Shown: in pieces, positions 1 to 64,000 of the stretch | Layout: every line of letters starts with the position of its first letter | How positions within the stretch are numbered: the first letter of the stretch is position 1 | Source of the DNA: Candidatus Petromonas tenebris | GTDB lineage: Bacteria; Bacillota; Clostridia; Peptostreptococcales; Caminicellaceae | DNA length: 64,000 nucleotides | Reading direction: 5' to 3' | NCBI GenBank assembly: GCA_014236755.1 | Contig: JACCKY010000024.1 | Span: forward strand, 1 to 64,000 | The notes under the pieces: model-generated | Database searches by the model: none | What the model was told of the DNA's origin: nothing | What the model saw: only the letters and a program-made list of their open reading frames with translations | Position numbers and translations under genes: made by a program

Positions 1-120
1 TTGAATCATGACCGCATTAAAGCTATGACCTATAAATCGCTTTATTTTTAGATTTTGTTTAATCCATTTAAAGAATAGTTCTATTTCCCAACGCTTTTTA
101 TAGTAAAGGAACTCAAACAT
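1..120 (-). pseudogene. IS4-family transposase C-terminal fragment
   Basis: Read on the minus strand, positions 120 to 1 encode 40 uninterrupted residues that continue past the window edge. They contain Y-x2-R-x3-E-x6-K (YKKRWEIELFFKWIK), the signature of the C-terminal DDE region of IS4-family transposases, followed by a G-H-S-x-N-A segment typical of that family. An in-frame TAA lies directly upstream at 123-121, so the N-terminal catalytic part is missing here. It is therefore a remnant, or the tail of an element interrupted by the repeat that starts at about 115. The rest of the fragment lies outside the window. Confidence 0.75.
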
Positions 121-235
121 TTAAAAAAAATTGCAGTCATAAAGCAAAGTAAATTCAAGGGATGTAAAAAATTACAAACTTTTACCAGTTAAATACTAAA
201 AAGGCTAACAGCTAACTGCTGACCGCTCATGGCAA
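115..235. repeat. Dispersed repeat, inverted copy at about 30590-30705
   Basis: This stretch is nearly identical to the reverse complement of about 30590-30705. Shared landmarks in order are a T-rich ATTGCAG, CAAAGTAAATTCAAGGGATG, AAATTACAAACTTTTACCAG and GCTAACAGCTAACTGCTGACC. It abuts the transposase remnant, and the homology includes the AAATGTTT at its edge. It may be the outer part of a decayed insertion sequence. No open reading frame is visible in it. Confidence 0.8.
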
Positions 236-420
236 AAAGGTGACAGGCCGCAAGAAAGACCCTGAAGAACGACTAGGATTTGCCAAGAGCCAAGAGCTAA
301 GAACTAAGAACTAATCAGGGCTACCAACAACGAACTACTAACTACGAACTAACAAAGCGTCGCCAGACGCCTTTGTTCAAGATTTATCATATTTTATTTT
401 GTCAATGGTTTATTTTTACA
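236..420. repeat. Degenerate oligomer-repeat tract with hairpin
   Basis: The tract is made of drifting short units such as GAGCCAAGAGCTAAGAACTAAG and ACGAACTACTAACTACGAAC, similar in style to 17700-17960 and 30540-30590. It ends in a hairpin AACAAAGCGTC-GCCA-GACGCCTTTGTT at about 351-377; a related GTCAGACGCCTTTGGTT piece recurs at about 18050. No coding capacity is seen. Confidence 0.55.
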
Positions 421-695
421 TTTATTGAACACTAGTGAAAAAATATATTTAAGGATAGATGTGCTAGCGCACTTAAACTTAGTTTTCTAAAAAAGAAAAA
501 AGTTCCTAGGCAAACTATACACTGGCGGGCTAAGTAAAGGAAAAAACTTTAAAAAAAACATTTATTGGGTGGAAAATTAAGCAATAGAAAATTTGCCAAC
601 TAATACTTGACTGAAACGGTAAAAAACAAAGGTTTGATTTTTATAATTATTAAGCTTATCATAAATATTATAGAATTTAATTAAAGATAAAAAGG
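421..695. other. Leader region upstream of citG
   Basis: This AT-rich intergenic DNA contains no open reading frame. It holds a perfect 12-bp palindrome, GTGCTAGCGCAC, at 461-472 that could be a protein binding site. A TTGACT (607-612) and a TATAAT (642-647) are visible but 29 bp apart, too far for one standard promoter. The GATAC-type operator seen upstream of citC and tctC was not found here. Confidence 0.4.
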
Positions 696-704
696 GTGAA
701 AGTA

Positions 705-1583
705 TTGAAATCAAATTGTAAATTTTGTCAGTATATAAGTGAACTAGCAGTAAAAGCTATGATTTATGAAGTAAGTGCTACTCCAAAACCTGGGTTAGTA
801 GATAGAAACAATTCAGGGGCTCATAATGATATGGACTTTTTCACATTTATGTCAAGTAGTGCATCTTTGACATATACCTTTTATGAGTGTGCATTAGAAG
901 GTGTAAATTTTGATCGTGAAGATTATCGTGATTTATTAAAAAGAATACGACCGATAGGTATTAAAGGTGAAGAAAAAATGTTTAATGCTACAAGAGGGGT
1001 AAATACCCATAAGGGTTTAATTTTTTCTCTAGGAATCATTGCTGCTGCAGCTGGAAATATATATAAAGAAACGGGAAGACAGGTTATAAGTTCAGAAGAA
1101 ATATCCATGAAGATAAGGAAAATTACAAAAGGTATTACTGAAGAATTAAAAGAAATAGATAGAAAGGAAAAGCTAACCTATGGAGAAAAATTATATAAAA
1201 AATATGGAACAAAGGGAATCAGAGGAGAAGTAGAGTCGGGATTTGCTACGGTATTAAAAACAGGCCTTCCCATCTTAAAAAGACTTACTGCAAAACAGGA
1301 CACACACATTAATGATATACTAGTTCAGACCCTGCTATATTTGATGATAGAAACGGAAGATAGTAATGTACTTGGTCGGCACAATCTAGACATGCTAAAC
1401 TATGTAAAAAAATCTGCTCGGGAAGCAATAAGACTAGGAGGAATGTTTTCGCAGTCTGGAAAGGAATACATATATAAGATGGATAAAGACTTTATAGAAA
1501 AAAATATAAGTCCTGGAGGATCTGCAGACCTGTTGGCGGTAACTTTTATGATAGCTCTTTTAGAAAATCCTAAAATTTTTTAG
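705..1583 (+). CDS. citG: Triphosphoribosyl-dephospho-CoA synthase CitG
   Basis: CitG makes 2'-(5''-triphosphoribosyl)-3'-dephospho-CoA from ATP and dephospho-CoA, the precursor of the citrate lyase prosthetic group. The protein is about 292 residues, normal for the family. It shows the conserved ATPKPGLVDRNNSGAHNDMD segment near residue 28 and the TRGVNTHKG segment near residue 100. A frame-consistent GTG at 696 would add three residues; I prefer TTG at 705 because AAAGGGTGA sits at the right distance before it. It is the first gene of the citrate lyase cluster and is followed by a separate operator and promoter region before citC. Confidence 0.9.
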   Translation: MKSNCKFCQYISELAVKAMIYEVSATPKPGLVDRNNSGAHNDMDFFTFMSSSASLTYTFYECALEGVNFDREDYRDLLKRIRPIGIKGEEKMFNATRGVNTHKGLIFSLGIIAAAAGNIYKETGRQVISSEEISMKIRKITKGITEELKEIDRKEKLTYGEKLYKKYGTKGIRGEVESGFATVLKTGLPILKRLTAKQDTHINDILVQTLLYLMIETEDSNVLGRHNLDMLNYVKKSAREAIRLGGMFSQSGKEYIYKMDKDFIEKNISPGGSADLLAVTFMIALLENPKIF

Positions 1584-1640
1584 GATTTTTTTTTAATTAT
1601 TTAGAGGAATTAAGAAAAATATGTAGAATAAAATTAATAG

Positions 1641-1660
1641 TGGATACGGGATACAGTATC
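1641..1660. promoter_or_regulatory. Candidate GntR-type operator upstream of citC
   Basis: TGGATACGGGATACAGTATC contains GATAC-N8-GTATC (1643-1660). The same 18-bp layout occurs at 7214-7231 upstream of tctC, and a GGATACGGGATAC variant occurs at 6424-6436 before the GntR gene. The flank at about 1610-1640 (AGGAATTA, then ATATGTAGAA) also resembles that at 6384-6422, suggesting duplicated promoter regions. It is inferred to be bound by the adjacent GntR/FCD regulator. Confidence 0.6.
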
Positions 1661-1689
1661 ATAAGCAAATATATAAAGGGGATAATATC

Positions 1690-2736
1690 ATGCAGTTATA
1701 TAATCTGGAGGAAAGAATTATTCAATTAAATAATCCCATTGAAAGAAAAAGAATAAAGAATTTTTTGAAAGAACAAGGATTGGATTATGATCATGATATT
1801 GAATATACCATTGCATTTTTACATGAAAATAAAATTATTGCAACAGGGTCTTTTTCAGGGAAAGTACTAAAATGTATTGCAGTAGATTCAAAATATAAGG
1901 GACTTGGTCTATCTAATAAAGTAGTTTCTCTTTTAGTAAGCGAAGAATATCAAAGGGGAAGAACTCACCTATTTATATATACTAAACCTAGTAATTATAA
2001 GATGTTTAGTGATATGGGATTTTACAAAATTATTGAGTTGCCGGAAAAGGTTGTCCTGATGGAAAATGACCCTAATGGTATTAAAAAATATATAGATGAG
2101 ATTAGTAATCTAAAGAGAAAGGGCAAAATTATATCAAGTATAGTTATGAATTGTAATCCCTTTACCTTGGGACATCAATACCTTATAGAAAAGGCCGCAT
2201 CTATTAGTGATGTTTTGCATATTTTTGTGGTTTGGGAAGATAAATCAACTTTCCCTCCCGAGGTCAGATATAAACTTATAAAAAATGGAACAAAACATAT
2301 ATCAAATGTAATAGTACATAAAGGTAAAGACTATATCATTTCAAATGCAACCTTCCCCTCTTATTTTATAAAGGAAGGCAAGGAAATTGTAAAAACCCAT
2401 GCCTTCCTTGACTTAAAAATATTTAGTGAGTATATTGCTCCGTCACTAAATATAAATAGAAGATTTGTTGGAGAAGAACCATATTGTCCAGTTACAAAGG
2501 CATATAACGAAGCCATGAAAAAATTATTGCCTGAGTACGGAATAGAAGTAGTAGAGATTCCAAGATTTACTGTAAAAGGGACTCCAGTAAGCGCTTCGAA
2601 GGTAAGAGAGTTTTTGAAAAAGGAAGAATTTTCAAATATTCAAGAACTGGTTCCTAAAACTACCTATGATTATTTAATATCTAATGATGCAAAACCAATT
2701 ATAAAGAAAATGAAGAATAGTGCTGGTAGACACTAA
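1690..2736 (+). CDS. citC: [Citrate (pro-3S)-lyase] ligase CitC
   Basis: CitC acetylates the thiol of the citrate lyase prosthetic group using acetate and ATP, switching the lyase on. The 348-residue length is standard. Residues 1 to about 125 look like a GNAT acetyltransferase-type domain (YKGLGLSNKVVSLL near residue 60). The rest is a nucleotidyltransferase domain with the HIGH-like NPFTLGHQYLIEKA near residue 156 and the GTPVSASKVREFL signature near residue 297. It begins 30 nt after the GATAC operator. Between it and citD lies a 320-bp gap filled by inverted repeats. Confidence 0.93.
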   Translation: MQLYNLEERIIQLNNPIERKRIKNFLKEQGLDYDHDIEYTIAFLHENKIIATGSFSGKVLKCIAVDSKYKGLGLSNKVVSLLVSEEYQRGRTHLFIYTKPSNYKMFSDMGFYKIIELPEKVVLMENDPNGIKKYIDEISNLKRKGKIISSIVMNCNPFTLGHQYLIEKAASISDVLHIFVVWEDKSTFPPEVRYKLIKNGTKHISNVIVHKGKDYIISNATFPSYFIKEGKEIVKTHAFLDLKIFSEYIAPSLNINRRFVGEEPYCPVTKAYNEAMKKLLPEYGIEVVEIPRFTVKGTPVSASKVREFLKKEEFSNIQELVPKTTYDYLISNDAKPIIKKMKNSAGRH

Positions 2737-3057
2737 AGATAAATTTTCACAACTTACTTATTAATAAAGACATGTAAAAAGGTATTGTCAAAAGAATTAT
2801 GAAAATAATATTCTGAAAACTTATCATTTCTGCCTGCAAATAAGAATTATAATTTACTTATAAAATCTTTGTAAAGGTTGAAATAAAAAGGCTTTCAGCC
2901 TGATCTTGACAAAGATTTTAACGTAAATATTTGGCTAACTAACAGGCAGAAAGGGATGGATTAAGGGGGTGAACTCTAAACCCTTGCAAATACTAAGTTT
3001 GCAGGTATTTTAAGCAAAAATCTTTGACAATACTTGTAAAAATATGGAGGTGAAGAT
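2737..3057. repeat. Nested inverted-repeat element between citC and citD
   Basis: This gap holds no gene. An outer pair, GTATTGTCAAA at about 2782-2792 and TTTGACAATAC at about 3023-3033, encloses an imperfect palindrome at 2827-2953. That palindrome is TTTCTGCCTG (2828-2837), ATTTAC and AAAATCTTTGT (2863-2873) on the left, mirrored by ACAAAGATTTT, GTAAAT and CAGGCAGAAA (2943-2952) on the right. A small AGGCT-TTC-AGCCT hairpin sits in the middle (2889-2901), and TGCAAA/TTTGCA forms another hairpin near 3000. It could be a MITE-like insertion or a structured RNA in the operon. A good ribosome binding site for citD (GGAGGTGA) follows. Confidence 0.7.
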
Positions 3058-3342
3058 ATGGAAATAAAAGCCGTTGGGATGGCAGGAACCTTTGAGTCCA
3101 GTGACATTTCTATTGTTATTGAGCCAAGTGACTCCGATGAAATAAAGATTCATTTAAAAAGTTCCGTTGAAAAACAATTTGGAAAACAAATTAGAAAGGT
3201 TATTGTTGATACTCTTACAGAGCTGGGAGTTGGGAAAGCGGTCGTTCGTGCAACTGACAAAGGTGCTTTGGATTGTGTTATAAGGGCTAGAGTACAGGCC
3301 GCAGCTTACAGGGCAGCTCAGATAAAAGAATATAAATGGTAG
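3058..3342 (+). CDS. citD: Citrate lyase acyl carrier protein, gamma subunit CitD
   Basis: CitD carries the phosphoribosyl-dephospho-CoA arm that shuttles acetyl and citryl groups between CitF and CitE. It has 94 residues, the usual size. The conserved attachment serine is in GTFESSDISI, Ser14 by count. Its start at 3058 follows a strong TATGGAGGTGAAGAT site. The end of citD nearly touches citE (spacing 11 nt to the preferred citE start), so the two are translated from one message. Confidence 0.95.
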   Translation: MEIKAVGMAGTFESSDISIVIEPSDSDEIKIHLKSSVEKQFGKQIRKVIVDTLTELGVGKAVVRATDKGALDCVIRARVQAAAYRAAQIKEYKW

Positions 3343-3353
3343 GAGTGAGGCAT

Positions 3354-4250
3354 ATGAGAAAGCTTAGACGAACTATGATGTATATACCGGGTAACAATCC
3401 AGGTATGATAAGGGAAGGACATATATACGGTTCAGATTCCTTGATGTTTGATCTTGAAGATTCTGTTTCCCTCAAGGAAAAGGATGCTGCCCGATTTTTA
3501 GTGTATAATGCACTAAAAACCATTGATTATGAGGGGACAGAAACTGTGGTCAGAGTCAATGGTCTTGATACCCCTTTTGGCAGGGATGACTTTGAAGCTA
3601 TAGTAAGAGCTAAGCCTGATATCATAAGACTTCCAAAAACTGAAAAGCCAGAGGATATAATTGAAGCAGATAAACTCATATCAGAAATAGAGACTAAGGT
3701 AGGAATGGAAGTAGGTACTGTTAAATTAATGGCAGCTATTGAAAGTGCACTAGGTATTATCAATGCATACGATATTGCTAAGGCAAGTCCTAGATTAATA
3801 GCTATTGCCATTGGAGCGGAAGATTTTGTTACAGATATGAAGACAACCCGCTCTAAAGATGGAGTTGAGCTTATGATGGCAAGAAGCCAAGTTTTATTAG
3901 CAGCGAGGGCTGCGGGGATATATGCTTTGGATACTGTTTTTTCCGATATTAATGACGAAGAGGGCTTTATAAATGAAGTAAAACACATAAAGCAGCTGGG
4001 ATTCGATGGGAAATCAGTTATCCATCCAAAGCAGATTGAACCGGTTCATAGGATATATACCCCATCGAATAAGGAAATAGAAAAGTCTATAAGAGTACTA
4101 AATGCAATTGAAGAGGCAGAGCGAAATGGTTCAGGAGTAATAGCCCTAGATGGAAAAATGATTGATGGACCAATAGTAGAACGTGCCCGCAGAGTAATTG
4201 AGTTAGCCATAGCGACAGGAATATATAATGGGGGTGAAAAAATTGATTAA
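3354..4250 (+). CDS. citE: Citrate lyase beta subunit CitE (citryl-ACP lyase)
   Basis: CitE cleaves citryl-ACP into oxaloacetate and acetyl-ACP. The product belongs to the HpcH/HpaI aldolase family, with MYIPGNNPGMI near the N-terminus, the DLEDSV acidic metal site, MAAIESALGI and the IHPKQIEP segment near residue 227. ATG 3336 is also in frame but overlaps citD and lacks a ribosome site; ATG 3354 follows TAGGAGTGAGG at good spacing, giving 298 residues. The 3' end overlaps the start of citF, which suggests translational coupling. Confidence 0.95.
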   Translation: MRKLRRTMMYIPGNNPGMIREGHIYGSDSLMFDLEDSVSLKEKDAARFLVYNALKTIDYEGTETVVRVNGLDTPFGRDDFEAIVRAKPDIIRLPKTEKPEDIIEADKLISEIETKVGMEVGTVKLMAAIESALGIINAYDIAKASPRLIAIAIGAEDFVTDMKTTRSKDGVELMMARSQVLLAARAAGIYALDTVFSDINDEEGFINEVKHIKQLGFDGKSVIHPKQIEPVHRIYTPSNKEIEKSIRVLNAIEEAERNGSGVIALDGKMIDGPIVERARRVIELAIATGIYNGGEKID

Positions 4251-5784
4251 AAATGCAGTTGGAAGACAAGTGCCTAAAAATATTAAAGGTATGGGAACTT
4301 TAAAGATGTACAAGGGTCCTTTTGATTACACCCCTTCGGGTAAAAAAAACGGACCGAAACTCAGTAAAATTCTTCCGGGACAGAGCAAGGTTTTAGAAAG
4401 TATTGAAAAAGCAATACTAGAAACTGGATTGAAGGATGGTATGACTATCTCATTTCATCACCACTTTAGAGATGGTGATTATATTGTAAATATGGTAATG
4501 GACGCTATAGCTAGGTTGGGAATTAAAGACCTTGTGTTAGCATCTAGTTCCTTAACCAATGCTCATGATCCATTGATAGATCATATTAAAAATGGGGTTA
4601 TAAGAAAAATAGAAACAAGTGGTTTAAGGGGAAGACTTGCTGAAGAAATTTCAAGCGGGCTTATGGATATACCTGTAATAGTTCGATCCCATGGTGGCCG
4701 AAGTAGAGCGATAGAGTCTGGGGACCTTGCAATAGATGTAGCCTTTTTAGGTGTTCCTTCTTGTGATGAATACGGAAATGCCAATGGATTTTCAGGAAGA
4801 TCTATTTGCGGTTCTTTAGGTTACGCAATGGTGGATGCAAGATATGCAGATAAGGTTGTACTTATAACTGATAATTTAGTAGACTATCCAAATATTCCTG
4901 CAAGCATTCCACAGACTGATGTTGATTTTGTAGTTAAAGTTAATGAAATTGGAGACCCTAAAGGGATTATGTCCGGTGCAACGAGATTTACAAGTAATCC
5001 AAAGGAACTACTTATGGCAAGAAATGTAGCAGATTTGATTGAAGCTTCGGGATATTTCAAAGATGGTTTTTCAATACAGACTGGTTCAGGAGGAGCCTCC
5101 CTAGCAGTTACACGATTCTTAAGAGAAAAAATGCTTAAAAAGGGCATTAAGGCAAGCTTTGCACTGGGTGGGATTACCCAACAGTTTGTAGAACTCCACG
5201 AAGAAGGACTAATAAAAAATCTTTTCGACACCCAAAGCTTTGATTTAAAGGCAGCTAAATCCATTGGAAAAAATCCTAATCATTTTGAGGTAGATGCATC
5301 CTTTTATGCCAATCCACATAATAAAGGATGTGCAGTGAACAAGCTTGACTTTGTTATATTAAGCGCTTTAGAAATAGATATGGATTTTAATGTAAATGTT
5401 ATTACAGGTTCCGATGGGGTAATAATGGGGGCTTCTGGGGGACATTCTGATACAGCAGCTGGATCTAAGGTGTCCATAGTTGTAGCACCGCTAATAAGAG
5501 GAAGAATACCTACTGTAGTAGATAGAGTCAATACAGTAATTACTCCAGGTGAAACAGTAGATGCAGTGGTTACTGATAGAGGAATAGCTGTAAACCCCTT
5601 AAGAAAAGATTTAATAGATAGATTTAAAGAAGCAAATCTTCCAATATGTACTATTGAAGAGTTAAAAGAAAAGGCAGAAAAAATAACAGGAAAACCAGAC
5701 CCCATAGAATATACAGATAAAATAATAGGAGTAGTAGAATATAGGGATGGAACAATAATTGATGTTATAAGGCAGGTAAAGTAG
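4228..5784 (+). CDS. citF: Citrate lyase alpha subunit CitF (citrate:ACP transferase)
   Basis: CitF exchanges the acetyl group on CitD for citrate, giving citryl-ACP and acetate. Its 518 residues match the family. Characteristic segments are VGRQVPKN and the following YKGPF near the N-terminus, SFHHHFRDGDYIVNMV near residue 75, and GSDGVIMGASGGHSDTAAGS near residue 393. ATG 4228 (after AGGA) overlaps citE by 23 nt. TTG 4243, after GGGGGTGA, is an equally credible start that would remove five residues. Confidence 0.94.
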   Translation: MGVKKLIKNAVGRQVPKNIKGMGTLKMYKGPFDYTPSGKKNGPKLSKILPGQSKVLESIEKAILETGLKDGMTISFHHHFRDGDYIVNMVMDAIARLGIKDLVLASSSLTNAHDPLIDHIKNGVIRKIETSGLRGRLAEEISSGLMDIPVIVRSHGGRSRAIESGDLAIDVAFLGVPSCDEYGNANGFSGRSICGSLGYAMVDARYADKVVLITDNLVDYPNIPASIPQTDVDFVVKVNEIGDPKGIMSGATRFTSNPKELLMARNVADLIEASGYFKDGFSIQTGSGGASLAVTRFLREKMLKKGIKASFALGGITQQFVELHEEGLIKNLFDTQSFDLKAAKSIGKNPNHFEVDASFYANPHNKGCAVNKLDFVILSALEIDMDFNVNVITGSDGVIMGASGGHSDTAAGSKVSIVVAPLIRGRIPTVVDRVNTVITPGETVDAVVTDRGIAVNPLRKDLIDRFKEANLPICTIEELKEKAEKITGKPDPIEYTDKIIGVVEYRDGTIIDVIRQVK

Positions 5785-5799
5785 AGAGGAAATAAAACT

Positions 5800-6318
5800 A
5801 TGAAAAACAATTTAAATATCTTACATAAAATCCTTCTAGCTAGAGACAGAAGAGAGTTAAGACAAAAAGAGCTAATAAAAAGATATGGCTGCAGTTTGAT
5901 TTCCTTTACCCTCAATATACCTGGACTCATTAAAGATACCCCTTTATACAGAGAAGTTCATAAGGAGGGAATGAAGGAAATATTAAGAAGAATTAATGGA
6001 AAACAAATAGATGCGATTTATAAAGAGGTAAGCTATAAAGATACAGGTGCTGAAGCCTTTGTGGTAGTAGATTTAGAAGGATTAGAGTTAAAAAAGATAA
6101 CAGTAGACATTGAAGAAAGTCATAGTTTAGGGAGGATATTTGATATAGATGTTATAAATAAAGATTTTAAATCGATAAGTCGTGAAGAAATTGGATTTGA
6201 ACAACGAAAATGTTTGTTATGTGATGAAAAAGCCTTGATTTGCAAACGAAAAAAAACCCATACAAATGATGATTTAATCGAAGAAATAAATAGATTGGCT
6301 TTAAAATACTTTAAGTAA
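5800..6318 (+). CDS. citX: Apo-citrate lyase prosthetic-group transferase CitX
   Basis: CitX transfers the triphosphoribosyl-dephospho-CoA made by CitG onto the serine of CitD. The 172-residue length is right for a stand-alone CitX (in some bacteria it is fused to CitG). Recognisable segments are KILLARDRRELRQKELIKRY near residue 10, the ISFTLNIPG block, GRIFDIDVI near residue 110 and the CLLCDEKALICKRKKTH cysteine-containing block near residue 138. It starts 15 nt after citF and closes the lyase operon. Confidence 0.93.
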   Translation: MKNNLNILHKILLARDRRELRQKELIKRYGCSLISFTLNIPGLIKDTPLYREVHKEGMKEILRRINGKQIDAIYKEVSYKDTGAEAFVVVDLEGLELKKITVDIEESHSLGRIFDIDVINKDFKSISREEIGFEQRKCLLCDEKALICKRKKTHTNDDLIEEINRLALKYFK

Positions 6319-6422
6319 GTTATAGAAAAGAGAAGAGCTGTTATAAATAATTCTAAAAAGTATGAAAAAATTTAAAACAATAGAAGGAATTACTTATTAT
6401 ATGTAGAAATATATTATTAATA

Positions 6423-6436
6423 AGGATACGGGATAC
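6423..6436. promoter_or_regulatory. GATAC-type operator variant upstream of the GntR gene
   Basis: AGGATACGGGATAC matches 13 of 14 bases of the site at 1642-1655 and lies 35 bp before the regulator start. The right-hand GTATC half present at the other two sites is not conserved here. It is a candidate autoregulatory site. Confidence 0.5.
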
Positions 6437-6471
6437 AAAAATGCTACAGAAGATATAATAGGAGTGATCAG

Positions 6472-7152
6472 ATGGAACAGCTCTTTGAAGAAACAGGTTT
6501 GTCAAGTGTTAAACCAATAAGAGATATAGTATATGAACGTCTCAGAAAAGCAATACTGGAAGGTAAAATAAAACCTGGCGAAAGAATTATAGAAAAGGAA
6601 TATGCTGATAAGTTAAATATAAGTCGTACACCAGTTAGAGAGGCTCTGAGAAAGCTAGAAATCGAAGGTTTTGTTAAATATATTCCAAGAAAAGGTGTCG
6701 TAGTAAAGGGATTTAGCTTTAAAGATATAATCGAAATATATGAAATACGTAAATCCCTTGAAAGTCTTGCTGTAAAGCATGCAATACAAAACATTACAGA
6801 TGAAGAAGTTGAAAAATTAAAGACACTTGTAGAAAAAGCTGAAGAAGCAGAAAAAATGAGAAAATTTGAAGAAGTATTTGAAATTGCTAATGAATTTCAT
6901 CAAAATATACTAATTACCAGTTCAATGCCAAGACTAAAAAATATGATAAATACTCTTCAGGAATACTTAGAAAGATTTAGAAGAGTTACGATGTCTAAGG
7001 ATTCTCGAAGATTAAGTGCATTAAAAGAGCATAGGGATATCTTAAATGCAATAATAGATAGAGATGTACAAAAGGCTGAAGAGTTGGTACACAAACATAT
7101 AGAAAGCTCTAAAAAGGTTTTCTTTGAAGAGTTTAAAGTTGATTTAAAATAA
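6472..7152 (+). CDS. GntR/FadR-family (FCD) transcriptional regulator of citrate genes
   Basis: The 226-residue protein has an N-terminal winged helix-turn-helix (residues about 12-78, LRKAILEGKIKPGERI then SRTPVREALRKLEIEGFV). An all-helical FCD ligand-binding domain follows (about 85-215), with EIRKSLESLAVKHA, the FHQNIL metal/ligand motif and a C-terminal EHRDILNAI with HKH. It sits between the citrate lyase genes and the tct transporter, so it most likely senses citrate or a related acid. This resembles the role of CitO in lactic acid bacteria, but orthology is inferred from context only. Confidence 0.88.
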   Translation: MEQLFEETGLSSVKPIRDIVYERLRKAILEGKIKPGERIIEKEYADKLNISRTPVREALRKLEIEGFVKYIPRKGVVVKGFSFKDIIEIYEIRKSLESLAVKHAIQNITDEEVEKLKTLVEKAEEAEKMRKFEEVFEIANEFHQNILITSSMPRLKNMINTLQEYLERFRRVTMSKDSRRLSALKEHRDILNAIIDRDVQKAEELVHKHIESSKKVFFEEFKVDLK

Positions 7153-7213
7153 AAATTAAAAAAATTATTAGTTATGCAATTAGATTTGTACCATCATTTT
7201 TTAATCAAGATTG

Positions 7214-7231
7214 GATACCGTACACAGTATC
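7214..7231. promoter_or_regulatory. Candidate GntR-type operator upstream of tctC
   Basis: GATACCGTACACAGTATC repeats the GATAC-N8-GTATC arrangement found before citC at 1643-1660, including ACAGTATC and a following CATAAG. It lies 62 bp after the regulator stop codon and about 180 bp before tctC. It would place the transporter under the same control as the lyase. Confidence 0.6.
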
Positions 7232-7244
7232 TCATAAGTTTTTT

Positions 7245-7358
7245 ACATTTCAGAGAATTTTTAAATAGAAAATATAGACCTACCAGATATTATAAAAAAT
7301 CTATTTGATAATTTAATAGTTGCTTCAGGAAAATGTTTTTCGATATTCTCTGAAATGT
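7245..7358. repeat. 14-bp perfect inverted repeat in the tctC leader
   Basis: ACATTTCAGAGAAT (7245-7258) is exactly mirrored by ATTCTCTGAAATGT (7345-7358), with an 86-nt AT-rich spacer. The second arm ends about 50 nt before the tctC start. It could close a long stem in the leader RNA or be the ends of a small inserted element. Confidence 0.65.
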
Positions 7359-7407
7359 GGAATCAATAAAACAATATTAAAATTTTAAGAAGGGGGATTA
7401 TGAAAAG

Positions 7408-8421
7408 ATGAGAATTAAAAAAATGGTTACTGTAGTTGTTGTAGTATCATTAGCTTTATCATTAGTACTTTCAGGGTGCACTCAGAAACAGGCTTCATCA
7501 GGAGGAAATGCAGATTATCCTAAAAGACCTATGGAATTTATAGCACCAGGAGGAGCAGGTGGCGGCTGGGACTTAACTATTCGAACAGTTGCGAAGGTAC
7601 TACAAGATACGAAGTTAGTTTCTGTGCCTATGCCAGTTACCAATAGGCCTGGTGGAGGTGGTGGAGTAAATCTTGCTTATCTACAGGAGAAAAAAGGGAG
7701 CGATTCTATTATTTCAGTATACTCTCCACCTTTAATACTGATCAATTTAAATGGATCTACTGATTTTAGCTATAAGGATACCACACCTCTTGCAAGACTT
7801 ATTGCAGATTATGGTGTATTTGTAGTTGCTAAAGATTCTAAATTCCAGACTATAAATGATGTAATGGAAGCTTTAAAAAAGGATCCAAAAAGTGTAAAAA
7901 TTGGTGGTAATTCATCAGCAGGTAGTATGGATCATATTCAATTTTTAATGATGGCTAAAGCTGCAGGTGTTAAAAATCTTAAGGAAATCGATTACGTAAG
8001 TTTCCAGGAATCAGGAGCCAGCCAAATTTTAGGTGGACATATTGATTTGTTCTCAACTGGATTAGGAGAGGTTCAAGGTTTACTTGAAAGTGGGGACTTA
8101 AAGGCTCTTGCCCATACAGCTGAAAAAAGAGTTGGAACTGGAGTAGTTGCTGAAATACCAACTGTAAAAGAGCAGGGTATTGATGCAACATTCGTGAACT
8201 GGAGAGGGCTGTTTGGACCACCTGAAATGCCGGATTATGCTGTAAAGTATTGGACAGATGTACTAGCTAAAATGGTAGAAACTGAGGAATGGAAAGAAGC
8301 TCGTGAGAGAAACAATTGGGATGATGCATATTTAGATGCGGATGAGTTCAAAGCCTTCTTAGATAAGACTAATGAAGATTATAAAGGAATATTAGAAGAA
8401 ATAGGAATGTTGAAGAAGTAG
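7408..8421 (+). CDS. tctC: Tricarboxylate-binding lipoprotein TctC (Bug family)
   Basis: This is the extracytoplasmic binding protein of a TTT-type tricarboxylate transporter. A lipoprotein signal peptide ends at LVLSGC (Cys about residue 24). The mature part begins with YPKRPMEFIAPGGAGGGWD, the glycine-rich first ligand loop of the Bug family, and later has VTNRPGGGGGV and GGHIDLFSTG. Its 337 residues are typical. It is followed by an attenuator hairpin, tctB and tctA. Citrate is the expected ligand from the neighbouring lyase genes. Confidence 0.9.
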   Translation: MRIKKMVTVVVVVSLALSLVLSGCTQKQASSGGNADYPKRPMEFIAPGGAGGGWDLTIRTVAKVLQDTKLVSVPMPVTNRPGGGGGVNLAYLQEKKGSDSIISVYSPPLILINLNGSTDFSYKDTTPLARLIADYGVFVVAKDSKFQTINDVMEALKKDPKSVKIGGNSSAGSMDHIQFLMMAKAAGVKNLKEIDYVSFQESGASQILGGHIDLFSTGLGEVQGLLESGDLKALAHTAEKRVGTGVVAEIPTVKEQGIDATFVNWRGLFGPPEMPDYAVKYWTDVLAKMVETEEWKEARERNNWDDAYLDADEFKAFLDKTNEDYKGILEEIGMLKK

Positions 8422-8431
8422 ATAAATTACA

Positions 8432-8460
8432 TAAAGGGTCATAGATTATATGGCCCTTTC
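8432..8460 (+). terminator. Intra-operon hairpin after tctC
   Basis: AAAGGGTCAT...ATGGCCCTTT forms a 10-bp stem (one G-U or mismatch) with a 7-nt loop between tctC and tctB. Such hairpins often stabilise the binding-protein message relative to the membrane genes. There is no long T run, so read-through is expected. Confidence 0.55.
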
Positions 8461-8487
8461 AAATGATATTTAAGCTGAGGTGATATA

Positions 8488-8958
8488 ATGAATTTATCTG
8501 CATTAGCGGGAATTTTTGCATTCGTCATAGGAGCTATATACACTATTCAAGCTTTTATGCTTCCCAATGCATCGATCGGCAATCCAATGGCTCCAAAAGT
8601 TTTACCTATTGGATTAGGAATATTAATGACTTTTTTCGGATTGATTCTTACGTTTCAAGAGGTTAGGAAAAATGGATTGAAATCAAAGGATAAAACTGAT
8701 CAAAAAGAAAAAGATGATAATGTTAAGAAAATAGTCTTTACGTGTGGTGCTGCTATTATATATGCTCTTTTATTTAATAGAATAGGATATATTCTTTCCA
8801 CAATAGTGTTTTTAGAGATAGTTTTAACATTATTTAATGGTAAGAAAAAATGGAAAACAAATACAGCAGTATCCATATGTTTTAGTGTTTTTATATATAT
8901 CGTGTTTTCAAAATTTTTGGGAGTAATTTTACCTAAAATTCCGTTCATCTATATATAA
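8488..8958 (+). CDS. tctB: Tricarboxylate transporter small membrane subunit TctB
   Basis: The 156-residue protein has four predicted membrane helices: residues about 3-22, 38-58, 82-105 and 118-140. A charged loop lies in the middle (SKDKTDQKEKDD). This is the TctB/DUF1468 pattern: N-terminal GAIYTIQAFMLP, then the conserved PKVLPIGLGILM. It sits between tctC and tctA, as in other TTT systems. Sequence conservation in this family is low, so the call depends partly on context. Confidence 0.87.
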   Translation: MNLSALAGIFAFVIGAIYTIQAFMLPNASIGNPMAPKVLPIGLGILMTFFGLILTFQEVRKNGLKSKDKTDQKEKDDNVKKIVFTCGAAIIYALLFNRIGYILSTIVFLEIVLTLFNGKKKWKTNTAVSICFSVFIYIVFSKFLGVILPKIPFIYI

Positions 8959-8973
8959 TCAGGAGGTGAAATA

Positions 8974-10482
8974 GTGGAGATATTATCTTATTTATTAAAT
9001 GGTTTTACAGTAGCATTAAAACCTATGAATCTAATGTGGGTAACTATAGGTGGGGTTTTAGGAACTATAGTAGGTATGCTTCCGGGATTAGGGCCTGCTA
9101 CTGGAGTAGCGGTGTTATTGCCTCTTACGTTTACTATGGGACCTGAAGCTTCACTAATTACTATGGCTGGCATCTACTATGGAGCCATGTTCGGAGGTTC
9201 TAGAAGTTCTATACTTATAAATACACCGGGAGATGGTGCTGCAATAGCTGCTACATTTGATGGTTATCCAATGGCTCAAAATGGAAGGGCTGAAGCAGCC
9301 TTAGCTATGTCGGCAATAGCTTCTTTTATTGGAGGAATATTGGCTGCGATTGTAATGGTTTTCGTAGCACAACCTGTTGCAAAGTTTGCTTTAAAATTTG
9401 GACCTGCAGAGTATTTTATGCTTATGGTATTTGCCCTATCTGCTACTGCATCTATGGCTAAAGGAAATCTTACTAGAGGGTTTATTTCTATGGTTTTAGG
9501 CCTTATGATAGCAACTGTTGGAATAGATGCACAGTCAGGATTAGAGAGATTTACTTTTGGTATACTGGAACTCCAGACCGGAATAGATTTTCTGGTAGTA
9601 ATTATTGCAGTATATGCGTTGGGTGAGGTATTTAAAGCCTTTAAAATGATTAAAGAAGGCAAGAAAAAGATGCAAACAAAGTTTGGGAAGATATGGATTA
9701 CTAAGGAAGACTGGAAGAGAAGCAAGTGGCCTATACTCAGGAGTGCACCACTGGGATTTTTTATAGGAGCTCTACCTGGAGCCGGTGGTACAATGGCATC
9801 TTTAATAGCTTATAACAATGAAAAACAGCTTTCAGAGCACTCGGATGAATTTGGTAAAGGAGCGATTGAGGGGCTTGCAGCACCAGAATCTGCAAACAAT
9901 GCTGCATCGGTAGGAGCACTGATACCAATGCTGACTCTTGGAATACCTGGTTCAGGAACTACCGCAGTAATGATGGGCGCCCTTCTTATGCTGGGACTTC
10001 AGCCGGGGCCTATGCTATTTCAACAGCATCCTAATCTAGCATGGGGCCTTATTGCAAGTATGTTTATAGGAAATATGATTTTGGCAATAGTAAATATACC
10101 TTTAGCAGGTGTCCTTGTTAGAGTCCTTTCAATACCGCCTAAAATTCTATATCCAATAATATTAGGGCTTGCCTTTGTGGGAACATATGCGATTAGTAAC
10201 AGTATAGTTGACTTTTATTTGTTAGTAATATTTGGTGTTATGGGGTATTTTATGTCAAAAACAAAGATACCGACAGCCCCTTTGATATTGGCAGTTATTG
10301 TAGGCAATAGCATGGAACAGTCATTTAGACAAGCTTTAACCATATCTAATGGAAGTTATGGTATATTTTTCAAATCTACAATTTCTATAATACTTTTTAT
10401 TTTGACAATAGTTTCTATTATGTATCCTTTTGTAAGAGACAAAATAAAAAAGAAAAAGAGTGTAGCTGGTTTAAACAATTAA
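8974..10482 (+). CDS. tctA: Tricarboxylate transporter large membrane subunit TctA
   Basis: TctA is the 12-helix transport subunit that takes up the tricarboxylate bound by TctC using the ion gradient. The 502-residue sequence has the family hallmark [20 protein letters not shown] near residue 26, repeated as [21 protein letters not shown] near residue 258. It also has [21 protein letters not shown] near residue 66. The start is GTG 8974 after AGGAGGTGAAATA. It ends the operon and is followed by a large terminator hairpin. Confidence 0.94.
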
Positions 10483-10497
10483 AAGCCAATATTTGTA

Positions 10498-10578
10498 ACG
10501 AGCATAAGTTTAAGTTATCTGGTGCAAAATATTTTTCTGTTTTTGCATAGATGTTGAAGCTCATGCTCGTTTTTGTTG
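10498..10578 (+). terminator. Long terminator hairpin after tctA
   Basis: ACGAGCATAAGTTT (10498-10511) pairs with AAGCTCATGCTCGT (10557-10570) with one mismatch and a G-U pair. Inside, ATCT..TGCAAAA pairs with TTTTGCA..AGAT. The stem is followed by TTTTGTTGTT. It separates the citrate transport operon from the proline genes. Confidence 0.7.
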
Positions 10579-10607
10579 TTGACATTATCAAATTATTTAT
10601 GTATAAT
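10579..10607 (+). promoter_or_regulatory. Sigma-A promoter of the proA T-box leader
   Basis: TTGACA (10579-10584), a 17-bp spacer and TATAAT (10602-10607) match the vegetative consensus exactly. Transcription would start near 10614, giving a leader of about 275 nt before proA. Confidence 0.85.
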
Positions 10608-10639
10608 TATTAGCAAATTAAGCGAATTATACAAATACT

Positions 10640-10853
10640 ATGAAGGAGAATAGTAGAAAAGTAACGTTTTACAGAGAGTAAAGCATTGGTGAGAGCTTTA
10701 CAAACTAGCTTTTCGAACCCGCTCTGGAGTATGATGGTGAATATAAACCATTACGGGTTAGTCACGTTAAGACTAAAACAAGTGAGCCTTTTGGCTAATT
10801 TGGGTGGTACCGCGGGTAAACTCTCGTCCCTTACTGGGATGAGAGTTTTTGTT
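10640..10853 (+). promoter_or_regulatory. T-box leader, probable proline specifier
   Basis: The leader carries the T-box sequence GGGTGGTACCGCGG at 10802-10815 and Stem I features: an AGAGAGTA-type purine motif near 10673 and GGTGAGAG near 10688. A specifier region TTCGAACCCGCTC near 10711-10724 follows, in which CCC at 10718-10720 is a proline codon. A terminator, ACTCTCGTCCC-TTACT-GGGATGAGAGTTTTT, follows at about 10820-10850. Uncharged tRNA-Pro would favour the antiterminator and switch on proA-proB. The specifier frame is my reading; ACC (Thr) or AAC (Asn) are the alternatives, and the downstream genes argue for Pro. Confidence 0.88.
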
Positions 10854-10890
10854 CTTTGAATAATAAAAAATAAAAATGGGAGTGGAAAGT

Positions 10891-12132
10891 ATGTCATATT
10901 TAGTAGACAAATGTGAAAGGCTAAATCGTGGAGCTAGAGCCTTGGCTAAAGCTGATACTAAATCTAAAAATGAAGCCTTAGAACAAGTAGCTAAAAGTTT
11001 GTTAAGAAATCAAAAGTATATTTTACAGGAAAACCAGAAGGATGTCATGAAGGCTAAGGAGATGAATATAAAGGAAAGCCTTATTGACAGATTGAGACTA
11101 AATGAAAAAAGAATCAATGGAATGGTGGATGGGATAAGGAAAGTAATTGATCTTAACGATCCAGTTTGGAAGAGCGATAGAGTGTGGACTTTGGAAAATG
11201 GCTTAACAGTAAGTAAAATGACTGTGCCTTTAGGGGTAATAGGAATCATTTATGAGTCTAGGCCTAATGTAACTGTAGAGGCATTTTCCCTTGCTCTCAA
11301 GAGTGGCAATGGAATACTACTTAGAGGAAGCTCCTCGGCTATCAATTCAAATAGAGCCATAGTAAATGCCATTAAGGAAGGATTGGAAAAAAGTAGTATT
11401 TCTATGGATGTTATAGAGTTTATAGACACGGAAGATCGCTTAGTGGTAGGAGAAATGCTGACTTTAAATAAGTATATAGATGTAATCATTCCTAGGGGCG
11501 GGGAAGAACTTATTCAATATGTAGTAAAAAATTCTACGGTTCCCACTATTGAGACGGGCGTAGGGAATTGCCATATATTTGTAGATGAGACAGCCGATAT
11601 AGAAAAGGCAATAGATATAGTCAAAAATGCAAAGGTGCAGCGTCCTGGAGTATGCAATGCCTGCGAAACTGTATTAGTTCATAAAAATATTGCAGAGAAG
11701 TTTTTGCCGAAGCTTTATGAAGCTTTAAATGAGGTTGTAGAACTTCGTGGATGCAGTGCTACTAAAAGGTTTATTGAAGTAAAGGAAGCTACAGAAGAAG
11801 ATTGGGCTGAGGAATACTTGGACTATATTCTTGCAATCAAAATAGTTGAGGATGTTCATGAAGCTATCGACCACATTGAAAAATATGGTACTAAACACTC
11901 CGAAGCTATATTGACTGAAAATCTTACAAATGCAAATATATTCCAACGAGAAGTAGATGCGGCAGCGGTATATGTTAATGCTTCCACCAGATTTACAGAC
12001 GGAGGACAATTTGGATACGGTGGAGAAATGGGTATAAGCACCCAAAAAATTCATGCCCGAGGACCTGTGGGATTAAATGAGTTGGTAACAGTTAAATATA
12101 CAATTATGGGAAATGGTCAAATTAGAGAATAG
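10891..12132 (+). CDS. proA: Glutamate-5-semialdehyde dehydrogenase ProA
   Basis: ProA reduces glutamyl-5-phosphate with NADPH to glutamate-5-semialdehyde, the second step of proline synthesis. The length from the preferred ATG 10891 (after GGGAGTGG) is 413 residues; ATG 10876 is in frame but poorly placed. Motifs seen are IYESRPNVTVEAFSLALKSG near residue 118, the catalytic cysteine in RPGVCNACETVL (about residue 255), and a C-terminal STRFTDGGQFGYGGEMGIST. The gene precedes proB, the reverse of the common proB-proA order. Confidence 0.95.
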   Translation: MSYLVDKCERLNRGARALAKADTKSKNEALEQVAKSLLRNQKYILQENQKDVMKAKEMNIKESLIDRLRLNEKRINGMVDGIRKVIDLNDPVWKSDRVWTLENGLTVSKMTVPLGVIGIIYESRPNVTVEAFSLALKSGNGILLRGSSSAINSNRAIVNAIKEGLEKSSISMDVIEFIDTEDRLVVGEMLTLNKYIDVIIPRGGEELIQYVVKNSTVPTIETGVGNCHIFVDETADIEKAIDIVKNAKVQRPGVCNACETVLVHKNIAEKFLPKLYEALNEVVELRGCSATKRFIEVKEATEEDWAEEYLDYILAIKIVEDVHEAIDHIEKYGTKHSEAILTENLTNANIFQREVDAAAVYVNASTRFTDGGQFGYGGEMGISTQKIHARGPVGLNELVTVKYTIMGNGQIRE

Positions 12133-12141
12133 AGGGATAGT

Positions 12142-12951
12142 ATGATTTCTGAAATTATAAAAGAAAGTAAAAAAATAGTTATAAAACTAGGAAGCAATAC
12201 CCTTGCCAATGAAGATGGTACTTTAAATAAAGACTTTTTCCAAAAGTTTTGTGAGCAAGTACAAGGCTTGATGACTCAGGGAAAGCAAATTGTAATAGTA
12301 TCTTCTGGAGCCACCATATCTGGTGTGGCCACTATTGGAAAATGGGCGAGGAAAAAGGATATTCACTATAAACAGGCTCTTTGTGCCATAGGACAGGTTG
12401 AACTCATGGATGCCTATAGAAGGGCTTTTGGCAAATACGGTATTAATATTGGACAGATGCTTTTGACAAGGGATGATTTTACTGATCCAAACAGAACTTT
12501 AAATATAAGAAATACCCTGTTTACTCTTATAGATGAAGGTGTTGTACCGATTATTAATGAAAATGATACTGTTAGTGTTGAAGAGATTAAGATTGGGGAT
12601 AATGATACCCTAGCTGCATTAGCTACAAATTTATGGAATGCAGATTTATTGATTCTCTTCAGTGATATTGATGGTGTATATGATAAAAATCCGAAGAAGT
12701 TCAAGGATGCATCCTTGATTGAAAAGGTTACTGATATTAATGAACTGCTTAAAAATATAGAAATTGGAAATACAAATTCCTTTGGCACAGGTGGTATTGC
12801 TACCAAAATCGAAGCAGCGAGAAAGGTGAATGAGTATAACATACCTATGATTTTAGCTAATGGAAAAAAAGAAGATATTTTGCTGAAATTATTAGAAGGA
12901 ACTGAAAAAGGAACTCTGTTTTTGCCTGAAAGGAGAATGAAAAAGTGGTGA
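12142..12951 (+). CDS. proB: Glutamate 5-kinase ProB, short form without PUA domain
   Basis: ProB phosphorylates glutamate to glutamyl-5-phosphate. The 269-residue protein is a complete amino acid kinase domain: VIKLGSNTLANEDGTL at the N-terminus, IVSSGATISGV, NENDTVSVEEIKIGDNDTLAALAT near residue 134 and the GTGGIATKIEAARK block near residue 214. It ends where the C-terminal PUA domain of the approximately 365-residue enzymes would begin. The final codons overlap the terminator stem shared with argJ. Lack of PUA occurs in other bacteria and may alter proline feedback. Confidence 0.93.
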   Translation: MISEIIKESKKIVIKLGSNTLANEDGTLNKDFFQKFCEQVQGLMTQGKQIVIVSSGATISGVATIGKWARKKDIHYKQALCAIGQVELMDAYRRAFGKYGINIGQMLLTRDDFTDPNRTLNIRNTLFTLIDEGVVPIINENDTVSVEEIKIGDNDTLAALATNLWNADLLILFSDIDGVYDKNPKKFKDASLIEKVTDINELLKNIEIGNTNSFGTGGIATKIEAARKVNEYNIPMILANGKKEDILLKLLEGTEKGTLFLPERRMKKW

Positions 12952-12984
12952 TGGTCTAGATTAGAAGACCACACCACTTTTTTC
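12943..12984. terminator. Bidirectional terminator between proB and argJ
   Basis: AGTGGTGATGGTCT pairs imperfectly with AGACCACACCACT around a short loop. T runs lie on both sides: TTTTTTC rightward, and CTTTTTC when read leftward. It can serve both the rightward proAB and the leftward argCJ transcripts. Confidence 0.7.
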
Positions 12985-12985
12985 T

Positions 12986-14203
12986 TTAACTCCTATAAGA
13001 ACCATTAATCTTTATATAATCGTAGCTCAAATCACATCCCCAGGCTTTTGTACTGTGTTTTCCATCATTTAAGTCGATAACTATATTTATATATTCCTGG
13101 TCCAATATTTTTTTTGCCGTCTCCTCACAAAAAGGAATGCCTATTCCTTGATTAACAAGCTGAAGTTTGCCCTTTTCATTTTCAAAAAATACATCTACCT
13201 TATCAGGAGCAAAGTTTCCATTTGAATATCCAAGGGAACACATGATTCTTCCCCAGTTTGCGTCACTGCCAAAGAAGGCGGATTTTACGAGGTTGGAAGA
13301 GATAACTGACTTAGCACAGAGTTTTGCATCTTCCTTAGTTTTGGCATTAAATAGCGAAACCTCTATTAATTTAGTAGCACCTTCACCATCCTTGGCAATC
13401 ATTTTAGCAAGCTCTTTATTTACAAAATCAAGTGCTTCTTTAAACTTATAAAAATCATCATTTTCCTTGTCTATTAACTTGTTGTCGGCACTACCATTTG
13501 CCAAGGTTATAACCATATCATTTGTGCTTGTATCCCCATCTACTGAAATCATGTTGTAAGAATCGCTTACGCTATCCTTTAATGCCTTTGACAGCAAAGA
13601 CTTGCCTATGTTTGCATCGGTAACTATAAAAGCAAGCATAGTAGCCATATTGGGATGAATCATTCCGGAACCCTTTGCTATACCGCTTATTTTTACAGGA
13701 TTATTATCTATAGATATCTCCACTGTGATTTGTTTGATAAAGGAATCTGTTGTTTTAATAGCTTCTGCTGCAGAAGTCCCTCCATCCTTAGACACCATAC
13801 CACAGGCCTTTTCAATTCCCGGTATAATCTTATCCATAGGCAAAGGAACGCCAATTATTCCCGTTGAGCCTACTAGAACCTGATTTGGAGTAAGACTCAA
13901 ACAATCAGCAGTGGTTTGGGCCATCTTGTAAGCATTCTCATACCCCTCTTGTCCAGTACAAGCATTTGCATTACCGCTGTTTACTACGATAGCTTGAATA
14001 TTAGGAGAGTTGATATTCTCCATACTTATCAATACTGGAGCTGCCTTTACCTTGTTAGTAGTAAAAGTACCGGCAGCCACAGCAGGTTTTTCACTATATA
14101 TAACACATAGATCCTTTTTACCACTTTTCTTTATACCGCAATGAATACCGATGGCTTTAAAGCCAGATACATCAGTTATAGATTTATTTTTTAAGACTTT
14201 CAT
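12986..14203 (-). CDS. argJ: Glutamate N-acetyltransferase / ornithine acetyltransferase ArgJ
   Basis: ArgJ recycles acetyl groups from N-acetylornithine to glutamate in the cyclic arginine pathway; some members also use acetyl-CoA. The protein has about 405 residues. The self-cleavage site is present in GSGMIHPNMATMLAFI, with the threonine of the T-M-L motif as nucleophile (about residue 186). Other segments are VVNSGNANACTGQEG and SVDGDTSTNDM. ATG 14203 is preferred because the AAAGGTGG site is 9 nt upstream; ATG 14212 directly abuts that site. It lies downstream of argC on the same strand. Confidence 0.94.
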   Translation of the reverse strand: MKVLKNKSITDVSGFKAIGIHCGIKKSGKKDLCVIYSEKPAVAAGTFTTNKVKAAPVLISMENINSPNIQAIVVNSGNANACTGQEGYENAYKMAQTTADCLSLTPNQVLVGSTGIIGVPLPMDKIIPGIEKACGMVSKDGGTSAAEAIKTTDSFIKQITVEISIDNNPVKISGIAKGSGMIHPNMATMLAFIVTDANIGKSLLSKALKDSVSDSYNMISVDGDTSTNDMVITLANGSADNKLIDKENDDFYKFKEALDFVNKELAKMIAKDGEGATKLIEVSLFNAKTKEDAKLCAKSVISSNLVKSAFFGSDANWGRIMCSLGYSNGNFAPDKVDVFFENEKGKLQLVNQGIGIPFCEETAKKILDQEYINIVIDLNDGKHSTKAWGCDLSYDYIKINGSYRS

Positions 14204-14269
14204 AAATATCATCCACCTTTCATTACTAATAAAACTAGATGTTAATATAGATAGACAACTCTAAGATTC

Positions 14270-14400
14270 AATTTATATTACTGTAGGGATTTTGAGGTTT
14301 CCTTCTGAGTGATTTTGAAGTATTTGTTGCTACTTCTATCTTTTATTTGAAGAGGGCAAATCTTCACATGAACCAGAAGGCTTCTCAAAATCCTAATAAA
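14270..14400 (-). repeat. Palindromic dispersed repeat, copy 1
   Basis: In the argC-argJ gap. Its reverse complement aligns along its whole length with 53560-53700. Shared blocks are GATTTTGAGG, TTCTGAG.GATTTTGAAGTA, TTTGTTGCTAC, AAATCTTCACATG, CAGAAGG and CTCAAAATCCTA. Each copy is itself an imperfect palindrome (GATTTTGAGG...CTCAAAATC). It is non-coding and may fold in the argCJ transcript. Confidence 0.8.
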
Positions 14401-14431
14401 TTTAACCTTGAACTTTGTCTTTTATAATGTT

Positions 14432-15469
14432 CTATGGAAATAAAGAAATTATCTCTAAGCCTTCCGTTTCTTCAAAACCAAACATCAGATTCATATTCTG
14501 AACTGCTTGACCAGCGGCTCCCTTCATCAAATTATCTATAGCAGATATACATATAACCCTATTTGTTCTTTTGTCAACTTTTACAGTGATATCGCATAGA
14601 TTAGAACCCTTAACCCATCTGGTTTCCGGAGGACTTTCCATTACTCTCACAAAGGGTTTATTTTTATAGAAGTCTTTATAAATTTCCATAATAGTTTCTT
14701 CAGATACCATTTCTGACAGATTTCCATAACATACTGCAAGTATTCCTCTGTTCATGGGGACTAAATGGGGAGTAAATGACAAAACTACATCATCGCCGTA
14801 GACATTTGACAGTTCCTGTTCTATTTCCGGTGTATGCCTGTGGCTTGCAACTCCATAGGCTTTGATGGATTCATTGCATTCAGTAAATTGAGTAGCCAAA
14901 TTTGCCTTTCTTCCTGCACCTGAAACTCCCGACTTTGCATCAATAATGATGGAAAGGGGATCTATAAGATGGTGTTTTAGCAAGGGAGTCAGAGCCAGTA
15001 TACTTGCCGTAGGATAGCATCCGGGATTTGCTATTAAATCGGCCTTTTTAATCTTATCTCCATAGAGCTCCGGCAGTCCATAGACAGATTTAGTCAATAA
15101 ATTGCTGCATCCGTGCTCAAGCTTATACCATTCTTTATAGGTTTCAGCAGATTTAAGCCTGAAATCTGCTCCAAGATCAATGACCTTTACTCCTAACTCC
15201 AAAGCCATTTCTGCTATTTCAAATGATTTCCCGTGGGGCAGAGCTATAAAAAGCACATCAATTGAGGAAAGATTTTCTTTAGCCTCTTGAATATTAATAC
15301 ACACTTTTTCCAAATGACCATAGTATTGGCCATAAAGATCAGAAAAGGATTTATCTGCATAATTATGAGAAGATGCAAATAATATCTTGCTCATCTGATG
15401 ATTATGCAAAAGCCATATTAATTGCTGGCCTGCATAACCTGTTGCGCCAACTACGCCTGCTTTAATCAT
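14432..15469 (-). CDS. argC: N-acetyl-gamma-glutamyl-phosphate reductase ArgC
   Basis: ArgC reduces N-acetylglutamyl-phosphate to the semialdehyde with NADPH. The 345-residue sequence has the N-terminal NADP motif [24 protein letters not shown], the catalytic cysteine in [14 protein letters not shown] (about residue 148) and [12 protein letters not shown]. The start is ATG 15469 behind a GAGGTGATTTT site; an upstream in-frame extension of 20 residues is hydrophobic and not conserved-looking. It is divergent from argB, with an ArgR-like box between. Confidence 0.95.
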
Positions 15470-15514
15470 AAAATCACCTCGAATTATAAATTTTAAAATA
15501 ATTATACACAATAA

Positions 15515-15526
15515 AGAATAAATATT
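15515..15526. promoter_or_regulatory. Candidate ArgR (ARG) box between argC and argB
   Basis: AAGAATAAATATTCAAC contains GAATAAATATTC, close to the ARG box core found in Gram-positive bacteria. A second TTGAATAATTATG half-site lies at about 15556. Both are in the 156-bp gap between the argC and argB start codons, as expected for joint repression by ArgR with arginine. No argR gene is in the window. Confidence 0.6.
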
Positions 15527-15625
15527 CAACAGAAAAAAGAAAATAATGAAAAAACATTGAATAATTATGCCTTCAGTAGTATAATTATTAAAAAACTTTG
15601 ATATTTATGAAAGGATGGTGAAAAA

Positions 15626-16522
15626 ATGGGTGACCCCAAAATTCAAATATTGATGGAAGCTCTCCCCTATATTAAAAAGTTCAGTGGAAAAACCTTTGTA
15701 ATTAAATATGGTGGTAGCATTATGAAAAATGAAGAAGCTAAAAAAGCATTTATAGAAGACATTGTACTCATGAAGCTTGTAGGAATCAAAATAGTTATTG
15801 TCCATGGTGGAGGGCCAAACATTTCTGAACTGCTTGAGAAATTAAACATTGAAACAAAATTCGTTAGTGGTCTCAGGGTAACCGATGAACAAACTATGGA
15901 AGTAGTAGAAATGGTGCTGTCGGGTAAGGTTAATAAGAATCTGACTAGAGAGTTATGTAGTCATGGAATTAAGGCCATGGGAATCAGTGGGATCGATGGA
16001 AATTTGATTGAAGCAAAACCAAAAGATATGTATAAAGAAGGAATAAAAATAGATCTTGGATGTGTAGGGGAGGTTGCAAATGTAAATACAAAATTACTTA
16101 TTGAGCTATTGGAAAATGAATACTTACCTGTGATATCTCCTGTAGGAAGCGATATAAATGGAGGCGTATACAATATAAATGCCGACTATGTAGCTTCAGC
16201 CATAAGCAGTGCACTAGAGGCAGAAAAGCTTATCTTTCTTACGGATATAAAAGGTATATATAGGGATATAAATGATCCTTCTAGCTTTGTATCTAAGCTA
16301 AGTATAAAGGAAGCCCAAAAATATATTGATGAAGGTATTATACAGGGAGGAATGATTCCCAAAACGGAATGTTCTATAAAGGCTATACAAAGCGGCACAA
16401 AAAATGTTCATCTTATAGATGGTAGAATGAATCACAGTTTGTTGCTTGAAATATTTACCGATGATGGAATTGGAACTATGATAAAGGGAGGAATAGGACA
16501 ATGTCTAAAGAAAATTTCATGA
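15626..16522 (+). CDS. argB: Acetylglutamate kinase ArgB
   Basis: ArgB phosphorylates N-acetylglutamate, the second step of arginine synthesis. The 298-residue amino acid kinase has FVIKYGGSIMKN near residue 25, VIVHGGGPNISELLEKL near residue 59, the substrate loop FVSGLRVTDEQTMEVVEMVL and a C-terminal GGMIPKTECSIKAI. The last is the conserved GGMIPK that binds ATP. It overlaps argD by 22 nt. Confidence 0.95.
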   Translation: MGDPKIQILMEALPYIKKFSGKTFVIKYGGSIMKNEEAKKAFIEDIVLMKLVGIKIVIVHGGGPNISELLEKLNIETKFVSGLRVTDEQTMEVVEMVLSGKVNKNLTRELCSHGIKAMGISGIDGNLIEAKPKDMYKEGIKIDLGCVGEVANVNTKLLIELLENEYLPVISPVGSDINGGVYNINADYVASAISSALEAEKLIFLTDIKGIYRDINDPSSFVSKLSIKEAQKYIDEGIIQGGMIPKTECSIKAIQSGTKNVHLIDGRMNHSLLLEIFTDDGIGTMIKGGIGQCLKKIS

Positions 16523-17673
16523 ATACCTATGGAAAATTCGATGTAGTTTTTGAAAAGGGATATGGAACTAAGCTTTATGATGTAAATGGTGTAGAGTATC
16601 TTGATTTTGTTTCAGGAGTGGCAGTAAACTGCTTAGGGCACAGTCATCCAGCTATAGTAGAGGCTTTGAATGAACAAAGTAAAAATCTAATGCACGTTTC
16701 AAATATATATTGGAACACCAAGCAGATAGAGCTTGCAAAGAAGCTTACAGACCATGGTGAACATGACAAAGTTTTTTTCTGTAACAGCGGAACCGAGGCA
16801 GTGGAAACGGCATTGAAATTGGCAAGGAAGTATGGAAAAATTAATGGTGGAGATAATAAAAACGAGATAATATTTATGGAAAATTCATTCCATGGAAGAA
16901 CAGCAGGGGCTTTGGCCGTTACAGGACAAATAAAGTATCAAAAGGACTTTATGCCCCTTATGCCAGGAGTAAAGTCTGCTAAGTTTAATGATATACAGGA
17001 TTTTAAAAGTAAGATCAATGAAAACACATGTGCCGTCATACTTGAACCTGTTCAGGGTGAGGGTGGAATATTGCCGGCTGAAGTAGATTTTCTCAAGGCG
17101 GTGAGAGATTTATGTGATGAGTACGATGCACTTTTAATATATGACGAAGTGCAGTGCGGAATAGGACGACTTGGAAGTTTGTTCGGATATCAGAGTTTTG
17201 GCGTAGTGCCGGATATAATATGCCTCTCAAAGGGATTGGGAGGTGGGTTCCCAATAGGAGCAACTCTAGCTAAGGAGAAGGCGGCAAAGGCATTTGCACC
17301 TGGAGACCATGGATGTACCTTTGGTGGTAATCCCTTAGCAAGTACTGTTGCTTTAACGGTTTTAAAAGAGCTGATGGATAAGGGAATAATTGAAAGTGTA
17401 AATGAAAAGAGCCAGTATATTATAGAAAAGATAAAAGTACTTAAGGATAAATATGACATAATAGAAGGTGTTCAAGGTAAGGGACTATTGCTGGGACTGA
17501 AGGTTAAGACCGACCCAAAGAAAATACTGGATAAATGCTTTGAAAACAAATTGATGCTCATAAGTGCCGGAAAGGATGTTATAAGAATTCTGCCACCTCT
17601 TAATGTTACAAAAGAAGAAATAGATGCAGCTATTGATATACTAGATAAATCCTTGCAAGAAATTTTGGTATAA
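16501..17673 (+). CDS. argD: Acetylornithine aminotransferase ArgD
   Basis: ArgD is the PLP enzyme that converts N-acetylglutamate semialdehyde to N-acetylornithine. Its 390 residues fit class III aminotransferases. Motifs are FCNSGTEAVETALKLARKYG near residue 95, the SFHGRTAGALAVTGQ block, LIYDEVQCGIGR near residue 212 and the PLP lysine in CLSKGLGGGFPIGA (about residue 246). Start ATG 16501 lies inside argB behind GGAGGAATAGGA, indicating coupled translation. Ornithine rather than acetylornithine specificity is possible, but context favours ArgD. Confidence 0.94.
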   Translation: MSKENFMNTYGKFDVVFEKGYGTKLYDVNGVEYLDFVSGVAVNCLGHSHPAIVEALNEQSKNLMHVSNIYWNTKQIELAKKLTDHGEHDKVFFCNSGTEAVETALKLARKYGKINGGDNKNEIIFMENSFHGRTAGALAVTGQIKYQKDFMPLMPGVKSAKFNDIQDFKSKINENTCAVILEPVQGEGGILPAEVDFLKAVRDLCDEYDALLIYDEVQCGIGRLGSLFGYQSFGVVPDIICLSKGLGGGFPIGATLAKEKAAKAFAPGDHGCTFGGNPLASTVALTVLKELMDKGIIESVNEKSQYIIEKIKVLKDKYDIIEGVQGKGLLLGLKVKTDPKKILDKCFENKLMLISAGKDVIRILPPLNVTKEEIDAAIDILDKSLQEILV

Positions 17674-17689
17674 TAGATATATGCTCTTC

Positions 17690-17990
17690 GCTACACAAGG
17701 ATTTAGAGAAAACAAAGCTTTCGGTAAAAGGGTAATAGGTGACGGGTAACGGGTTACGGGTGACAGGAATCAAAAATTAAGAATTAAGAGTTGAGAATTA
17801 AGAATTAAAAGTTTAAGAAACAAGAGAAAGGAAATAGAATAAAGGAGATAGGTAACAGGTGACAGGGGGACCGAAAAGACCCAAAAGATTGCCTCAAACC
17901 CAGAGCCCAGTACCCAGAGCCTAGCACTCAAAAGATTGACCATAACCGAGTAACGAGTGCCGACAACTGAATAATCATGCCCCCTTTTTA
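17690..17990. repeat. Degenerate oligomer-repeat tract after argD
   Basis: The 420-bp gap before the next gene holds no protein gene. It is filled with drifting units: GGTGACGGGTAACGGGTTACG, then AAGAATTAAGAGTTGAGAATT, then GGTAACAGGTGACAGGGGG, then CCCAGAGCCCAGTACCCAGAG. These resemble 236-360 and 30545-30580. It ends with TCGTCAGACGCCTTTGG at 18048-18064, related to the hairpin at 351-377. Confidence 0.6.
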
Positions 17991-18094
17991 AGACCCGTTA
18001 GAAAGACTTTAAGACTTGCAACATGGAACATGTAACTGAAAAATCGTCTCGTCAGACGCCTTTGGTTAGTAAAACCTATTGTGGAGGTAATTGG

Positions 18095-19342
18095 ATGCAG
18101 ATTTATGATGTTATAATCATAGGAACCGGACCTGCAGGACTTTTTACAGGAATTTGCTGTGGAGGAGAAGACCGGAAGGTTCTTATACTTGAAAAGAATT
18201 TATCTGCCGGTAAAAAACTTCTCCTTTCAGGAGCTGGACAATGTAATATAACCCATGAAGGAGAAATAAGAGATTTTTTTAACTTTTACGGAGAAAATGG
18301 TAGATTCTTAAAGCACGCACTTTTTAATTTTACAAATAGTGATTTGCTTGATTTTTTCAGAAAAAGAGGTTTAGACTTTATAAGCACTGATAACGGTAAG
18401 ATTTTTCCTGCAACTCTAAAGGCTTCCGATGTATTGGATATATTGATTCAAGAATGTGAAAAGAATAAAGTGCAGATAAAATACAATGAAGCAGTAATGG
18501 AAGTTAGATATAATGAATCAGAAGAAATTTTTCAAATTAAAACAAAAAATAGGAAATATAAATCAAAAAAAATAGTAATAGCTACGGGAGGTAAATCCTA
18601 TAGTACTACCGGTTCTACAGGAGACGGATACATTTTTGCAAGAAGTCTAGGCCATACTATAGAAAAACCTTTACCGGCCCTTACCCCTATATATATAAAG
18701 AATTATCCCTTCAAAGAACTATCGGGAATATCCTTTGAAAATGTTCCTATATCTCTATGGAGAGAAAATAAAAAGATGAGAACAACCTTTGGAGATGTAC
18801 TCTTTACCCATAAAAATATTTCAGGCCCGGGAATACTCAACTTTTCCAGGTACGTGATGCCGGGGGACACTATAAAAATAAACTTTGTTGGAATAGAAGA
18901 TATAGAAGGATTTAGAAGAGACTTTATAGAAGATATTCAATCGAATGGAAAATTATTGGTTAAAACTATACTTAGAGAGTATACCCTTCCTAAAAGATTT
19001 ATTGATAAGCTTCTAGCGATTGTTGGGATTGGTGAGGAGACTACAGGAGCCCATCTTAACAAAAAAAAGAGAAATAAGCTTATAGAGATGCTTACAGGAT
19101 TTCCTATGATTGTTGAGAAGTTGGGAGGTTTTCATTTGGCTATGGTAACTAAGGGGGGAGTGTCTCTTAAGGAAGTGAGCTCTAAAACCATGGAGTCTAA
19201 TATTGTAAAAGGATTATATTTTGTAGGAGAAGTTTTGGATATAGATGGAGATACTGGAGGATATAATATACAGGCAGCTTTTTCAACAGGATATGTAGCT
19301 GCAAGGAATATAAGGGGGAATTTAAGTGCTCAGAAGATGTAG
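18095..19342 (+). CDS. BaiN/HI0933-family NAD(P)/FAD-dependent oxidoreductase
   Basis: The protein starts with a Rossmann FAD-binding motif, IIGTGPAGLFTGICCG, and has AGKKLLLSGAGQCNITHEG near residue 44, IVIATGGKSYSTTGSTGDGY near residue 155 and a C-terminal GLYFVGEVLDIDGDTGGYNIQAAFSTGYVA. This is the HI0933/BaiN family layout. Start ATG 18095 follows GTGGAGGTAATTGG; the longer in-frame ORF from 18023 runs into the repeat tract and is rejected. Members are flavoproteins of uncertain substrate, some reducing bile acid intermediates. The tag gene overlaps its end. Confidence 0.88.
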   Translation: MQIYDVIIIGTGPAGLFTGICCGGEDRKVLILEKNLSAGKKLLLSGAGQCNITHEGEIRDFFNFYGENGRFLKHALFNFTNSDLLDFFRKRGLDFISTDNGKIFPATLKASDVLDILIQECEKNKVQIKYNEAVMEVRYNESEEIFQIKTKNRKYKSKKIVIATGGKSYSTTGSTGDGYIFARSLGHTIEKPLPALTPIYIKNYPFKELSGISFENVPISLWRENKKMRTTFGDVLFTHKNISGPGILNFSRYVMPGDTIKINFVGIEDIEGFRRDFIEDIQSNGKLLVKTILREYTLPKRFIDKLLAIVGIGEETTGAHLNKKKRNKLIEMLTGFPMIVEKLGGFHLAMVTKGGVSLKEVSSKTMESNIVKGLYFVGEVLDIDGDTGGYNIQAAFSTGYVAARNIRGNLSAQKM

Positions 19343-19886
19343 CTGGCCCGGTGCTGATGAGATTTATATAGATTATCATGATAAGGAGTGGGGAGTACCT
19401 GTTCATGACGATAGAAAGCATTTTGAATTTATTATTCTAGACGGTGCCCAAGCAGGACTCAGCTGGATAACAATTCTTAAGAAAAGAAAAAATTATAGGG
19501 AAGCTTTTGACAACTTTGATCCTGAAAAGGTTGCAAAATATGATGAAAAAAAGATTAAAGAGTTGATGCAGAACAAGGGAATAGTGAGAAATAAAGGAAA
19601 AATAGAAGCTGCTGTTTATAATGCTAAAGCCTTTTTGGAGATACAAAGGGAGTTTGGAAGCTTTGATAAGTACATATGGCAGTTTGTAGGTGGTAAAACA
19701 ATAAAGAATAGCTGGAAGTCTGAAGCAGAAATACCGACCAAGACCCCTGAATCCGAAGCCATGAGTAAGGATTTGAAGAAGAGGGGTTTTAAGTTTGTAG
19801 GACCTACAATTTGCTATGCCTATATGCAGGCGGCAGGAATGGTAAATGACCATATAGTAGACTGCTTTAGATACAATGAAGTATAG
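19326..19886 (+). CDS. tag: DNA-3-methyladenine glycosylase I (Tag)
   Basis: Tag removes 3-methyladenine from alkylated DNA in base excision repair. The 186-residue protein carries the family hallmarks: the RCSWPG zinc cysteine at the N-terminus, YHDKEWGVPVHDDRKHFEFI, QAGLSWITILKKR and the C-terminal FVGPTICYAYMQAAGMVNDH. It starts with GTG 19326 after AAGGGGGAATTTA and overlaps the upstream flavoprotein gene by 17 nt. Confidence 0.94.
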   Translation: MLRRCSWPGADEIYIDYHDKEWGVPVHDDRKHFEFIILDGAQAGLSWITILKKRKNYREAFDNFDPEKVAKYDEKKIKELMQNKGIVRNKGKIEAAVYNAKAFLEIQREFGSFDKYIWQFVGGKTIKNSWKSEAEIPTKTPESEAMSKDLKKRGFKFVGPTICYAYMQAAGMVNDHIVDCFRYNEV

Positions 19887-19921
19887 AAGAGGAAATAAAT
19901 GTGTGGAAAAGGTGAAAACTT

Positions 19922-21220
19922 ATGAGAATCAAATTGGGAATTATTGGAGCTCATGATACCGTAAAAAAAATAGTTGAAGTGGCGGAAGAGTTTAACGATA
20001 AGGTGGATATTTTTCCACATAGTTATGAATATAAGGAAGAAACTTTGGAACTACTTAATAAATGTCAGGATAAAGTAGATGTAATTATTTTTTCAGGACA
20101 TGTTCCTTATTTCATAGCCAAGTTTGCAAATGCCATTAAAAAACCAGCTGTATATATACCCAGAGTTGGGACAAGCATCCTTAAAGCTTTTTGGGAAATT
20201 AACTCCGATGGAATAGATTGCAGAAGAATAAGTATTGACTCTGTCAAGGAAAATTCAGTAGACGAAATAACGAAAGAGTTGAATATAACCATTGAAAGGC
20301 TCTATGTAATATCTTATGAAGAAAATATTAGTTATGATGAACTTGCAGAGCGTCATTATAAACTCTGGAAAGATAATAAAATAAACGCAGCTGTAGTAGG
20401 ACTTACTAAAACCTATGAAAGATTAAAAAAATTAGGAGTTCCAGTCTATAAGCTTATGCCGACTACTTTCTTAATTAGAGAATATATAAATAAGGCGATA
20501 TATGAAGCGAGTGTAAAAAAAATCAAGGCAACACAGGTAGCTATTAAGATAGTGAAGATAAAAAATAGGAACTCTAATATGTCGTCAGAATATGAATTCT
20601 TAAAAATTAAAAATAAACTGGAAAAGGCTCTTATCGAATATACTAAAAACATATTGGGGTCTGTATTTCCCTTGGGCAGGGATGAATATCTGATATTTGC
20701 CACACGGGGAGCAATTGACAATGAATTAAACACTTCAGAATTCCAAAAACATGTAGAAATAGAAGGAGATCTAGGTATTACATTTGCATCTGGTATCGGA
20801 TACGGAAATACAGTATATAATGCAGAATTTAATGCACGAATTGCACTTGATTATGCCATGAAAAAAGATTATTCCTGTTTGTATGTCGTAGATCAACAAG
20901 GAACGATTTCGGGTCCAATTTCTAATGGTAGTGATGAACTATTGACCTATGAGCTTGCTGCTACTGATAAAAAAGTTCAATTAATAGCCGACAAACTAAA
21001 TATCAGTCCTGCCTACGTTTCAAAGATAATGGCTATTATACAAAAAACTTGTAAAAATACATTCGATGCAGAAGAACTGTCAAATTATTTAGGGGTTAGT
21101 ACAAGAAGTGCAAGAAGAATATTAAATACTATTGTGGATGGAGGATATGGAGAAGTTATAGCTAAAGAAAGTAAGGCCAAGACGGGAAGGCCTAGACAAA
21201 TATTTGAGATTAAAATATAG
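19922..21220 (+). CDS. PrpR-N-like / degenerate GGDEF / HTH regulator beside the abg genes
   Basis: The 432-residue protein appears to have three parts. Residues 1 to about 190 form an alpha/beta sensor resembling PrpR-N (LGIIGAHDTVKKIVEVAEEF, IIFSGHVPYFIAKF). Residues about 195-330 resemble a degenerate nucleotide-cyclase fold (VFPLGRDEYLIFATRG, then ASGIGYGNTVYNAEFNARIAL). A C-terminal helix-turn-helix spans about 350-430 (LSNYLGVSTRSARRILNTIVDGG). The GGDEF catalytic motif itself is absent. Immediately downstream are an AbgT-type transporter and two M20 amidohydrolases, so it is likely their regulator. Domain calls are from pattern only. Confidence 0.6.
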   Translation: MRIKLGIIGAHDTVKKIVEVAEEFNDKVDIFPHSYEYKEETLELLNKCQDKVDVIIFSGHVPYFIAKFANAIKKPAVYIPRVGTSILKAFWEINSDGIDCRRISIDSVKENSVDEITKELNITIERLYVISYEENISYDELAERHYKLWKDNKINAAVVGLTKTYERLKKLGVPVYKLMPTTFLIREYINKAIYEASVKKIKATQVAIKIVKIKNRNSNMSSEYEFLKIKNKLEKALIEYTKNILGSVFPLGRDEYLIFATRGAIDNELNTSEFQKHVEIEGDLGITFASGIGYGNTVYNAEFNARIALDYAMKKDYSCLYVVDQQGTISGPISNGSDELLTYELAATDKKVQLIADKLNISPAYVSKIMAIIQKTCKNTFDAEELSNYLGVSTRSARRILNTIVDGGYGEVIAKESKAKTGRPRQIFEIKI

Positions 21221-21233
21221 AGCCAAGAGTTAA

Positions 21234-21262
21234 CAAAGTGCCGCAGGCACTGTTATTTTTTT
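21234..21262 (+). terminator. Terminator after the regulator gene
   Basis: AACAAAGTGCC-GCA-GGCACTGTTATTTTTTT forms a compact GC-rich stem with T run just after the stop codon at 21220. Confidence 0.75.
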
Positions 21263-21336
21263 GCAAAAAATAACATAAAAAATTTTCTAAATATTGCATT
21301 AATTACAAAAAGATGATAGAATATATGACATACAAA

Positions 21337-21372
21337 CGGTCGTGTCTTAAATATGACCGAAACTTGTCTTAA
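21337..21372. promoter_or_regulatory. Candidate operator upstream of the AbgT-type gene
   Basis: CGGTC (21337-21341) and GACCG (21355-21359) form an inverted pair. TGTCTTAA is directly repeated at 21343-21350 and 21365-21372, 22 bp or two helical turns apart. It lies 110 bp before the transporter gene and just after the regulator gene, so it is a reasonable binding site for that regulator. Confidence 0.4.
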
Positions 21373-21485
21373 TATCATGCAAAACTAGGAGGTGAAAAAT
21401 TATAGGTTAAACACAATATTTAGGACCTTTAGTTTATAAGAAGGGAGAAAGAGAAATTTTCACTCTAAAAGTTTAAGGGGGTAAG

Positions 21486-23019
21486 ATGATGGAAGCAACA
21501 AAGGGGAAAAAGAAATCATTTTTTTACAGGTTTTTAGATTTTGTTGAAAAGGCTGGCAACAAGCTACCGCATCCATTTACTTTATTTGTATTCTTAACTC
21601 TTGGAGTTGTACTTATTTCATTTATAGTAGCTAAGGCAGGTGTTCAAGTTAAGCATCCCGTTAAGGATGAGATGGTTGTTGCCAGAAACCTTCTTAGCAA
21701 AGAAGGCATTCAGTATATGTTATTAAATCTAATTAGCAACTTTACCGGTTTCAGACCGCTAGGTTTGGTTTTAACCATGATGATAGGTATTGGACTTGCA
21801 GAGCAGACAGGATTAATGTCAGCATTTATGAGAAAGTTTATATTAGGAGCACCAGAGAGACTATTGTTAATGGCAGTGTTCCTAATAGGTATCTGTGGCA
21901 ACCTTGCATCCGATGCAGCTATTATTATTGTACCGCCCCTTGCAGGAGCAATTTTCTACGGAGCCAAGAAAAATCCCCTTGTAGGTGTTGCAGCAGGGTA
22001 TGCAGCTGCATGTGCCGGATTTACTGCAAATCTTCTTATAGCGGGAACAGATGCGCTGCTTGCAGGTATTACAGAAGAAGCCGCAAAAATTATAGACCCG
22101 AGTATTACGGTATCGCCGACAGTTAACTATTACTTCATGTTTATATCAACACTAGTTCTTACTGTTGTTGGTGCTTGGATTACTACCAAATTTGTAGAAA
22201 AGCAAGCTGGAGAATATAAGCCTCAGGGAGAAATAAGTCTAGACGATGTGGAATTCGAAGTATCAGAAGAAGAATCGAAGGGGCTAAAAAGTGCAGGAAT
22301 TGTAACGTTGATTTATTGGGCAATCATTATATTAGCATTAATTCCACAAACTTCAGCACTTAGAAATGCAGAGGGTGGATTAGTTCCTTCTCCATTTTTA
22401 AAAGGTATAGTACCATTTATACTGTTTTGGTTTATCGCAATAGGTATTGCCTATGGTAGAAAAGTAGGTAAGATCAAATCAGAAGCAGATATCCCTAAGC
22501 TGATGTCTACTGCCATGAAGGATATGTCAGGATATCGTACTAGTATTTGTTATTGCACAGTTTGTAGGTTATTTTAACTGGACCAATCTTGGACTTATAC
22601 TTGCCGTAACTCTTGGTGGATTACTTCAGGCCTGGAACTTTACGGGTTTACCAATGATAGTTCTGGTAATACTTTTCACAATGTTTATTAACCTATTTAT
22701 AGGTAGTGGTTCAGCTAAGTGGGCACTACTGGCCCCTGTGTTTGTCCCTATGTTTATGATGTTGGATTACTCACCAGCCTTTGCACAGTTGGCCTATAGA
22801 ATTGGTGACTCTACAACAAATGCTATAACGCCACTACTCCCATATTTTCCAATTCTCCTAGGATTTATGAAAAAATATGATGATAATGCGGGTATGGGAA
22901 CAGCCATTTCCTATACGCTTCCATATAGCATAGGCTTTGGCCTTGTATGGATCGTAATGATAGCAATATGGTTCTTTTTGGGATTACCATTAGGCCCAGG
23001 AGCAGGAGTATATATGTAA
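21486..23019 (+). pseudogene. AbgT-family transporter, single-base frameshift
   Basis: Two adjacent frames together encode a full AbgT-family (p-aminobenzoyl-glutamate/dipeptide) permease of about 510 residues. The first frame (21486-22577) begins with KAGNKLPHPFTLFVFLTLGV and ends falsely after KDMSGY. The second frame continues as VLVFVIAQFVGYFNWTNLG and runs through GSGSAKWALLAPVFVPM to a stop at 23019. Removing one base near 22536 (the C in GATATCGTAC) restores one frame. This is either a real inactivating mutation or a sequencing error; no slippery sequence is present. It is followed by two amidohydrolases. Confidence 0.88.
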
Positions 23020-23244
23020 TTTATCTCACTTGATTATAATACTCCAAATGAACTGTAGCCCAGCTAATCCAACGACTGCAACTGCTTTTTATTTCTAACT
23101 TGTAGAAGTGAGAGTATTAGAGCAGTCAGTCATCGGATGAAAAAACTCCTATAAAATTGTTCAACTTTTATAATCAAATATATGACTAATATATCTTTAG
23201 AGGAGGGGTTTTATCCCTTCCTTAATTTTCGAGGGGGTATGAAA

Positions 23245-24438
23245 ATGTTTGACAAAAAAATTCATAGCATAGTTGATTCAATTGAAGATTGGATAATTAA
23301 ACAGAGAAGAGATATTCACGAGTATCCCGAACCGAGCAGAAGAGAGTACAGGACATCAGAAAAGGTTGCTGCTGTATTAACAGAACTTGGACTGGAGGTG
23401 AAAACCGGATACTATACTACGGGTGTTGTTGGTATTATACGAGGGAAAAAAGAGGGAAAAACTGTGGGACTTAGATTTGACATGGACGCCCTTGAAATGG
23501 CGGAAATGACAGACTTGCCTTTCAAATCTAAAAATAAAGGTATAATGCATGCCTGTGGACATGACGGTCATACGGCCATGGGATTAGGTGTAGCAAAGGC
23601 TTTAATGCAGATGAAGGATGAGATACATGGTACAATCAAATTAATTTTTCAGCCGGCTGAGGAAGATGCTCCCAATGGAGGAGGAGCGCAGCATATGATA
23701 AAGGATGGAGCATTAAAAGATCCTGAAGTAGATTTTATGATTGGTATGCATCTTTGGCCTCATTTAAAGCTAGGTGAAATAGGTACAAAACCAGGGGTGT
23801 TAATGGCTGCTTCAGATCCATTCACAGTTGATATCATAGGCAAGGGAGTACATGCATCTCTTCCTAACGAAGGTATAGACCCGATTGTAATTGGATGTCA
23901 GATAGTGACTAACATACAAACTATTATAAGTAGAAATATAGACCCCTTCGAACCGGCTGTAGTTTCAATAGGGATATTTAATGGTGGTACAAGATATAAT
24001 GTCATTCCTGAAAAGGTAAGACTGGAGGGAACGGTAAGAACTTTTCATGATGAAGTAAGGAAAAAAGTTTATAACAGACTTAAAACTATAGTAGAGGATA
24101 CGGCAAAATCCTTAGGAGGAAAGGCCCGGCTTGACTATAGATTTACCTATCCACCATTGATAAACGATGAAAAAACAGTAGAAATTGCAAAAAGATCCGT
24201 TGAGGAAATATTAGGTAAAGATAATTTCGTATCAGTAAAAAGACCTGCACCAGGAGGAGAGGATTTTGCATATTTTGCTAGGGAAGTACCTTCTGTTTAT
24301 ATGCTTTTAGGTTATGCAGAAGAAGGTAAAGAACTTTATCCTCCTCATAATCCCCATTTTGACTTTAATGAAAAAGCCCTTGCCATAGGAACTAAAGTAT
24401 TTATTCAGACTGCACTGAACTTGGGGAGGTTAGAATAG
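23245..24438 (+). CDS. M20-family amidohydrolase (hippurate hydrolase type)
   Basis: A di-metal M20 peptidase that hydrolyses N-acyl or aminoacyl amino acid conjugates. From ATG 23245 it has about 397 residues. Metal and catalytic segments are HEYPEPSRREYRTS, the RFDMDALEM box, MHACGHDGHTAMGL near residue 100, FQPAEEDAPNGG near residue 135 and PAPGGEDFAYFAR near residue 333. GAGGGGGTATGAAA precedes the start; ATG 23239 is closer to that site and less likely. It is likely cytoplasmic, acting on substrate imported by the neighbouring AbgT-type permease. Confidence 0.9.
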   Translation: MFDKKIHSIVDSIEDWIIKQRRDIHEYPEPSRREYRTSEKVAAVLTELGLEVKTGYYTTGVVGIIRGKKEGKTVGLRFDMDALEMAEMTDLPFKSKNKGIMHACGHDGHTAMGLGVAKALMQMKDEIHGTIKLIFQPAEEDAPNGGGAQHMIKDGALKDPEVDFMIGMHLWPHLKLGEIGTKPGVLMAASDPFTVDIIGKGVHASLPNEGIDPIVIGCQIVTNIQTIISRNIDPFEPAVVSIGIFNGGTRYNVIPEKVRLEGTVRTFHDEVRKKVYNRLKTIVEDTAKSLGGKARLDYRFTYPPLINDEKTVEIAKRSVEEILGKDNFVSVKRPAPGGEDFAYFAREVPSVYMLLGYAEEGKELYPPHNPHFDFNEKALAIGTKVFIQTALNLGRLE

Positions 24439-25746
24439 ATGTATGATAAAATTCAAAGCTTTGTAGAAGGAATAGAGGAAAAAATTATAGACTATAGAAG
24501 GGATTTTCATAAGTATCCTGAGTCTGGATGGACGGAATTTAGAACTGCATCAATAATTGCAAGGAAGTTAAAGGATTTGGGATATGAAGTAAAGATAGGC
24601 AGAGAAGTTATCGATGAAGAAAATAGAATGGGACTCCCTACTGATGAGGTATTGGAAAAAAACTATAAAAGGGCCAAAAGTCAAGGTGCTGATTCGGAGT
24701 TTATAGAAGCTGTAAAGGATGGATTTACAGGGGTAGTTGGGATTTTAGATAATGGTGAAGGTCCTACTGTGGCCATGAGATTTGATATAGACGCTGTAGA
24801 GGTTTCAGAGAGTAGCTCCCCGGAACATATTCCTTTTAAAGAAGGATTTTCTTCAATTAACGAAAATGTAATGCATGCCTGTGGGCACGATGGTCATGCT
24901 GCTATAGGGTTAGGTGTAGCAGAAACATTAATGGAAATAAGAGACAGTTTTAATGGAAAAATAAAATTAATCTTCCAGCCGGCAGAGGAAGGAGTAAGAG
25001 GAGGCAAGGCCGTAGTAGCTTCAGGAATACTTGATGATGTTGACTATATCATTGGAGGGCATATAGGGGTTAAGGCCGATGGTTCAGGGGAGCTATATTG
25101 CGGAGCAGGTGGATTTTTAGCTACTTCAAAGTTTGATGCATACTTTACAGGAGTTCCTTCCCATGCGGGAGCCAGTCCTGAAAAGGGCAACAATGCTATG
25201 CTTGCAGCTGCAACGGCCCTCTTAAACTTAAATGCCATACCTAGGCATAGTGAAGGAGTTACCAGAATAAATGTAGGAAAATTAACCAGCGGAACAGGCA
25301 GAAATGTAATTCCAGCCAATGCCCATATGATGATTGAAACAAGGGGTGAAACGTCGGAGCTTAACAATTATATGAGGGAAAAGGCGGAAAAAATTCTAAG
25401 GTACTCTGCAGATATGTACGACGTAAAGCTTAGAATAAAACCAATGGGTGGGGCAGAAAGTTCAGATAGCGACGAAGAGCTAATGCAAAGGGTGAAAAAA
25501 CTAGCACCTCATATAAAAGAGTTTACAAAGATTTTAGAAGATAAAATAAGTATAGGTGGGAGTGAAGATTTTTCATATATGATGAAAAGGGTTCAAGCTA
25601 ATGGAGGTAAGGCCCTTTACATGCTCTTTGGCAGCAATTTAAAGGCAAGTCATCATCACCATGAGTTTGATTTTAATGAAAGGGATTTGAAAAATGCAGT
25701 TAAGATGTTTTCGATTTTAGCTTTCGATATTTTGAAGGTTTCATGA
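24439..25746 (+). CDS. M20-family amidohydrolase, AbgA-like
   Basis: This 435-residue M20 amidohydrolase starts directly after the stop of the previous gene, so the two are co-translated. It has the extra segment GREVIDEENRMGLPTDEVLE near residue 55, which is characteristic of AbgA (aminobenzoyl-glutamate hydrolase subunit A). It also has MHACGHDGHAAIGL, FQPAEEGVRGGKAVV and ISIGGSEDFSYMMKRV. In E. coli AbgA pairs with AbgB; here the partner could be the upstream M20 protein, but that protein looks more like a hippurate hydrolase. The true substrate is unknown. Confidence 0.88.
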   Translation: MYDKIQSFVEGIEEKIIDYRRDFHKYPESGWTEFRTASIIARKLKDLGYEVKIGREVIDEENRMGLPTDEVLEKNYKRAKSQGADSEFIEAVKDGFTGVVGILDNGEGPTVAMRFDIDAVEVSESSSPEHIPFKEGFSSINENVMHACGHDGHAAIGLGVAETLMEIRDSFNGKIKLIFQPAEEGVRGGKAVVASGILDDVDYIIGGHIGVKADGSGELYCGAGGFLATSKFDAYFTGVPSHAGASPEKGNNAMLAAATALLNLNAIPRHSEGVTRINVGKLTSGTGRNVIPANAHMMIETRGETSELNNYMREKAEKILRYSADMYDVKLRIKPMGGAESSDSDEELMQRVKKLAPHIKEFTKILEDKISIGGSEDFSYMMKRVQANGGKALYMLFGSNLKASHHHHEFDFNERDLKNAVKMFSILAFDILKVS

Positions 25747-25759
25747 TAAAATTTTTTGA

Positions 25760-25808
25760 ACTCAAAATCCATGGACCCATTTAAATAACTAAGTCCATGG
25801 ATTTTTGT
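25760..25808 (+). terminator. Terminator after the abg-type operon
   Basis: AAAATCCATGGAC (about 25767-25779) pairs with GTCCATGGATTTTT (25792-25805), followed by GTTTTTG. It is a strong Rho-independent terminator. Confidence 0.85.
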
Positions 25809-25896
25809 TTTTGTAAAATGATAAAAAACTTTTTTAAAATTGCTTAATTTTTCTTTACAAGATGGATAATATATGATATTCTTTAACTAAAGAAAA

Positions 25897-25911
25897 CGAT
25901 AATCATTATCA
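25897..25911. promoter_or_regulatory. Fur-type box upstream of the ABC operon
   Basis: CGATAATCATTATCA matches the TGATAATNATTATCA Fur core at 14 of 15 positions. It is 210 bp upstream of the lipoprotein gene at 26122. The rest of the 375-bp gap holds a strong hairpin at 25992-26031 but no gene. Confidence 0.6.
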
Positions 25912-25989
25912 ATTATTGTTGATTTGTTTTTATTTCATCTTGAAATAGTTACTTTCCCATAATTCAATATCTCCCCTTCTATCATAAGG

Positions 25990-26034
25990 CCTATGCAAAA
26001 TTCTTTTAAAGGATTGCATAGGTCTTATATATTA
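25990..26034. other. Strong hairpin in the ABC operon leader
   Basis: AAGGCCTATGCAA pairs with TTGCATAGGTCTT over 13 bp (one G-U) around a 15-nt loop. No T run follows on either strand. It lies between the Fur-type box and the lipoprotein gene, so it may be a leader RNA structure. Confidence 0.5.
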
Positions 26035-26121
26035 AGTATACTGGAATATGATAACTTTTGTGGTATAATTATTAATAAATTATTTACTGATGTTAGATGC
26101 ATTAAAAGGAGGAGTTGTAGA

Positions 26122-27159
26122 ATGAAAAAAATCACTGCATTAATTTTAATAGTAGCTTTATTTACATTAATGTTTACGGGCTGCATCCCAAAAGCACAAA
26201 CAGAGCAGCCAAAGCCTGAAAAAAAGTTAGAGGATAAATCTGAGAATAAAGAGGACATACCAGAAGAAACTGAAAAAATTGCTCTAAGATCTGTTGTTCT
26301 ATCAGGCACAACAGCAATGAGTATGGCCAAAATTTTAAAGGAAAAACCGGCTATATTTAAAAGTGAAATTGAACATGAAATAATAAAGGCTCCAGATTTG
26401 ATGGCAGCTAAGATTATATCAGGGGAGGCTGACTTTGCAGTAATACCTACTAACCTTGCTGCGAAGCTATACAATAAAGGTGTACCCTATAAATTAGCTG
26501 CTTCAACTGTATGGGGAGTACTATATGTAACTAGTAGTGAAAATATTGACGGTTGGGAAGGTTTAAAGGGTAAAGAAATATATACCATAGGTAAGGGATT
26601 AACTCCTGACATATTATTCAGATATCTTCTTAAAGAAAATGGACTTGACCCGGAAAAGGATGTAAAATTGATTTACTTGCCTTCTCCACAGGAATTAGCA
26701 CAAACCTTGATTTCAGAAAAGGGTAAAGTGGGCATAGTACCAGAGCCTATGCTTACAGCAGTACTTATGAAGAATCAAAATTTCAATATCTACATAGACC
26801 TTCAGGAGGAGTGGAAAAAAACCACAGGTATAGACAGTTATCCACAGACTTCACTTATAATAAAAAATGAAATAATAGAAAAATATCCAAATATAATAGA
26901 TGAATTTCTCACAAAATATGAAGAAAGTATAAACTGGGTAAATGAAAATAAAGCTGATGCAGGAGAAGTTATAGAAACTTTAAATATTGGACTTAAGGCA
27001 AAAATTGCCGAAAAATCAATTCCAGGAAGCAACTTGAAATATGTAGATGCTCAAGAAGCCAGACCTGCTGTTGAAAAGTTCTTAAAGGTACTTATGGACT
27101 TTTCAGCTGATTCAATAGGAGGAAAGCTTCCAGATGAAAATTTCTACCTACAAAGATAA
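26122..27159 (+). CDS. ABC transporter substrate-binding lipoprotein (NMT1/SsuA-like)
   Basis: A lipoprotein signal peptide (MKKITALILIVALFTLMFTGC) leads into a charged linker rich in Lys and Glu. An NMT1/SsuA-like periplasmic-binding fold follows: GTTAMSMAKILKEKP, ADFAVIPTNLAAKLYNKG and WEGLKGKEIYTIGKGLTPDILFRYL. The start is ATG 26122 after AAAAGGAGGAG; a longer frame from 25993 is not supported. It overlaps the permease gene by 26 nt. The family carries sulfonates, nitrate, pyrimidines and other small molecules; the Fur-type box upstream hints at metal-related control, but the ligand is unknown. Confidence 0.82.
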   Translation: MKKITALILIVALFTLMFTGCIPKAQTEQPKPEKKLEDKSENKEDIPEETEKIALRSVVLSGTTAMSMAKILKEKPAIFKSEIEHEIIKAPDLMAAKIISGEADFAVIPTNLAAKLYNKGVPYKLAASTVWGVLYVTSSENIDGWEGLKGKEIYTIGKGLTPDILFRYLLKENGLDPEKDVKLIYLPSPQELAQTLISEKGKVGIVPEPMLTAVLMKNQNFNIYIDLQEEWKKTTGIDSYPQTSLIIKNEIIEKYPNIIDEFLTKYEESINWVNENKADAGEVIETLNIGLKAKIAEKSIPGSNLKYVDAQEARPAVEKFLKVLMDFSADSIGGKLPDENFYLQR

Positions 27160-27886
27160 ACTCTATGCAATCCTTTCCATAGTATTCTTAATAATACTAT
27201 GGAAAGGTTTATCTATTTTTATTGGATGGGAGATTATTTTACCAACCCCTGAGGTAACCTTGAAAAAACTGATAGAAATTATGAAAAGTGAATCATTTTT
27301 TATAGCAGTATACAATACTGTAATGAGGAGTTTGATTGGTTTTTTTATAGCCCTGTTTTTGGCTGCTGTTATTGGGACACTTGCAGGAATCTTTAAACCG
27401 ATGTATTATCTATTTAGTCCGTTAATGAACATCATAAAAGCTACTCCTACTATTGCTATTATTCTTTTGGCCCTTATATGGCTTGGATCAGAGGGTACAC
27501 CTATTTTAGTAGGCTTTCTTATTATATTTCCTATTTTATACTCAAACATCGTAGAAGGCATACATAACGTAGATTCTGACCTTATAGTAATGGCAACTAT
27601 GTATAAGGTTAAAAGATGGAGAATCATTAAGGAACTGTATTTTCCCTCCATATTATCATATCTGATGGCAGGGGCATCAACTGCCCTGGGATTGAATCTA
27701 AAGGTAGTGATTGCAGCTGAAGTGCTTAGTCAATCTGCAGTATCCATAGGTGAAGGGATGCAGTTTGAGAAGATAGCCTTAAACACGGCAGGGGTATTTT
27801 CATGGACAATTGTGGCTATCATAATCTCTTCACTTTTTGATTATTCATTGAAGGGCCTTCACAAGAAAATGGAAAAGTGGAAGTGA
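27134..27886 (+). CDS. ABC transporter permease (SsuC/TauC type)
   Basis: The 250-residue inner membrane protein has about six helices and the BPD_transp_1 cytoplasmic loop VMATMYKVKRWRIIKELYFPSILSYLMAGASTALGLN, the EAA-type motif contacting the ATPase. It starts within the lipoprotein gene behind AGGAGGAAAG and ends 4 nt before the ATPase gene. Together with its neighbours it forms one complete importer. Confidence 0.88.
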   Translation: MKISTYKDKLYAILSIVFLIILWKGLSIFIGWEIILPTPEVTLKKLIEIMKSESFFIAVYNTVMRSLIGFFIALFLAAVIGTLAGIFKPMYYLFSPLMNIIKATPTIAIILLALIWLGSEGTPILVGFLIIFPILYSNIVEGIHNVDSDLIVMATMYKVKRWRIIKELYFPSILSYLMAGASTALGLNLKVVIAAEVLSQSAVSIGEGMQFEKIALNTAGVFSWTIVAIIISSLFDYSLKGLHKKMEKWK

Positions 27887-27890
27887 AAAT

Positions 27891-28604
27891 ATGAGCTATA
27901 AAATAAGTAATATTCATAAAAAATTTGGACAGCTTTATGTATTAAAGAACTTGACAATGGAAGTGAATGAAAAAAGGATTATTTCCATCCTAGGACCTTC
28001 AGGATGCGGTAAAACTACTCTGTTGAATATAATATCCGGTATGATAAAACCGGATAAGGGAGAGATGATTGGGTTTAATAATAAAAGAATCAGCTATTTA
28101 TTTCAGGAACCAAGGCTGATGAAGTGGAAAACAGTAGAGGAAAACATTGATTTTGTATTAAAGGATAAGATGTCTAAAGAAAAAAGAAGGGAAACAATAA
28201 AAAAGTATTTAGATATAGTGGATCTGTGGGAGTATAGAAACTTTTACCCAAATAGGTTAAGTGGAGGCATGAAGCAGAGAGTGGCCATAGCCAGGGCTTT
28301 TGCCTATCCTTCTGATATACTTTTAATGGATGAACCCTTTAAATCATTAGATCTCGAATTAAAGCTGGGACTGATAAATTGCTTTATAGACCTTTGGGAA
28401 ATAGATCACCGTACCGTCTTCTTCGTTACCCATGATGTTCATGCAGCATTAATACTGGGAGATGAAATATATATACTAAGTCAAAAACCCACAAAGGTAA
28501 AGGAAAAAATAATAAATGAGATTCCCCACAAAGATAGAAGCCTGAAAAATAAATATATAATTTCACTTGAAGAAAAGCTATATAAGATGTTTTCCAGGTT
28601 TTAA
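27891..28604 (+). CDS. ABC transporter ATPase (SsuB/TauB type)
   Basis: The 237-residue ATPase contains Walker A GPSGCGKTTLLNIISG near residue 34, a Q-loop LFQEPRLMKWKTVEEN near residue 67, the signature LSGGMKQRVAIARAF near residue 124, Walker B DILLMDEPFKSLD near residue 144 and the switch histidine in FFVTHDVHAA near residue 181. It is the last gene of the importer operon. A palindromic repeat and a hairpin follow. Confidence 0.92.
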   Translation: MSYKISNIHKKFGQLYVLKNLTMEVNEKRIISILGPSGCGKTTLLNIISGMIKPDKGEMIGFNNKRISYLFQEPRLMKWKTVEENIDFVLKDKMSKEKRRETIKKYLDIVDLWEYRNFYPNRLSGGMKQRVAIARAFAYPSDILLMDEPFKSLDLELKLGLINCFIDLWEIDHRTVFFVTHDVHAALILGDEIYILSQKPTKVKEKIINEIPHKDRSLKNKYIISLEEKLYKMFSRF

Positions 28605-28630
28605 CTAAGGTTACTTACTCAGCTAGTTTC

Positions 28631-28752
28631 TTATAAATATCCTTCAATAATCCTCTTCAGGCTCCGTAGAAGACCTGTTTTAATAAAAAAAATTAGAGAT
28701 AAAAACAGCTCTTCAAAGTCGCTTCAGAGAAAACATTGAAGGATATTTAAAG
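28631..28752 (+). repeat. Palindromic dispersed repeat, copy 2
   Basis: AAATATCCTTCAAT at 28635-28648 is mirrored by ATTGAAGGATATTT at 28735-28748. The interior (CTTCAAAGTCGCTTCAGAGAAAAC) resembles CTTCAAAATCGCTCAGAAGAAAAC in the copy at 53560-53700. The left half recurs inverted at 44173-44222. There is no coding capacity. Confidence 0.75.
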
Positions 28753-28804
28753 CCATACTGTTTGTTAGATTTACTAGCACAAGAGATTAAGTTTTTAATT
28801 ATAG

Positions 28805-28836
28805 AAGAGCCTCACATTTATAAATGTGGGGCTTAA
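28805..28836 (+). terminator. Hairpin between the ABC operon and the DUF2325 gene
   Basis: AGCCTCACATTTATAAATGTGGGGCTT is a nearly continuous palindrome. Only a weak A/T tail follows, so termination strength is uncertain. Confidence 0.55.
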
Positions 28837-28909
28837 ATATATTAGTCAATTAACGAGACAGTTTAATCTTGACAAACAAGTGACATATTTGCTAAAATAT
28901 AGATGAAAA

Positions 28910-28924
28910 TGATAATTATTATCA
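28910..28924 (+). promoter_or_regulatory. Perfect Fur-type box upstream of the DUF2325 gene
   Basis: TGATAATTATTATCA is a perfect 15-bp palindrome identical to the Fur consensus core. It is 19 bp before the start codon at 28944. TTGACA at 28869-28874 and TAAAAT at 28893-28898 form a plausible promoter just upstream (18-bp spacer). Confidence 0.75.
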
Positions 28925-28943
28925 AATAAAAGGAGAGGTTTTA

Positions 28944-29285
28944 ATGAGTGTTGTTATTGTTGGAGGACATGAAAGAATGGAAAGAATATATAAAGATACA
29001 GGTAAAAAGCATGGATGTAAGGTAAAGGTTTTTACTAAGATGGAAAGAGATTTTCACAAGCGTATAGGTAATCCGGACTACATATTGATGTTTACTGACG
29101 TTACGTCCCATAAACTGGTTAACACGGCTCTTAAAATATCTAAGAAAAAGAACATACCTAACCTAAGACTTCATAACAGCAGTCTTCAGACATTGGAAAA
29201 AGCATTGGAGCAGGTAAAAGGCTTGAATGTGAAATTATCAGATGTTAGAGATCTAGAAGAAGCTATTTTAAGATATTGGTACTAA
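28944..29285 (+). CDS. DUF2325 family protein
   Basis: The 113-residue protein begins SVVIVGGHERMERIYKDTGKKHG, and later has DYILMFTDVTSHKLVNTALK and the LHNSSLQTLEKALEQV helix, the pattern of DUF2325. The GGHERM opening resembles a Rossmann-like nucleotide site. Function is not established. The perfect Fur-type box right before it, and the metal-binding lipoprotein after it, suggest a role in metal homeostasis. A terminator follows at 29315-29353. Confidence 0.78.
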   Translation: MSVVIVGGHERMERIYKDTGKKHGCKVKVFTKMERDFHKRIGNPDYILMFTDVTSHKLVNTALKISKKKNIPNLRLHNSSLQTLEKALEQVKGLNVKLSDVRDLEEAILRYWY

Positions 29286-29314
29286 AAAAGTTAATAGAGC
29301 TGAATCATAAAATT

Positions 29315-29355
29315 TTAAATTCTTAGGTCTAGTGACTTAGGAATTTTTATTTTCG
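29315..29355 (+). terminator. Terminator after the DUF2325 gene
   Basis: AAATTCTTAGGTC-TAGT-GACTTAGGAATTTTTATTTT is a 12-bp stem with G-U pairs and a T-rich tail. Confidence 0.75.
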
Positions 29356-29521
29356 AAATTATGAAAGATATTGAAGAAATTATTGAAATATTGACGAAAT
29401 ATAAAGAATAGAATATAATGCAAAAATAAATAATTATTAGTTTAGAGCAAGAGTGAAAGGGTTAATATTAAACTATAGTCCTTGTATATAAACGATTGGA
29501 TTGAAGAGAGGAGTATTAACT

Positions 29522-30478
29522 GTGAAGAGAAAAATTTTCAGTATTTTTCTAGTTATGATAATGTTAGTTGCTGGAGCCTGTAGTATACAACAAAGACCTC
29601 AGACTAGTGCTGAAGAAAGAGATGGCAAATTATTGGTCTATGCAAGTATATATCCTATGTACGATTTTGCCCAGAAAATAGGTGGTGATAAGATAGATTT
29701 GAGAATGATGGTGCCACCGGGAGCGGAGCCCCACGATTGGGAACCAACTGCAAAGCTCATGGCTCAGATGGAGAAGGCAGATGTATTTATATATAATGGA
29801 GTAAATATGGAAATGTGGGCTGACAAGCTTGTAAAGTCTATAAGTAGTGAAAAGTTGAAAGTTGTTGAAGCCTCTAGTGGAGTAAGTCTGATTAAGCTTG
29901 AAGACCATGAAGAAGGGGAATATGGTAAGCATGAAGGAGAAGAAGATAACCATGGTGATTATGACCCCCATGTTTGGCTTGACCCCATGAGGGCTTTAAA
30001 GCAGGCTGAAAATATTAAAAATGCCTTTGTTGCCGCTGATGAAGAGAACATGGAATTTTATGAAAGTAATTTCAATGAATTTGCAAACAAGTTAAGAGAA
30101 TTGGATCAAAAATACAGAGAAGAATTAAAGGACAGGAAACTAAATGAAATAGTGGTTGCCCATGCTGCTTTCGGATATTTGGCTGACAGATACGGCCTTG
30201 AGCAAATAAGCGTTTCGGGGCTAACTCCCCAGGAGGAACCTAGTGCAGCTAAGATGGCTCAAATAACAGAGCTTGTAAGGGAGCATGGAATAAAATATAT
30301 ATTCTTTGAGACCCTGACAAGTCCCAAGCTGGCTAAGGTTATAGCTAATGAAACAGGAGCTAAGACAGCTGTTCTCAATCCTGTTGGAGGATTGACCAAG
30401 GATGAAATAGAGGAAGGAAAAGGATATATATCCATTATGGAAGATAATCTGGAAATTCTTAAGAAAGCATTATACTAG
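29522..30478 (+). CDS. Zinc/manganese ABC transporter binding lipoprotein (ZnuA family)
   Basis: A lipoprotein signal ending at VAGAC leads into a cluster A-I metal-binding protein: YASIYPMYDFAQKIGG, then PPGAEPHDWEPTAK with the first metal histidine near residue 70. A His/Glu-rich loop (HEEGEYGKHEGEEDNHGDYD, about residues 136-155) follows, then DPHVWLDPMRA, VVAHAAFGYLADRYG with the third histidine, and FFETLTSPKLA. This is the ZnuA type by its charged loop. GTG 29522 after GAGAGGAGTATTAA is preferred to TTG 29501. No permease or ATPase gene is next to it, so it must use partners elsewhere. Confidence 0.87.
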   Translation: MKRKIFSIFLVMIMLVAGACSIQQRPQTSAEERDGKLLVYASIYPMYDFAQKIGGDKIDLRMMVPPGAEPHDWEPTAKLMAQMEKADVFIYNGVNMEMWADKLVKSISSEKLKVVEASSGVSLIKLEDHEEGEYGKHEGEEDNHGDYDPHVWLDPMRALKQAENIKNAFVAADEENMEFYESNFNEFANKLRELDQKYREELKDRKLNEIVVAHAAFGYLADRYGLEQISVSGLTPQEEPSAAKMAQITELVREHGIKYIFFETLTSPKLAKVIANETGAKTAVLNPVGGLTKDEIEEGKGYISIMEDNLEILKKALY

Positions 30479-30589
30479 AACATATAAAGGACTTCAATAC
30501 TATATTATGGTAATGAGTTCTTTTCTTTTTACTTCCATTTTTAGGGTCTTTCCTAGTGTTCGTCACCCGTTAACTGTCACCTATTTATT

Positions 30590-30705
30590 ATGAGCGGTCA
30601 GCAGTTAGCTGTTAGCCTTTTTAATATTTAACTGGTAAAAGTTTGTAATTTCTTGCATCCCTTGAATTTACTTTGTTTTATACCTGCAATTTTTTTCAAA
30701 AAATG
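30590..30705. repeat. Dispersed repeat, inverted copy of 115-235
   Basis: It contains GGTCAGCAGTTAGCTGTTAGC, CTGGTAAAAGTTTGTAATTT and CATCCCTTGAATTTACTTTG, all matching the reverse complement of 115-235. The preceding 30 to 50 bases (TTCGTCACCCGTTAACTGTCACC) belong to the degenerate oligomer-repeat style also seen at 17740. Confidence 0.8.
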
Positions 30706-30715
30706 TTTAATAAAA

Positions 30716-30760
30716 TGGAACCCAAAGTGTAATCACTTTGGGGGTTGTTGTTTTTTGTAA
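30716..30760. terminator. Terminator of the DUF4013-type gene
   Basis: AACCCAAAGTG-TAAT-CACTTTGGGGGTT forms an 11-bp stem. GTTGTTTTTTG follows rightward and a T-rich CATTTTATT follows leftward. It lies just beyond the stop of the leftward gene at 30773. An almost identical copy is at 44020-44060. Confidence 0.75.
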
Positions 30761-30772
30761 ACAGCTGCTTTT

Positions 30773-31618
30773 TTATTCGTAACTAATAATTTCATCATGA
30801 ATAAATTCGTTGTCTTCCAGGTGGTTATTGTTACGATCATCATAAATAACAAAGAAAAGCACATCAAAAAATAATGCAGAAATAGCCTTGATTATTGAAA
30901 CAATAATTGCAAATACTCCCATTGCACCTAAATTAAAGGAGGAAAAGGGCATATTAAAATTCAAAAATCCGCCAAAATTTATTGTATTGTTTGGACGTCT
31001 ATTGTTCACATTGTTATTTCCAGTAAATATTCCCTTGATTATATTTACTATCAAAATAAACCAGAAATGCTTTTTAACAAAGGAGAAGCTTTTACCAATA
31101 GATTCAGTGGACTTGCAGTCTTCATAGACTAGGATAGTCTGCCAAAAGCTTATAAAAAAACCTAAGATTACTAGGGGAACTATTAAAATGATAAGTAAAA
31201 ATGCCCTAGATCCCAATCCCATAGCAATAGGTATTATTATCAAACCAGCTAATATTAATGAGCCAAAAATGATAAGATGGCCTAAAAATAATTTTCCGGT
31301 ATATTTTTTTACACCGATTTTGAAATCGTCCATATCAGTTTGTCCGTTTATAACTACCTGTTTAATCATGTTAAATTTTCCTGCTGAGATAAGTAGTTGA
31401 AGTACAGCAATGGTAATGACCATTAGTATAAGTATTATTATATTGGGGCCTAGCATGTTTTTGGGAAATGTAAAGCTCATGGAGTACATGCCAAAGAAAA
31501 CAAGGGCCATAGGTATAAGCATGACTAAGAAGCTTAGTAAAATAGGAACAAATAATATTGGATTATCTGAGATAGATCTGAAACTTTTCTTGAAATAAAT
31601 TCCAAAGTTTTCAAACAT
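30773..31618 (-). CDS. Multi-pass membrane protein, DUF4013-like
   Basis: A 281-residue protein with about six hydrophobic segments: near residues 23-50, 52-76, 108-132, 135-160, 180-196 and 228-258. It opens with MFENFGIYFKKSFRSISDNPILFVPILLSF, a layout common in DUF4013 or similar integral membrane proteins of Clostridia. A YEDCKSTESIGKSFSFVKKHFWFILI segment precedes the last part. No catalytic motif is seen. Start ATG 31618 follows AGGAGGATATTT. The last codons and its terminator are duplicated at 44017-44172. Function unknown. Confidence 0.6.
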   Translation of the reverse strand: MFENFGIYFKKSFRSISDNPILFVPILLSFLVMLIPMALVFFGMYSMSFTFPKNMLGPNIIILILMVITIAVLQLLISAGKFNMIKQVVINGQTDMDDFKIGVKKYTGKLFLGHLIIFGSLILAGLIIIPIAMGLGSRAFLLIILIVPLVILGFFISFWQTILVYEDCKSTESIGKSFSFVKKHFWFILIVNIIKGIFTGNNNVNNRRPNNTINFGGFLNFNMPFSSFNLGAMGVFAIIVSIIKAISALFFDVLFFVIYDDRNNNHLEDNEFIHDEIISYE

Positions 31619-33328
<1,710 letters not shown>

Positions 33329-33403
33329 AACAATATATTATAACCAATTTAGTGATTTATATACTATAGATTAATTAAATTATTTAAAAAAATCAAAAAA
33401 TGC

Positions 33404-33433
33404 TTGAAAACGTATTCAAAATGAGTGTATAAT
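33404..33433 (+). promoter_or_regulatory. Uronate operon promoter with cre site
   Basis: TTGAAAACGTATTCAA (33404-33419) matches the CcpA cre consensus WTGNAARCGNWWWCAW at every position. Its first six bases also form a -35 (TTGAAA), with TATAAT at 33428-33433 after an 18-bp spacer. CcpA binding would therefore block RNA polymerase when preferred sugars are present. Confidence 0.8.
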
Positions 33434-33443
33434 ATAAATGTCA

Positions 33444-33459
33444 ATGCACACGTGTGCAT
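33444..33459. promoter_or_regulatory. 16-bp palindromic operator, probable LacI-regulator site
   Basis: ATGCACACGTGTGCAT is a perfect palindrome centred on CG, typical of LacI-family operators. It sits 10 bp downstream of the -10 box, over the expected transcription start, where a repressor would block initiation. Confidence 0.75.
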
Positions 33460-33497
33460 AAAAATTTTAATACGCTTTAGCTATTAAATAGTGTCTT

Positions 33498-33522
33498 TAA
33501 TTTAACATTTAATGTTAAATTA
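33498..33522. promoter_or_regulatory. Second palindrome in the uronate operon leader
   Basis: TAATTTAACAT-TTA-ATGTTAAATTA is an 11-bp perfect inverted repeat with a 3-nt centre. It lies between the operator and dctP. It could be a further binding site or a stabilising 5' hairpin. Confidence 0.5.
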
Positions 33523-33612
33523 ATAACAAATAAAAGGCACTGATTTAATAAATGGCAATAATTTTAAACATTGCCTAAAATCAAAGATATTAAAGGATAC
33601 GGAGGGATTAAA

Positions 33613-34632
33613 ATGAAAAAAACATTGTCGTTACTATTGGTTCTTGTAATTTCTTTAGGTCTAGTGGCCTGTGGAAGTGAAACTACTGGAAATGGCGGAG
33701 AAAAAACAGAAGAAGCAAAACAAGTAACATTAAAATTAGCGCACAACTTGAATGAGCAACATACTGTTCATCTGGCTTTAACAGAGTTTGCAAGATTAGC
33801 AGAAGAAAAATCAAATGGTCAAATCAAGGTTCAAATTTATCCTAATGGACAATTAGGTTCAGAATCACAAGTTTTAGAACAGCTTCAAGCTGGAGCAGTT
33901 GCTATGACAAAGGTATCTGCTGCTGCATTAACTACATACTCTGAAGGATATAATGCCTTTACATTACCGTATGTTTTTGCAGATGAAGACCATTATTTTA
34001 GAAGTATGGAGTCTGAAGCAGTACAAAATCTATACAACTCAACAACAGACAAAGGGTTTTTAGGACTTACATTCTATAACTCTGGAGCTCGTTCATTCTA
34101 TACAGTTGATAAACCAATATTAACTCCAGCAGACTTAAAGGGTGTAAAGATTCGTGTTATGGGATTTCAATCTCAAACAGATATGGTTGAAGCACTAGGT
34201 GGAACTCCTGTTGGTATGCCATATGGTGATGTTTATACATCTTTACAGTCAGGTGTTATAGATGGCGCTGAAAGTAATGAAACAGCACTTACAAATGGTA
34301 AGCATGGTGAGGTTGCAAAGCATTTTTCATATGATGAGCATACAAGAATTCCAGATATTCTTGTAATAAGCTCAAAGGTATGGAATTCTCTTACTGATGA
34401 GCAGAAGGATATCATTAAGGAAGCTGCAGTAGAATCAACTGAATATCACAAGTCATTATGGACTAAGGCTATTGCAGAAGCTAAAAAAGAAGCTAGCGAA
34501 GAAATGGGAGTAACCTTTTATGAAGTAGATAAAACTCCGTTTAGAAAAGCAGTTGAACCAATGCTAGAAGAATATGAAAACAAGTATCCAGAGGTTAAGA
34601 AATTACTAGAAGCTTTTAAAGAGTTAGAATAA
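33613..34632 (+). CDS. TRAP transporter solute-binding protein DctP
   Basis: A lipoprotein signal peptide ends at LGLVACG, then the DctP-family fold follows. LKLAHNLNEQHTVHLAL opens the mature part, then QIYPNGQLGSESQVLEQLQAGAVAM, the conserved GLTFYNSGARSFYT, and LKGVKIRVMGFQSQTDMVEALGGTPVGMPYGDVYTSLQSGVIDGAE. The start is ATG 33613 after GGAGGGATTAAA. A terminator-like hairpin follows the gene. Genes for glucuronate breakdown downstream suggest a hexuronate ligand. Confidence 0.93.
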   Translation: MKKTLSLLLVLVISLGLVACGSETTGNGGEKTEEAKQVTLKLAHNLNEQHTVHLALTEFARLAEEKSNGQIKVQIYPNGQLGSESQVLEQLQAGAVAMTKVSAAALTTYSEGYNAFTLPYVFADEDHYFRSMESEAVQNLYNSTTDKGFLGLTFYNSGARSFYTVDKPILTPADLKGVKIRVMGFQSQTDMVEALGGTPVGMPYGDVYTSLQSGVIDGAESNETALTNGKHGEVAKHFSYDEHTRIPDILVISSKVWNSLTDEQKDIIKEAAVESTEYHKSLWTKAIAEAKKEASEEMGVTFYEVDKTPFRKAVEPMLEEYENKYPEVKKLLEAFKELE

Positions 34633-34637
34633 TACGA

Positions 34638-34662
34638 ATCCTAGCTTATGCTAGGATTTTTA
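34638..34662 (+). terminator. Terminator or attenuator after dctP
   Basis: ATCCTAGC-TTAT-GCTAGGAT followed by TTTTTAATT is a perfect 8-bp stem with a T run. Partial termination would make more binding protein than membrane subunits. Confidence 0.8.
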
Positions 34663-34685
34663 ATTAAAGAAAAATGTGGGAAATT

Positions 34686-35834
34686 ATGTTATATCTAAAA
34701 ATTACCAAAATAAGAGACCTAATTAGTTTATGTGGCATTTGGAATTTTAAGCCTGATTACGAAAAAAAGGATTAAAAGAAAAGTGGTATAAAGATGGTTT
34801 GAAGAAATATCAATACATGCCAGTACTAGCTAGCTACAACGATATTACCACAGAAAGTAAGTTAAGAGATTTTGTTGGGGAGGTTTGGTACGAAAAAAGC
34901 GTTATAGTGCCAGAGGAATGGAAGAACAAAAAGCTTTTCATTAGAGTTGGCAGTGCCAGTCATAGTTCTAAAATATGGCTATGAATATTAGGGATTTCAA
35001 TCTACTTAAATAGATAAATGCAAATTCCTTTAGAACATTCCATTATCCTTATTCTGAGGAAATTTTAGATTTAGCAGATAAATATGGATTTGTCGTAATT
35101 GATGAAGTGCCTGCTATCGGTATGCTAGGGCAAGCAGTACCAGCAGTTGGAGAACTTGATGGAGTATTTAGAGAAGATAAAATAAATGATGCTACTTTAA
35201 AGGAGCATATAAGAATAACTAAGGAGTTAATAGCAAGGGATAAAAATCATCCATCTGTAGTAATGTGGTCATTGGCAAATGAAGCTTCTACCACAGAGGC
35301 AAAGGCTGGTGAGTTTTTTAAAAAACTTGTTGAAAAAACTAGAGAAATGGATGATAGACCTCTATTAAATGTTAATCTAATGCTCATTGAACCAGGAAAA
35401 TGTAATGTTTCTAAATTATTTGATGTAATAAGACTTAATTTATATTTTGGATGGTATTCAGAAAGAGGAGATATTAGCTCAGGTTCAAAACGACTTAAGA
35501 AGTGGCTTGAACAGTGGTATGAAATAGAGAAAAAGCCCATAATTATGACTGAATATGGTTACGATACTATACCAGGAATTCACAAACTGCCATCGATAAT
35601 GTTCAGTGAGGAATTTCAAGTAGAGTTTTTAAAGGCATATCATGATGTTTATGACCAACTACCCTTTATTATTGGAGAACAGGTTTGGAACTTTGCTGAT
35701 TTCATGACAGGACAGGATGTAGTGAGGATAGATGGAAATAAAAAGGTGTGTTCACAAGACAAAGACAGCCCAAAATGGCTGCCTATTATTTAAAGAATAG
35801 ATGGGAAAAAATTAGTAATTATTTTACTAAGTAA
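34686..35834 (+). pseudogene. uidA: Decayed beta-glucuronidase (GH2, UidA-type)
   Basis: Pieces in different frames match a GH2 beta-glucuronidase. They are LCGIWNFKPDYE (34740), ASYNDITTESKLRDFVGEVWYEKSV (about 34830), then a jump to NSFRTFHYPYSEEILDLADKYGFVVIDE (about 35025). An intact run 35107-35755 includes ELIARDKNHPSVVMWSLANEAS and IMTEYGYDTIPGIH. The catalytic acid/base (LANE) and nucleophile (TEYG) glutamates survive. Compared with the approximately 600-residue enzyme, about 220 codons are missing near 34990. Frames also break in an A run near 34768 and near 35745, after which VFTRQRQPKMAAYYLKNRWEK continues. The gene cannot make active enzyme. Confidence 0.9.
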
Positions 35835-35856
35835 TGGAGATCAAGGAGGTTAGAAT

Positions 35857-36333
35857 ATGGAAGGTTTAAAGAGGATGATGAATGTGGTTTTAGCTTATAT
35901 AACAGCATTTTTTTTAATAATTATGACAGTCTTAGTTGTTTGGCAGGTTTTTACTAGATATATACTAAACGACCCAAGTATATTTACTGAAGAATTAGTA
36001 AGGTTTATCTTAATATGGACCTCATTTTTAGGTGCTGCTTATGCATTTGGTACGAGACAACATATGGCATTAGTATTTTTAAAGGAAGGATTATCTGGAT
36101 CCAGTAAAAAGGTATTAATGGTGTTTATTGATTTTGTTATCTTAGCCTTTGCTATATTGATTCTAATAAAAGGTGGATATAATCTTGCATCTAATGTTAT
36201 GAGTATAAAGACGCCTATATTAGGAATTTCAAAGGGATTAGTATATATGATAGGACCGATTTCAGGTGTGATTATTGTGATTTATCAAATTATGAATATT
36301 GTAGAAGATTTTGAAATGATAGAGAACAAATAA
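35857..36333 (+). CDS. TRAP transporter small permease DctQ
   Basis: The 158-residue protein has four membrane helices (about residues 7-30, 44-65, 84-105 and 125-148). It carries the DctQ hallmark WQVFTRYILNDPSIFTEELVRFILIWTSFLGAAYAF. The start follows CAAGGAGGTTAGAAT. It is separated from dctP by the decayed beta-glucuronidase gene and is followed by dctM. Confidence 0.92.
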   Translation: MEGLKRMMNVVLAYITAFFLIIMTVLVVWQVFTRYILNDPSIFTEELVRFILIWTSFLGAAYAFGTRQHMALVFLKEGLSGSSKKVLMVFIDFVILAFAILILIKGGYNLASNVMSIKTPILGISKGLVYMIGPISGVIIVIYQIMNIVEDFEMIENK

Positions 36334-36358
36334 AAATGGTTGAAAGGGAGTGTAAAAA

Positions 36359-37663
36359 ATGTCTATAGCTTTAAAGGCCGCACTTATATTATTTGCTTCT
36401 TTTCTAGTACAACTAGGAATTGGAGTGCCTATTTCAATTAGTATAGGAACTTCAACGATAATTACTGCACTTACTTCATTGCCTATGGATATTGGAATAT
36501 TTACTGCTGCACAAAAGATGATAAGCGGAACAGATAGCTTTTCTTTATTGGCTGTGCCTTTATTTGTACTTTCTGGAAACATAATGAACAATGGTGGCAT
36601 AGCCAAGAGACTTGTAAATTTTGCAAAAGTTATAGGTGGCAGGCTTCCAGGAGCGTTAGCCCATGCAAACATACTAGGTAATATGTTATTTGGATCCTTA
36701 TCTGGGTCTGCAGTTGCTGCAGCGGCTGCCATAGGAGGTACTATGGCACCTATTCAAGAAAAGGAAGGATATGATCCTTCATATTCTGCAGCTGTAAATA
36801 TTGCTTCATCACCTACAGGAATGCTTATTCCACCAAGCGGAGTTTTAATTCTTTATTCCTTGGTTGCAGGTGGGGTTTCTATTTCAGCTCTTTTTGTTGC
36901 TGGATACATACCAGGTATAATAATGGGATTGGCATCAATGATTGTTGCTTACGTTTATGCTAAGAAAAATAATTATCCTGTTTCTGAAAAATTTACCTTT
37001 AGTGAAGGACTTAAGGTTTTCTTAGATGCAATACCAAGTCTCATGCTCATAGTAATAGTTATTGGAGGTATTGTATTTGGAGCATTTACAGCTACTGAAG
37101 GAGCAGGTATTGCAGTTGTTTATACATTATTGTTATCTCTATTCTACAAATCATTGGATTTAAAATCGGTAAAGGACATACTCATTAAAACTGCTGTTAC
37201 AACAGGGGTAATTATGTTTTTAGTTGCAGCATCCTCAGCTATGTCCTGGATTATGGCATATACAGGAATACCTCAAGCTATAAGTAGCGCCATAATGTCT
37301 ATATCCGACAATCCAATAGTAATATTATTTATTATGAATATTACATTATTGATAGTCGGTACGTTTATGGATTTAACTCCAGCAGTATTAATTTTTACTC
37401 CAATATTTTTACCAATAGCTACAAATTTAGGAATGCACCCAGTACACTTTGGGATAGTTTTAGTATTTAATCTTTGTATAGGTATAATGACACCGCCAGT
37501 TGGAAGCGTTTTATTTGTGGGATGTAGCGTTTCTAATGTTTCAATAGAAAAGGTAATTAAACCATTACTACCTTTCTTTGCAGCATTAATAGCAGCACTA
37601 TTCCTTGTAACCTATGTTCCAGCACTTAGCTTATTTTTACCAAAGCTATTTAACTTAATATAG
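36359..37663 (+). CDS. TRAP transporter large permease DctM
   Basis: DctM is the ion-coupled transport subunit. The 434-residue sequence has the 12-helix pattern with family motifs: LLAVPLFVLSGNIMNNGGIAKRLV near residue 63, GSLSGSAVAAAAAIGGTMAP near residue 114, SPTGMLIPPSGVLILYS near residue 152 and GIMTPPVGSVLFVGC near residue 376. The start has an AAAGGGAGTG site. It completes the DctPQM importer. Confidence 0.94.
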   Translation: MSIALKAALILFASFLVQLGIGVPISISIGTSTIITALTSLPMDIGIFTAAQKMISGTDSFSLLAVPLFVLSGNIMNNGGIAKRLVNFAKVIGGRLPGALAHANILGNMLFGSLSGSAVAAAAAIGGTMAPIQEKEGYDPSYSAAVNIASSPTGMLIPPSGVLILYSLVAGGVSISALFVAGYIPGIIMGLASMIVAYVYAKKNNYPVSEKFTFSEGLKVFLDAIPSLMLIVIVIGGIVFGAFTATEGAGIAVVYTLLLSLFYKSLDLKSVKDILIKTAVTTGVIMFLVAASSAMSWIMAYTGIPQAISSAIMSISDNPIVILFIMNITLLIVGTFMDLTPAVLIFTPIFLPIATNLGMHPVHFGIVLVFNLCIGIMTPPVGSVLFVGCSVSNVSIEKVIKPLLPFFAALIAALFLVTYVPALSLFLPKLFNLI

Positions 37664-37682
37664 TGATAGGGAGGAGCAAAAT

Positions 37683-40082
37683 ATGATTTTAAATAAATAT
37701 CTCTTTACATTTGTAAAGGAAGAAAATAATGTTTTAGATTTTAAATTAAATGAATCAAATGTATTTGTAAAAGTTTTTGTACTAGAGGAAGACATTATAC
37801 GTGTACTATTTATAGATGAAAAGTTAAGCCTAGATAAAACTTGGCTTGTGGCTCCAGGAATGGATGATATTCCCTACGAAGGAAGGAATAGACTAGACAT
37901 AAGTCCTTTCACACTTCCTAACTTTGAATATAATCAGGGGGAAGAAACATTCATTATAGAAACTAAGAAAATAAAGGCCGTTATTAATTTAAATGGATTT
38001 AAGATAAGCTGGTTTGCTAAGAAAGATGGTGAATGGATTAATATTGCTAATGATAGAAAAACTCAAAGTTATAACTTGAAAGAAAGTTTAGGCAAGGGAG
38101 TATTTCATTATTTAGAAAGAAGACTTGAAGAGCAATACTTTGGTTTAGGAGAAAAATCAGGAAAAATAGATAGATATGGAAGAAGATACAGGATGCTAAG
38201 TGTCGATCCTATGGGTTATGATGCAGAAACTACTGATCCTCTATATAAGCATATACCATTTTACATTACTAGAAATAGTGATAATGCTTGCTCCTACGGA
38301 CTATTTTACGACAACCTATCAACTTCAATTTTTGAAATGGGTTCAGAGCTAGATAATTATCATGGATACTACAGATATTACCAAGCCGAAGCAGGAGATT
38401 TAGATTATTATATGATTCTTGGCCCAAGCATCAAAGATGTAGTAGAAAAGTTTTCTTGGCTTACTGGTAAAACAATATTCCAGCCGAAATGGTGTATTGG
38501 ATATTCTGGTTCTACTATGAGCTATACAGATGCTGAAAATGCACAAGAACAACTTCAAAACTTTATTAAGGACTGTAAAAAGCATGATATACCTTGTGAT
38601 TCATTTCAGTTATCATCTGGATATACTTCAATAGGAAATAAAAGATATGTTTTCAATTGGAATAGATCTAAAATACCAACACCAAAAGAAATGACGAAAA
38701 GTTTTCATGAAAATGGTTTAAAGCTTTGTGCAAATATAAAGCCATGTTTACTACTTGATCATCCTAGATTTGATGAGCTTAAGTCAGAAAATATGTTTAT
38801 AATGAATAAGGATAAAACAAGTCCGGAAATTGTACAATTTTGGGATGATTTAGGAGCATATCTGGACTTTACTAATCCTAAAACAATTGAGTGGTGGAAG
38901 AAAAATGTTAAGGAGCAATTACTTGAATACGGCATTGATTCAACATGGAATGACAACAATGAGTATGAAATATGGGATGGAGAAGCAAAGGCCAATGGAT
39001 TTGGAAAAGATATAGATATCTCTCTGATTAGACCACTGCAACCCTTACTAATGATGAAGGCATCCTACGATGCACAAAAAGAGTTTGCACCAAATATTAG
39101 ACCATATCTTATATCACGTTCAGGATGTCCGGGTATGCAAAGATATGTACAGACATGGTCAGGAGATAATAGAACTAGCTGGAAGACAATAAAATATAAT
39201 ATAAAAATGGGAATAGGGCTTAGTTTGTCAGGTGTATATAACTTCGGCCATGATGTAGGTGGATTTGCAGGACCAGCACCAGAACCTGAAATGTTTGTAA
39301 GATGGGTTCAAAATGGTATATTCCACCCAAGATTTACTATTCATTCATGGAATGATGATGCAACTGTAAACGAGCCTTGGATGTATCCAGAAATTACAAA
39401 ATATATAAGAAAGCTGATTAAATTTAGAACTAAAATAACTCCTTATATATATAACCTTCTTTACAGAGCCCATAAGAATTATGAACCTATGGTTAGACCA
39501 ACCTTCTACAACTTTGAAGATGATAAAAATACCTTTAAGGAAAATGATGACTTTATGTTAGGTGAAAGTCTTCTTGTGGCTTCCGTTGTTGAAGAAGGAA
39601 AATATGAAAGAGAAGTTTACTTACCAAATACTGAGCTTGGATGGTATGATTTCAACACTGAAAAATGGTATGAAGGTGGCCAGACAGTTACTATTCCCGC
39701 ACCATTAGACTATACACCATTATTAGTAAAGGGTGGATCAATTATACCGATAAATGATGCAGAAATAACCTTTGAGACTAAAGAAAAGGATGAGAGAGGA
39801 TTTATGCTGTTTCCCCATAGAGAAAATGGTAGTACTTCATTTGAATTATATGAAGATGATGGATTAACAATGGATTATCTAAAAGGATATTTTACCAAAG
39901 TAAAAGTTAAAATGGATACTACAGAAGACGAAATTAATGTGACAATTACAAAGAAAGGAAAGTATGAGCTTCCATATAAGGAAGTGCGAGTTTATTTACC
40001 AAAGCATGAATTAAGAAAAGTAATAATAAATGGAAAAGAGTTTACAGCAAATAATGAAAATGTACACACAATAAGAATCTAA
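37683..40082 (+). CDS. Glycoside hydrolase family 31 (alpha-glycosidase)
   Basis: The 799-residue protein has a GH31 layout. An N-terminal beta-sandwich (about 1-260, with YFGLGEKSGKIDRYGRRYRM near 157) precedes a TIM barrel (about 265-600) and C-terminal beta domains. The catalytic nucleophile lies in STWNDNNEYEIWDGEA (Asp near residue 423) and the acid/base in TWSGDNRTSW (Asp near residue 500). No signal peptide is present, so it acts inside the cell. GH31 enzymes hydrolyse alpha-glucosides, alpha-xylosides or sulfoquinovosides; substrate is unknown, but the position between the TRAP genes and uxaC suggests sugars linked to uronic acids. Confidence 0.88.
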   Translation: MILNKYLFTFVKEENNVLDFKLNESNVFVKVFVLEEDIIRVLFIDEKLSLDKTWLVAPGMDDIPYEGRNRLDISPFTLPNFEYNQGEETFIIETKKIKAVINLNGFKISWFAKKDGEWINIANDRKTQSYNLKESLGKGVFHYLERRLEEQYFGLGEKSGKIDRYGRRYRMLSVDPMGYDAETTDPLYKHIPFYITRNSDNACSYGLFYDNLSTSIFEMGSELDNYHGYYRYYQAEAGDLDYYMILGPSIKDVVEKFSWLTGKTIFQPKWCIGYSGSTMSYTDAENAQEQLQNFIKDCKKHDIPCDSFQLSSGYTSIGNKRYVFNWNRSKIPTPKEMTKSFHENGLKLCANIKPCLLLDHPRFDELKSENMFIMNKDKTSPEIVQFWDDLGAYLDFTNPKTIEWWKKNVKEQLLEYGIDSTWNDNNEYEIWDGEAKANGFGKDIDISLIRPLQPLLMMKASYDAQKEFAPNIRPYLISRSGCPGMQRYVQTWSGDNRTSWKTIKYNIKMGIGLSLSGVYNFGHDVGGFAGPAPEPEMFVRWVQNGIFHPRFTIHSWNDDATVNEPWMYPEITKYIRKLIKFRTKITPYIYNLLYRAHKNYEPMVRPTFYNFEDDKNTFKENDDFMLGESLLVASVVEEGKYEREVYLPNTELGWYDFNTEKWYEGGQTVTIPAPLDYTPLLVKGGSIIPINDAEITFETKEKDERGFMLFPHRENGSTSFELYEDDGLTMDYLKGYFTKVKVKMDTTEDEINVTITKKGKYELPYKEVRVYLPKHELRKVIINGKEFTANNENVHTIRI

Positions 40083-40110
40083 TTATAGATTTATCAAAGG
40101 ATGGATTTAC

Positions 40111-41517
40111 ATGAGCACATTTATTAATGAAAACTTTTTACTTAACAATGAAACTGCTATTGAGTTGTATAATGAGTATGCAAAGGATATGCCTATATAT
40201 GATTACCACTGTCATTTAAGTCCTAAAGAAATATGGGAAGATAAGAGATTCGATAATATAACACAGTTATGGTTATATGGTGATCATTATAAATGGAGAG
40301 CCATGAGAATTAATGGAATAATAGAGGATTATATAACTGGAGATAAAGGGGACTACGATAAGTTCTTAGCTTGGGCAAAAACTATACCTAATTGTATAGG
40401 AAATCCCCTTTATCACTGGACACAGCTTGAGCTTAAAAGATATTTCAATATAGATGAACTATTAAACGAAGATACTGCTCCAGTAATATGGCAAAAGTGT
40501 AATGAAGTATTACAAAACAAAGAATTTAGTGCAAGAAGACTTATAAATAGATCAAATGTAAAGATGATAGGAACTACAGACGATCCAATTGATTCATTGG
40601 ATTATCATAAAAAAATCAGGAAAGAAGGACAGCTTGAAGCTAAAGTGCTTCCAACCTTTAGGCCAGATAAGGCATTGGAAATAAATAAAGAAGGTTTTTC
40701 AAACTGGATAAAAAGGTTATCGGAAGTTACAGGTATATCTATTAAAAGGTATAAGGATTTGTTAGATGCTCTTAAGGATAGGGTAAATTACTTTAATCAA
40801 GAGGGTTGCCGGATGTCAGATCACAGTTTGAGTTATGTTCCTTATGCTGAGGCCTCTGAAACAGAATTAGAAGAAATATTTAAAAAAGCTATGGTTTCAG
40901 AAAAAGTCAGTCCACAGGAAGAAAATAAATATAAAACCTATACACTAATATTTTTAGGGAAGTTATATCATTCCCTAGGATGGGTAATGCAGCTACATAT
41001 TGGAGCTATGAGAAATAATAATACTAGAATGTTTAACATTTTAGGAGGAGATGCAGGATTTGATTCAATAAATGATTGCAATATAGCAGTGCCATTATCA
41101 AGGCTTTTAGATGCATTAGATAGGGAAAACTCTCTGCCAAAAACCATACTATATAATTTAAACCCCAAAGATAATTATGTAATAGCCACAATGCTAGGAA
41201 ACTTTCAAGGCGATGGTATTCCTGGAAAAATACAGTTTGGCTCTGGCTGGTGGTTCAATGATCAAAAAGATGGGATGATAAGACAAATGACTGACTTAGC
41301 TAACTTAGGTCTTTTAAGTCACTTTGTTGGAATGCTTACGGACTCAAGAAGTTTCTTATCCTATACTAGACATGAGTACTTTAGAAGATTACTATGTAGT
41401 CTTCTAGGAGAGTGGGCTGAAAAGGGAGAAGTACCAAAGGATATTAATTTATTAGGAAATATGGTGAAGAATATATCCTATAATAACGCAGTAAAATATT
41501 TTAGTATAGATATATAG
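40111..41517 (+). CDS. uxaC: Glucuronate isomerase UxaC
   Basis: UxaC isomerises D-glucuronate to D-fructuronate (and galacturonate to tagaturonate). The 468-residue length and motifs fit: MPIYDYHCHLSPKEIWED near residue 27 (metal-binding HxH), MIGTTDDPIDSLDYH near residue 150, LPTFRPDKALEI, MQLHIGAMRNNNTRMF near residue 293 and a C-terminal GMLTDSRSFLSYTRHEYFRRLLC. It begins 28 nt after the GH31 gene in the same operon. Confidence 0.95.
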   Translation: MSTFINENFLLNNETAIELYNEYAKDMPIYDYHCHLSPKEIWEDKRFDNITQLWLYGDHYKWRAMRINGIIEDYITGDKGDYDKFLAWAKTIPNCIGNPLYHWTQLELKRYFNIDELLNEDTAPVIWQKCNEVLQNKEFSARRLINRSNVKMIGTTDDPIDSLDYHKKIRKEGQLEAKVLPTFRPDKALEINKEGFSNWIKRLSEVTGISIKRYKDLLDALKDRVNYFNQEGCRMSDHSLSYVPYAEASETELEEIFKKAMVSEKVSPQEENKYKTYTLIFLGKLYHSLGWVMQLHIGAMRNNNTRMFNILGGDAGFDSINDCNIAVPLSRLLDALDRENSLPKTILYNLNPKDNYVIATMLGNFQGDGIPGKIQFGSGWWFNDQKDGMIRQMTDLANLGLLSHFVGMLTDSRSFLSYTRHEYFRRLLCSLLGEWAEKGEVPKDINLLGNMVKNISYNNAVKYFSIDI

Positions 41518-41541
41518 TTAAATATATGAGGAGGGATAAGT

Positions 41542-42582
41542 ATGAAGATGACCTTTAGATGGTATGGTGACGATGATCCAGTAACTCTAGAAAAAATTCG
41601 TCAAATACCAGGAATGGTTGGAATTGTTTCAGCAATATATGATATTCCAGTAGGAGAAGCATGGCCATTAGAAAAGATTATGGAGCTTAAGGGAAAAATT
41701 GAAGCTCATGGATTAACGCTAGAGGTAATAGAAAGTGTACCAGTCCACGAAGATATAAAGCTAGGGCTACCCACAAGGGATAAATACATTGATAACTATA
41801 AAAAAACTATAGAGAATTTAGGCAAGGCAGGTGTAAAGGTAGTGTGCTACAACTTTATGCCTGTATTTGACTGGACTAGGTCAGAATTAGATCATAGACT
41901 AGATGATGGTTCCACTGCATTAATATATGATAGGGAAACAGTGGAAAAAATGAATCCATTAAGTGGAGAGTTAAATCTTCCTGGTTGGGATACTAGCTAT
42001 GAGGAGAATGAATTAGAGGATTTACTGAAACAATATAATAATCTAAGTGAAGAAGGATTATGGAATAACCTTGAATACTTTTTAAAGGAAATCATTCCTG
42101 TAGCAGAGGAATCCAATGTAAAAATGGCAATTCATCCTGATGATCCGCCATGGTCAATTTTTGGGTTGCCAAGGATAATTACAAGTGAAGAAAATTTAGA
42201 AAGATTTTTAAAGCTTGTTGATAATAGTTATAATGGTTTAACATTATGTAGTGGTTCATTAGGAGTATCAAAGGATAATGATATACCAAGAATAGTAAGA
42301 AAATTTGGCAAGAGAATTCATTTTGCCCACATGAGAAATGTAAAAATAACTGAAGATAAATCCTTTGAAGAGGCAGCTCATCCATCCAAGTATGGATCCC
42401 TTGATATGGTAGAAATACTAAGGGCATATCATGAAGTAGGATTTGATGGACCAATGAGACCAGACCATGGAAGAATGATATGGGGTGAAACAGGAAAACC
42501 AGGATATGGTTTATTTGATAGAGCATTAGGTGCGACCTATTTATATGGTATTTGGGAGACGCTAGTGAAAACAAAAAAGTAG
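41542..42582 (+). CDS. uxuA: Mannonate dehydratase UxuA
   Basis: UxuA dehydrates D-mannonate to 2-keto-3-deoxygluconate. The 346 residues open with [24 protein letters not shown], and contain [16 protein letters not shown] near residue 105, [18 protein letters not shown] near residue 195, [11 protein letters not shown] near 233, [10 protein letters not shown] near 259 and [13 protein letters not shown] near 307. These supply the conserved histidines and cysteine of the metal site. The spacing to uxaC is 24 nt. Confidence 0.96.
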
Positions 42583-42604
42583 ATTTTAGAATAGGAGGAC
42601 TAAA

Positions 42605-43462
42605 ATGAAATTACCTTTTAATATAGATTTAAGTAATAAAGTAACAGTAGTAACAGGTGGAGGGGGAGTTCTTTGTAGTTCATTTGCAAAGGCCTTAGGG
42701 AAATGTGGGGCCAAGATAGCTGTTCTTGACTTAAGAAAGGAAAGCGCTGATAAAGTAGCTGAGGAAATCAATAAAGAAGGTGGCATTGCCATAGGGGTAG
42801 AGGCTAATGTACTTGAAATAGAAAGCTTGAAAAAAGCACGAGATATAGTAAATGAAGAACTTGGAACATGTGATGTTTTAATAAATGGTGCCGGAGGAAA
42901 TCATCCTAAGGGAACTACAAGTAAAGAATATTTATTTAAAGAGGATATTAAAAATATTGATAAAGATACGATTACATTTTTTGATTTAGATCCTAAAGGG
43001 ATAGAGTTTGTATTTAATCTTAATTTCCTTGGTACTCTATTACCTAGTCAGGTATTTTCAAGGGATATGATAGATAAAGATGGTGCTACTATAATCAATA
43101 TATCATCTATGAATGCATATGCACCATTAACAAAGATACCTGCATATAGTGGAGCAAAGGCTGCTGTATCAAATTTCACTCAGTGGCTTGCAGTGCATAT
43201 GTCTAAAGTAGGTATTAGAGTCAATGCAATAGCACCAGGATTCTTTCTAACAAATCAAAATAGATCATTATTGACAAATGAAGACGGATCCTATACAGAA
43301 AGAGCACGTAAGATACTTAGTCAAACACCAGTGGGGCGATTTGGGGATACAGATGAATTAATAGGTACATTATTATGGTTAGTACATAATGATGCTTCTA
43401 GCTTTGTAAATGGCGCAATTATCCCTGTAGATGGTGGCTTTAGTGCATATTCAGGTGTATAA
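42605..43462 (+). CDS. uxuB: SDR-type D-mannonate oxidoreductase (fructuronate reductase)
   Basis: A 285-residue short-chain dehydrogenase with the cofactor site VTVVTGGGGVLCSSFAKAL, INGAGGNHPKGTT, the catalytic serine in IINISSMNAYAP and the Y-x3-K in PAYSGAKAAVSNF (Tyr near residue 181). The insert after GAGGNHP and the final VNGAIIPVDGGFSAYSGV are typical of the SDR fructuronate reductases found beside uxuA in Gram-positives. These replace the unrelated UxuB of E. coli. It completes glucuronate to 2-keto-3-deoxygluconate; the KDG kinase and aldolase are not in the window. Confidence 0.88.
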   Translation: MKLPFNIDLSNKVTVVTGGGGVLCSSFAKALGKCGAKIAVLDLRKESADKVAEEINKEGGIAIGVEANVLEIESLKKARDIVNEELGTCDVLINGAGGNHPKGTTSKEYLFKEDIKNIDKDTITFFDLDPKGIEFVFNLNFLGTLLPSQVFSRDMIDKDGATIINISSMNAYAPLTKIPAYSGAKAAVSNFTQWLAVHMSKVGIRVNAIAPGFFLTNQNRSLLTNEDGSYTERARKILSQTPVGRFGDTDELIGTLLWLVHNDASSFVNGAIIPVDGGFSAYSGV

Positions 43463-43463
43463 A

Positions 43464-43512
43464 TTAAGGTGTAATATATTTTTATATAAAAATTACATCT
43501 CCTTCATAATTT
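43464..43512 (+). terminator. Probable terminator of the uronate operon
   Basis: AAGGTGTAAT...ATTACATCTCCTT forms an imperfect stem around an AT-rich loop just after uxuB. The tail is only moderately T-rich. Confidence 0.45.
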
Positions 43513-43576
43513 CTCCACAATGAATTTGTATAATTGATTTAACAAAATAAATTATTAAAAAAGGAGATGTTAAGAA

Positions 43577-43921
43577 ATGAAAAAGAAAACAATCATCACA
43601 TTAACATTAGGTGCTTTTATAGCCCTAGGTAGTATTGGCGGAGTATTTGCTGCTGAAGTCGATAACACTACAGTAAGTCAAACATTTGCCAGAGGAAATG
43701 GATTAAGAATGTACACTAATGCAAGCTCTGTAGAAGAACTTTTAAAGCAAAAAGTTGATTTAATTGATCAAATGGTTAAGGATGGAAGATTAACTGAAGA
43801 AGCTGCTGAAAACTATAAAAAATTAATAACTGAGAGAATGGAAAACTGTACAACAATTGGTGAAAACAGAAACTCTAATGAAAGACTAGGAATTGGATTT
43901 GGCAGAGGTATGGGTTTATGA
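43577..43921 (+). CDS. Small secreted protein, DUF2680-like, possibly truncated by TGA
   Basis: A 114-residue protein with a signal peptide (KKKTIITLTLGAFIALGSIGGVFA) cleaved before AEVDNTT. A short helical domain follows (VEELLKQKVDLIDQMVKDGRLTEEAAENYKKLI), then a Gly/Arg-rich tail, the pattern of DUF2680-type exported proteins in Clostridia. The TGA at 43919 is followed in the same frame by 22 codons, also Gly-rich (NNQGQGMGKGLGLRRNFSSNN), ending in TAA at 43987. A TGG to TGA change would explain this. Function unknown. Confidence 0.6.
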   Translation: MKKKTIITLTLGAFIALGSIGGVFAAEVDNTTVSQTFARGNGLRMYTNASSVEELLKQKVDLIDQMVKDGRLTEEAAENYKKLITERMENCTTIGENRNSNERLGIGFGRGMGL

Positions 43922-44016
43922 AACAATCAAGGACAAGGAATGGGAAAAGGTTTAGGTCTTAGAAGAAACTTCTCTAGCAATAACTAATCTCTAATATAAA
44001 AAAATACCTTTGTTAT

Positions 44017-44172
44017 AAAATGGACCCCAAAGTGTAATCACTTTGGGGGTTGTTGTTTTTTGTAAACAGCTGCTTTTTTATTCGTAACTAATAATTTCAT
44101 CATGAATAAATTTGTTGTCTTCCAGGTGTTTATACATCAAAAAATAATGCAGAAATAGCCTTGATTATTGAA
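44017..44172 (-). pseudogene. Duplicated 3' end and terminator of the 30773-31618 gene
   Basis: This piece is nearly identical to 30714-30905: the terminator stem, CAGCTGCTTTTTTATTCGTA, AATAATTTCATCATGAATAAAT and CAGAAATAGCCTTGATTATTG. An internal stretch of about 36 bp (about 30823-30858) is deleted. On the minus strand it encodes only the C-terminal tail of the membrane protein, without a start. At its right end it joins directly to a half copy of the palindromic repeat. Confidence 0.85.
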
Positions 44173-44222
44173 ATCTTCTACGGAGCCTGAAGAGGATTAT
44201 TGAAGGATATCTATAAGGAACT
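44173..44222 (-). repeat. Palindromic dispersed repeat, half copy
   Basis: TCTTCTACGGAGCCTGAAGAGG followed by ATTATTGAAGGATAT matches the reverse complement of about 28635-28672 with about 90% identity. It sits at the junction with the duplicated gene end and runs up to the cblS-like gene stop. Confidence 0.8.
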
Positions 44223-44233
44223 AGTGAGGCAAG

Positions 44234-44965
44234 TTAAATTATTCTACCTATTAAATTAAGGGGTATGTCAAATTCATCTTTAATTCTACCATTACTTATA
44301 ATAATTATACATGTAGAAGGCCCTGCAGATTTATTTATGTCTACTTTGGCATTTTCAATAAGACTTATTTTTAAATTTCCACTATTCATTAACTTATTCA
44401 ACTCACCTCTTATACCAGTGGAACCAACTGGAATAATCTCTTTAATATTTTTAAGGCCTAAAGTTTTTATAACAGTTTTAGTACTTGAAATAATCTTTCT
44501 GTTTTTTATAACTTCATTTCCAACACTAGGTATTCCAGCTACATAAATATAATCACCAGCAGAAATTTTATTAACAATTAAATCGTTTTTATTAACAATC
44601 CCTATTGCAGTTACTCCTAGGGCAGTCATAGAGGTTTGCATATTTTTTTCAGTACTTATGGTTATGGGAATATTGTAGTCTATTTCCTTAAGCTCATCTT
44701 TTATACCTCTAAGAATTTCTTCACCTGTAGGACTTGGTTCATTACAGATGTTTACCGTAAGACCTATCGGTTTGGCACCAATAGATAGTATTTCCATCAA
44801 ACACACCCTAGCAGTATATTTACCCGTTACGTTGTATGGAACCTTTACTACGTCATTTTTCTTTAGTCCTATAGCACCACATGAGTCACATGACGTTACA
44901 ATAAACTCACTCTCATTTATTTTTATAAAATTAACATCTCTATGATCACTTAACACCTTTATCAA
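44234..44965 (-). CDS. cblS: AIR synthase-related kinase, probable alpha-ribazole kinase
   Basis: The 243-residue protein is related to the PurM/AIR synthase fold. It has FIVTSCDSCGAIGLKKNDVVKVP near residue 22 and YTARVCLMEILSIGAKPIGLTVNICNEPSP near residue 52. DYIYVAGIPSVGNEVI near residue 138 and VGSTGIRGELNKLM near residue 180 follow. In Listeria, CblS of this family phosphorylates alpha-ribazole for cobalamin assembly and works with the transporter CblT. Here an ECF-type transporter gene lies directly upstream with a 20-nt overlap, which supports that role. HypE- or ThiL-like function is the alternative. Confidence 0.65.
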   Translation of the reverse strand: MIKVLSDHRDVNFIKINESEFIVTSCDSCGAIGLKKNDVVKVPYNVTGKYTARVCLMEILSIGAKPIGLTVNICNEPSPTGEEILRGIKDELKEIDYNIPITISTEKNMQTSMTALGVTAIGIVNKNDLIVNKISAGDYIYVAGIPSVGNEVIKNRKIISSTKTVIKTLGLKNIKEIIPVGSTGIRGELNKLMNSGNLKISLIENAKVDINKSAGPSTCIIIISNGRIKDEFDIPLNLIGRII

Positions 44966-45458
44966 ATCCTTTTTCTTTTATTAGGACGGACTTTTTCAGA
45001 GATAAAAATACCAAGAGGGATATGATTACATTTATGCTACTAGCCAGTAACAGAAATGGTGTTATTCCTATAAAGAATGCCCAGCCAAATTGGGGCAGTA
45101 GAGTTAGAGCTAGAGGAGCACCTATTCCGTTTAAAAGAATACCCACAACACCTGCTGCAATAATATTTGCTTTTCTATATGTAAAGCTGTATAAAAATAC
45201 TGAAATGAACATTATGATTGCTATTATTAGATGGACGGGTAAAGATAGGGGAAATCCAGTATTTGCGGAAGTTAAAACATGTCCCATAAATGCAATTATT
45301 CCACCTTCCATACCTCCCAGCGCTAATCCCCCTAAATATGCAGGCATTGAATCAAGAGCTATGCTTTGTACAGGACTTGGAATTTTAATATAAGAACCAA
45401 CAAAACTAAGGGCTATGAACATTGCCATTAAGACCAACTTTTTCGTATTATTTTCCAT
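44946..45458 (-). CDS. cblT: ECF transporter S component, probable alpha-ribazole transporter
   Basis: A 170-residue membrane protein with five to six helices and an N-terminal KKLVLMAMFIALSFVGSYIKIPSP, the usual opening of ECF S components with the alanine-rich first helix. GGLALGGMEGGIIAFMGHVL follows near residue 43. It is co-transcribed with the AIR synthase-related gene, an arrangement matching CblT-CblS, which salvage alpha-ribazole. It would need the shared EcfA/EcfT module from elsewhere. Other vitamin substrates are possible. No cobalamin riboswitch was seen in the short upstream gap. Confidence 0.6.
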   Translation of the reverse strand: MENNTKKLVLMAMFIALSFVGSYIKIPSPVQSIALDSMPAYLGGLALGGMEGGIIAFMGHVLTSANTGFPLSLPVHLIIAIIMFISVFLYSFTYRKANIIAAGVVGILLNGIGAPLALTLLPQFGWAFFIGITPFLLLASSINVIISLLVFLSLKKSVLIKEKGFDKGVK

Positions 45459-45541
45459 ACATTTCGCCTCCTATTTTCGATAATATACAATACGTAATAA
45501 GTATAGCATCTTTTCAAAGAAATTTCAATTAAAACCTATGT

Positions 45542-45575
45542 ATAAAAAGCCGAAGGATATCATCCTTCGGCTCAT
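45542..45575 (-). terminator. Terminator of the spoVA operon
   Basis: AGCCGAAGGAT-ATC-ATCCTTCGGCT (45548-45572) is a perfect 11-bp stem. Read leftward it is followed by TTTTTATA, so it ends the leftward operon. Confidence 0.88.
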
Positions 45576-45581
45576 ATTTAA

Positions 45582-45788
45582 TTACTGCTGCTTGTATTGA
45601 GGTTCTTGCTGATTGATATAGTTTTGTCTGTTTTTTAAAGATTGAAGTGCCCCATCAAGAGTTTGAGCTATTTGCTGAAATTCCTTTTTGGCATTTTGGT
45701 CCTGAGTTTCTAAAGCAAAAGTCTTCATAGATGCAGCAGCACTTTGAACGCTTGCAATCGCTTGTTGTAACTGAGTTCCTATAGTCAT
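45582..45788 (-). CDS. DUF1657 protein of the spoVA operon
   Basis: The 68-residue protein starts MTIGTQLQQAIASVQSAAASMKTFA and contains QNAKKEFQQIAQTLDGALQSLKNR, the two-helix DUF1657 pattern. ATG 45788 follows AAAGGAGGTGATATTA. DUF1657 genes bracket spoVAC, spoVAD and spoVAE in the transferable spoVA-2mob operons of spore-formers. It is a likely spore-associated protein of unknown mechanism, and is the last gene of the operon here. Confidence 0.85.
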   Translation of the reverse strand: MTIGTQLQQAIASVQSAAASMKTFALETQDQNAKKEFQQIAQTLDGALQSLKNRQNYINQQEPQYKQQ

Positions 45789-45810
45789 TAATATCACCTC
45801 CTTTCAAAAG

Positions 45811-46164
45811 TTATCCTTTGGGTTTAAATATAAGTGCTCCCATAAATCCAAAGATAATAGCAGCAGAAACCCCGGCACTGGTGACTTCAAATATACCTGT
45901 AAGAACGCCTACTATTCCGTGCCTCTTTGCTTCGGCCAATGCACCCTTTACTAGTGAATTACCGAAGCTACTTATTGGAACTGAAGCTCCTGCCCCTGCA
46001 AATTTTATTAAAGGTTCATACAGTCCCAGCCCCCCTAAAATAGCACCTATTACTACTAAAGTACTGGTTGTATGGGCGGGAGTAAGTTTGAAAACATCCA
46101 ACATTAACTGTGCAATCACGCATATTACTCCACCTATTACAAAGGCCCAGAAAAATTTTTCCAT
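45811..46164 (-). CDS. spoVAE: Stage V sporulation protein AE (SpoVAEb type)
   Basis: A 117-residue membrane protein with [49 protein letters not shown] and [24 protein letters not shown], the SpoVAE(b) and SpoVAC shared pattern. SpoVA proteins form the channel that moves dipicolinic acid into the forespore and out at germination. It lies between spoVAD and the DUF1657 gene, the standard order of this operon type. Confidence 0.92.
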
Positions 46165-46183
46165 AATTTTTTAACACCTCTCT

Positions 46184-47185
46184 TTACATTTCTATGGATA
46201 CAGCATGAGCTATACACGGAATGCTTTCCTTTTGCTGATAGGAAAGGGGCGATAATAGTGCACCTGTCGCTATAATCAAAATTCTTTTGAGTTCACCTTT
46301 ACGCATACGATTAAGAAAATGACCGTATGTAACTGTAGCGGAACAAGCACAGCCACTTCCTCCTGCTATTACCGGTTGCTCTTTTTTATATATTAATATC
46401 CCGCAATCGGTCAAAATTTCACGAGGAATTTTCAAGCCATGTTCAGCCAGCAGGTCTCCGGCAATACGATGTCCTATTTTACCTAAATCACCAGTGGCAA
46501 TTACATCATAGTAATCAGGTGAAATATTAAAATCCCTGAAATGAGCTTCTATAGTATCCACTGCTGCAGGTGCCATGGCTGAACCCATATTGAATGGGTC
46601 GGAAATTCCCATATCTATAACCCTACCTATAGTTGCTGAAGTGACGCGGGGACCATCACCTTCTTGAGCAAGTAGGGCTGCTCCAGCACCTGTAACAGTC
46701 CACTGAGCCGTAGGAGGCTTTTGAGAGCCATATTCAGTTGGATATCTGAATTGTTTTTCAGCAGATGCATTATGGCTAGATGTGGCAGATACAACGTATT
46801 CTGCAGACTTACTGGCTATCAGTAAACTTGCTATAGCTAGGCCCTCCATTGAGCTTGAACATGCACCAAAAATGCCTAAATAGGGTGCCCCAATGGTACG
46901 GGCTGCAAAACTACTGGAAATAATTTGATTCATCAAATCTCCGCTTATAAAAAATTGAATATCTTCTTTTTTGAGATTAGCCTTTTGAATAGCTATTTCA
47001 CAGGCTTGTTCTAAAAATTTTTTTTCTGCTTTTTCATAGCTGTCCTGTCCTAGCCATATGTCTTCATGGAGCAGATCGAAGTCACTACCTAAGGGTCCCT
47101 GAGCTTCAAAGGGGCCTCCAACGGCAGCGGATGATAGTATGACCGGTTTAGAATTAAATATCCATGACTGATGTCCCTTAAGCAT
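46184..47185 (-). CDS. spoVAD: Stage V sporulation protein AD
   Basis: The 333-residue protein has a thiolase-like fold that binds dipicolinic acid on the inner spore membrane. Motifs are KPVILSSAAVGGPFEAQGPLG near residue 15, LGIFGACSSSMEGLAIASLLIASK near residue 98 with the conserved cysteine, and SGCACSATVTYGHFLNRM near residue 277. The stop of spoVAC directly abuts its ATG start at 47185. Confidence 0.95.
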   Translation of the reverse strand: MLKGHQSWIFNSKPVILSSAAVGGPFEAQGPLGSDFDLLHEDIWLGQDSYEKAEKKFLEQACEIAIQKANLKKEDIQFFISGDLMNQIISSSFAARTIGAPYLGIFGACSSSMEGLAIASLLIASKSAEYVVSATSSHNASAEKQFRYPTEYGSQKPPTAQWTVTGAGAALLAQEGDGPRVTSATIGRVIDMGISDPFNMGSAMAPAAVDTIEAHFRDFNISPDYYDVIATGDLGKIGHRIAGDLLAEHGLKIPREILTDCGILIYKKEQPVIAGGSGCACSATVTYGHFLNRMRKGELKRILIIATGALLSPLSYQQKESIPCIAHAVSIEM

Positions 47186-47665
47186 TTATATCCCACCTAA
47201 CGATTGAATAGTAATTTTTATGATTGCAACAACGAAGGCAGAAAAAACACCGTAGGCGATTACAGAGCCTGCAAGTTTAAACATATTCCCTCCTACACCT
47301 AATACAAAACCTTCACTGCGGTGTTCGATCGATGCTGAAGCCACGGTATTTGCAAAACCTGTAACAGGTATAATAGTTCCGGCTCCTGCCCACTGAGCTA
47401 TATGGTCATATGCTCCAAAACCGGTAAGTAAAACTGAAATAATGATTAGAACTGCTACTGTAGGATTGCCGGCAGTTATTTCGTTAAAATCAAAGTAGGT
47501 CATAAATACCCATTGTAGAAATTGTCCGAAGGTACAGATTGCACCTCCAGAAACAAATGCCCTCATGCAGTTGCGAAGCACAGATGGCTTTGGTTCCCTG
47601 GCCTTTGCAAAGCTTTGATACTTTTGTTGAACTGGAGTTAATTTTTTATTTTTTTTACTGGACAT
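47186..47665 (-). CDS. spoVAC: Stage V sporulation protein AC
   Basis: The 159-residue membrane protein has a basic N-terminus (SSKKNKKLTPVQQKYQSFAKAREPKPS) and AFVSGGAICTFGQFLQWVFM. It continues with LTGFGAYDHIAQWAGAGTIIPVTGFANTVASASIEHRSEGFVLGVGGNMFKLAG, all typical of SpoVAC. SpoVAC behaves as a mechanosensitive channel for dipicolinic acid release. It follows the DUF421 gene by 15 nt. Confidence 0.95.
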   Translation of the reverse strand: MSSKKNKKLTPVQQKYQSFAKAREPKPSVLRNCMRAFVSGGAICTFGQFLQWVFMTYFDFNEITAGNPTVAVLIIISVLLTGFGAYDHIAQWAGAGTIIPVTGFANTVASASIEHRSEGFVLGVGGNMFKLAGSVIAYGVFSAFVVAIIKITIQSLGGI

Positions 47666-47680
47666 TTTGTTATCACCTTC

Positions 47681-48541
47681 TTAATGTAATAAATAGGGCT
47701 TTAGTTTTTGTATAGTTTTTTCTAGTTTATCAGCATTGTTTGAGTACATAGCTTTAGCCTTGGTATCTTCAGTTTGAAGAGCATATCCAAGAAGGTCAGC
47801 TTGAGTTTTTTCGAGGTTTGCATACAGCATTTCTTTTACCTTAGGTTGGGGTAACTGTATACAATCGTCAAAAAGATCTACATACAAATCACCAGATGAA
47901 TCTATTTGACCAATGAAGATATTATCTAAAGATAACCCCATACTTTCTAATTGTTTGTTAAGCCAGCTACGATTAAGCCCCATAGTACTTAATGGTTCAT
48001 CCAGTATATTTCCATCAAGTATAACTGTCTGAGGTTCACTTTGTGGACCTATCTTTCTTTCTAAATCACGGGCAGTAACGGGTTTTTTATCTGATTTAAG
48101 CAGCACGTTTATTTCACCTGTTGATTCAAGTACAGCAAATTCAACATCTGCTAAATTAAAGACATTTTTGCTTCGAAGGTCCCTAAGAAGCTCTTCACCA
48201 GTAAGCCTCACTTGCTTGAGATTTTCTTCCATTATTTTTCCTTGTTTTATTAGTATAGTTTCTCTACCATGTATCCAGTCATGAAGGGTTTTACTCTTTA
48301 AAGACATATAATCCAATACTAAAGGAAGTAAGGCCCAAACAGCTAAAGCAATAAATCCAAAAACAAGGCTTTTAATGATATTTGCAGATATTAAAGCTGA
48401 TAAAATTGCAACGACTGAGTACACTATAAAATAAAAGGGAGTTATTTTAGTTAATTGTTTTTTGCCCATAATCCTCGTTAATGCTAGAGCTAAAAAGAAT
48501 AGACTCAATGACCTCAATAATATTTCAATCCAATCCTTCAT
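47681..48541 (-). CDS. YetF-like DUF421 membrane protein with C-terminal DUF1657-like tail
   Basis: From ATG 48541 (after GCGAGGGAAAAC) the protein has 286 residues. Three N-terminal helices (about residues 5-20, 33-52 and 56-78) precede the DUF421/YetF cytoplasmic domain with IHGRETILIKQGKIMEENLKQVRLTGEELLRDLRSKNVF near residue 88 and VEFAVLESTGEINVLLKS. The final 60 residues (VKEMLYANLEKTQADLLGYALQTEDTKAKAMY) look like a fused DUF1657 unit. This fusion is the second gene of spoVA-2mob operons. A membrane role in spore heat resistance is inferred from that context. Confidence 0.88.
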   Translation of the reverse strand: MKDWIEILLRSLSLFFLALALTRIMGKKQLTKITPFYFIVYSVVAILSALISANIIKSLVFGFIALAVWALLPLVLDYMSLKSKTLHDWIHGRETILIKQGKIMEENLKQVRLTGEELLRDLRSKNVFNLADVEFAVLESTGEINVLLKSDKKPVTARDLERKIGPQSEPQTVILDGNILDEPLSTMGLNRSWLNKQLESMGLSLDNIFIGQIDSSGDLYVDLFDDCIQLPQPKVKEMLYANLEKTQADLLGYALQTEDTKAKAMYSNNADKLEKTIQKLKPYLLH

Positions 48542-48554
48542 AGTTTTCCCTCGC

Positions 48555-48761
48555 TTAATAACCTTTATATTGTGGTTCTTCAAATTCTAAAGTTTTTAGT
48601 CTATTTTCCAAATCTTTTATAATATCTTTTGTCACTTTCAAAGCTTCATCATAGGCCAATTTTGCTTCTTTGTTTTGAGATTGTGTAGAATAAAATCTTA
48701 AAGTGCTTTGAGTATTTTTCAAACTGGCTAAAGTTTGTTTTACTTGAGAACTGACTGTCAT
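48555..48761 (-). CDS. DUF1657 protein, first gene of the spoVA operon
   Basis: The 68-residue product starts MTVSSQVKQTLASLKNTQSTLRFYS at ATG 48761, preceded by AGGAGGTCGATTTTT, and ends EFEEPQYKGY, similar to the EPQYKQQ end of the other DUF1657 protein at 45582-45788. A longer in-frame start at 48806 lacks a ribosome site. It leads a six-gene leftward operon: DUF1657, DUF421, spoVAC, spoVAD, spoVAE, DUF1657. A forespore sigma-G promoter is expected, but I could not place it with confidence. Confidence 0.85.
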   Translation of the reverse strand: MTVSSQVKQTLASLKNTQSTLRFYSTQSQNKEAKLAYDEALKVTKDIIKDLENRLKTLEFEEPQYKGY

Positions 48762-48960
48762 AAAAATCGACCTCCTATCTGATAACCTATTAATTAGACT
48801 TGGCAATTTAGATTATAATAATTCATAAAAATTTATATTGGATATAATAACCAAAATCCTTTTAAAAACTTTTATGGAATTACACTTATATGATTCTCTA
48901 ATAAGGAAAATATATAACATATATCAAATTATAAGTTTTTAAAAGAAAAGGATGGTATAT

Positions 48961-49101
48961 ATGCATAAAACTGGATATTCAGTGTTGTTGTCAAGTGGTG
49001 AACTTAAAAAAAGAGTTGATATATTAAGAGAAATGCTTAAAAATTGTGTGATTTGTCCTCACCAGTGTAAGATAAATAGATTAAAGGGAGAGAAAGGGTG
49101 A
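48961..49101 (+). pseudogene. N-terminal fragment of a radical SAM (PflA-like) protein
   Basis: ATG 48961, after AAAAGGATGGTATAT, opens a 46-codon frame. It contains VLLSSGELKKRVDILREMLKNCVICPHQCKINRLKGEKG and then stops. This matches the start of PflA-like radical SAM proteins, whose C-x2-C-P-x2-C-x2-N-R-x3-G-E-x-G-x-C segment precedes the SAM domain; everything after the GEKG is missing. The stop overlaps the GTG of the downstream DUF421 gene (GTGA), so translation of the fragment may now serve to couple to that gene. Confidence 0.7.
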
Positions 49102-49790
49102 GAAAATTGAAGATATTACATATTTTAAGTTTAACCATAGAATTGATTATTGGTTTTTTTGTATTGCTTGTAATTACTAAAGTTTTAGGAAAAAAGCAGA
49201 TAAATCAAATCACTCCCTTCGACTTTATATCTGCCTTGGTGCTAGGAGAATTACTGGGAAATGCAATTTATGATGAAAAGATAAATATGGCATTCATTTT
49301 ATATGCAATGCTATTATGGGCATGTCTTATGTATATAGTAGAAATATTGACCCAAAAATTTAAAGGAACTAGGGCTTTCTTTGAAGGCAAGCCTACTATT
49401 CTCATACGGAAGGGACAGATTGACTATAGAGAGTTAAAAAAGGAGAGACTGGACATAAATGAACTTTTAAGCATGCTAAGGCAAAAAGATATATTTTCGG
49501 TTCGGGAAGTAGAATATGCAATTTTAGAACCTGGTGGTTTGATTAGCGTATTAAAGAAATCAAAGTATGAAAGTCCTACAAGGCAGGATTTGAATCTAAT
49601 AGAAAAACCAGTCTATCTGTCGGTAACACTTATAGCAGATGGAGAAATTTTATGGGAAAATCTTGAGGAAAGTGGATATGATGAAAAATGGCTTAAAAAT
49701 CAAATTAAGATGCAAGGAGTAGATAAAATAAAAGACGTTTTTTATGCAGAATGGAAAGAAGATGAAGGCATATATGTTGTACCTAAATAA
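49098..49790 (+). CDS. YetF-like DUF421 membrane protein
   Basis: The 230-residue protein has three N-terminal helices (about residues 7-28, 42-58 and 68-88). The YetF domain follows: VLGKKQINQITPFDFISALVLGELLGNAIYDEK, FFEGKPTILIRKGQIDYRELKKERLDINELLSMLRQKDIFSVREVEYAILEPGGLISVLKK. It lacks the DUF1657 tail of the leftward DUF421 protein. A stand-alone DUF421 gene is usually found in spoVA-2mob clusters, here divergent from the main operon. The start is GTG 49098; TTG 49107 is also possible. Confidence 0.82.
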   Translation: MRKLKILHILSLTIELIIGFFVLLVITKVLGKKQINQITPFDFISALVLGELLGNAIYDEKINMAFILYAMLLWACLMYIVEILTQKFKGTRAFFEGKPTILIRKGQIDYRELKKERLDINELLSMLRQKDIFSVREVEYAILEPGGLISVLKKSKYESPTRQDLNLIEKPVYLSVTLIADGEILWENLEESGYDEKWLKNQIKMQGVDKIKDVFYAEWKEDEGIYVVPK

Positions 49791-49867
49791 GGTATTCCAT
49801 TATTTGCAATAGATAAATTATATATTATCAGCCAATGATATTTATGAAGTAGATTATGTAGTAAAGG

Positions 49868-50476
49868 ATGTGGAAAAAATTAATGGAATTATCGCCAAAG
49901 CTATATCATTGGTTAGTACGTCCAAAATGGTATACAACTCGGTATATGAGTAATACGTTAAAGTCACTTTTATCGGATTTTGACTTTAACAACAAAAAAG
50001 TTTTAGATTTTGGATGTGGGATTGGATCAAACAGTTTATTATTTAATCCAAATTGTTATATAGGCATAGATTGCGATTCTAGGAGAATTAACTATGCAAA
50101 ACGTTTGTATACAGATTACGAATTTAGACATTTCCTGGGAAATAATTTCTCTTTTTTTGACAAATCGATAGATTATATCTTAATCATGGCGGTATTGCAT
50201 CATATTTCCCCTGTGGAAATCTCAAATTATCTACAGGAGTTTCATAGAATATTAAAGCCTAATGGGAAAATTATAGTAATAGAGCCCTGTCTATTTGAAA
50301 AATCTCCTTTAAACAATTGGTGGATGACAACATTTGACAAGGGAAAATATATCTGCAATGAAAAAACTTATGTACGCATGTTTGAAGAAAATTCTTATAA
50401 AGTTGAAAATACAAAAAGATTTAAAAAGTGTTTTGTTTACAACGAACTTTTCTTTACAGCAAGTTCGCAACAATAA
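49868..50476 (+). CDS. Class I SAM-dependent methyltransferase
   Basis: The 202-residue protein has the SAM-binding motif I VLDFGCGIGSNSLLF near residue 44, an acidic motif II in YIGIDCDSRRINYAKRLY near residue 63, IDYILIMAVLHHISPVEI near residue 97 and motif KPNGKIIVIEP near residue 127. This is the Methyltransf_11/25 pattern. The substrate cannot be told. It stands alone between the spoVA cluster and a decayed gene, with no operon partner. Confidence 0.85.
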   Translation: MWKKLMELSPKLYHWLVRPKWYTTRYMSNTLKSLLSDFDFNNKKVLDFGCGIGSNSLLFNPNCYIGIDCDSRRINYAKRLYTDYEFRHFLGNNFSFFDKSIDYILIMAVLHHISPVEISNYLQEFHRILKPNGKIIVIEPCLFEKSPLNNWWMTTFDKGKYICNEKTYVRMFEENSYKVENTKRFKKCFVYNELFFTASSQQ

Positions 50477-50560
50477 TTTGCATGAATAACTTACAACTTG
50501 AAATCTATGGTGCCTGTGAAAAATATATGATAGTATTTATAAAAAGTATAAGGGGGGCAT

Positions 50561-50935
50561 ATGATGACTAAGTTTGTTACTGTAATTAATTGTATAGATG
50601 GTAGAGTTCAAAAACCAGTAATTAATAAATTTCAGAAGGATTATAATGCCGACTATATTGATATGATAACCGAGCCTGGTCCAAATCTTATCTTAGCTGA
50701 AAATAGTAAAAAATATTATCGACTCAATTAGAAATCGTGTGGAAATTTCAATATGTAAACATAAATCAAGCTTAATTGCCATTGTAGGACATTACGATTG
50801 TGCAGGAAATCGAAAATCTAAGAAAGATCAAATTAATGATATAAAAAATCTATGGAATTAATAAAAAGTTGGGAATTTAATTCACAAGTCATTGGGTTAT
50901 GGGTAAATGAAAATTGGAAAGTTGAACGAGTTTAA
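50561..50935 (+). pseudogene. Carbonic anhydrase-like protein gene with two frameshifts
   Basis: Three frames in sequence read [21 protein letters not shown]...[15 protein letters not shown], then [32 protein letters not shown], then SMELIKSWEFNSQVIGLWVNENWKVERV. Together they form a small carbonic anhydrase-like protein of about 122 residues (C-x-D-G-R and GHYDCAGN zinc motifs). The breaks fall in A runs near 50708 and near 50845. Both could be real decay or base-calling errors in homopolymers. AAGGGGGGCAT precedes the start. Confidence 0.8.
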
Positions 50936-50940
50936 CTAGT

Positions 50941-50973
50941 AAACTTGAGGGTGAAACCTTGAGTTTTTTTATG
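50941..50973 (+). terminator. Terminator after the carbonic anhydrase-like gene
   Basis: AACTTGAGG-GTGAAA-CCTTGAGTT with a TTTTTTT tail forms a 9-bp stem containing two G-U pairs. Confidence 0.7.
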
Positions 50974-51168
50974 AACAGTAGCAGATGAAGCCAAGGGTGG
51001 GATAAGCATTTCATATGGTTAATATTTTTTGCTATATAATTTCGAAAGCCCGTTTTAAAGTTATAACTGTTAGAAAATTTAGAAACATTGAAGGAATTAT
51101 ATAATATTAAAAGAATAGTATATGTATAAAGTATTAATATTTAAAATACCTTTAGGAGGAAAAATTTT

Positions 51169-52422
51169 ATGAAGGATTTATTTCATCTCAGTGACTTCAT
51201 AGATGTGGACATTCTGCAGGAAATACAGGATGAATTTGCAGAGGCCACTGGTCTTGCAGCAGTTACGGTGGACTACAGAGGAAATCCGGTCACAAGATAC
51301 AGCAATTTTTCCAGGTTTTGTACTCTTATAAGACAGGATAAAAAATGTGAAGAGGCATGCCATCAATCTGATGCCCGTGGAGGTCTTGAAGCTGCTAGAA
51401 CGGGAAAACCATACATATATAGGTGCCACACAGGACTGGTAGATTTTGCAGTGCCGATAATCGTAAAAGGCTATTATATGGGTGCGATAATGGCAGGACA
51501 AATTAAAATTAAAGAGAATGAGGAAATATTTTTAGAGAAAATTGTAAGTGAAGTTCCTAAATGGAAGGAAAAAAAGGAAGTTATGAAGGCATACGATGAA
51601 ATAGTTCCAATGGAATATAAAAAACTGGCTGCAGCTGCTCATATGATGTTTTTAATCTCTAATCATATTGTAGAGAAGGGATTAGTAACTTTAATTCAGG
51701 AAGAATTAAACAAGAAGAATCTAAAATTGATGGAAGAAATGAAGGCTCGCATAGAACTGGAAAAAGCCCTAAAAGATTCAGAACTTAAAGCACTCCAATC
51801 TCAAATTAATCCCCATTTTCTATTTAATACACTTAATACTATAGGAAGGCTTGCTTTGATTGAGAATGCAAATAGAACTGAGGAAATCGTTTACTCGCTG
51901 GCTGAGATGCTAAGATACACACTTAAAAAAAGCATGAATCAATTAGTTACATTAAATGAAGAAGTTCTTCACATCGAAAGATATCTAAAAATTCAATCCA
52001 TTAGACTCGGGGATAGATTGAAATATAAAATAGATATACCAGATGAAATAAAAAAAGTAAAGATTCCTTTAATGATACTCCAACCCTTTGTAGAAAATTC
52101 CATAAAGCATGGTATAGACATGAAAGAAGAAGGTGGAACAATTAAAATTACTGGATATTCTATAAAAGATGATGTAATAATAAAGATTTCTGATGATGGG
52201 GTCGGCATACCAAAGGAAAAGCTGGACATAATTTTTAATGAAAAAGAAATTAACGGTAGCAGTTCTATGACCGGAATAGGAATTAACAATGTTGATAAGA
52301 GATTACGGCTTCATTTTGGACATGATTATAAGGTAGAAATCAAAAACAATGCAGAAAAGGGAACCACTGTAAAGATCAGATTGCCTAAAAGGGTGTATAT
52401 AGGGAGCGATGGTAGTGTGTAG
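51169..52422 (+). CDS. PocR-domain sensor histidine kinase (LytS type)
   Basis: The 417-residue kinase has an N-terminal PocR sensory domain (residues about 5-165) with a cysteine set: FCTLIRQDKKCEEACHQSD, then YRCHTGLVDFAVPIIVKGYYMGAIMAG. A short coiled coil (about 168-205) follows, then the His_kinase domain with the phosphorylated His in QSQINPHFLFNTLNTIGRL (near residue 221), and an HATPase domain with DDGVGIPKEKLD and GIGINNVDKRLRLHFG. There are no membrane helices, so it is cytoplasmic. It overlaps the response regulator gene and precedes the microcompartment genes. PocR domains are thought to sense propanediol-type ligands. Confidence 0.9.
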   Translation: MKDLFHLSDFIDVDILQEIQDEFAEATGLAAVTVDYRGNPVTRYSNFSRFCTLIRQDKKCEEACHQSDARGGLEAARTGKPYIYRCHTGLVDFAVPIIVKGYYMGAIMAGQIKIKENEEIFLEKIVSEVPKWKEKKEVMKAYDEIVPMEYKKLAAAAHMMFLISNHIVEKGLVTLIQEELNKKNLKLMEEMKARIELEKALKDSELKALQSQINPHFLFNTLNTIGRLALIENANRTEEIVYSLAEMLRYTLKKSMNQLVTLNEEVLHIERYLKIQSIRLGDRLKYKIDIPDEIKKVKIPLMILQPFVENSIKHGIDMKEEGGTIKITGYSIKDDVIIKISDDGVGIPKEKLDIIFNEKEINGSSSMTGIGINNVDKRLRLHFGHDYKVEIKNNAEKGTTVKIRLPKRVYIGSDGSV

Positions 52423-53482
52423 AATACTTTTAGTAGATGACGAATATCTGGAAAGAGAGGCTTTAAGGATAATAATAAACAGGGGCGTAGAGGAGGCACA
52501 AATAGTTGGAGAAACGGGCTTTGGCAAAAATGCTGTACAGCTGACTGAAGAGCTTGACCCAGATATAATATTTATGGATATCAAAATGCCCGGTATGGAT
52601 GGTATAGAAGCAAGCAAAATAATAAAGGAAAAAAATAGAGATAGAATTGTTATTATCCTTACAGCATATGATGAATTTGAATTTGCCCATAAAGCTATTA
52701 AAGCCCATGTAGACGATTACATATTAAAGCCTGCAAGACCTGAAACAATATTAAGAGCCATAAATAGTTATATTGAAAGTATTAAAGTCAGAAGAAATTC
52801 TACACAAATGAAAATCCAAAGTTTGATGAATAAAATTCGAAAAAGAGATTATAAGGGAGCAAAAGAAGAATTTCAAAAAGTGATACAGCATATGACATTG
52901 CTATACTCCAACGATTTGAAAGAATTGAAAGCAAAATGCAAAGATCTGGCAGATGAGATGCTGAAAATTTCAGCAGAAATAGGTTTAAATCTGGATAAAA
53001 TAGATAAAATGAAATCAGAGCTCAATTTTTCTGATGATGTCTATTTAATTGAACAAAATTTATTTAGAATTTTGAATGAAATATTCAAAGAGATAATTGA
53101 CAAAAAATTATATGATTTGCAGGAAGATATTAATGCAGTATTAAATTATATAGAAAGGAATTTTCACAAGGGTATAAGTCTTGAGGAAGTAGCTGAATAT
53201 ATAAATTTAAGCCCATACTATTTAAGTAAGTTATTTAAAAAAGAAATGGAAATGAATTTCATAACCTATGTAACGAATCGGAAAATTGAGAGGGCAAAGG
53301 AATTACTGGAAAATAGTAACTTACCTATTTTAAATATATCTCTGGACCTATCATTTAATGAACCAAATTATTTCAGCAAGGTCTTTAAAAAGGCAACAGG
53401 AATGACTCCTTCTCAGTATAGAGATAAAAAACAAAGAGAAAAGAGAAAAAAGGCAGAAAAGTTAAAGAACAATTTGATGTAG
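52409..53482 (+). CDS. Response regulator with AraC-type DNA-binding domain
   Basis: The 357-residue protein has a receiver domain (residues 1-125) with the phosphorylated Asp in PDIIFMDIKMPGMDGIEA (near residue 54), the switch Thr in VIILTAYDEFEFA and Lys in DYILKPARP. A helical linker (about 130-245) precedes an AraC double helix-turn-helix at the C-terminus (about 250-345; ISLEEVAEYINLSPYYLSKLFKKEM and NEPNYFSKVFKKATGMTPSQYR). It is paired with the PocR kinase and probably activates the dehydratase/microcompartment operon 560 bp downstream. GTG 52415 is an alternative start. Confidence 0.92.
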   Translation: MVVCRILLVDDEYLEREALRIIINRGVEEAQIVGETGFGKNAVQLTEELDPDIIFMDIKMPGMDGIEASKIIKEKNRDRIVIILTAYDEFEFAHKAIKAHVDDYILKPARPETILRAINSYIESIKVRRNSTQMKIQSLMNKIRKRDYKGAKEEFQKVIQHMTLLYSNDLKELKAKCKDLADEMLKISAEIGLNLDKIDKMKSELNFSDDVYLIEQNLFRILNEIFKEIIDKKLYDLQEDINAVLNYIERNFHKGISLEEVAEYINLSPYYLSKLFKKEMEMNFITYVTNRKIERAKELLENSNLPILNISLDLSFNEPNYFSKVFKKATGMTPSQYRDKKQREKRKKAEKLKNNLM

Positions 53483-53557
53483 AGAAATGTTCCAATAATT
53501 AACGGAAGATGGTATATCTAAGTGACTGCTATAGATAACAAAGATCAAGATTTAATT

Positions 53558-53705
53558 TATTAGGATTTTGAGAATCCTTCTGGCACATGTGAAGATTTGT
53601 TGCTTTATATAAATTAAGATAAAGGTAGCAACAAATACTTCAAAATCGCTCAGAAGAAAACCTCAAAATCTCTAGAGTAATATAAATTAAGTTTTAAGGG
53701 CGTAT
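53558..53705 (+). repeat. Palindromic dispersed repeat, copy 3
   Basis: GGATTTTGAGAATCCTTCTGG at the left is mirrored by CAGAAGAAAACCTCAAAATC at the right, with AAATTTGTTGCT/GGTAGCAACAAAT style inner complementarity. It matches 14270-14400 inverted and is related to 28631-28752. It lies between the two-component genes and the compartment operon. Confidence 0.8.
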
Positions 53706-53735
53706 ATCTATAAATACGAGCATATGTATGTTAAT

Positions 53736-53777
53736 AAAAACTCCTACCATTATTAAAAAATGGTGGGAGTTTTTTTG
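53736..53777 (+). terminator. Terminator upstream of the microcompartment operon
   Basis: AAAACTCCTACCAT pairs with ATGGTGGGAGTTTTTTT over 12 to 13 bp around a 9-nt AT loop. It ends transcription from the two-component genes, so the compartment operon should have its own promoter in 53780-54045. That 265-bp stretch is AT-rich, with no gene; I could not assign a promoter. Confidence 0.85.
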
Positions 53778-54045
53778 CAAAAAATTACACTTAAAAGACA
53801 AGAAAGTATCAATGGAGAAAGAAAAAAAGATATTTGCAAAAATAAGGTTGGAAATATTCTAAAGATTACAGCAAATCTTTACAGATAGATGACAAGTTAC
53901 TATCAAGGTTATTTAATCTAAAAATAGAATTCGATTAATAAGATTTAGTATAAATAAATTTTTCTGAAGAAAGTTGTTTATTGATTTCATTGTCTTTTAA
54001 GGCTTATTTAAGCTTTAAAAATATAAGAGATAAGGAGGATGAAAT

Positions 54046-54321
54046 ATGGTTAAAGAAGCATTGGGAATGGTGGAAACAAAGGGACTTGTCGGAGCAATTG
54101 AAGCAGCAGATGCAATGGTAAAGGCGGCAAATGTGTCACTAGTCGGCTATGAAAAAATTGGTTCAGGACTAGTAACAGTTATGGTAAGAGGAGATGTGGG
54201 AGCAGTAAAGGCCGCTACAGATGCCGGTGCAGCAGCTGCAGATAAAGTAGGTGAGGTTATATCAACTCATGTAATCCCAAGACCTCATACAGATGTAGAA
54301 AAAATATTACCTAATGAGTAA
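54046..54321 (+). CDS. pduA: Microcompartment shell protein, PduA/PduJ type
   Basis: A 91-residue single BMC-domain protein that forms hexamers on the shell facets. It opens [27 protein letters not shown] and contains the pore loop [28 protein letters not shown], with the K-I-G-S-G of propanediol-type pores, and the C-terminal [16 protein letters not shown]. It is about 85% identical by eye to the shell protein at 61047-61343. The start follows AAGGAGGATGAAAT. It is the first gene of the operon. Confidence 0.95.
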
Positions 54322-54354
54322 ATTAAATTTGAATTTTGATGGAGGTGTAAAGTA

Positions 54355-55158
54355 ATGAAAGATCAATTGATAGATAAAATTATGGAGGAAGTAATGAAAA
54401 AGGTAGACGAAACTAAAGCTGAGGAATCTGCAAAAGAAGTTAAAGCCAAGGCCGTAGATTCAAAAAAACATTGTGGATTAACTGAGTTTGTAGGAACTGC
54501 GATAGGTGAAACTATTGGCTTAGTAATTGCAAATGTAGATTATAACCTGCATGAAGCTATGAAATTGGACAAAAAATATCGTTCTATAGGAATAGTCGGA
54601 GGACGTACCGGAGCAGGTCCACAAATTATGGCGGCAGATGAAGCTGTAAAGGCCACAAATACTGAAATAATCTCAATTGAATTACCTAGGGATACTCAAG
54701 GTGGAGCTGGCCACGGTTCTTTAATTATATTTGGAGCTGAGGATGTATCTGATGCTAGAAGAGCTGTAGAAGTTACTCTAAAAGAATTAGATAGGACCTT
54801 CGGAGATGTATATGCTAATAATTCAGGACATTTAGAGTTTCAATATACTGCAAGGGCAAGCCATGCATGTGAAAAGGCCTTTAATGCACCTGTTGGTAAA
54901 GCCTTTGGCTTAATAGTTGGTGCTCCGGCAGCAATAGGAGTTCTTATAGCTGATACTGCTGTTAAGGCTGCAAATGTCGATGTGATTGGATACGCTTCAC
55001 CAAGTGATGGAACTAGCTTTTCAAACGAGGCTATTTTATTTATCAGCGGAGATTCCGGTGCAGTTAGACAATCAATTATTGCAGCTAGAGAAGTAGGTTT
55101 ACAATTACTAGAAACCCTTGGAGGAAAAGCTCCTTCACTGACCACACCTTATATATAA
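54355..55158 (+). CDS. pduB: Tandem-BMC shell protein PduB
   Basis: The 267-residue protein has an N-terminal helix DQLIDKIMEEVMKKVDE (residues 3-19) and two permuted BMC domains (about 45-150 and 160-262). Landmarks are GTAIGETIGLVIANVDYNLHEAM, SIGIVGGRTGAGPQIMAADEAVKATN, KAFGLIVGAPAAIGVLIADTAVKAANVDVIGY and FISGDSGAVRQSIIAAREVG. It forms shell trimers with a gated pore. In Salmonella the N-terminus of PduB links the shell to the enzyme core, and the helix here is of that kind. Confidence 0.94.
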   Translation: MKDQLIDKIMEEVMKKVDETKAEESAKEVKAKAVDSKKHCGLTEFVGTAIGETIGLVIANVDYNLHEAMKLDKKYRSIGIVGGRTGAGPQIMAADEAVKATNTEIISIELPRDTQGGAGHGSLIIFGAEDVSDARRAVEVTLKELDRTFGDVYANNSGHLEFQYTARASHACEKAFNAPVGKAFGLIVGAPAAIGVLIADTAVKAANVDVIGYASPSDGTSFSNEAILFISGDSGAVRQSIIAAREVGLQLLETLGGKAPSLTTPYI

Positions 55159-55192
55159 AAATTTATACGCAATCAAATAAAGGAGGGAATAA

Positions 55193-56860
55193 ATGATGAG
55201 ATCCAAACGTTTTGAAGTTTTGGCAAAACGTCCTGTAAATCAAGATGGTTTCGTAGCTGAATGGCCTGAGGTTGGTCTCATAGCTATGAATGGTCCAAAT
55301 GATCCAACACCAAGTATAAAAATAAAAAATGGCAAAGTTATAGAACTTGACGGAAAAAAAAGAGAAGACTTTGATATGATAGATAGATTTATTGCTGACT
55401 ATGCAATAAATTTGGATAGAGCTGAAGAAGTTATGGCAATGGATTCATTAAAACTTGCCCAAATGCTAGTTGACGTAAATGTACCTAGAGAAAAGATTAT
55501 TGAGCTTACTACAGCTATGACTCCTGCCAAAATAGTTGAAGTTGTAGGAAATATGAATGTTGTGGAAATGATGATGGCGCTCCAAAAGATGAGAGCCAGA
55601 AAAACTCCATCTAATCAGTGCCACGTAACCAACGTAAAGGATAATCCTGTACAAATAGCTGCTGATGCGGCTGAAGCGGCTATAAGAGGTTTTGATGAGC
55701 AAGAAACTACAGTAGGAATAGTTCGTTATGCACCCTTCAATGCATTATCAATTTTAATAGGTTCCCAAGTAGGACGTGGGGGAGTACTTACTCAGTGTGC
55801 TATAGAAGAAGCAACTGAACTGCTACTTGGAATGAAAGGACTTACAAGTTATGCAGAAACTGTTTCCGTTTACGGTACTGAAAATGTATTTGTTGATGGA
55901 GACGACACTCCTTGGTCAAAAGCATTCTTAGCTTCTGGCTATGCATCAAGGGGACTTAAAATGAGATTTACCTCTGGAACAGGTTCAGAAGTTCAAATGG
56001 GATATGCTGAGGGCAAATCAATGCTTTATCTAGAAGCAAGATGTATTTACATTACAAAGGGAGCTGGTGTTCAAGGTCTGCAAAATGGATCTATAAGCTG
56101 TATAGGAGTACCCGGAGCTGTACCATCCGGTATTAGAGCTGTACTTGCTGAAAACCTTATCACAACAATGCTTGATATGGAAGTCGCATCTGGTAACGAC
56201 CAAACCTTCTCTCATTCAGATATGAGAAGAACTGCCAGATTACTTATGCAGATGTTGCCTGGTACAGACTTTATATGTTCAGGATACAGTGCTGTGCCTA
56301 ATTATGACAACATGTTTGCAGGTTCAAACGTAGATGCAGAAGATTATGATGATTGGAATGCAATACAAAGAGACCTCATGATAGATGGTGGATTAAGACC
56401 GGTATCTGAGGAGGAGGTAGTTGCTATTAGGAATAAAGCTGCTAGAGCTCTGCAGGCAGTATTTGAAGAATTAGGGCTGCCCACTATCACTGATGAAGAA
56501 GTGGAGGCTGCAACCTATGCCCATGGAAGTAAGGATATGCCTGATAGAAATGTAGTAGAAGATCTTAAAGCAGCAGAAGAGATGATGAAGCGAGGTATAA
56601 CAGGTCTCGACATAGTGAAGGCATTGAGTAAGCACGGATTCGATGATGTAGCAGAAAACCTGCTTAACATGCTTAAGCAAAGGATTTCAGGAGACTATTT
56701 ACATACTTCAGCAATTATAGATGAAAATTTCAATGTAATAAGTGCAGTAAACGATTGCAATGACTATATGGGACCTGGAACAGGATACAGATTAAGTGAA
56801 GAGCGTTGGAACGAAATAAAAGATATTCCAAACGCAATTAAGCCAGAGGATTATGATTAA
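55193..56860 (+). CDS. pduC: B12-dependent diol/glycerol dehydratase large subunit PduC
   Basis: PduC is the catalytic alpha subunit that dehydrates 1,2-propanediol to propionaldehyde or glycerol to 3-hydroxypropionaldehyde using adenosylcobalamin. The 555 residues match the family: MRSKRFEVLAKRPVNQDGFVAEWPEVGLIAMNGPNDP at the N-terminus, MRARKTPSNQCHVTNVKDNPVQIAADAAEAA near residue 132, RYAPFNALSILIGSQVGRGGVLTQCAIEEA, FTSGTGSEVQMGYAEGKSMLYLEARC and NDCNDYMGPGTGYRLSEERW near the end. Whether diol or glycerol is the main substrate cannot be decided by eye. Confidence 0.96.
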   Translation: MMRSKRFEVLAKRPVNQDGFVAEWPEVGLIAMNGPNDPTPSIKIKNGKVIELDGKKREDFDMIDRFIADYAINLDRAEEVMAMDSLKLAQMLVDVNVPREKIIELTTAMTPAKIVEVVGNMNVVEMMMALQKMRARKTPSNQCHVTNVKDNPVQIAADAAEAAIRGFDEQETTVGIVRYAPFNALSILIGSQVGRGGVLTQCAIEEATELLLGMKGLTSYAETVSVYGTENVFVDGDDTPWSKAFLASGYASRGLKMRFTSGTGSEVQMGYAEGKSMLYLEARCIYITKGAGVQGLQNGSISCIGVPGAVPSGIRAVLAENLITTMLDMEVASGNDQTFSHSDMRRTARLLMQMLPGTDFICSGYSAVPNYDNMFAGSNVDAEDYDDWNAIQRDLMIDGGLRPVSEEEVVAIRNKAARALQAVFEELGLPTITDEEVEAATYAHGSKDMPDRNVVEDLKAAEEMMKRGITGLDIVKALSKHGFDDVAENLLNMLKQRISGDYLHTSAIIDENFNVISAVNDCNDYMGPGTGYRLSEERWNEIKDIPNAIKPEDYD

Positions 56861-56891
56861 AGCTGGTAATTAAGAAAGGGGTGTAAACATA

Positions 56892-57560
56892 ATGGCAATA
56901 AATGAAAAGTTGATCCGAGACGTTATTGAACAGGTTTTAAGAGATTATAGTTTTGAAGATAAAGCAGAGAAAGAAGGAAAAAAAGCTGATCAGGTTGTAG
57001 AGTCTTCAGTAGAGGGTATGGAGCTAAAAGAGAAAGGGGTAGCTTCAGTAGGCAGGCGTAAAGATGAGGTAGTTGTAGCTATAGCTCCAGCTTTTGGCAA
57101 ATTTCAAAATAAAACTATAGTTAATATTCCCCATAGAAATGTACTTAGGGAAATTATAGCAGGGATTGAAGAAGAAGGATTAAAGGCAAGGATAGTTAGA
57201 GTTTTAAGAACATCTGATGTTGCCTTTATAGCTCATGATGCTGCAAAATTAAGTGGTTCAGGTATTGGAATAGGCATTCAGTCTAAGGGGACAACAGTAA
57301 TTCATCAAAAAGATTTATTGCCACTCAATAATCTTGAACTTTTCCCTCAAGCTCCATTGCTTGATGAAGAAACTTTTAGAGCTATAGGTAAAAATGCGGC
57401 AAAATATGCAAAGGGAGAGTCGCCAAATCCCGTTCCAACAAAAAATGATCAAATGGCTAGACCGAAATTCCAAGCTAAAGCAGCTTTATTGCACATAAAA
57501 GAAACAGAGCATGTCAAACCTGGTGCAAAGCCAATTGAACTTGAAGTGAAGTTTTATTAA
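56892..57560 (+). CDS. pduD: Diol/glycerol dehydratase medium subunit PduD
   Basis: The 222-residue beta subunit contributes to cobalamin binding with PduC. The N-terminus [19 protein letters not shown] is an amphipathic helix of the kind that targets PduD into the compartment. A linker to about residue 50 follows, then [94 protein letters not shown] with upstream AAGGGG precedes the start. Its stop overlaps the spacer of pduE. Confidence 0.95.
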
Positions 57561-57574
57561 TGGAGGTGAAATTC

Positions 57575-58093
57575 ATGAATCAAGAAAAGCTGATAGAACA
57601 AATTGTAAAAGAAGTTATGTTATCAATGACTGGTGAGAAAAAAGAATCGGATTGTAAGGTAGGAAGTGTTTCTAATACCAATAAGGCTACCAAAGAAGAC
57701 TATCCTCTAGCAACCAATAGACCGGAGTGGATCAAGACACTTACAGGGAAGAAATTAGATGATATTACACTTAAGAATGTTTTAGATGGAAAGGTTACTC
57801 CTGCTGATGTAAGAATTTCACCTGAGACCTTAGAACTACAGGCTCAGGTAGCCGAATCAGTAGGTAGAGAAGCCTTTGCAAAAAATTTGAGAAGAGCTTC
57901 AGAGCTTATTGCAGTTCCAGATGAAAGAATACTTGAAATATATAATGCCCTTAGACCATATCGTTCAACAAAGGAAGAGCTCTTTGAGATAGCGGATGAG
58001 CTTGAAAGTAAATATAACGCAAAAATAAATGCTGCCTTTATAAGGGAAGCAGCAGAAGTTTATGAACAAAGAAATAGATTAAGAGAAGATTAG
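57575..58093 (+). CDS. pduE: Diol/glycerol dehydratase small subunit PduE
   Basis: The gamma subunit has 172 residues from ATG 57575, which follows ATGGAGGTGAAATTC; the in-frame ATG 57560 is itself part of that ribosome site region. An N-terminal targeting-type helix NQEKLIEQIVKEVMLSMTG is followed by DYPLATNRPEWIKTLTGKKLDDITLKNVLDGKVTPADVRISPETLELQAQVAESVGR and RASELIAVPDERILEIYNALRPYRSTKEELFEIADELE. These are standard for the subunit. It completes PduCDE. Confidence 0.95.
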   Translation: MNQEKLIEQIVKEVMLSMTGEKKESDCKVGSVSNTNKATKEDYPLATNRPEWIKTLTGKKLDDITLKNVLDGKVTPADVRISPETLELQAQVAESVGREAFAKNLRRASELIAVPDERILEIYNALRPYRSTKEELFEIADELESKYNAKINAAFIREAAEVYEQRNRLRED

Positions 58094-58124
58094 TTTTCTG
58101 GGATAAGATCCAGGAGGTAAAATA

Positions 58125-59951
58125 ATGAAGGTTATTGCAGGCGTAGACATTGGAAATGCAACTACAGAGGTTGCTATAGCTAAAAAAACAGATCAAAATG
58201 AAATAGAATTCATCTCAAGCGGTATTATTAAAACAACAGGAATAAAAGGAACGCGACAAAATATTCATGGAGTCTTCGCCTCCCTTAAGGAAGCTTTAGG
58301 TAAAGTTGATCTGGAAATTAAAGATTTAGATCTTGTAAGAATAAACGAAGCAGCTCCTGTAATTGGTGATGTGGCCATGGAAACTATAACTGAAACTATT
58401 ATTACCGAATCAACTATGATTGGCCACAATCCCTCAACTCCAGGAGGGATAGGGTTAGGCGTAGGTATAACAATGAACATTGACGATATAGATAAAGCTG
58501 ATAAGGAAAATCCTGTTATAGTACTGATACCTAGAAAAATTGATTTTGATAAGGCGGCTTCAAAAATCAATAACATGGCTGATAGGGGAGTCAAAATAAA
58601 GGGTGCGATTGTACAGCGGGATGATGGAGTACTGATAAATAACAGGCTAAAGACCTCAATACCCATTGTAGATGAGGTATCACTTCTTGAAAAGGTACCT
58701 GTTGGTATGAAGGCGGCCGTTGAAGTAGCACCTCCAGGGGGAGTAGTAGAGGTTTTATCAAATCCTTATGGAATCGCGACTGTTTTCGAATTAAGCTCGG
58801 AAGAGACAAAACAGATAGTTCCCATAGCTAGAGCTTTAATAGGTAATAGGTCGGCAGTAGTTATTAAAACACCAAAGGGTGATGTTCAGGAAAGAAAAAT
58901 TCCGGCTGGAAAAATCCATATCATAGGAGAAAAAAGAAAAGCAAAGGTAGATGTAGATGATGGAGCAAAAACCATAATGAAAGTATTACAGGTTACGGCA
59001 CCTATTATAGATGTAAAAGGAGAGCCGGGAACAAATGCAGGTGGGATGTTAGAGAAGGTAAGACACGTTATGTCAGAACTTACGAAGCAGCATCCCGATT
59101 CTATTAAGATACAGGACCTTCTTGCGGTAGATACTTTCGTACCCCAGAAAGTTAAAGGTGGCTTGGCAGAAGAATTTTCCCTTGAAAATGCAGTAGGGAT
59201 TGCAGCAATGGTAAAAGCTGATAAACTCCAAATGGAAATGATAGCAGATACATTAACAGAAGAAATGAATGTAAAGGTAGAAGTAGGAGGAGTAGAAGCT
59301 GACATGGCAATTAGGGGGGCTTTAACGACCCCAGGAAGCAATATACCCCTTGCCATTTTAGACATGGGTGCAGGGTCGACAGATGCTTCAATTATAAATA
59401 AAAATGGAGAAATAAAGTCAATACATTTAGCTGGTGCGGGAAATATGGTAACCATGCTCATAAATTCAGAACTGGGATTAGAGGATTTTGATTTAGCAGA
59501 AGACATAAAGAAATATCCTTTGGCTAAAGTAGAAAGTTTGTTCCACATACGACATGAAGATGGAACAGTTCAGTTTTTTGAAAAACCACTGGATCCGAAG
59601 GTCTTTGCAAAAGTGGTTATACTGAAGGAAAACAATATGGTCCCAATACCAAGTGATCACTCTTTGGAGAAAATTAAAATAGTTAGAAAGTCAGCTAAGG
59701 AAAAGGTTTTTGTAACCAATGCTTTAAGAGCACTTAGCATGGTATCACCTACCGGAAATGTGAGAGATATTGAATTTGTGGTATTAGTTGGGGGATCAGC
59801 ATTAGACTTTGAAATTCCTCAGCTAGTTACCGACGCATTGTCTCAGTATGGAGTAGTAGCAGGCAGGGCAAATATTCGTGGAACGGAAGGGCCGAGAAAT
59901 GCGGTTGCTACAGGCCTGATTTTATCAATTAAAGAGGAGTATAAAAAATGA
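58125..59951 (+). CDS. pduG: Diol dehydratase reactivase large subunit PduG
   Basis: PduG is an ATPase that ejects damaged cobalamin from the inactivated dehydratase. The 608 residues have an actin/Hsp70-like ATPase core: IAGVDIGNATTEVAIAKK at the start, INEAAPVIGDVAMETITETIITESTMIGHNPSTPGGIGLGVG near residue 73, PLAILDMGAGSTDASIINKNG near residue 407 and FVVLVGGSALDFEIPQLV near residue 549. It overlaps pduH by 4 nt. Confidence 0.95.
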   Translation: MKVIAGVDIGNATTEVAIAKKTDQNEIEFISSGIIKTTGIKGTRQNIHGVFASLKEALGKVDLEIKDLDLVRINEAAPVIGDVAMETITETIITESTMIGHNPSTPGGIGLGVGITMNIDDIDKADKENPVIVLIPRKIDFDKAASKINNMADRGVKIKGAIVQRDDGVLINNRLKTSIPIVDEVSLLEKVPVGMKAAVEVAPPGGVVEVLSNPYGIATVFELSSEETKQIVPIARALIGNRSAVVIKTPKGDVQERKIPAGKIHIIGEKRKAKVDVDDGAKTIMKVLQVTAPIIDVKGEPGTNAGGMLEKVRHVMSELTKQHPDSIKIQDLLAVDTFVPQKVKGGLAEEFSLENAVGIAAMVKADKLQMEMIADTLTEEMNVKVEVGGVEADMAIRGALTTPGSNIPLAILDMGAGSTDASIINKNGEIKSIHLAGAGNMVTMLINSELGLEDFDLAEDIKKYPLAKVESLFHIRHEDGTVQFFEKPLDPKVFAKVVILKENNMVPIPSDHSLEKIKIVRKSAKEKVFVTNALRALSMVSPTGNVRDIEFVVLVGGSALDFEIPQLVTDALSQYGVVAGRANIRGTEGPRNAVATGLILSIKEEYKK

Positions 59952-60409
59952 AAAGAAGTTATCAAGTAGAAAAACCTGCAATTAACATTTATTACAATAA
60001 GGATTTTGTAGATGCTTCTTTTTTTAGAGAGCTGGTATGGGGAATAGAAGAAGAGGGTGTACCCTATCGATTAGAAACTAAAAGTGAAAAATCTTCGCTA
60101 GAGCTGAGTTATCAGGGTGCACAGGAATCAAATCTGGGAGTAGGTATTGGTATTGGTAGTGATAATTTGATGATTTTACACTATATAAAACTTAAAAAAG
60201 ATACTCCTTTGTTTAAAGTGAAACTTCATTGTAATGATAGTGTAATGAGGACTCTAGGTGCTAATGCTGCAAGGCTTGTTAAAGGAATACCCTTTAAAAC
60301 TTTAGAAGATAAGGAAGACAATATCAAGATAGATAAAAATGAAGATAATTCCAACATTGATATTAAAAGCATTGTAGCAGAAGTTGTTGCAAGATTAACT
60401 AGAGCATAA
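59948..60409 (+). CDS. pduH: Diol dehydratase reactivase small subunit PduH
   Basis: The 153-residue partner of PduG swaps with the dehydratase beta subunit during reactivation. The core PAINIYYNKDFVDASFFRELVWGIEEEGVPYRLE and LGVGIGIGSDNLMILHYIKLKKDTPLFKV..NAARLVKGIPFKTLE matches PduH/DhaG-type subunits. Beyond the usual end, an acidic linker leads to a C-terminal helix IDIKSIVAEVVARLTRA, which resembles the N-terminal targeting helices of PduD and PduE. It overlaps pduG (ATGA). Confidence 0.93.
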   Translation: MKRSYQVEKPAINIYYNKDFVDASFFRELVWGIEEEGVPYRLETKSEKSSLELSYQGAQESNLGVGIGIGSDNLMILHYIKLKKDTPLFKVKLHCNDSVMRTLGANAARLVKGIPFKTLEDKEDNIKIDKNEDNSNIDIKSIVAEVVARLTRA

Positions 60410-60422
60410 GGAGGTGTAATAT

Positions 60423-61043
60423 TTGTCAAGGTTCGCTTTAGGAATAATTGAGACAATTGGTTTGGCAGCAGCCTTTGAAGCAGCAGATACAGCAGTGAAA
60501 TCTGCCAATGTTGAGCTCCTTGGATATGAGCTTACAAAGGGAAACGGAATGGCTACAGTTAAAATCCAGGGAGATATAAGTGCAGTAAAGGCAGCTATAG
60601 AGGCTGCGTATATAGCTGCCAGTAAAGTGAATACAGTTTGGAGTAAACAGGTCATTCCTAGACCCCATGAGGAAATAGACCAGTTAATATTTACCAGAGA
60701 AACCGTGGGATTTCAAAGTGAAATTGACAAAAAGGCTCTAAGCAATCAAGAAGAAAGTAAAAAAGAGGCTTTCAATATAGAAGAATCTAAAAAGATAAAA
60801 GAAGGATTTAGTCAAATAGAAAAATTAGAGGAAGAAAAAGAAAGTATTGGAGAGGAAGTCCAAACTGAAAATCAAGAAGAAAAAGTGGAACAAGATGAAG
60901 AATCGATGTGTGAATTTGAAGAAGAGAATAAATCAGGTTCTGAAGAAGTCTGTAACCTGTGTGGAGATCCTAAGTGTCCTAGGAAAAAAGGGGAGCTTAG
61001 AGTAAATTGTATTCATTATTCAGAATTACAAGAGGAGGTATAA
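60423..61043 (+). CDS. pduK: BMC shell protein with C-terminal Cys motif, PduK
   Basis: The 206-residue protein has one BMC domain (residues 1-88: RFALGIIETIGLAAAFEAADTAVKSANVELLGYELTKGNGMATVKIQGDISAVKAAI). A long Glu/Lys-rich linker (about 95-178) follows, then a C-terminal C-x2-C-x4-C-x10-C segment, CNLCGDPKCPRKKGELRVNC, near residue 183. This may bind an iron-sulfur cluster or zinc, as in PduK. The start is TTG 60423 after AGGAGGTGTAATAT. The linker is acidic and probably unstructured. Confidence 0.9.
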   Translation: MSRFALGIIETIGLAAAFEAADTAVKSANVELLGYELTKGNGMATVKIQGDISAVKAAIEAAYIAASKVNTVWSKQVIPRPHEEIDQLIFTRETVGFQSEIDKKALSNQEESKKEAFNIEESKKIKEGFSQIEKLEEEKESIGEEVQTENQEEKVEQDEESMCEFEEENKSGSEEVCNLCGDPKCPRKKGELRVNCIHYSELQEEV

Positions 61044-61046
61044 ATA

Positions 61047-61343
61047 ATGGGTGAAGCATTAGGTATGATAGAAACAAAAGGATTAGTAGGGGCAATTGAA
61101 GCGGCAGATGCTATGACAAAGTCTGCGAATGTTACTTTAGTTGGTTATGAAAAAATAGGTTCAGGGCTTGTAACAGTAATGGTAAGAGGAGATGTTGGAG
61201 CCGTTAAGGCGGCTACAGATGCAGGAGCTGCAGCAGCAGACAAGGTGGGAGAATTAGTTTCAGTACATGTAATTCCTAGGCCTCATACAGATACTGAAAA
61301 GATATTACCTGGATTTAAAGAGGAAAGCACAAATAATGACTAG
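61047..61343 (+). CDS. pduJ: Microcompartment shell protein, PduJ/PduA type
   Basis: A 98-residue BMC hexamer protein starting [23 protein letters not shown], with the same pore loop [36 protein letters not shown] as the first gene of the operon. It differs mainly at a few helix positions and in a longer C-terminal tail ([10 protein letters not shown]). It lies 3 nt after pduK, with AGAGGAGGTATAA overlapping the pduK end. Major shell component. Confidence 0.94.
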
Positions 61344-61404
61344 TGAATCAAAGTGAAGATGCGTTCATTTAAATGGTGATTTAGATATTGAAGGGAGCTT
61401 TTCA

Positions 61405-62046
61405 ATGAATTTAAATGATAAAGCTTTAGTTGAAAAAATCGTGAGAAAGGTAATCGAAAAAATAAATGATCGAGATGATCATATACCAGTAGGTGTTTCT
61501 AATCGACATATTCATCTTAGCAAGGTTGATTTAGAATCATTGTTTGGGCCTAATTACAAATTAACGAAATTGAAGGACTTAAGACAGCCCGGACAATATG
61601 CAGCTAAGGAAACAGTTAAGGTAATAGGTCCTAAAGGTGTATTTGATAAGGTAAGAATATTAGGACCTACTAGAGATCTAACTCAACTAGAGATTGCTTT
61701 GAGTGATGGATATAAATTAGGAATAAATCCACCAGTAAGGGAATCAGGAAAGATAGAGGATACTCCAGGGATTATCATAGAGGGCCCAAGAGGAAGGGTA
61801 GAGAAGGGTAAAGGAACGATAGCTGCCCTCAGACATATTCATATGCCTCCCAAATTTGCTGAAAAGCATGGATTAAAGGATAGGGAAATGGTGAATGTAT
61901 TAATAGATGGTATAAGAAAAGCCCTTCTTTATAATGTCCTAGTGAGAGTTTCAGATAAGTATGTTTTAGAAATGCATGTTGATATAGATGAAGCAAATGC
62001 ATGCGGATTGAAAAATGGAGATAAGGTCAAGATTATTAAAGATTAA
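61405..62046 (+). CDS. pduL: Phosphate propanoyltransferase PduL
   Basis: PduL converts propionyl-CoA (or acetyl-CoA) and phosphate to the acyl phosphate and recycles CoA inside the compartment. The 213-residue protein has an N-terminal targeting helix (KALVEKIVRKVIEKIND). A PduL domain repeat follows with the zinc motifs VGVSNRHIHLSKVDLESLFG near residue 32 and AALRHIHMPPKFAEKHGL near residue 141, plus RILGPTRDLTQLEIALSDG. It follows pduJ by about 60 nt. Confidence 0.95.
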   Translation: MNLNDKALVEKIVRKVIEKINDRDDHIPVGVSNRHIHLSKVDLESLFGPNYKLTKLKDLRQPGQYAAKETVKVIGPKGVFDKVRILGPTRDLTQLEIALSDGYKLGINPPVRESGKIEDTPGIIIEGPRGRVEKGKGTIAALRHIHMPPKFAEKHGLKDREMVNVLIDGIRKALLYNVLVRVSDKYVLEMHVDIDEANACGLKNGDKVKIIKD

Positions 62047-62066
62047 ATTGAAGGAGAATACATTCT

Positions 62067-62888
62067 ATGGATCTTACTAGAGTTAACGAAACTATATCAC
62101 AATTTGCAGCCTTGATCGATGAGAAAAAAATGAATCCATATGAAGGAAATTTAAAGATAGGAGTAGACCTGGGAACTGCAAATATAGTTTTATCGGTAGT
62201 AGATGAACTGGGCAATCCAGTTGCAGGAGCCTCCTATCCTGCTTCTGTTGTAAAGGATGGCTTAGTTGTAGATTATGTAGGTGCAGTTAGAATAGTAAAA
62301 AATTTGAAGAGTCAGGTAGAAGATATACTTGGAGTGCCATTAACTAAAGCTGCTACTGCTATCCCTCCAGGCACATTGGGAGGGAATGTAAAGGCTATTG
62401 CAAATGTGGTAGAATCGGCAGACATGGAAGTGGTTAAGATTGTTGATGAACCTACAGCTGCTGCAAGTATTCTTGGAATCACTGAAGGGGCAGTTGTAGA
62501 TGTGGGAGGCGGCACAACGGGAATAAGTATTTTAAAAGATGGAAAGGTAATCTATACTGCTGATGAACCAACGGGCGGTACTCACATGAGTTTAGTTTTA
62601 GCGGGGAATTATAAAGTTTCCTTTGATGAAGCTGAAACTATTAAAAAAGATCCCAATAGGCAAAGAGAGGTATTCACAGTTATTAGGCCTGTAGTAGAAA
62701 AAATGGCTTCTATTGTAAAAAGACATATAGATGGCCATTCAGTAGAAAACATATATGTGGTAGGAGGAGCATGCTGCTTTAAAGATTTTGAAAAAGTATT
62801 TTTCAAAGAAATAGGAATTAAGACTATAAAGCCCCGTGCGCCTCTACTTGTTACTCCTCTAGGAATTGCACTGCACTGTGAAAAGTGA
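62067..62888 (+). CDS. eutJ: EutJ-family chaperone-like protein
   Basis: The 273-residue protein is of the Hsp70/actin ATPase type. It has LKIGVDLGTANIVLSVVDELGNPVAGASY near residue 28, VVKIVDEPTAAASILGITEGAVVDVGGGTTGISILKDGK near residue 121 and IYVVGGACCFKDFEKVF near residue 228. This is the EutJ family found in ethanolamine and some propanediol compartment loci, where its client is unknown; a role in folding or reactivation of compartment enzymes is inferred. Confidence 0.9.
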   Translation: MDLTRVNETISQFAALIDEKKMNPYEGNLKIGVDLGTANIVLSVVDELGNPVAGASYPASVVKDGLVVDYVGAVRIVKNLKSQVEDILGVPLTKAATAIPPGTLGGNVKAIANVVESADMEVVKIVDEPTAAASILGITEGAVVDVGGGTTGISILKDGKVIYTADEPTGGTHMSLVLAGNYKVSFDEAETIKKDPNRQREVFTVIRPVVEKMASIVKRHIDGHSVENIYVVGGACCFKDFEKVFFKEIGIKTIKPRAPLLVTPLGIALHCEK

Positions 62889-62899
62889 GGTGATAATGT

Positions 62900-63667
62900 T
62901 TGAATTATGACGACATAATTAATGTCATTGTAAAAGAAGTTTTTAAAAGACTAAAAAATCCTCCTAAAAAAGTCCTTGCAATATTTACAGGAGCTTCAAT
63001 AGGATTTAATGAAGGAGTTAAAGAGCTGCACCGCTTAAAAAAGGATGGATGGGATATAAAGGTTTTGTTATCTAAAAATGCAGAACATGTACTTACTGAA
63101 GATCTTGTAAAAGAAATGTTGGATATAGAAGAAATTTATGTTGAAAGTAAAGTTAAGGGAATGAAGGATCTCTATTCTGATATAGATATGATGATAATAC
63201 CTACTTTAACGTTGAACTCAGCAGCCAAGATCGCTTTATGTATAGCAGATACATTGACAACCAATCTAGTAGCCCATGGAATCATGGAAGGCATACCAAT
63301 AATAGCATGCAGAGACGCATGCGATCTAAGGAATGAAACTAGATTAAAGCTTGGAATGAATAAAACTCCAAAGACATATTTAAACAAGGTAGATGAATAT
63401 TTGAATACCATTGAGAGTTACGGAATTAAATTAGTTAGTGCAGATAAATTGTATAATTGTGCAACTGGTAAAAGTGATAGCCAACTTAAAAATGAAAAAA
63501 AAAGTTCGGGAAATTCTGTAGTGCTTAATAAAAAAGTGATCTCAAGAGGAGATATTATCAAAGCTTCAAGTAGAGGAAACACGATGATTGTATCTGAAAA
63601 TTCCATTATTACTTCCTTTGCTAAAGATGCTGCTAAAGAATTAGGAATAAAAATTGTAACAGGATGA
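62900..63667 (+). CDS. Microcompartment-associated flavoprotein (HFCD-like)
   Basis: The 255-residue protein starts with a targeting-type helix, NYDDIINVIVKEVFKRLKN. It continues as a Flavoprotein/phosphopantothenoylcysteine decarboxylase-like fold: KKVLAIFTGASIGFNEGVKELHRLKKDGWDIKVLLSKNAEHVL, DIDMMIIPTLTLNSAAKIALCIADTLTTNLVAHGIMEG. The C-terminal part (about 200-255, KKVISRGDIIKASSRGNTMIVSENSIITSFAKDAAKELGI) is a separate small domain. It likely binds FMN, but its reaction is not known; cofactor-reducing roles have been suggested for such proteins. The start is TTG 62900 after GAGGTGATAATGT. Confidence 0.75.
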   Translation: MNYDDIINVIVKEVFKRLKNPPKKVLAIFTGASIGFNEGVKELHRLKKDGWDIKVLLSKNAEHVLTEDLVKEMLDIEEIYVESKVKGMKDLYSDIDMMIIPTLTLNSAAKIALCIADTLTTNLVAHGIMEGIPIIACRDACDLRNETRLKLGMNKTPKTYLNKVDEYLNTIESYGIKLVSADKLYNCATGKSDSQLKNEKKSSGNSVVLNKKVISRGDIIKASSRGNTMIVSENSIITSFAKDAAKELGIKIVTG

Positions 63668-63688
63668 TAAGAGAAGGCAGGTGATGTA

Positions 63689-63958
63689 ATGTATTTAGGA
63701 AAGGTACAGGGTATGATTGTTTCAACGAAAAAGGATGAGGCGTTAACAGGAAAAAAAATCCTGATTGTGCAGCCTATAAATACTAAGGAAGAACCTTTCG
63801 GCAATCAGGAAGTGGCAATAGATTCCGTTGGAGCAGGTGTAGGAGAAATAGTTCTTGTATCTAAAGGAAGCTCAGCAAGACGTATTTTTGAAAGAGAAGA
63901 TTCTCCAATAGATGCTGCCATAGTAGGTATTGTTGATACTATGGAAGTTAATGAATAG
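63689..63958 (+). CDS. pduN: Microcompartment vertex protein, EutN/PduN family
   Basis: The 89-residue EutN/CcmL-type protein forms pentamers that cap the shell vertices. It opens MYLGKVQGMIVSTKKDEALTGKKILIVQPI and contains AIDSVGAGVGEIVLVSKGSSARRIF and a final PIDAAIVGIVDTMEV, all conserved in the family. The start follows GGCAGGTGATGTA. It lies 21 nt after the flavoprotein gene and 14 nt before the PduO-like start. Confidence 0.95.
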   Translation: MYLGKVQGMIVSTKKDEALTGKKILIVQPINTKEEPFGNQEVAIDSVGAGVGEIVLVSKGSSARRIFEREDSPIDAAIVGIVDTMEVNE

Positions 63959-63972
63959 AGGAAGTGAAGCAC

Positions 63973-64000
63973 ATGAGTAATGTATACACGAAAACAGGTG
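63973..64000 (+). CDS. pduO: Start of a PduO-type cob(I)alamin adenosyltransferase gene
   Basis: Only the first nine codons (MSNVYTKTG) are in the window, after GAGGAAGTGAAGCAC. VYTKTG is the conserved opening of PduO-type ATP:cob(I)alamin adenosyltransferases (usually Y-T-K-x-G-D-x-G). Such an enzyme would make the adenosylcobalamin that PduCDE needs. The short length limits certainty. Confidence 0.65.

Follow-up and report, generated by a model that had tools for sequence, protein, structure and literature searches.

Between citC and citD in the citrate lyase operon of Candidatus Petromonas tenebris lies a large nested inverted repeat. The first-pass annotation left two readings open: a miniature mobile element, or a regulatory RNA controlling citDEFX. 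We asked which of these it is and what placed it just ahead of citD. The window, to which all positions refer, is the whole 64,000-nt stretch of DNA that was analyzed. We find that the repeat is a new MITE, probably of an uncharacterized IS6-like clade. Its likely source is an insertion sequence (IS) of the long, zinc-finger IS6-like type, and it was probably inserted by a transposase that prefers sites upstream of ribosome-binding sites (RBSs).

A 254-bp element lies between citC and citD

The limits proposed in that annotation, 2772-3042, correspond almost exactly to a 254-bp element together with the two copies of a perfect 8-bp target duplication (TSD) that abut it on either side, and every repeat pair named there was found at its coordinates. 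The features of the locus are as follows.

1690-2736, + strand: citC, the upstream neighbor
2773-2780, + strand: left TSD copy TGTAAAAA, an exact repeat directly abutting the element terminus
2781-3034, + strand: the MITE, 254 bp, defined by copies in its own genome and in G014 and by terminal inverted repeats (TIRs) with a TSD
2781-2794, + strand: left TIR GGTATTGTCAAAAG, a 14/14 match to a Geobacillus IS end (locus L319)
2782-2792 with 3023-3033: outer repeat pair, GTATTGTCAAA with TTTGACAATAC
2827-2836, + strand: 5′ arm of the middle stem, TTTCTGCCTG, from the fold
2862-2872 with 2909-2919: inner repeat pair, AAAATCTTTGT with ACAAAGATTTT
2862-2919, + strand: conserved core hairpin (model R1), from covariation
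2879-2887, + strand: one-sided 9-nt bulge TGAAATAAA, consensus TRAAATGAA, from an alignment of 27 hairpins
2888-2902, + strand: tip stem-loop of the core hairpin, from the fold and the covariation alignment
2889-2901: innermost inverted repeat, AGGCTTTCAGCCT
2943-2952, + strand: 3′ arm of the middle stem, CAGGCAGAAA, from the fold
2983-3005, + strand: small second hairpin CTTGCAAATACTAAGTTTGCAGG, a terminator-like pattern match with a weak T tail
3021-3034, − strand: right TIR AGTATTGTCAAAGA, the end facing the gene, from the TIR and TSD scan
3035-3042, + strand: right TSD copy TGTAAAAA, from the same scan
3046-3052, + strand: citD Shine-Dalgarno sequence (SD) GGAGGTG, 11 nt past the element end
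3058-3342, + strand: citD (acyl carrier protein of citrate lyase), its start codon lying 23 nt past the element end

The two TIRs match at 11/14 positions, and the right-end sequence AAATCTTTGACAATAC is common to two other repeat copies and to a degenerate family of the same genome (family 2, below). Within 2781-3034 no ORF reaches 80 aa, and there is no transposase gene. Folded as RNA, 2772-3042 has a minimum free energy of −71.4 kcal/mol, while shuffled sequences average −44.3 (z = −6.45) and none of 200 folds as well.

Further copies, and an autonomous IS with matching ends

Further copies were found both in the same genome and in that of another family of the order (G014). The former carries a second full-length copy (C94, 96% identical) before an NAD-epimerase gene and a partial copy of 124 bp (C64, 90%); the latter carries an 87% copy and a left-truncated 91% copy, 1.3 kb apart. 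Neither of the outcomes that would have counted against the first-pass annotation, an ordinary fold and a lone copy, was seen. A scan of genome contigs with a motif taken from the element's middle part gave no hits. Adjoining C64 is a decayed remnant of a Mu-type transposase with an ExeA-like ATPase (L021 271-1100), which we considered as a parent and rejected, having found no supporting evidence.

No TSD was found at C94, at the G014 copies or at L318, one of the autonomous copies described below. Since a single AT-rich TSD could arise by chance with a probability that is not negligible, the TSDs of sister elements matter. A sister MITE of 287-288 bp with related ends is flanked by perfect TSDs at three sites (TAATTTTA, ATCAACAA and AAGATTAT), and two more MITEs, of 246 and 255 bp, have the TSDs GGAAGTGA and (T/C)AACTATG. 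A TIR and TSD scan of 1.59 Mb of fetched loci returned no element beyond those listed here.

Family 2, a degenerate repeat of about 850 bp in the same genome (C117/C47 joined with C73/C120), shares both ends with the MITE and contains a broken ORF with 43-49% identity to transposases of Geobacillus plasmids. On one such plasmid (CP128455, L319 2320-4165), an IS of 1846 bp encodes a 478-aa protein and has the TIRs GGTATTGTCAAAAGTTTA and GGTAGCGTCAAAAGTTTT and the perfect TSD CATAATTA; its left end is identical to the first 14 nt of the MITE. Further autonomous ISs with perfect TSDs are present on plasmids of G. kaustophilus, Pediococcus and L. brevis, and another, with the TSD TTGAAAGT, lies on a Geobacillus contig. 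No intact autonomous copy was seen in the MITE's own genome in searches with queries other than the full transposase. The parent IS may still mobilize the MITE in trans. In the autonomous ISs at L319 2320-4165 and L318, the region 3′ of the transposase gene holds long, nested inverted repeats, and GGAG motifs resembling the SD target lie inside both ends.

The transposase scores above the cut-off of the Pfam model DDE_Tnp_IS240 (37-39.5 bits, cut-off 27) and below that of the nearest NCBIfam model, IS6 (76-79 bits, cut-off 125). Residues 117-151 of the L318 protein give a weak zinc-ribbon match (E 0.0033, below cut-off), and no solved structure matches the transposase by sequence. Judged by published descriptions, the parent IS fits the subgroup of long zinc-finger IS6 elements, which Varani et al. 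2021 (PMC7986276) name clade i and Harmer and Hall 2019 (PMC6807381) name clade VIII. As described in these papers, members such as ISHahy6, ISHco2 and ISTet2 have a long DDE transposase with an N-terminal extension and a zinc finger, a length of about 1.7-1.8 kb, an 8-bp TSD and GG...TGT...CAAA termini. The 8-bp TSD and the GG..TGT..CAAA termini, the latter given as the clade i motif in PMC7986276, are both present in the parent IS. By the same descriptions, the clade's transposases are about 450 aa, compared to 478 aa and 1.85 kb for the parent here. Harmer and Hall proposed removing clade VIII from IS6/IS26 and report having found no experimental data on it (PMC6807381).

Insertions lie at a nearly fixed distance from start codons

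We compared the positions of 18 insertions, a set that mixes MITEs, degenerate copies and autonomous ISs: the window element, C94, C115 (before aroD), C73 (dctP), C120, the two in G014, L037, L038, L184, L104, L114 and six autonomous copies (L318, L319, L321, L322, L323 and L324). The elements were found by sequence and not by position, so the way in which they were searched for did not create the pattern. TSDs are perfect for ten of these insertions, with one mismatch in L114.

The same end lies just 5′ of an SD in 18/18 insertions. The orientation is likewise identical throughout, judged by the interior for MITEs and, for the ISs, with the 5′ side of the transposase gene towards the downstream gene. 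In 12/18 insertions the next ATG lies 23 nt from the end that faces the gene; five others have it at 22, 22, 24, 24 and 25 nt, which brings 17/18 within 22-25 nt. The start of the gene at L322 is ambiguous, with an annotated TTG at 18 nt and an ATG at 30 nt; its SD is still 11 nt from the element end. Across the set, the SD begins 6-12 nt past the element end, so that start-codon distance varies less than SD position. As background, only 0.33% of strand positions in the window combine an SD match at the right place with a start codon 22-26 nt downstream that opens an ORF of 40 codons or more. The element has an unexpected, strong preference for sites immediately upstream of RBSs. We note that the G014 tandem pair and the family 2 copies may not be independent insertions and that at G014b and L104 the reading frames from the ATG at 22-25 nt are short.

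A pattern scan of viral contigs gave 40 matches with GGAGG compared to 32 with the control CCTCC, mostly chance; with a start codon in range, the counts were 11 and 2, and one match had a full TIR and TSD. A small control set of only three IS6-like relatives and one Geobacillus homologue gave no clear TSD or SD rule. Two Geobacillus contigs (L335, L361) end with an IS terminus before GGAGGGGAAAATATGAAAGGG, and these are candidate insertions at the rule's distance.

Targeting and selection as sources of the pattern

We infer that targeting by the transposase, and not selection, makes the insertion pattern. A DDE transposase supplied in trans would act on the GGTAKTGTCAA termini, and insertion between citC and citD would duplicate 8 bp. 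This transposase group would prefer sites just upstream of the RBS, always with the same end towards the gene and the outer edge about 23 nt from the start codon, leaving the gene's own SD in place. With a fixed end and offset and the SD kept, the element would become a structured 5′ leader with the translation signals intact.

The best-surviving alternative, though an unlikely one, is that insertion is random and that selection alone yields the SD-proximal, single-orientation pattern, either because expression is kept or because the leader is beneficial. All copies do keep the SD, the internal hairpin covaries and is thus under structural selection, and the −23 position coincides with where an initiating ribosome is expected to have its upstream edge. 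However, if insertions had only to spare the RBS, any larger distance should be tolerated, and none greater than 30 nt was seen; this favors RBS recognition by the transposase. Autonomous IS copies, which face the gene with a different interior, obey the same rule, and so do insertions at very different genes. Selection could still contribute to the pattern.

We more tentatively consider what a targeting transposase would recognize. The IS/MITE group may read the translation initiation region itself and insert with a constant offset and direction relative to it, a proposal that we hold to be possible but rather doubtful. What is read would then be the SD plus the start codon, or some factor bound there while transcription and translation are coupled. 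As purine-rich SDs are hard to align, recognition of the SD and of the ATG are not separable in this set. If the proposal is correct, this would be a transposon family specialized for 5′ UTRs, adding structured, covarying leaders without loss of translation signals.

Most small ISs are thought to insert nearly randomly or at simple sequence motifs. If transposase targeting is correct, single-orientation insertion about 23 nt upstream of start codons would represent a new type of target choice. It would spare both coding regions and RBSs, would rewire the 5′ UTRs of genes across Firmicutes and might serve for leader insertion. The rule would also offer a testable handle on the experimentally uncharacterized long zinc-finger IS6-like clade. 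Keyword searches of the literature, incomplete in coverage, found no report of SD-targeting insertion elements, and the passages on clade i/VIII consulted in PMC7986276 and PMC6807381 do not mention SD-adjacent, fixed-orientation insertion.

Other identities for the element

That the element is instead a cis-regulatory RNA, such as an attenuator or riboswitch-like leader controlling citDEFX, is the part of the first-pass annotation that fared poorly, and we regard it as very improbable. The strong fold, the covariation of the core and the fixed start-codon distance would all suit such a leader. Against it, the element has TIRs and a TSD, has no Rfam match and occurs before unrelated genes. It is also absent from the citC-citD spacers of relatives in which the two genes are adjacent, which argues that it is not a conserved citD regulator; these spacers are short, about 16-100 nt, and that of G006 holds ATGTAAAAATA, equivalent to the window flanks joined at one TGTAAAAA. 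Predicted pairing of the citD SD is nearly the same with the element as with the joined flanks, so folding does not support translational control through SD masking. Compensatory changes, which that annotation had named as support for a regulatory RNA if found at citD in relatives, were seen in the internal hairpin across unrelated sites and not at citD. We also found no outward sigma-70 promoter from the right end between the element and citD. The mobile-element half of that annotation is borne out by the unrelated-gene copies, the TIRs, the 8-bp TSDs and the autonomous relative with the same termini.

Slightly less probable still is a MITE of an IS256-family transposon. An IS256 element in the same genome does have the left end GGTAGTGTCAT and an 8-bp TSD, but its other end differs and its copy is not beside an SD; the closest match of full termini and the family 2 transposase remnant both point to the IS6-like group. 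An IS110-type guide RNA or IS110 remnant is scarcely credible: the core hairpin is present in both copies of a 1598-bp IS110 element of Litoribacter, but 0/26 IS110 loci from relatives carry it, and IS110 elements are not known to have TIRs of this kind or 8-bp TSDs.

The core hairpin of the MITE

The core hairpin is present in every TIR-bearing MITE type found. Its R1 covariance model detects it in 25/394 genomes of the order, and a pattern scan of public genomes found it at more than 119 places, many downstream of aadE on plasmids. In an alignment of 27 hairpins, 90.1% of cells pair and 18/23 pairs have changed on both sides; the covariation score is 0.521, compared to 0.165 for shuffled alignments and at most 0.143 for slid partners. 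As the alignment was fitted to the model, this score leans towards structure; the shift is nonetheless large. The one-sided 9-nt bulge, of the TRAAATGAA type, is nearly invariant.

An R1 search of the autonomous ISs did not find the hairpin, so its link to transposition is only putative. With the MITE always sense to the gene, a role at the RNA level, in processing or anti-polarity for instance, is plausible. We rejected a riboswitch or other known RNA, as Rfam gave no relevant match even at E up to 1, and a literature search for the motif returned nothing relevant.

No TIR or TSD was found around hairpins outside the MITEs. On numerous plasmids and contigs of gut Firmicutes the hairpin lies downstream of the aminoglycoside resistance gene aadE (L193, L195, L196 and L197 at about 4001; L071-L189); these copies are nearly identical even between phyla and have no TIRs or TSDs. 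Sense core hairpins also lie just 3′ of genes at L047, L048, L050, L046, L058, L070 and L054, three of them after a CCA tRNA nucleotidyltransferase gene and some with terminator-like T runs. Another (L006 1470-1690), with compensatory tip changes, lies between genes for a phage-type replication initiator and a tyrosine recombinase. In Litoribacter populi (Bacteroidota), the hairpin is in the right end of the two-copy IS110-family element (L125 3662-3720, L134 3914-3951). This covarying hairpin with its nearly invariant bulge, also carried by resistance plasmids, is a separate, unclassified structural motif.

Comparison with other small elements

Among other mobile elements, group IIC introns and ISs targeting attC or REP hairpins also home to a functional signal that recurs and not to a unique gene. 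Their targets are terminators or repeat hairpins, whereas here an RBS is combined with a DDE transposase. We know of no fixed start-codon distance described for Correia, BOX or RUP elements, which differ from the MITE in termini and hosts. They resemble it in being small, strongly structured repeats dispersed between genes, and Correia elements are RNase III targets (PMC3049150). Two IS6-family MITEs, of 227 and 336 bp, cited in PMC7986276, likewise have both IS ends, no ORF and a similar size. Compared to these, as they are described there, the element here has a covarying conserved hairpin and sits at SDs.

Other features of the window

Elsewhere in the window, a T-box leader (10631-10834, 133.8 bits) lies upstream of a proA-like gene. 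Three unrelated repeat families, 86-97% identical, are present at 120-246/30574-30700, 30710-30828/44015-44133 and 14246-14426/53530-53712.
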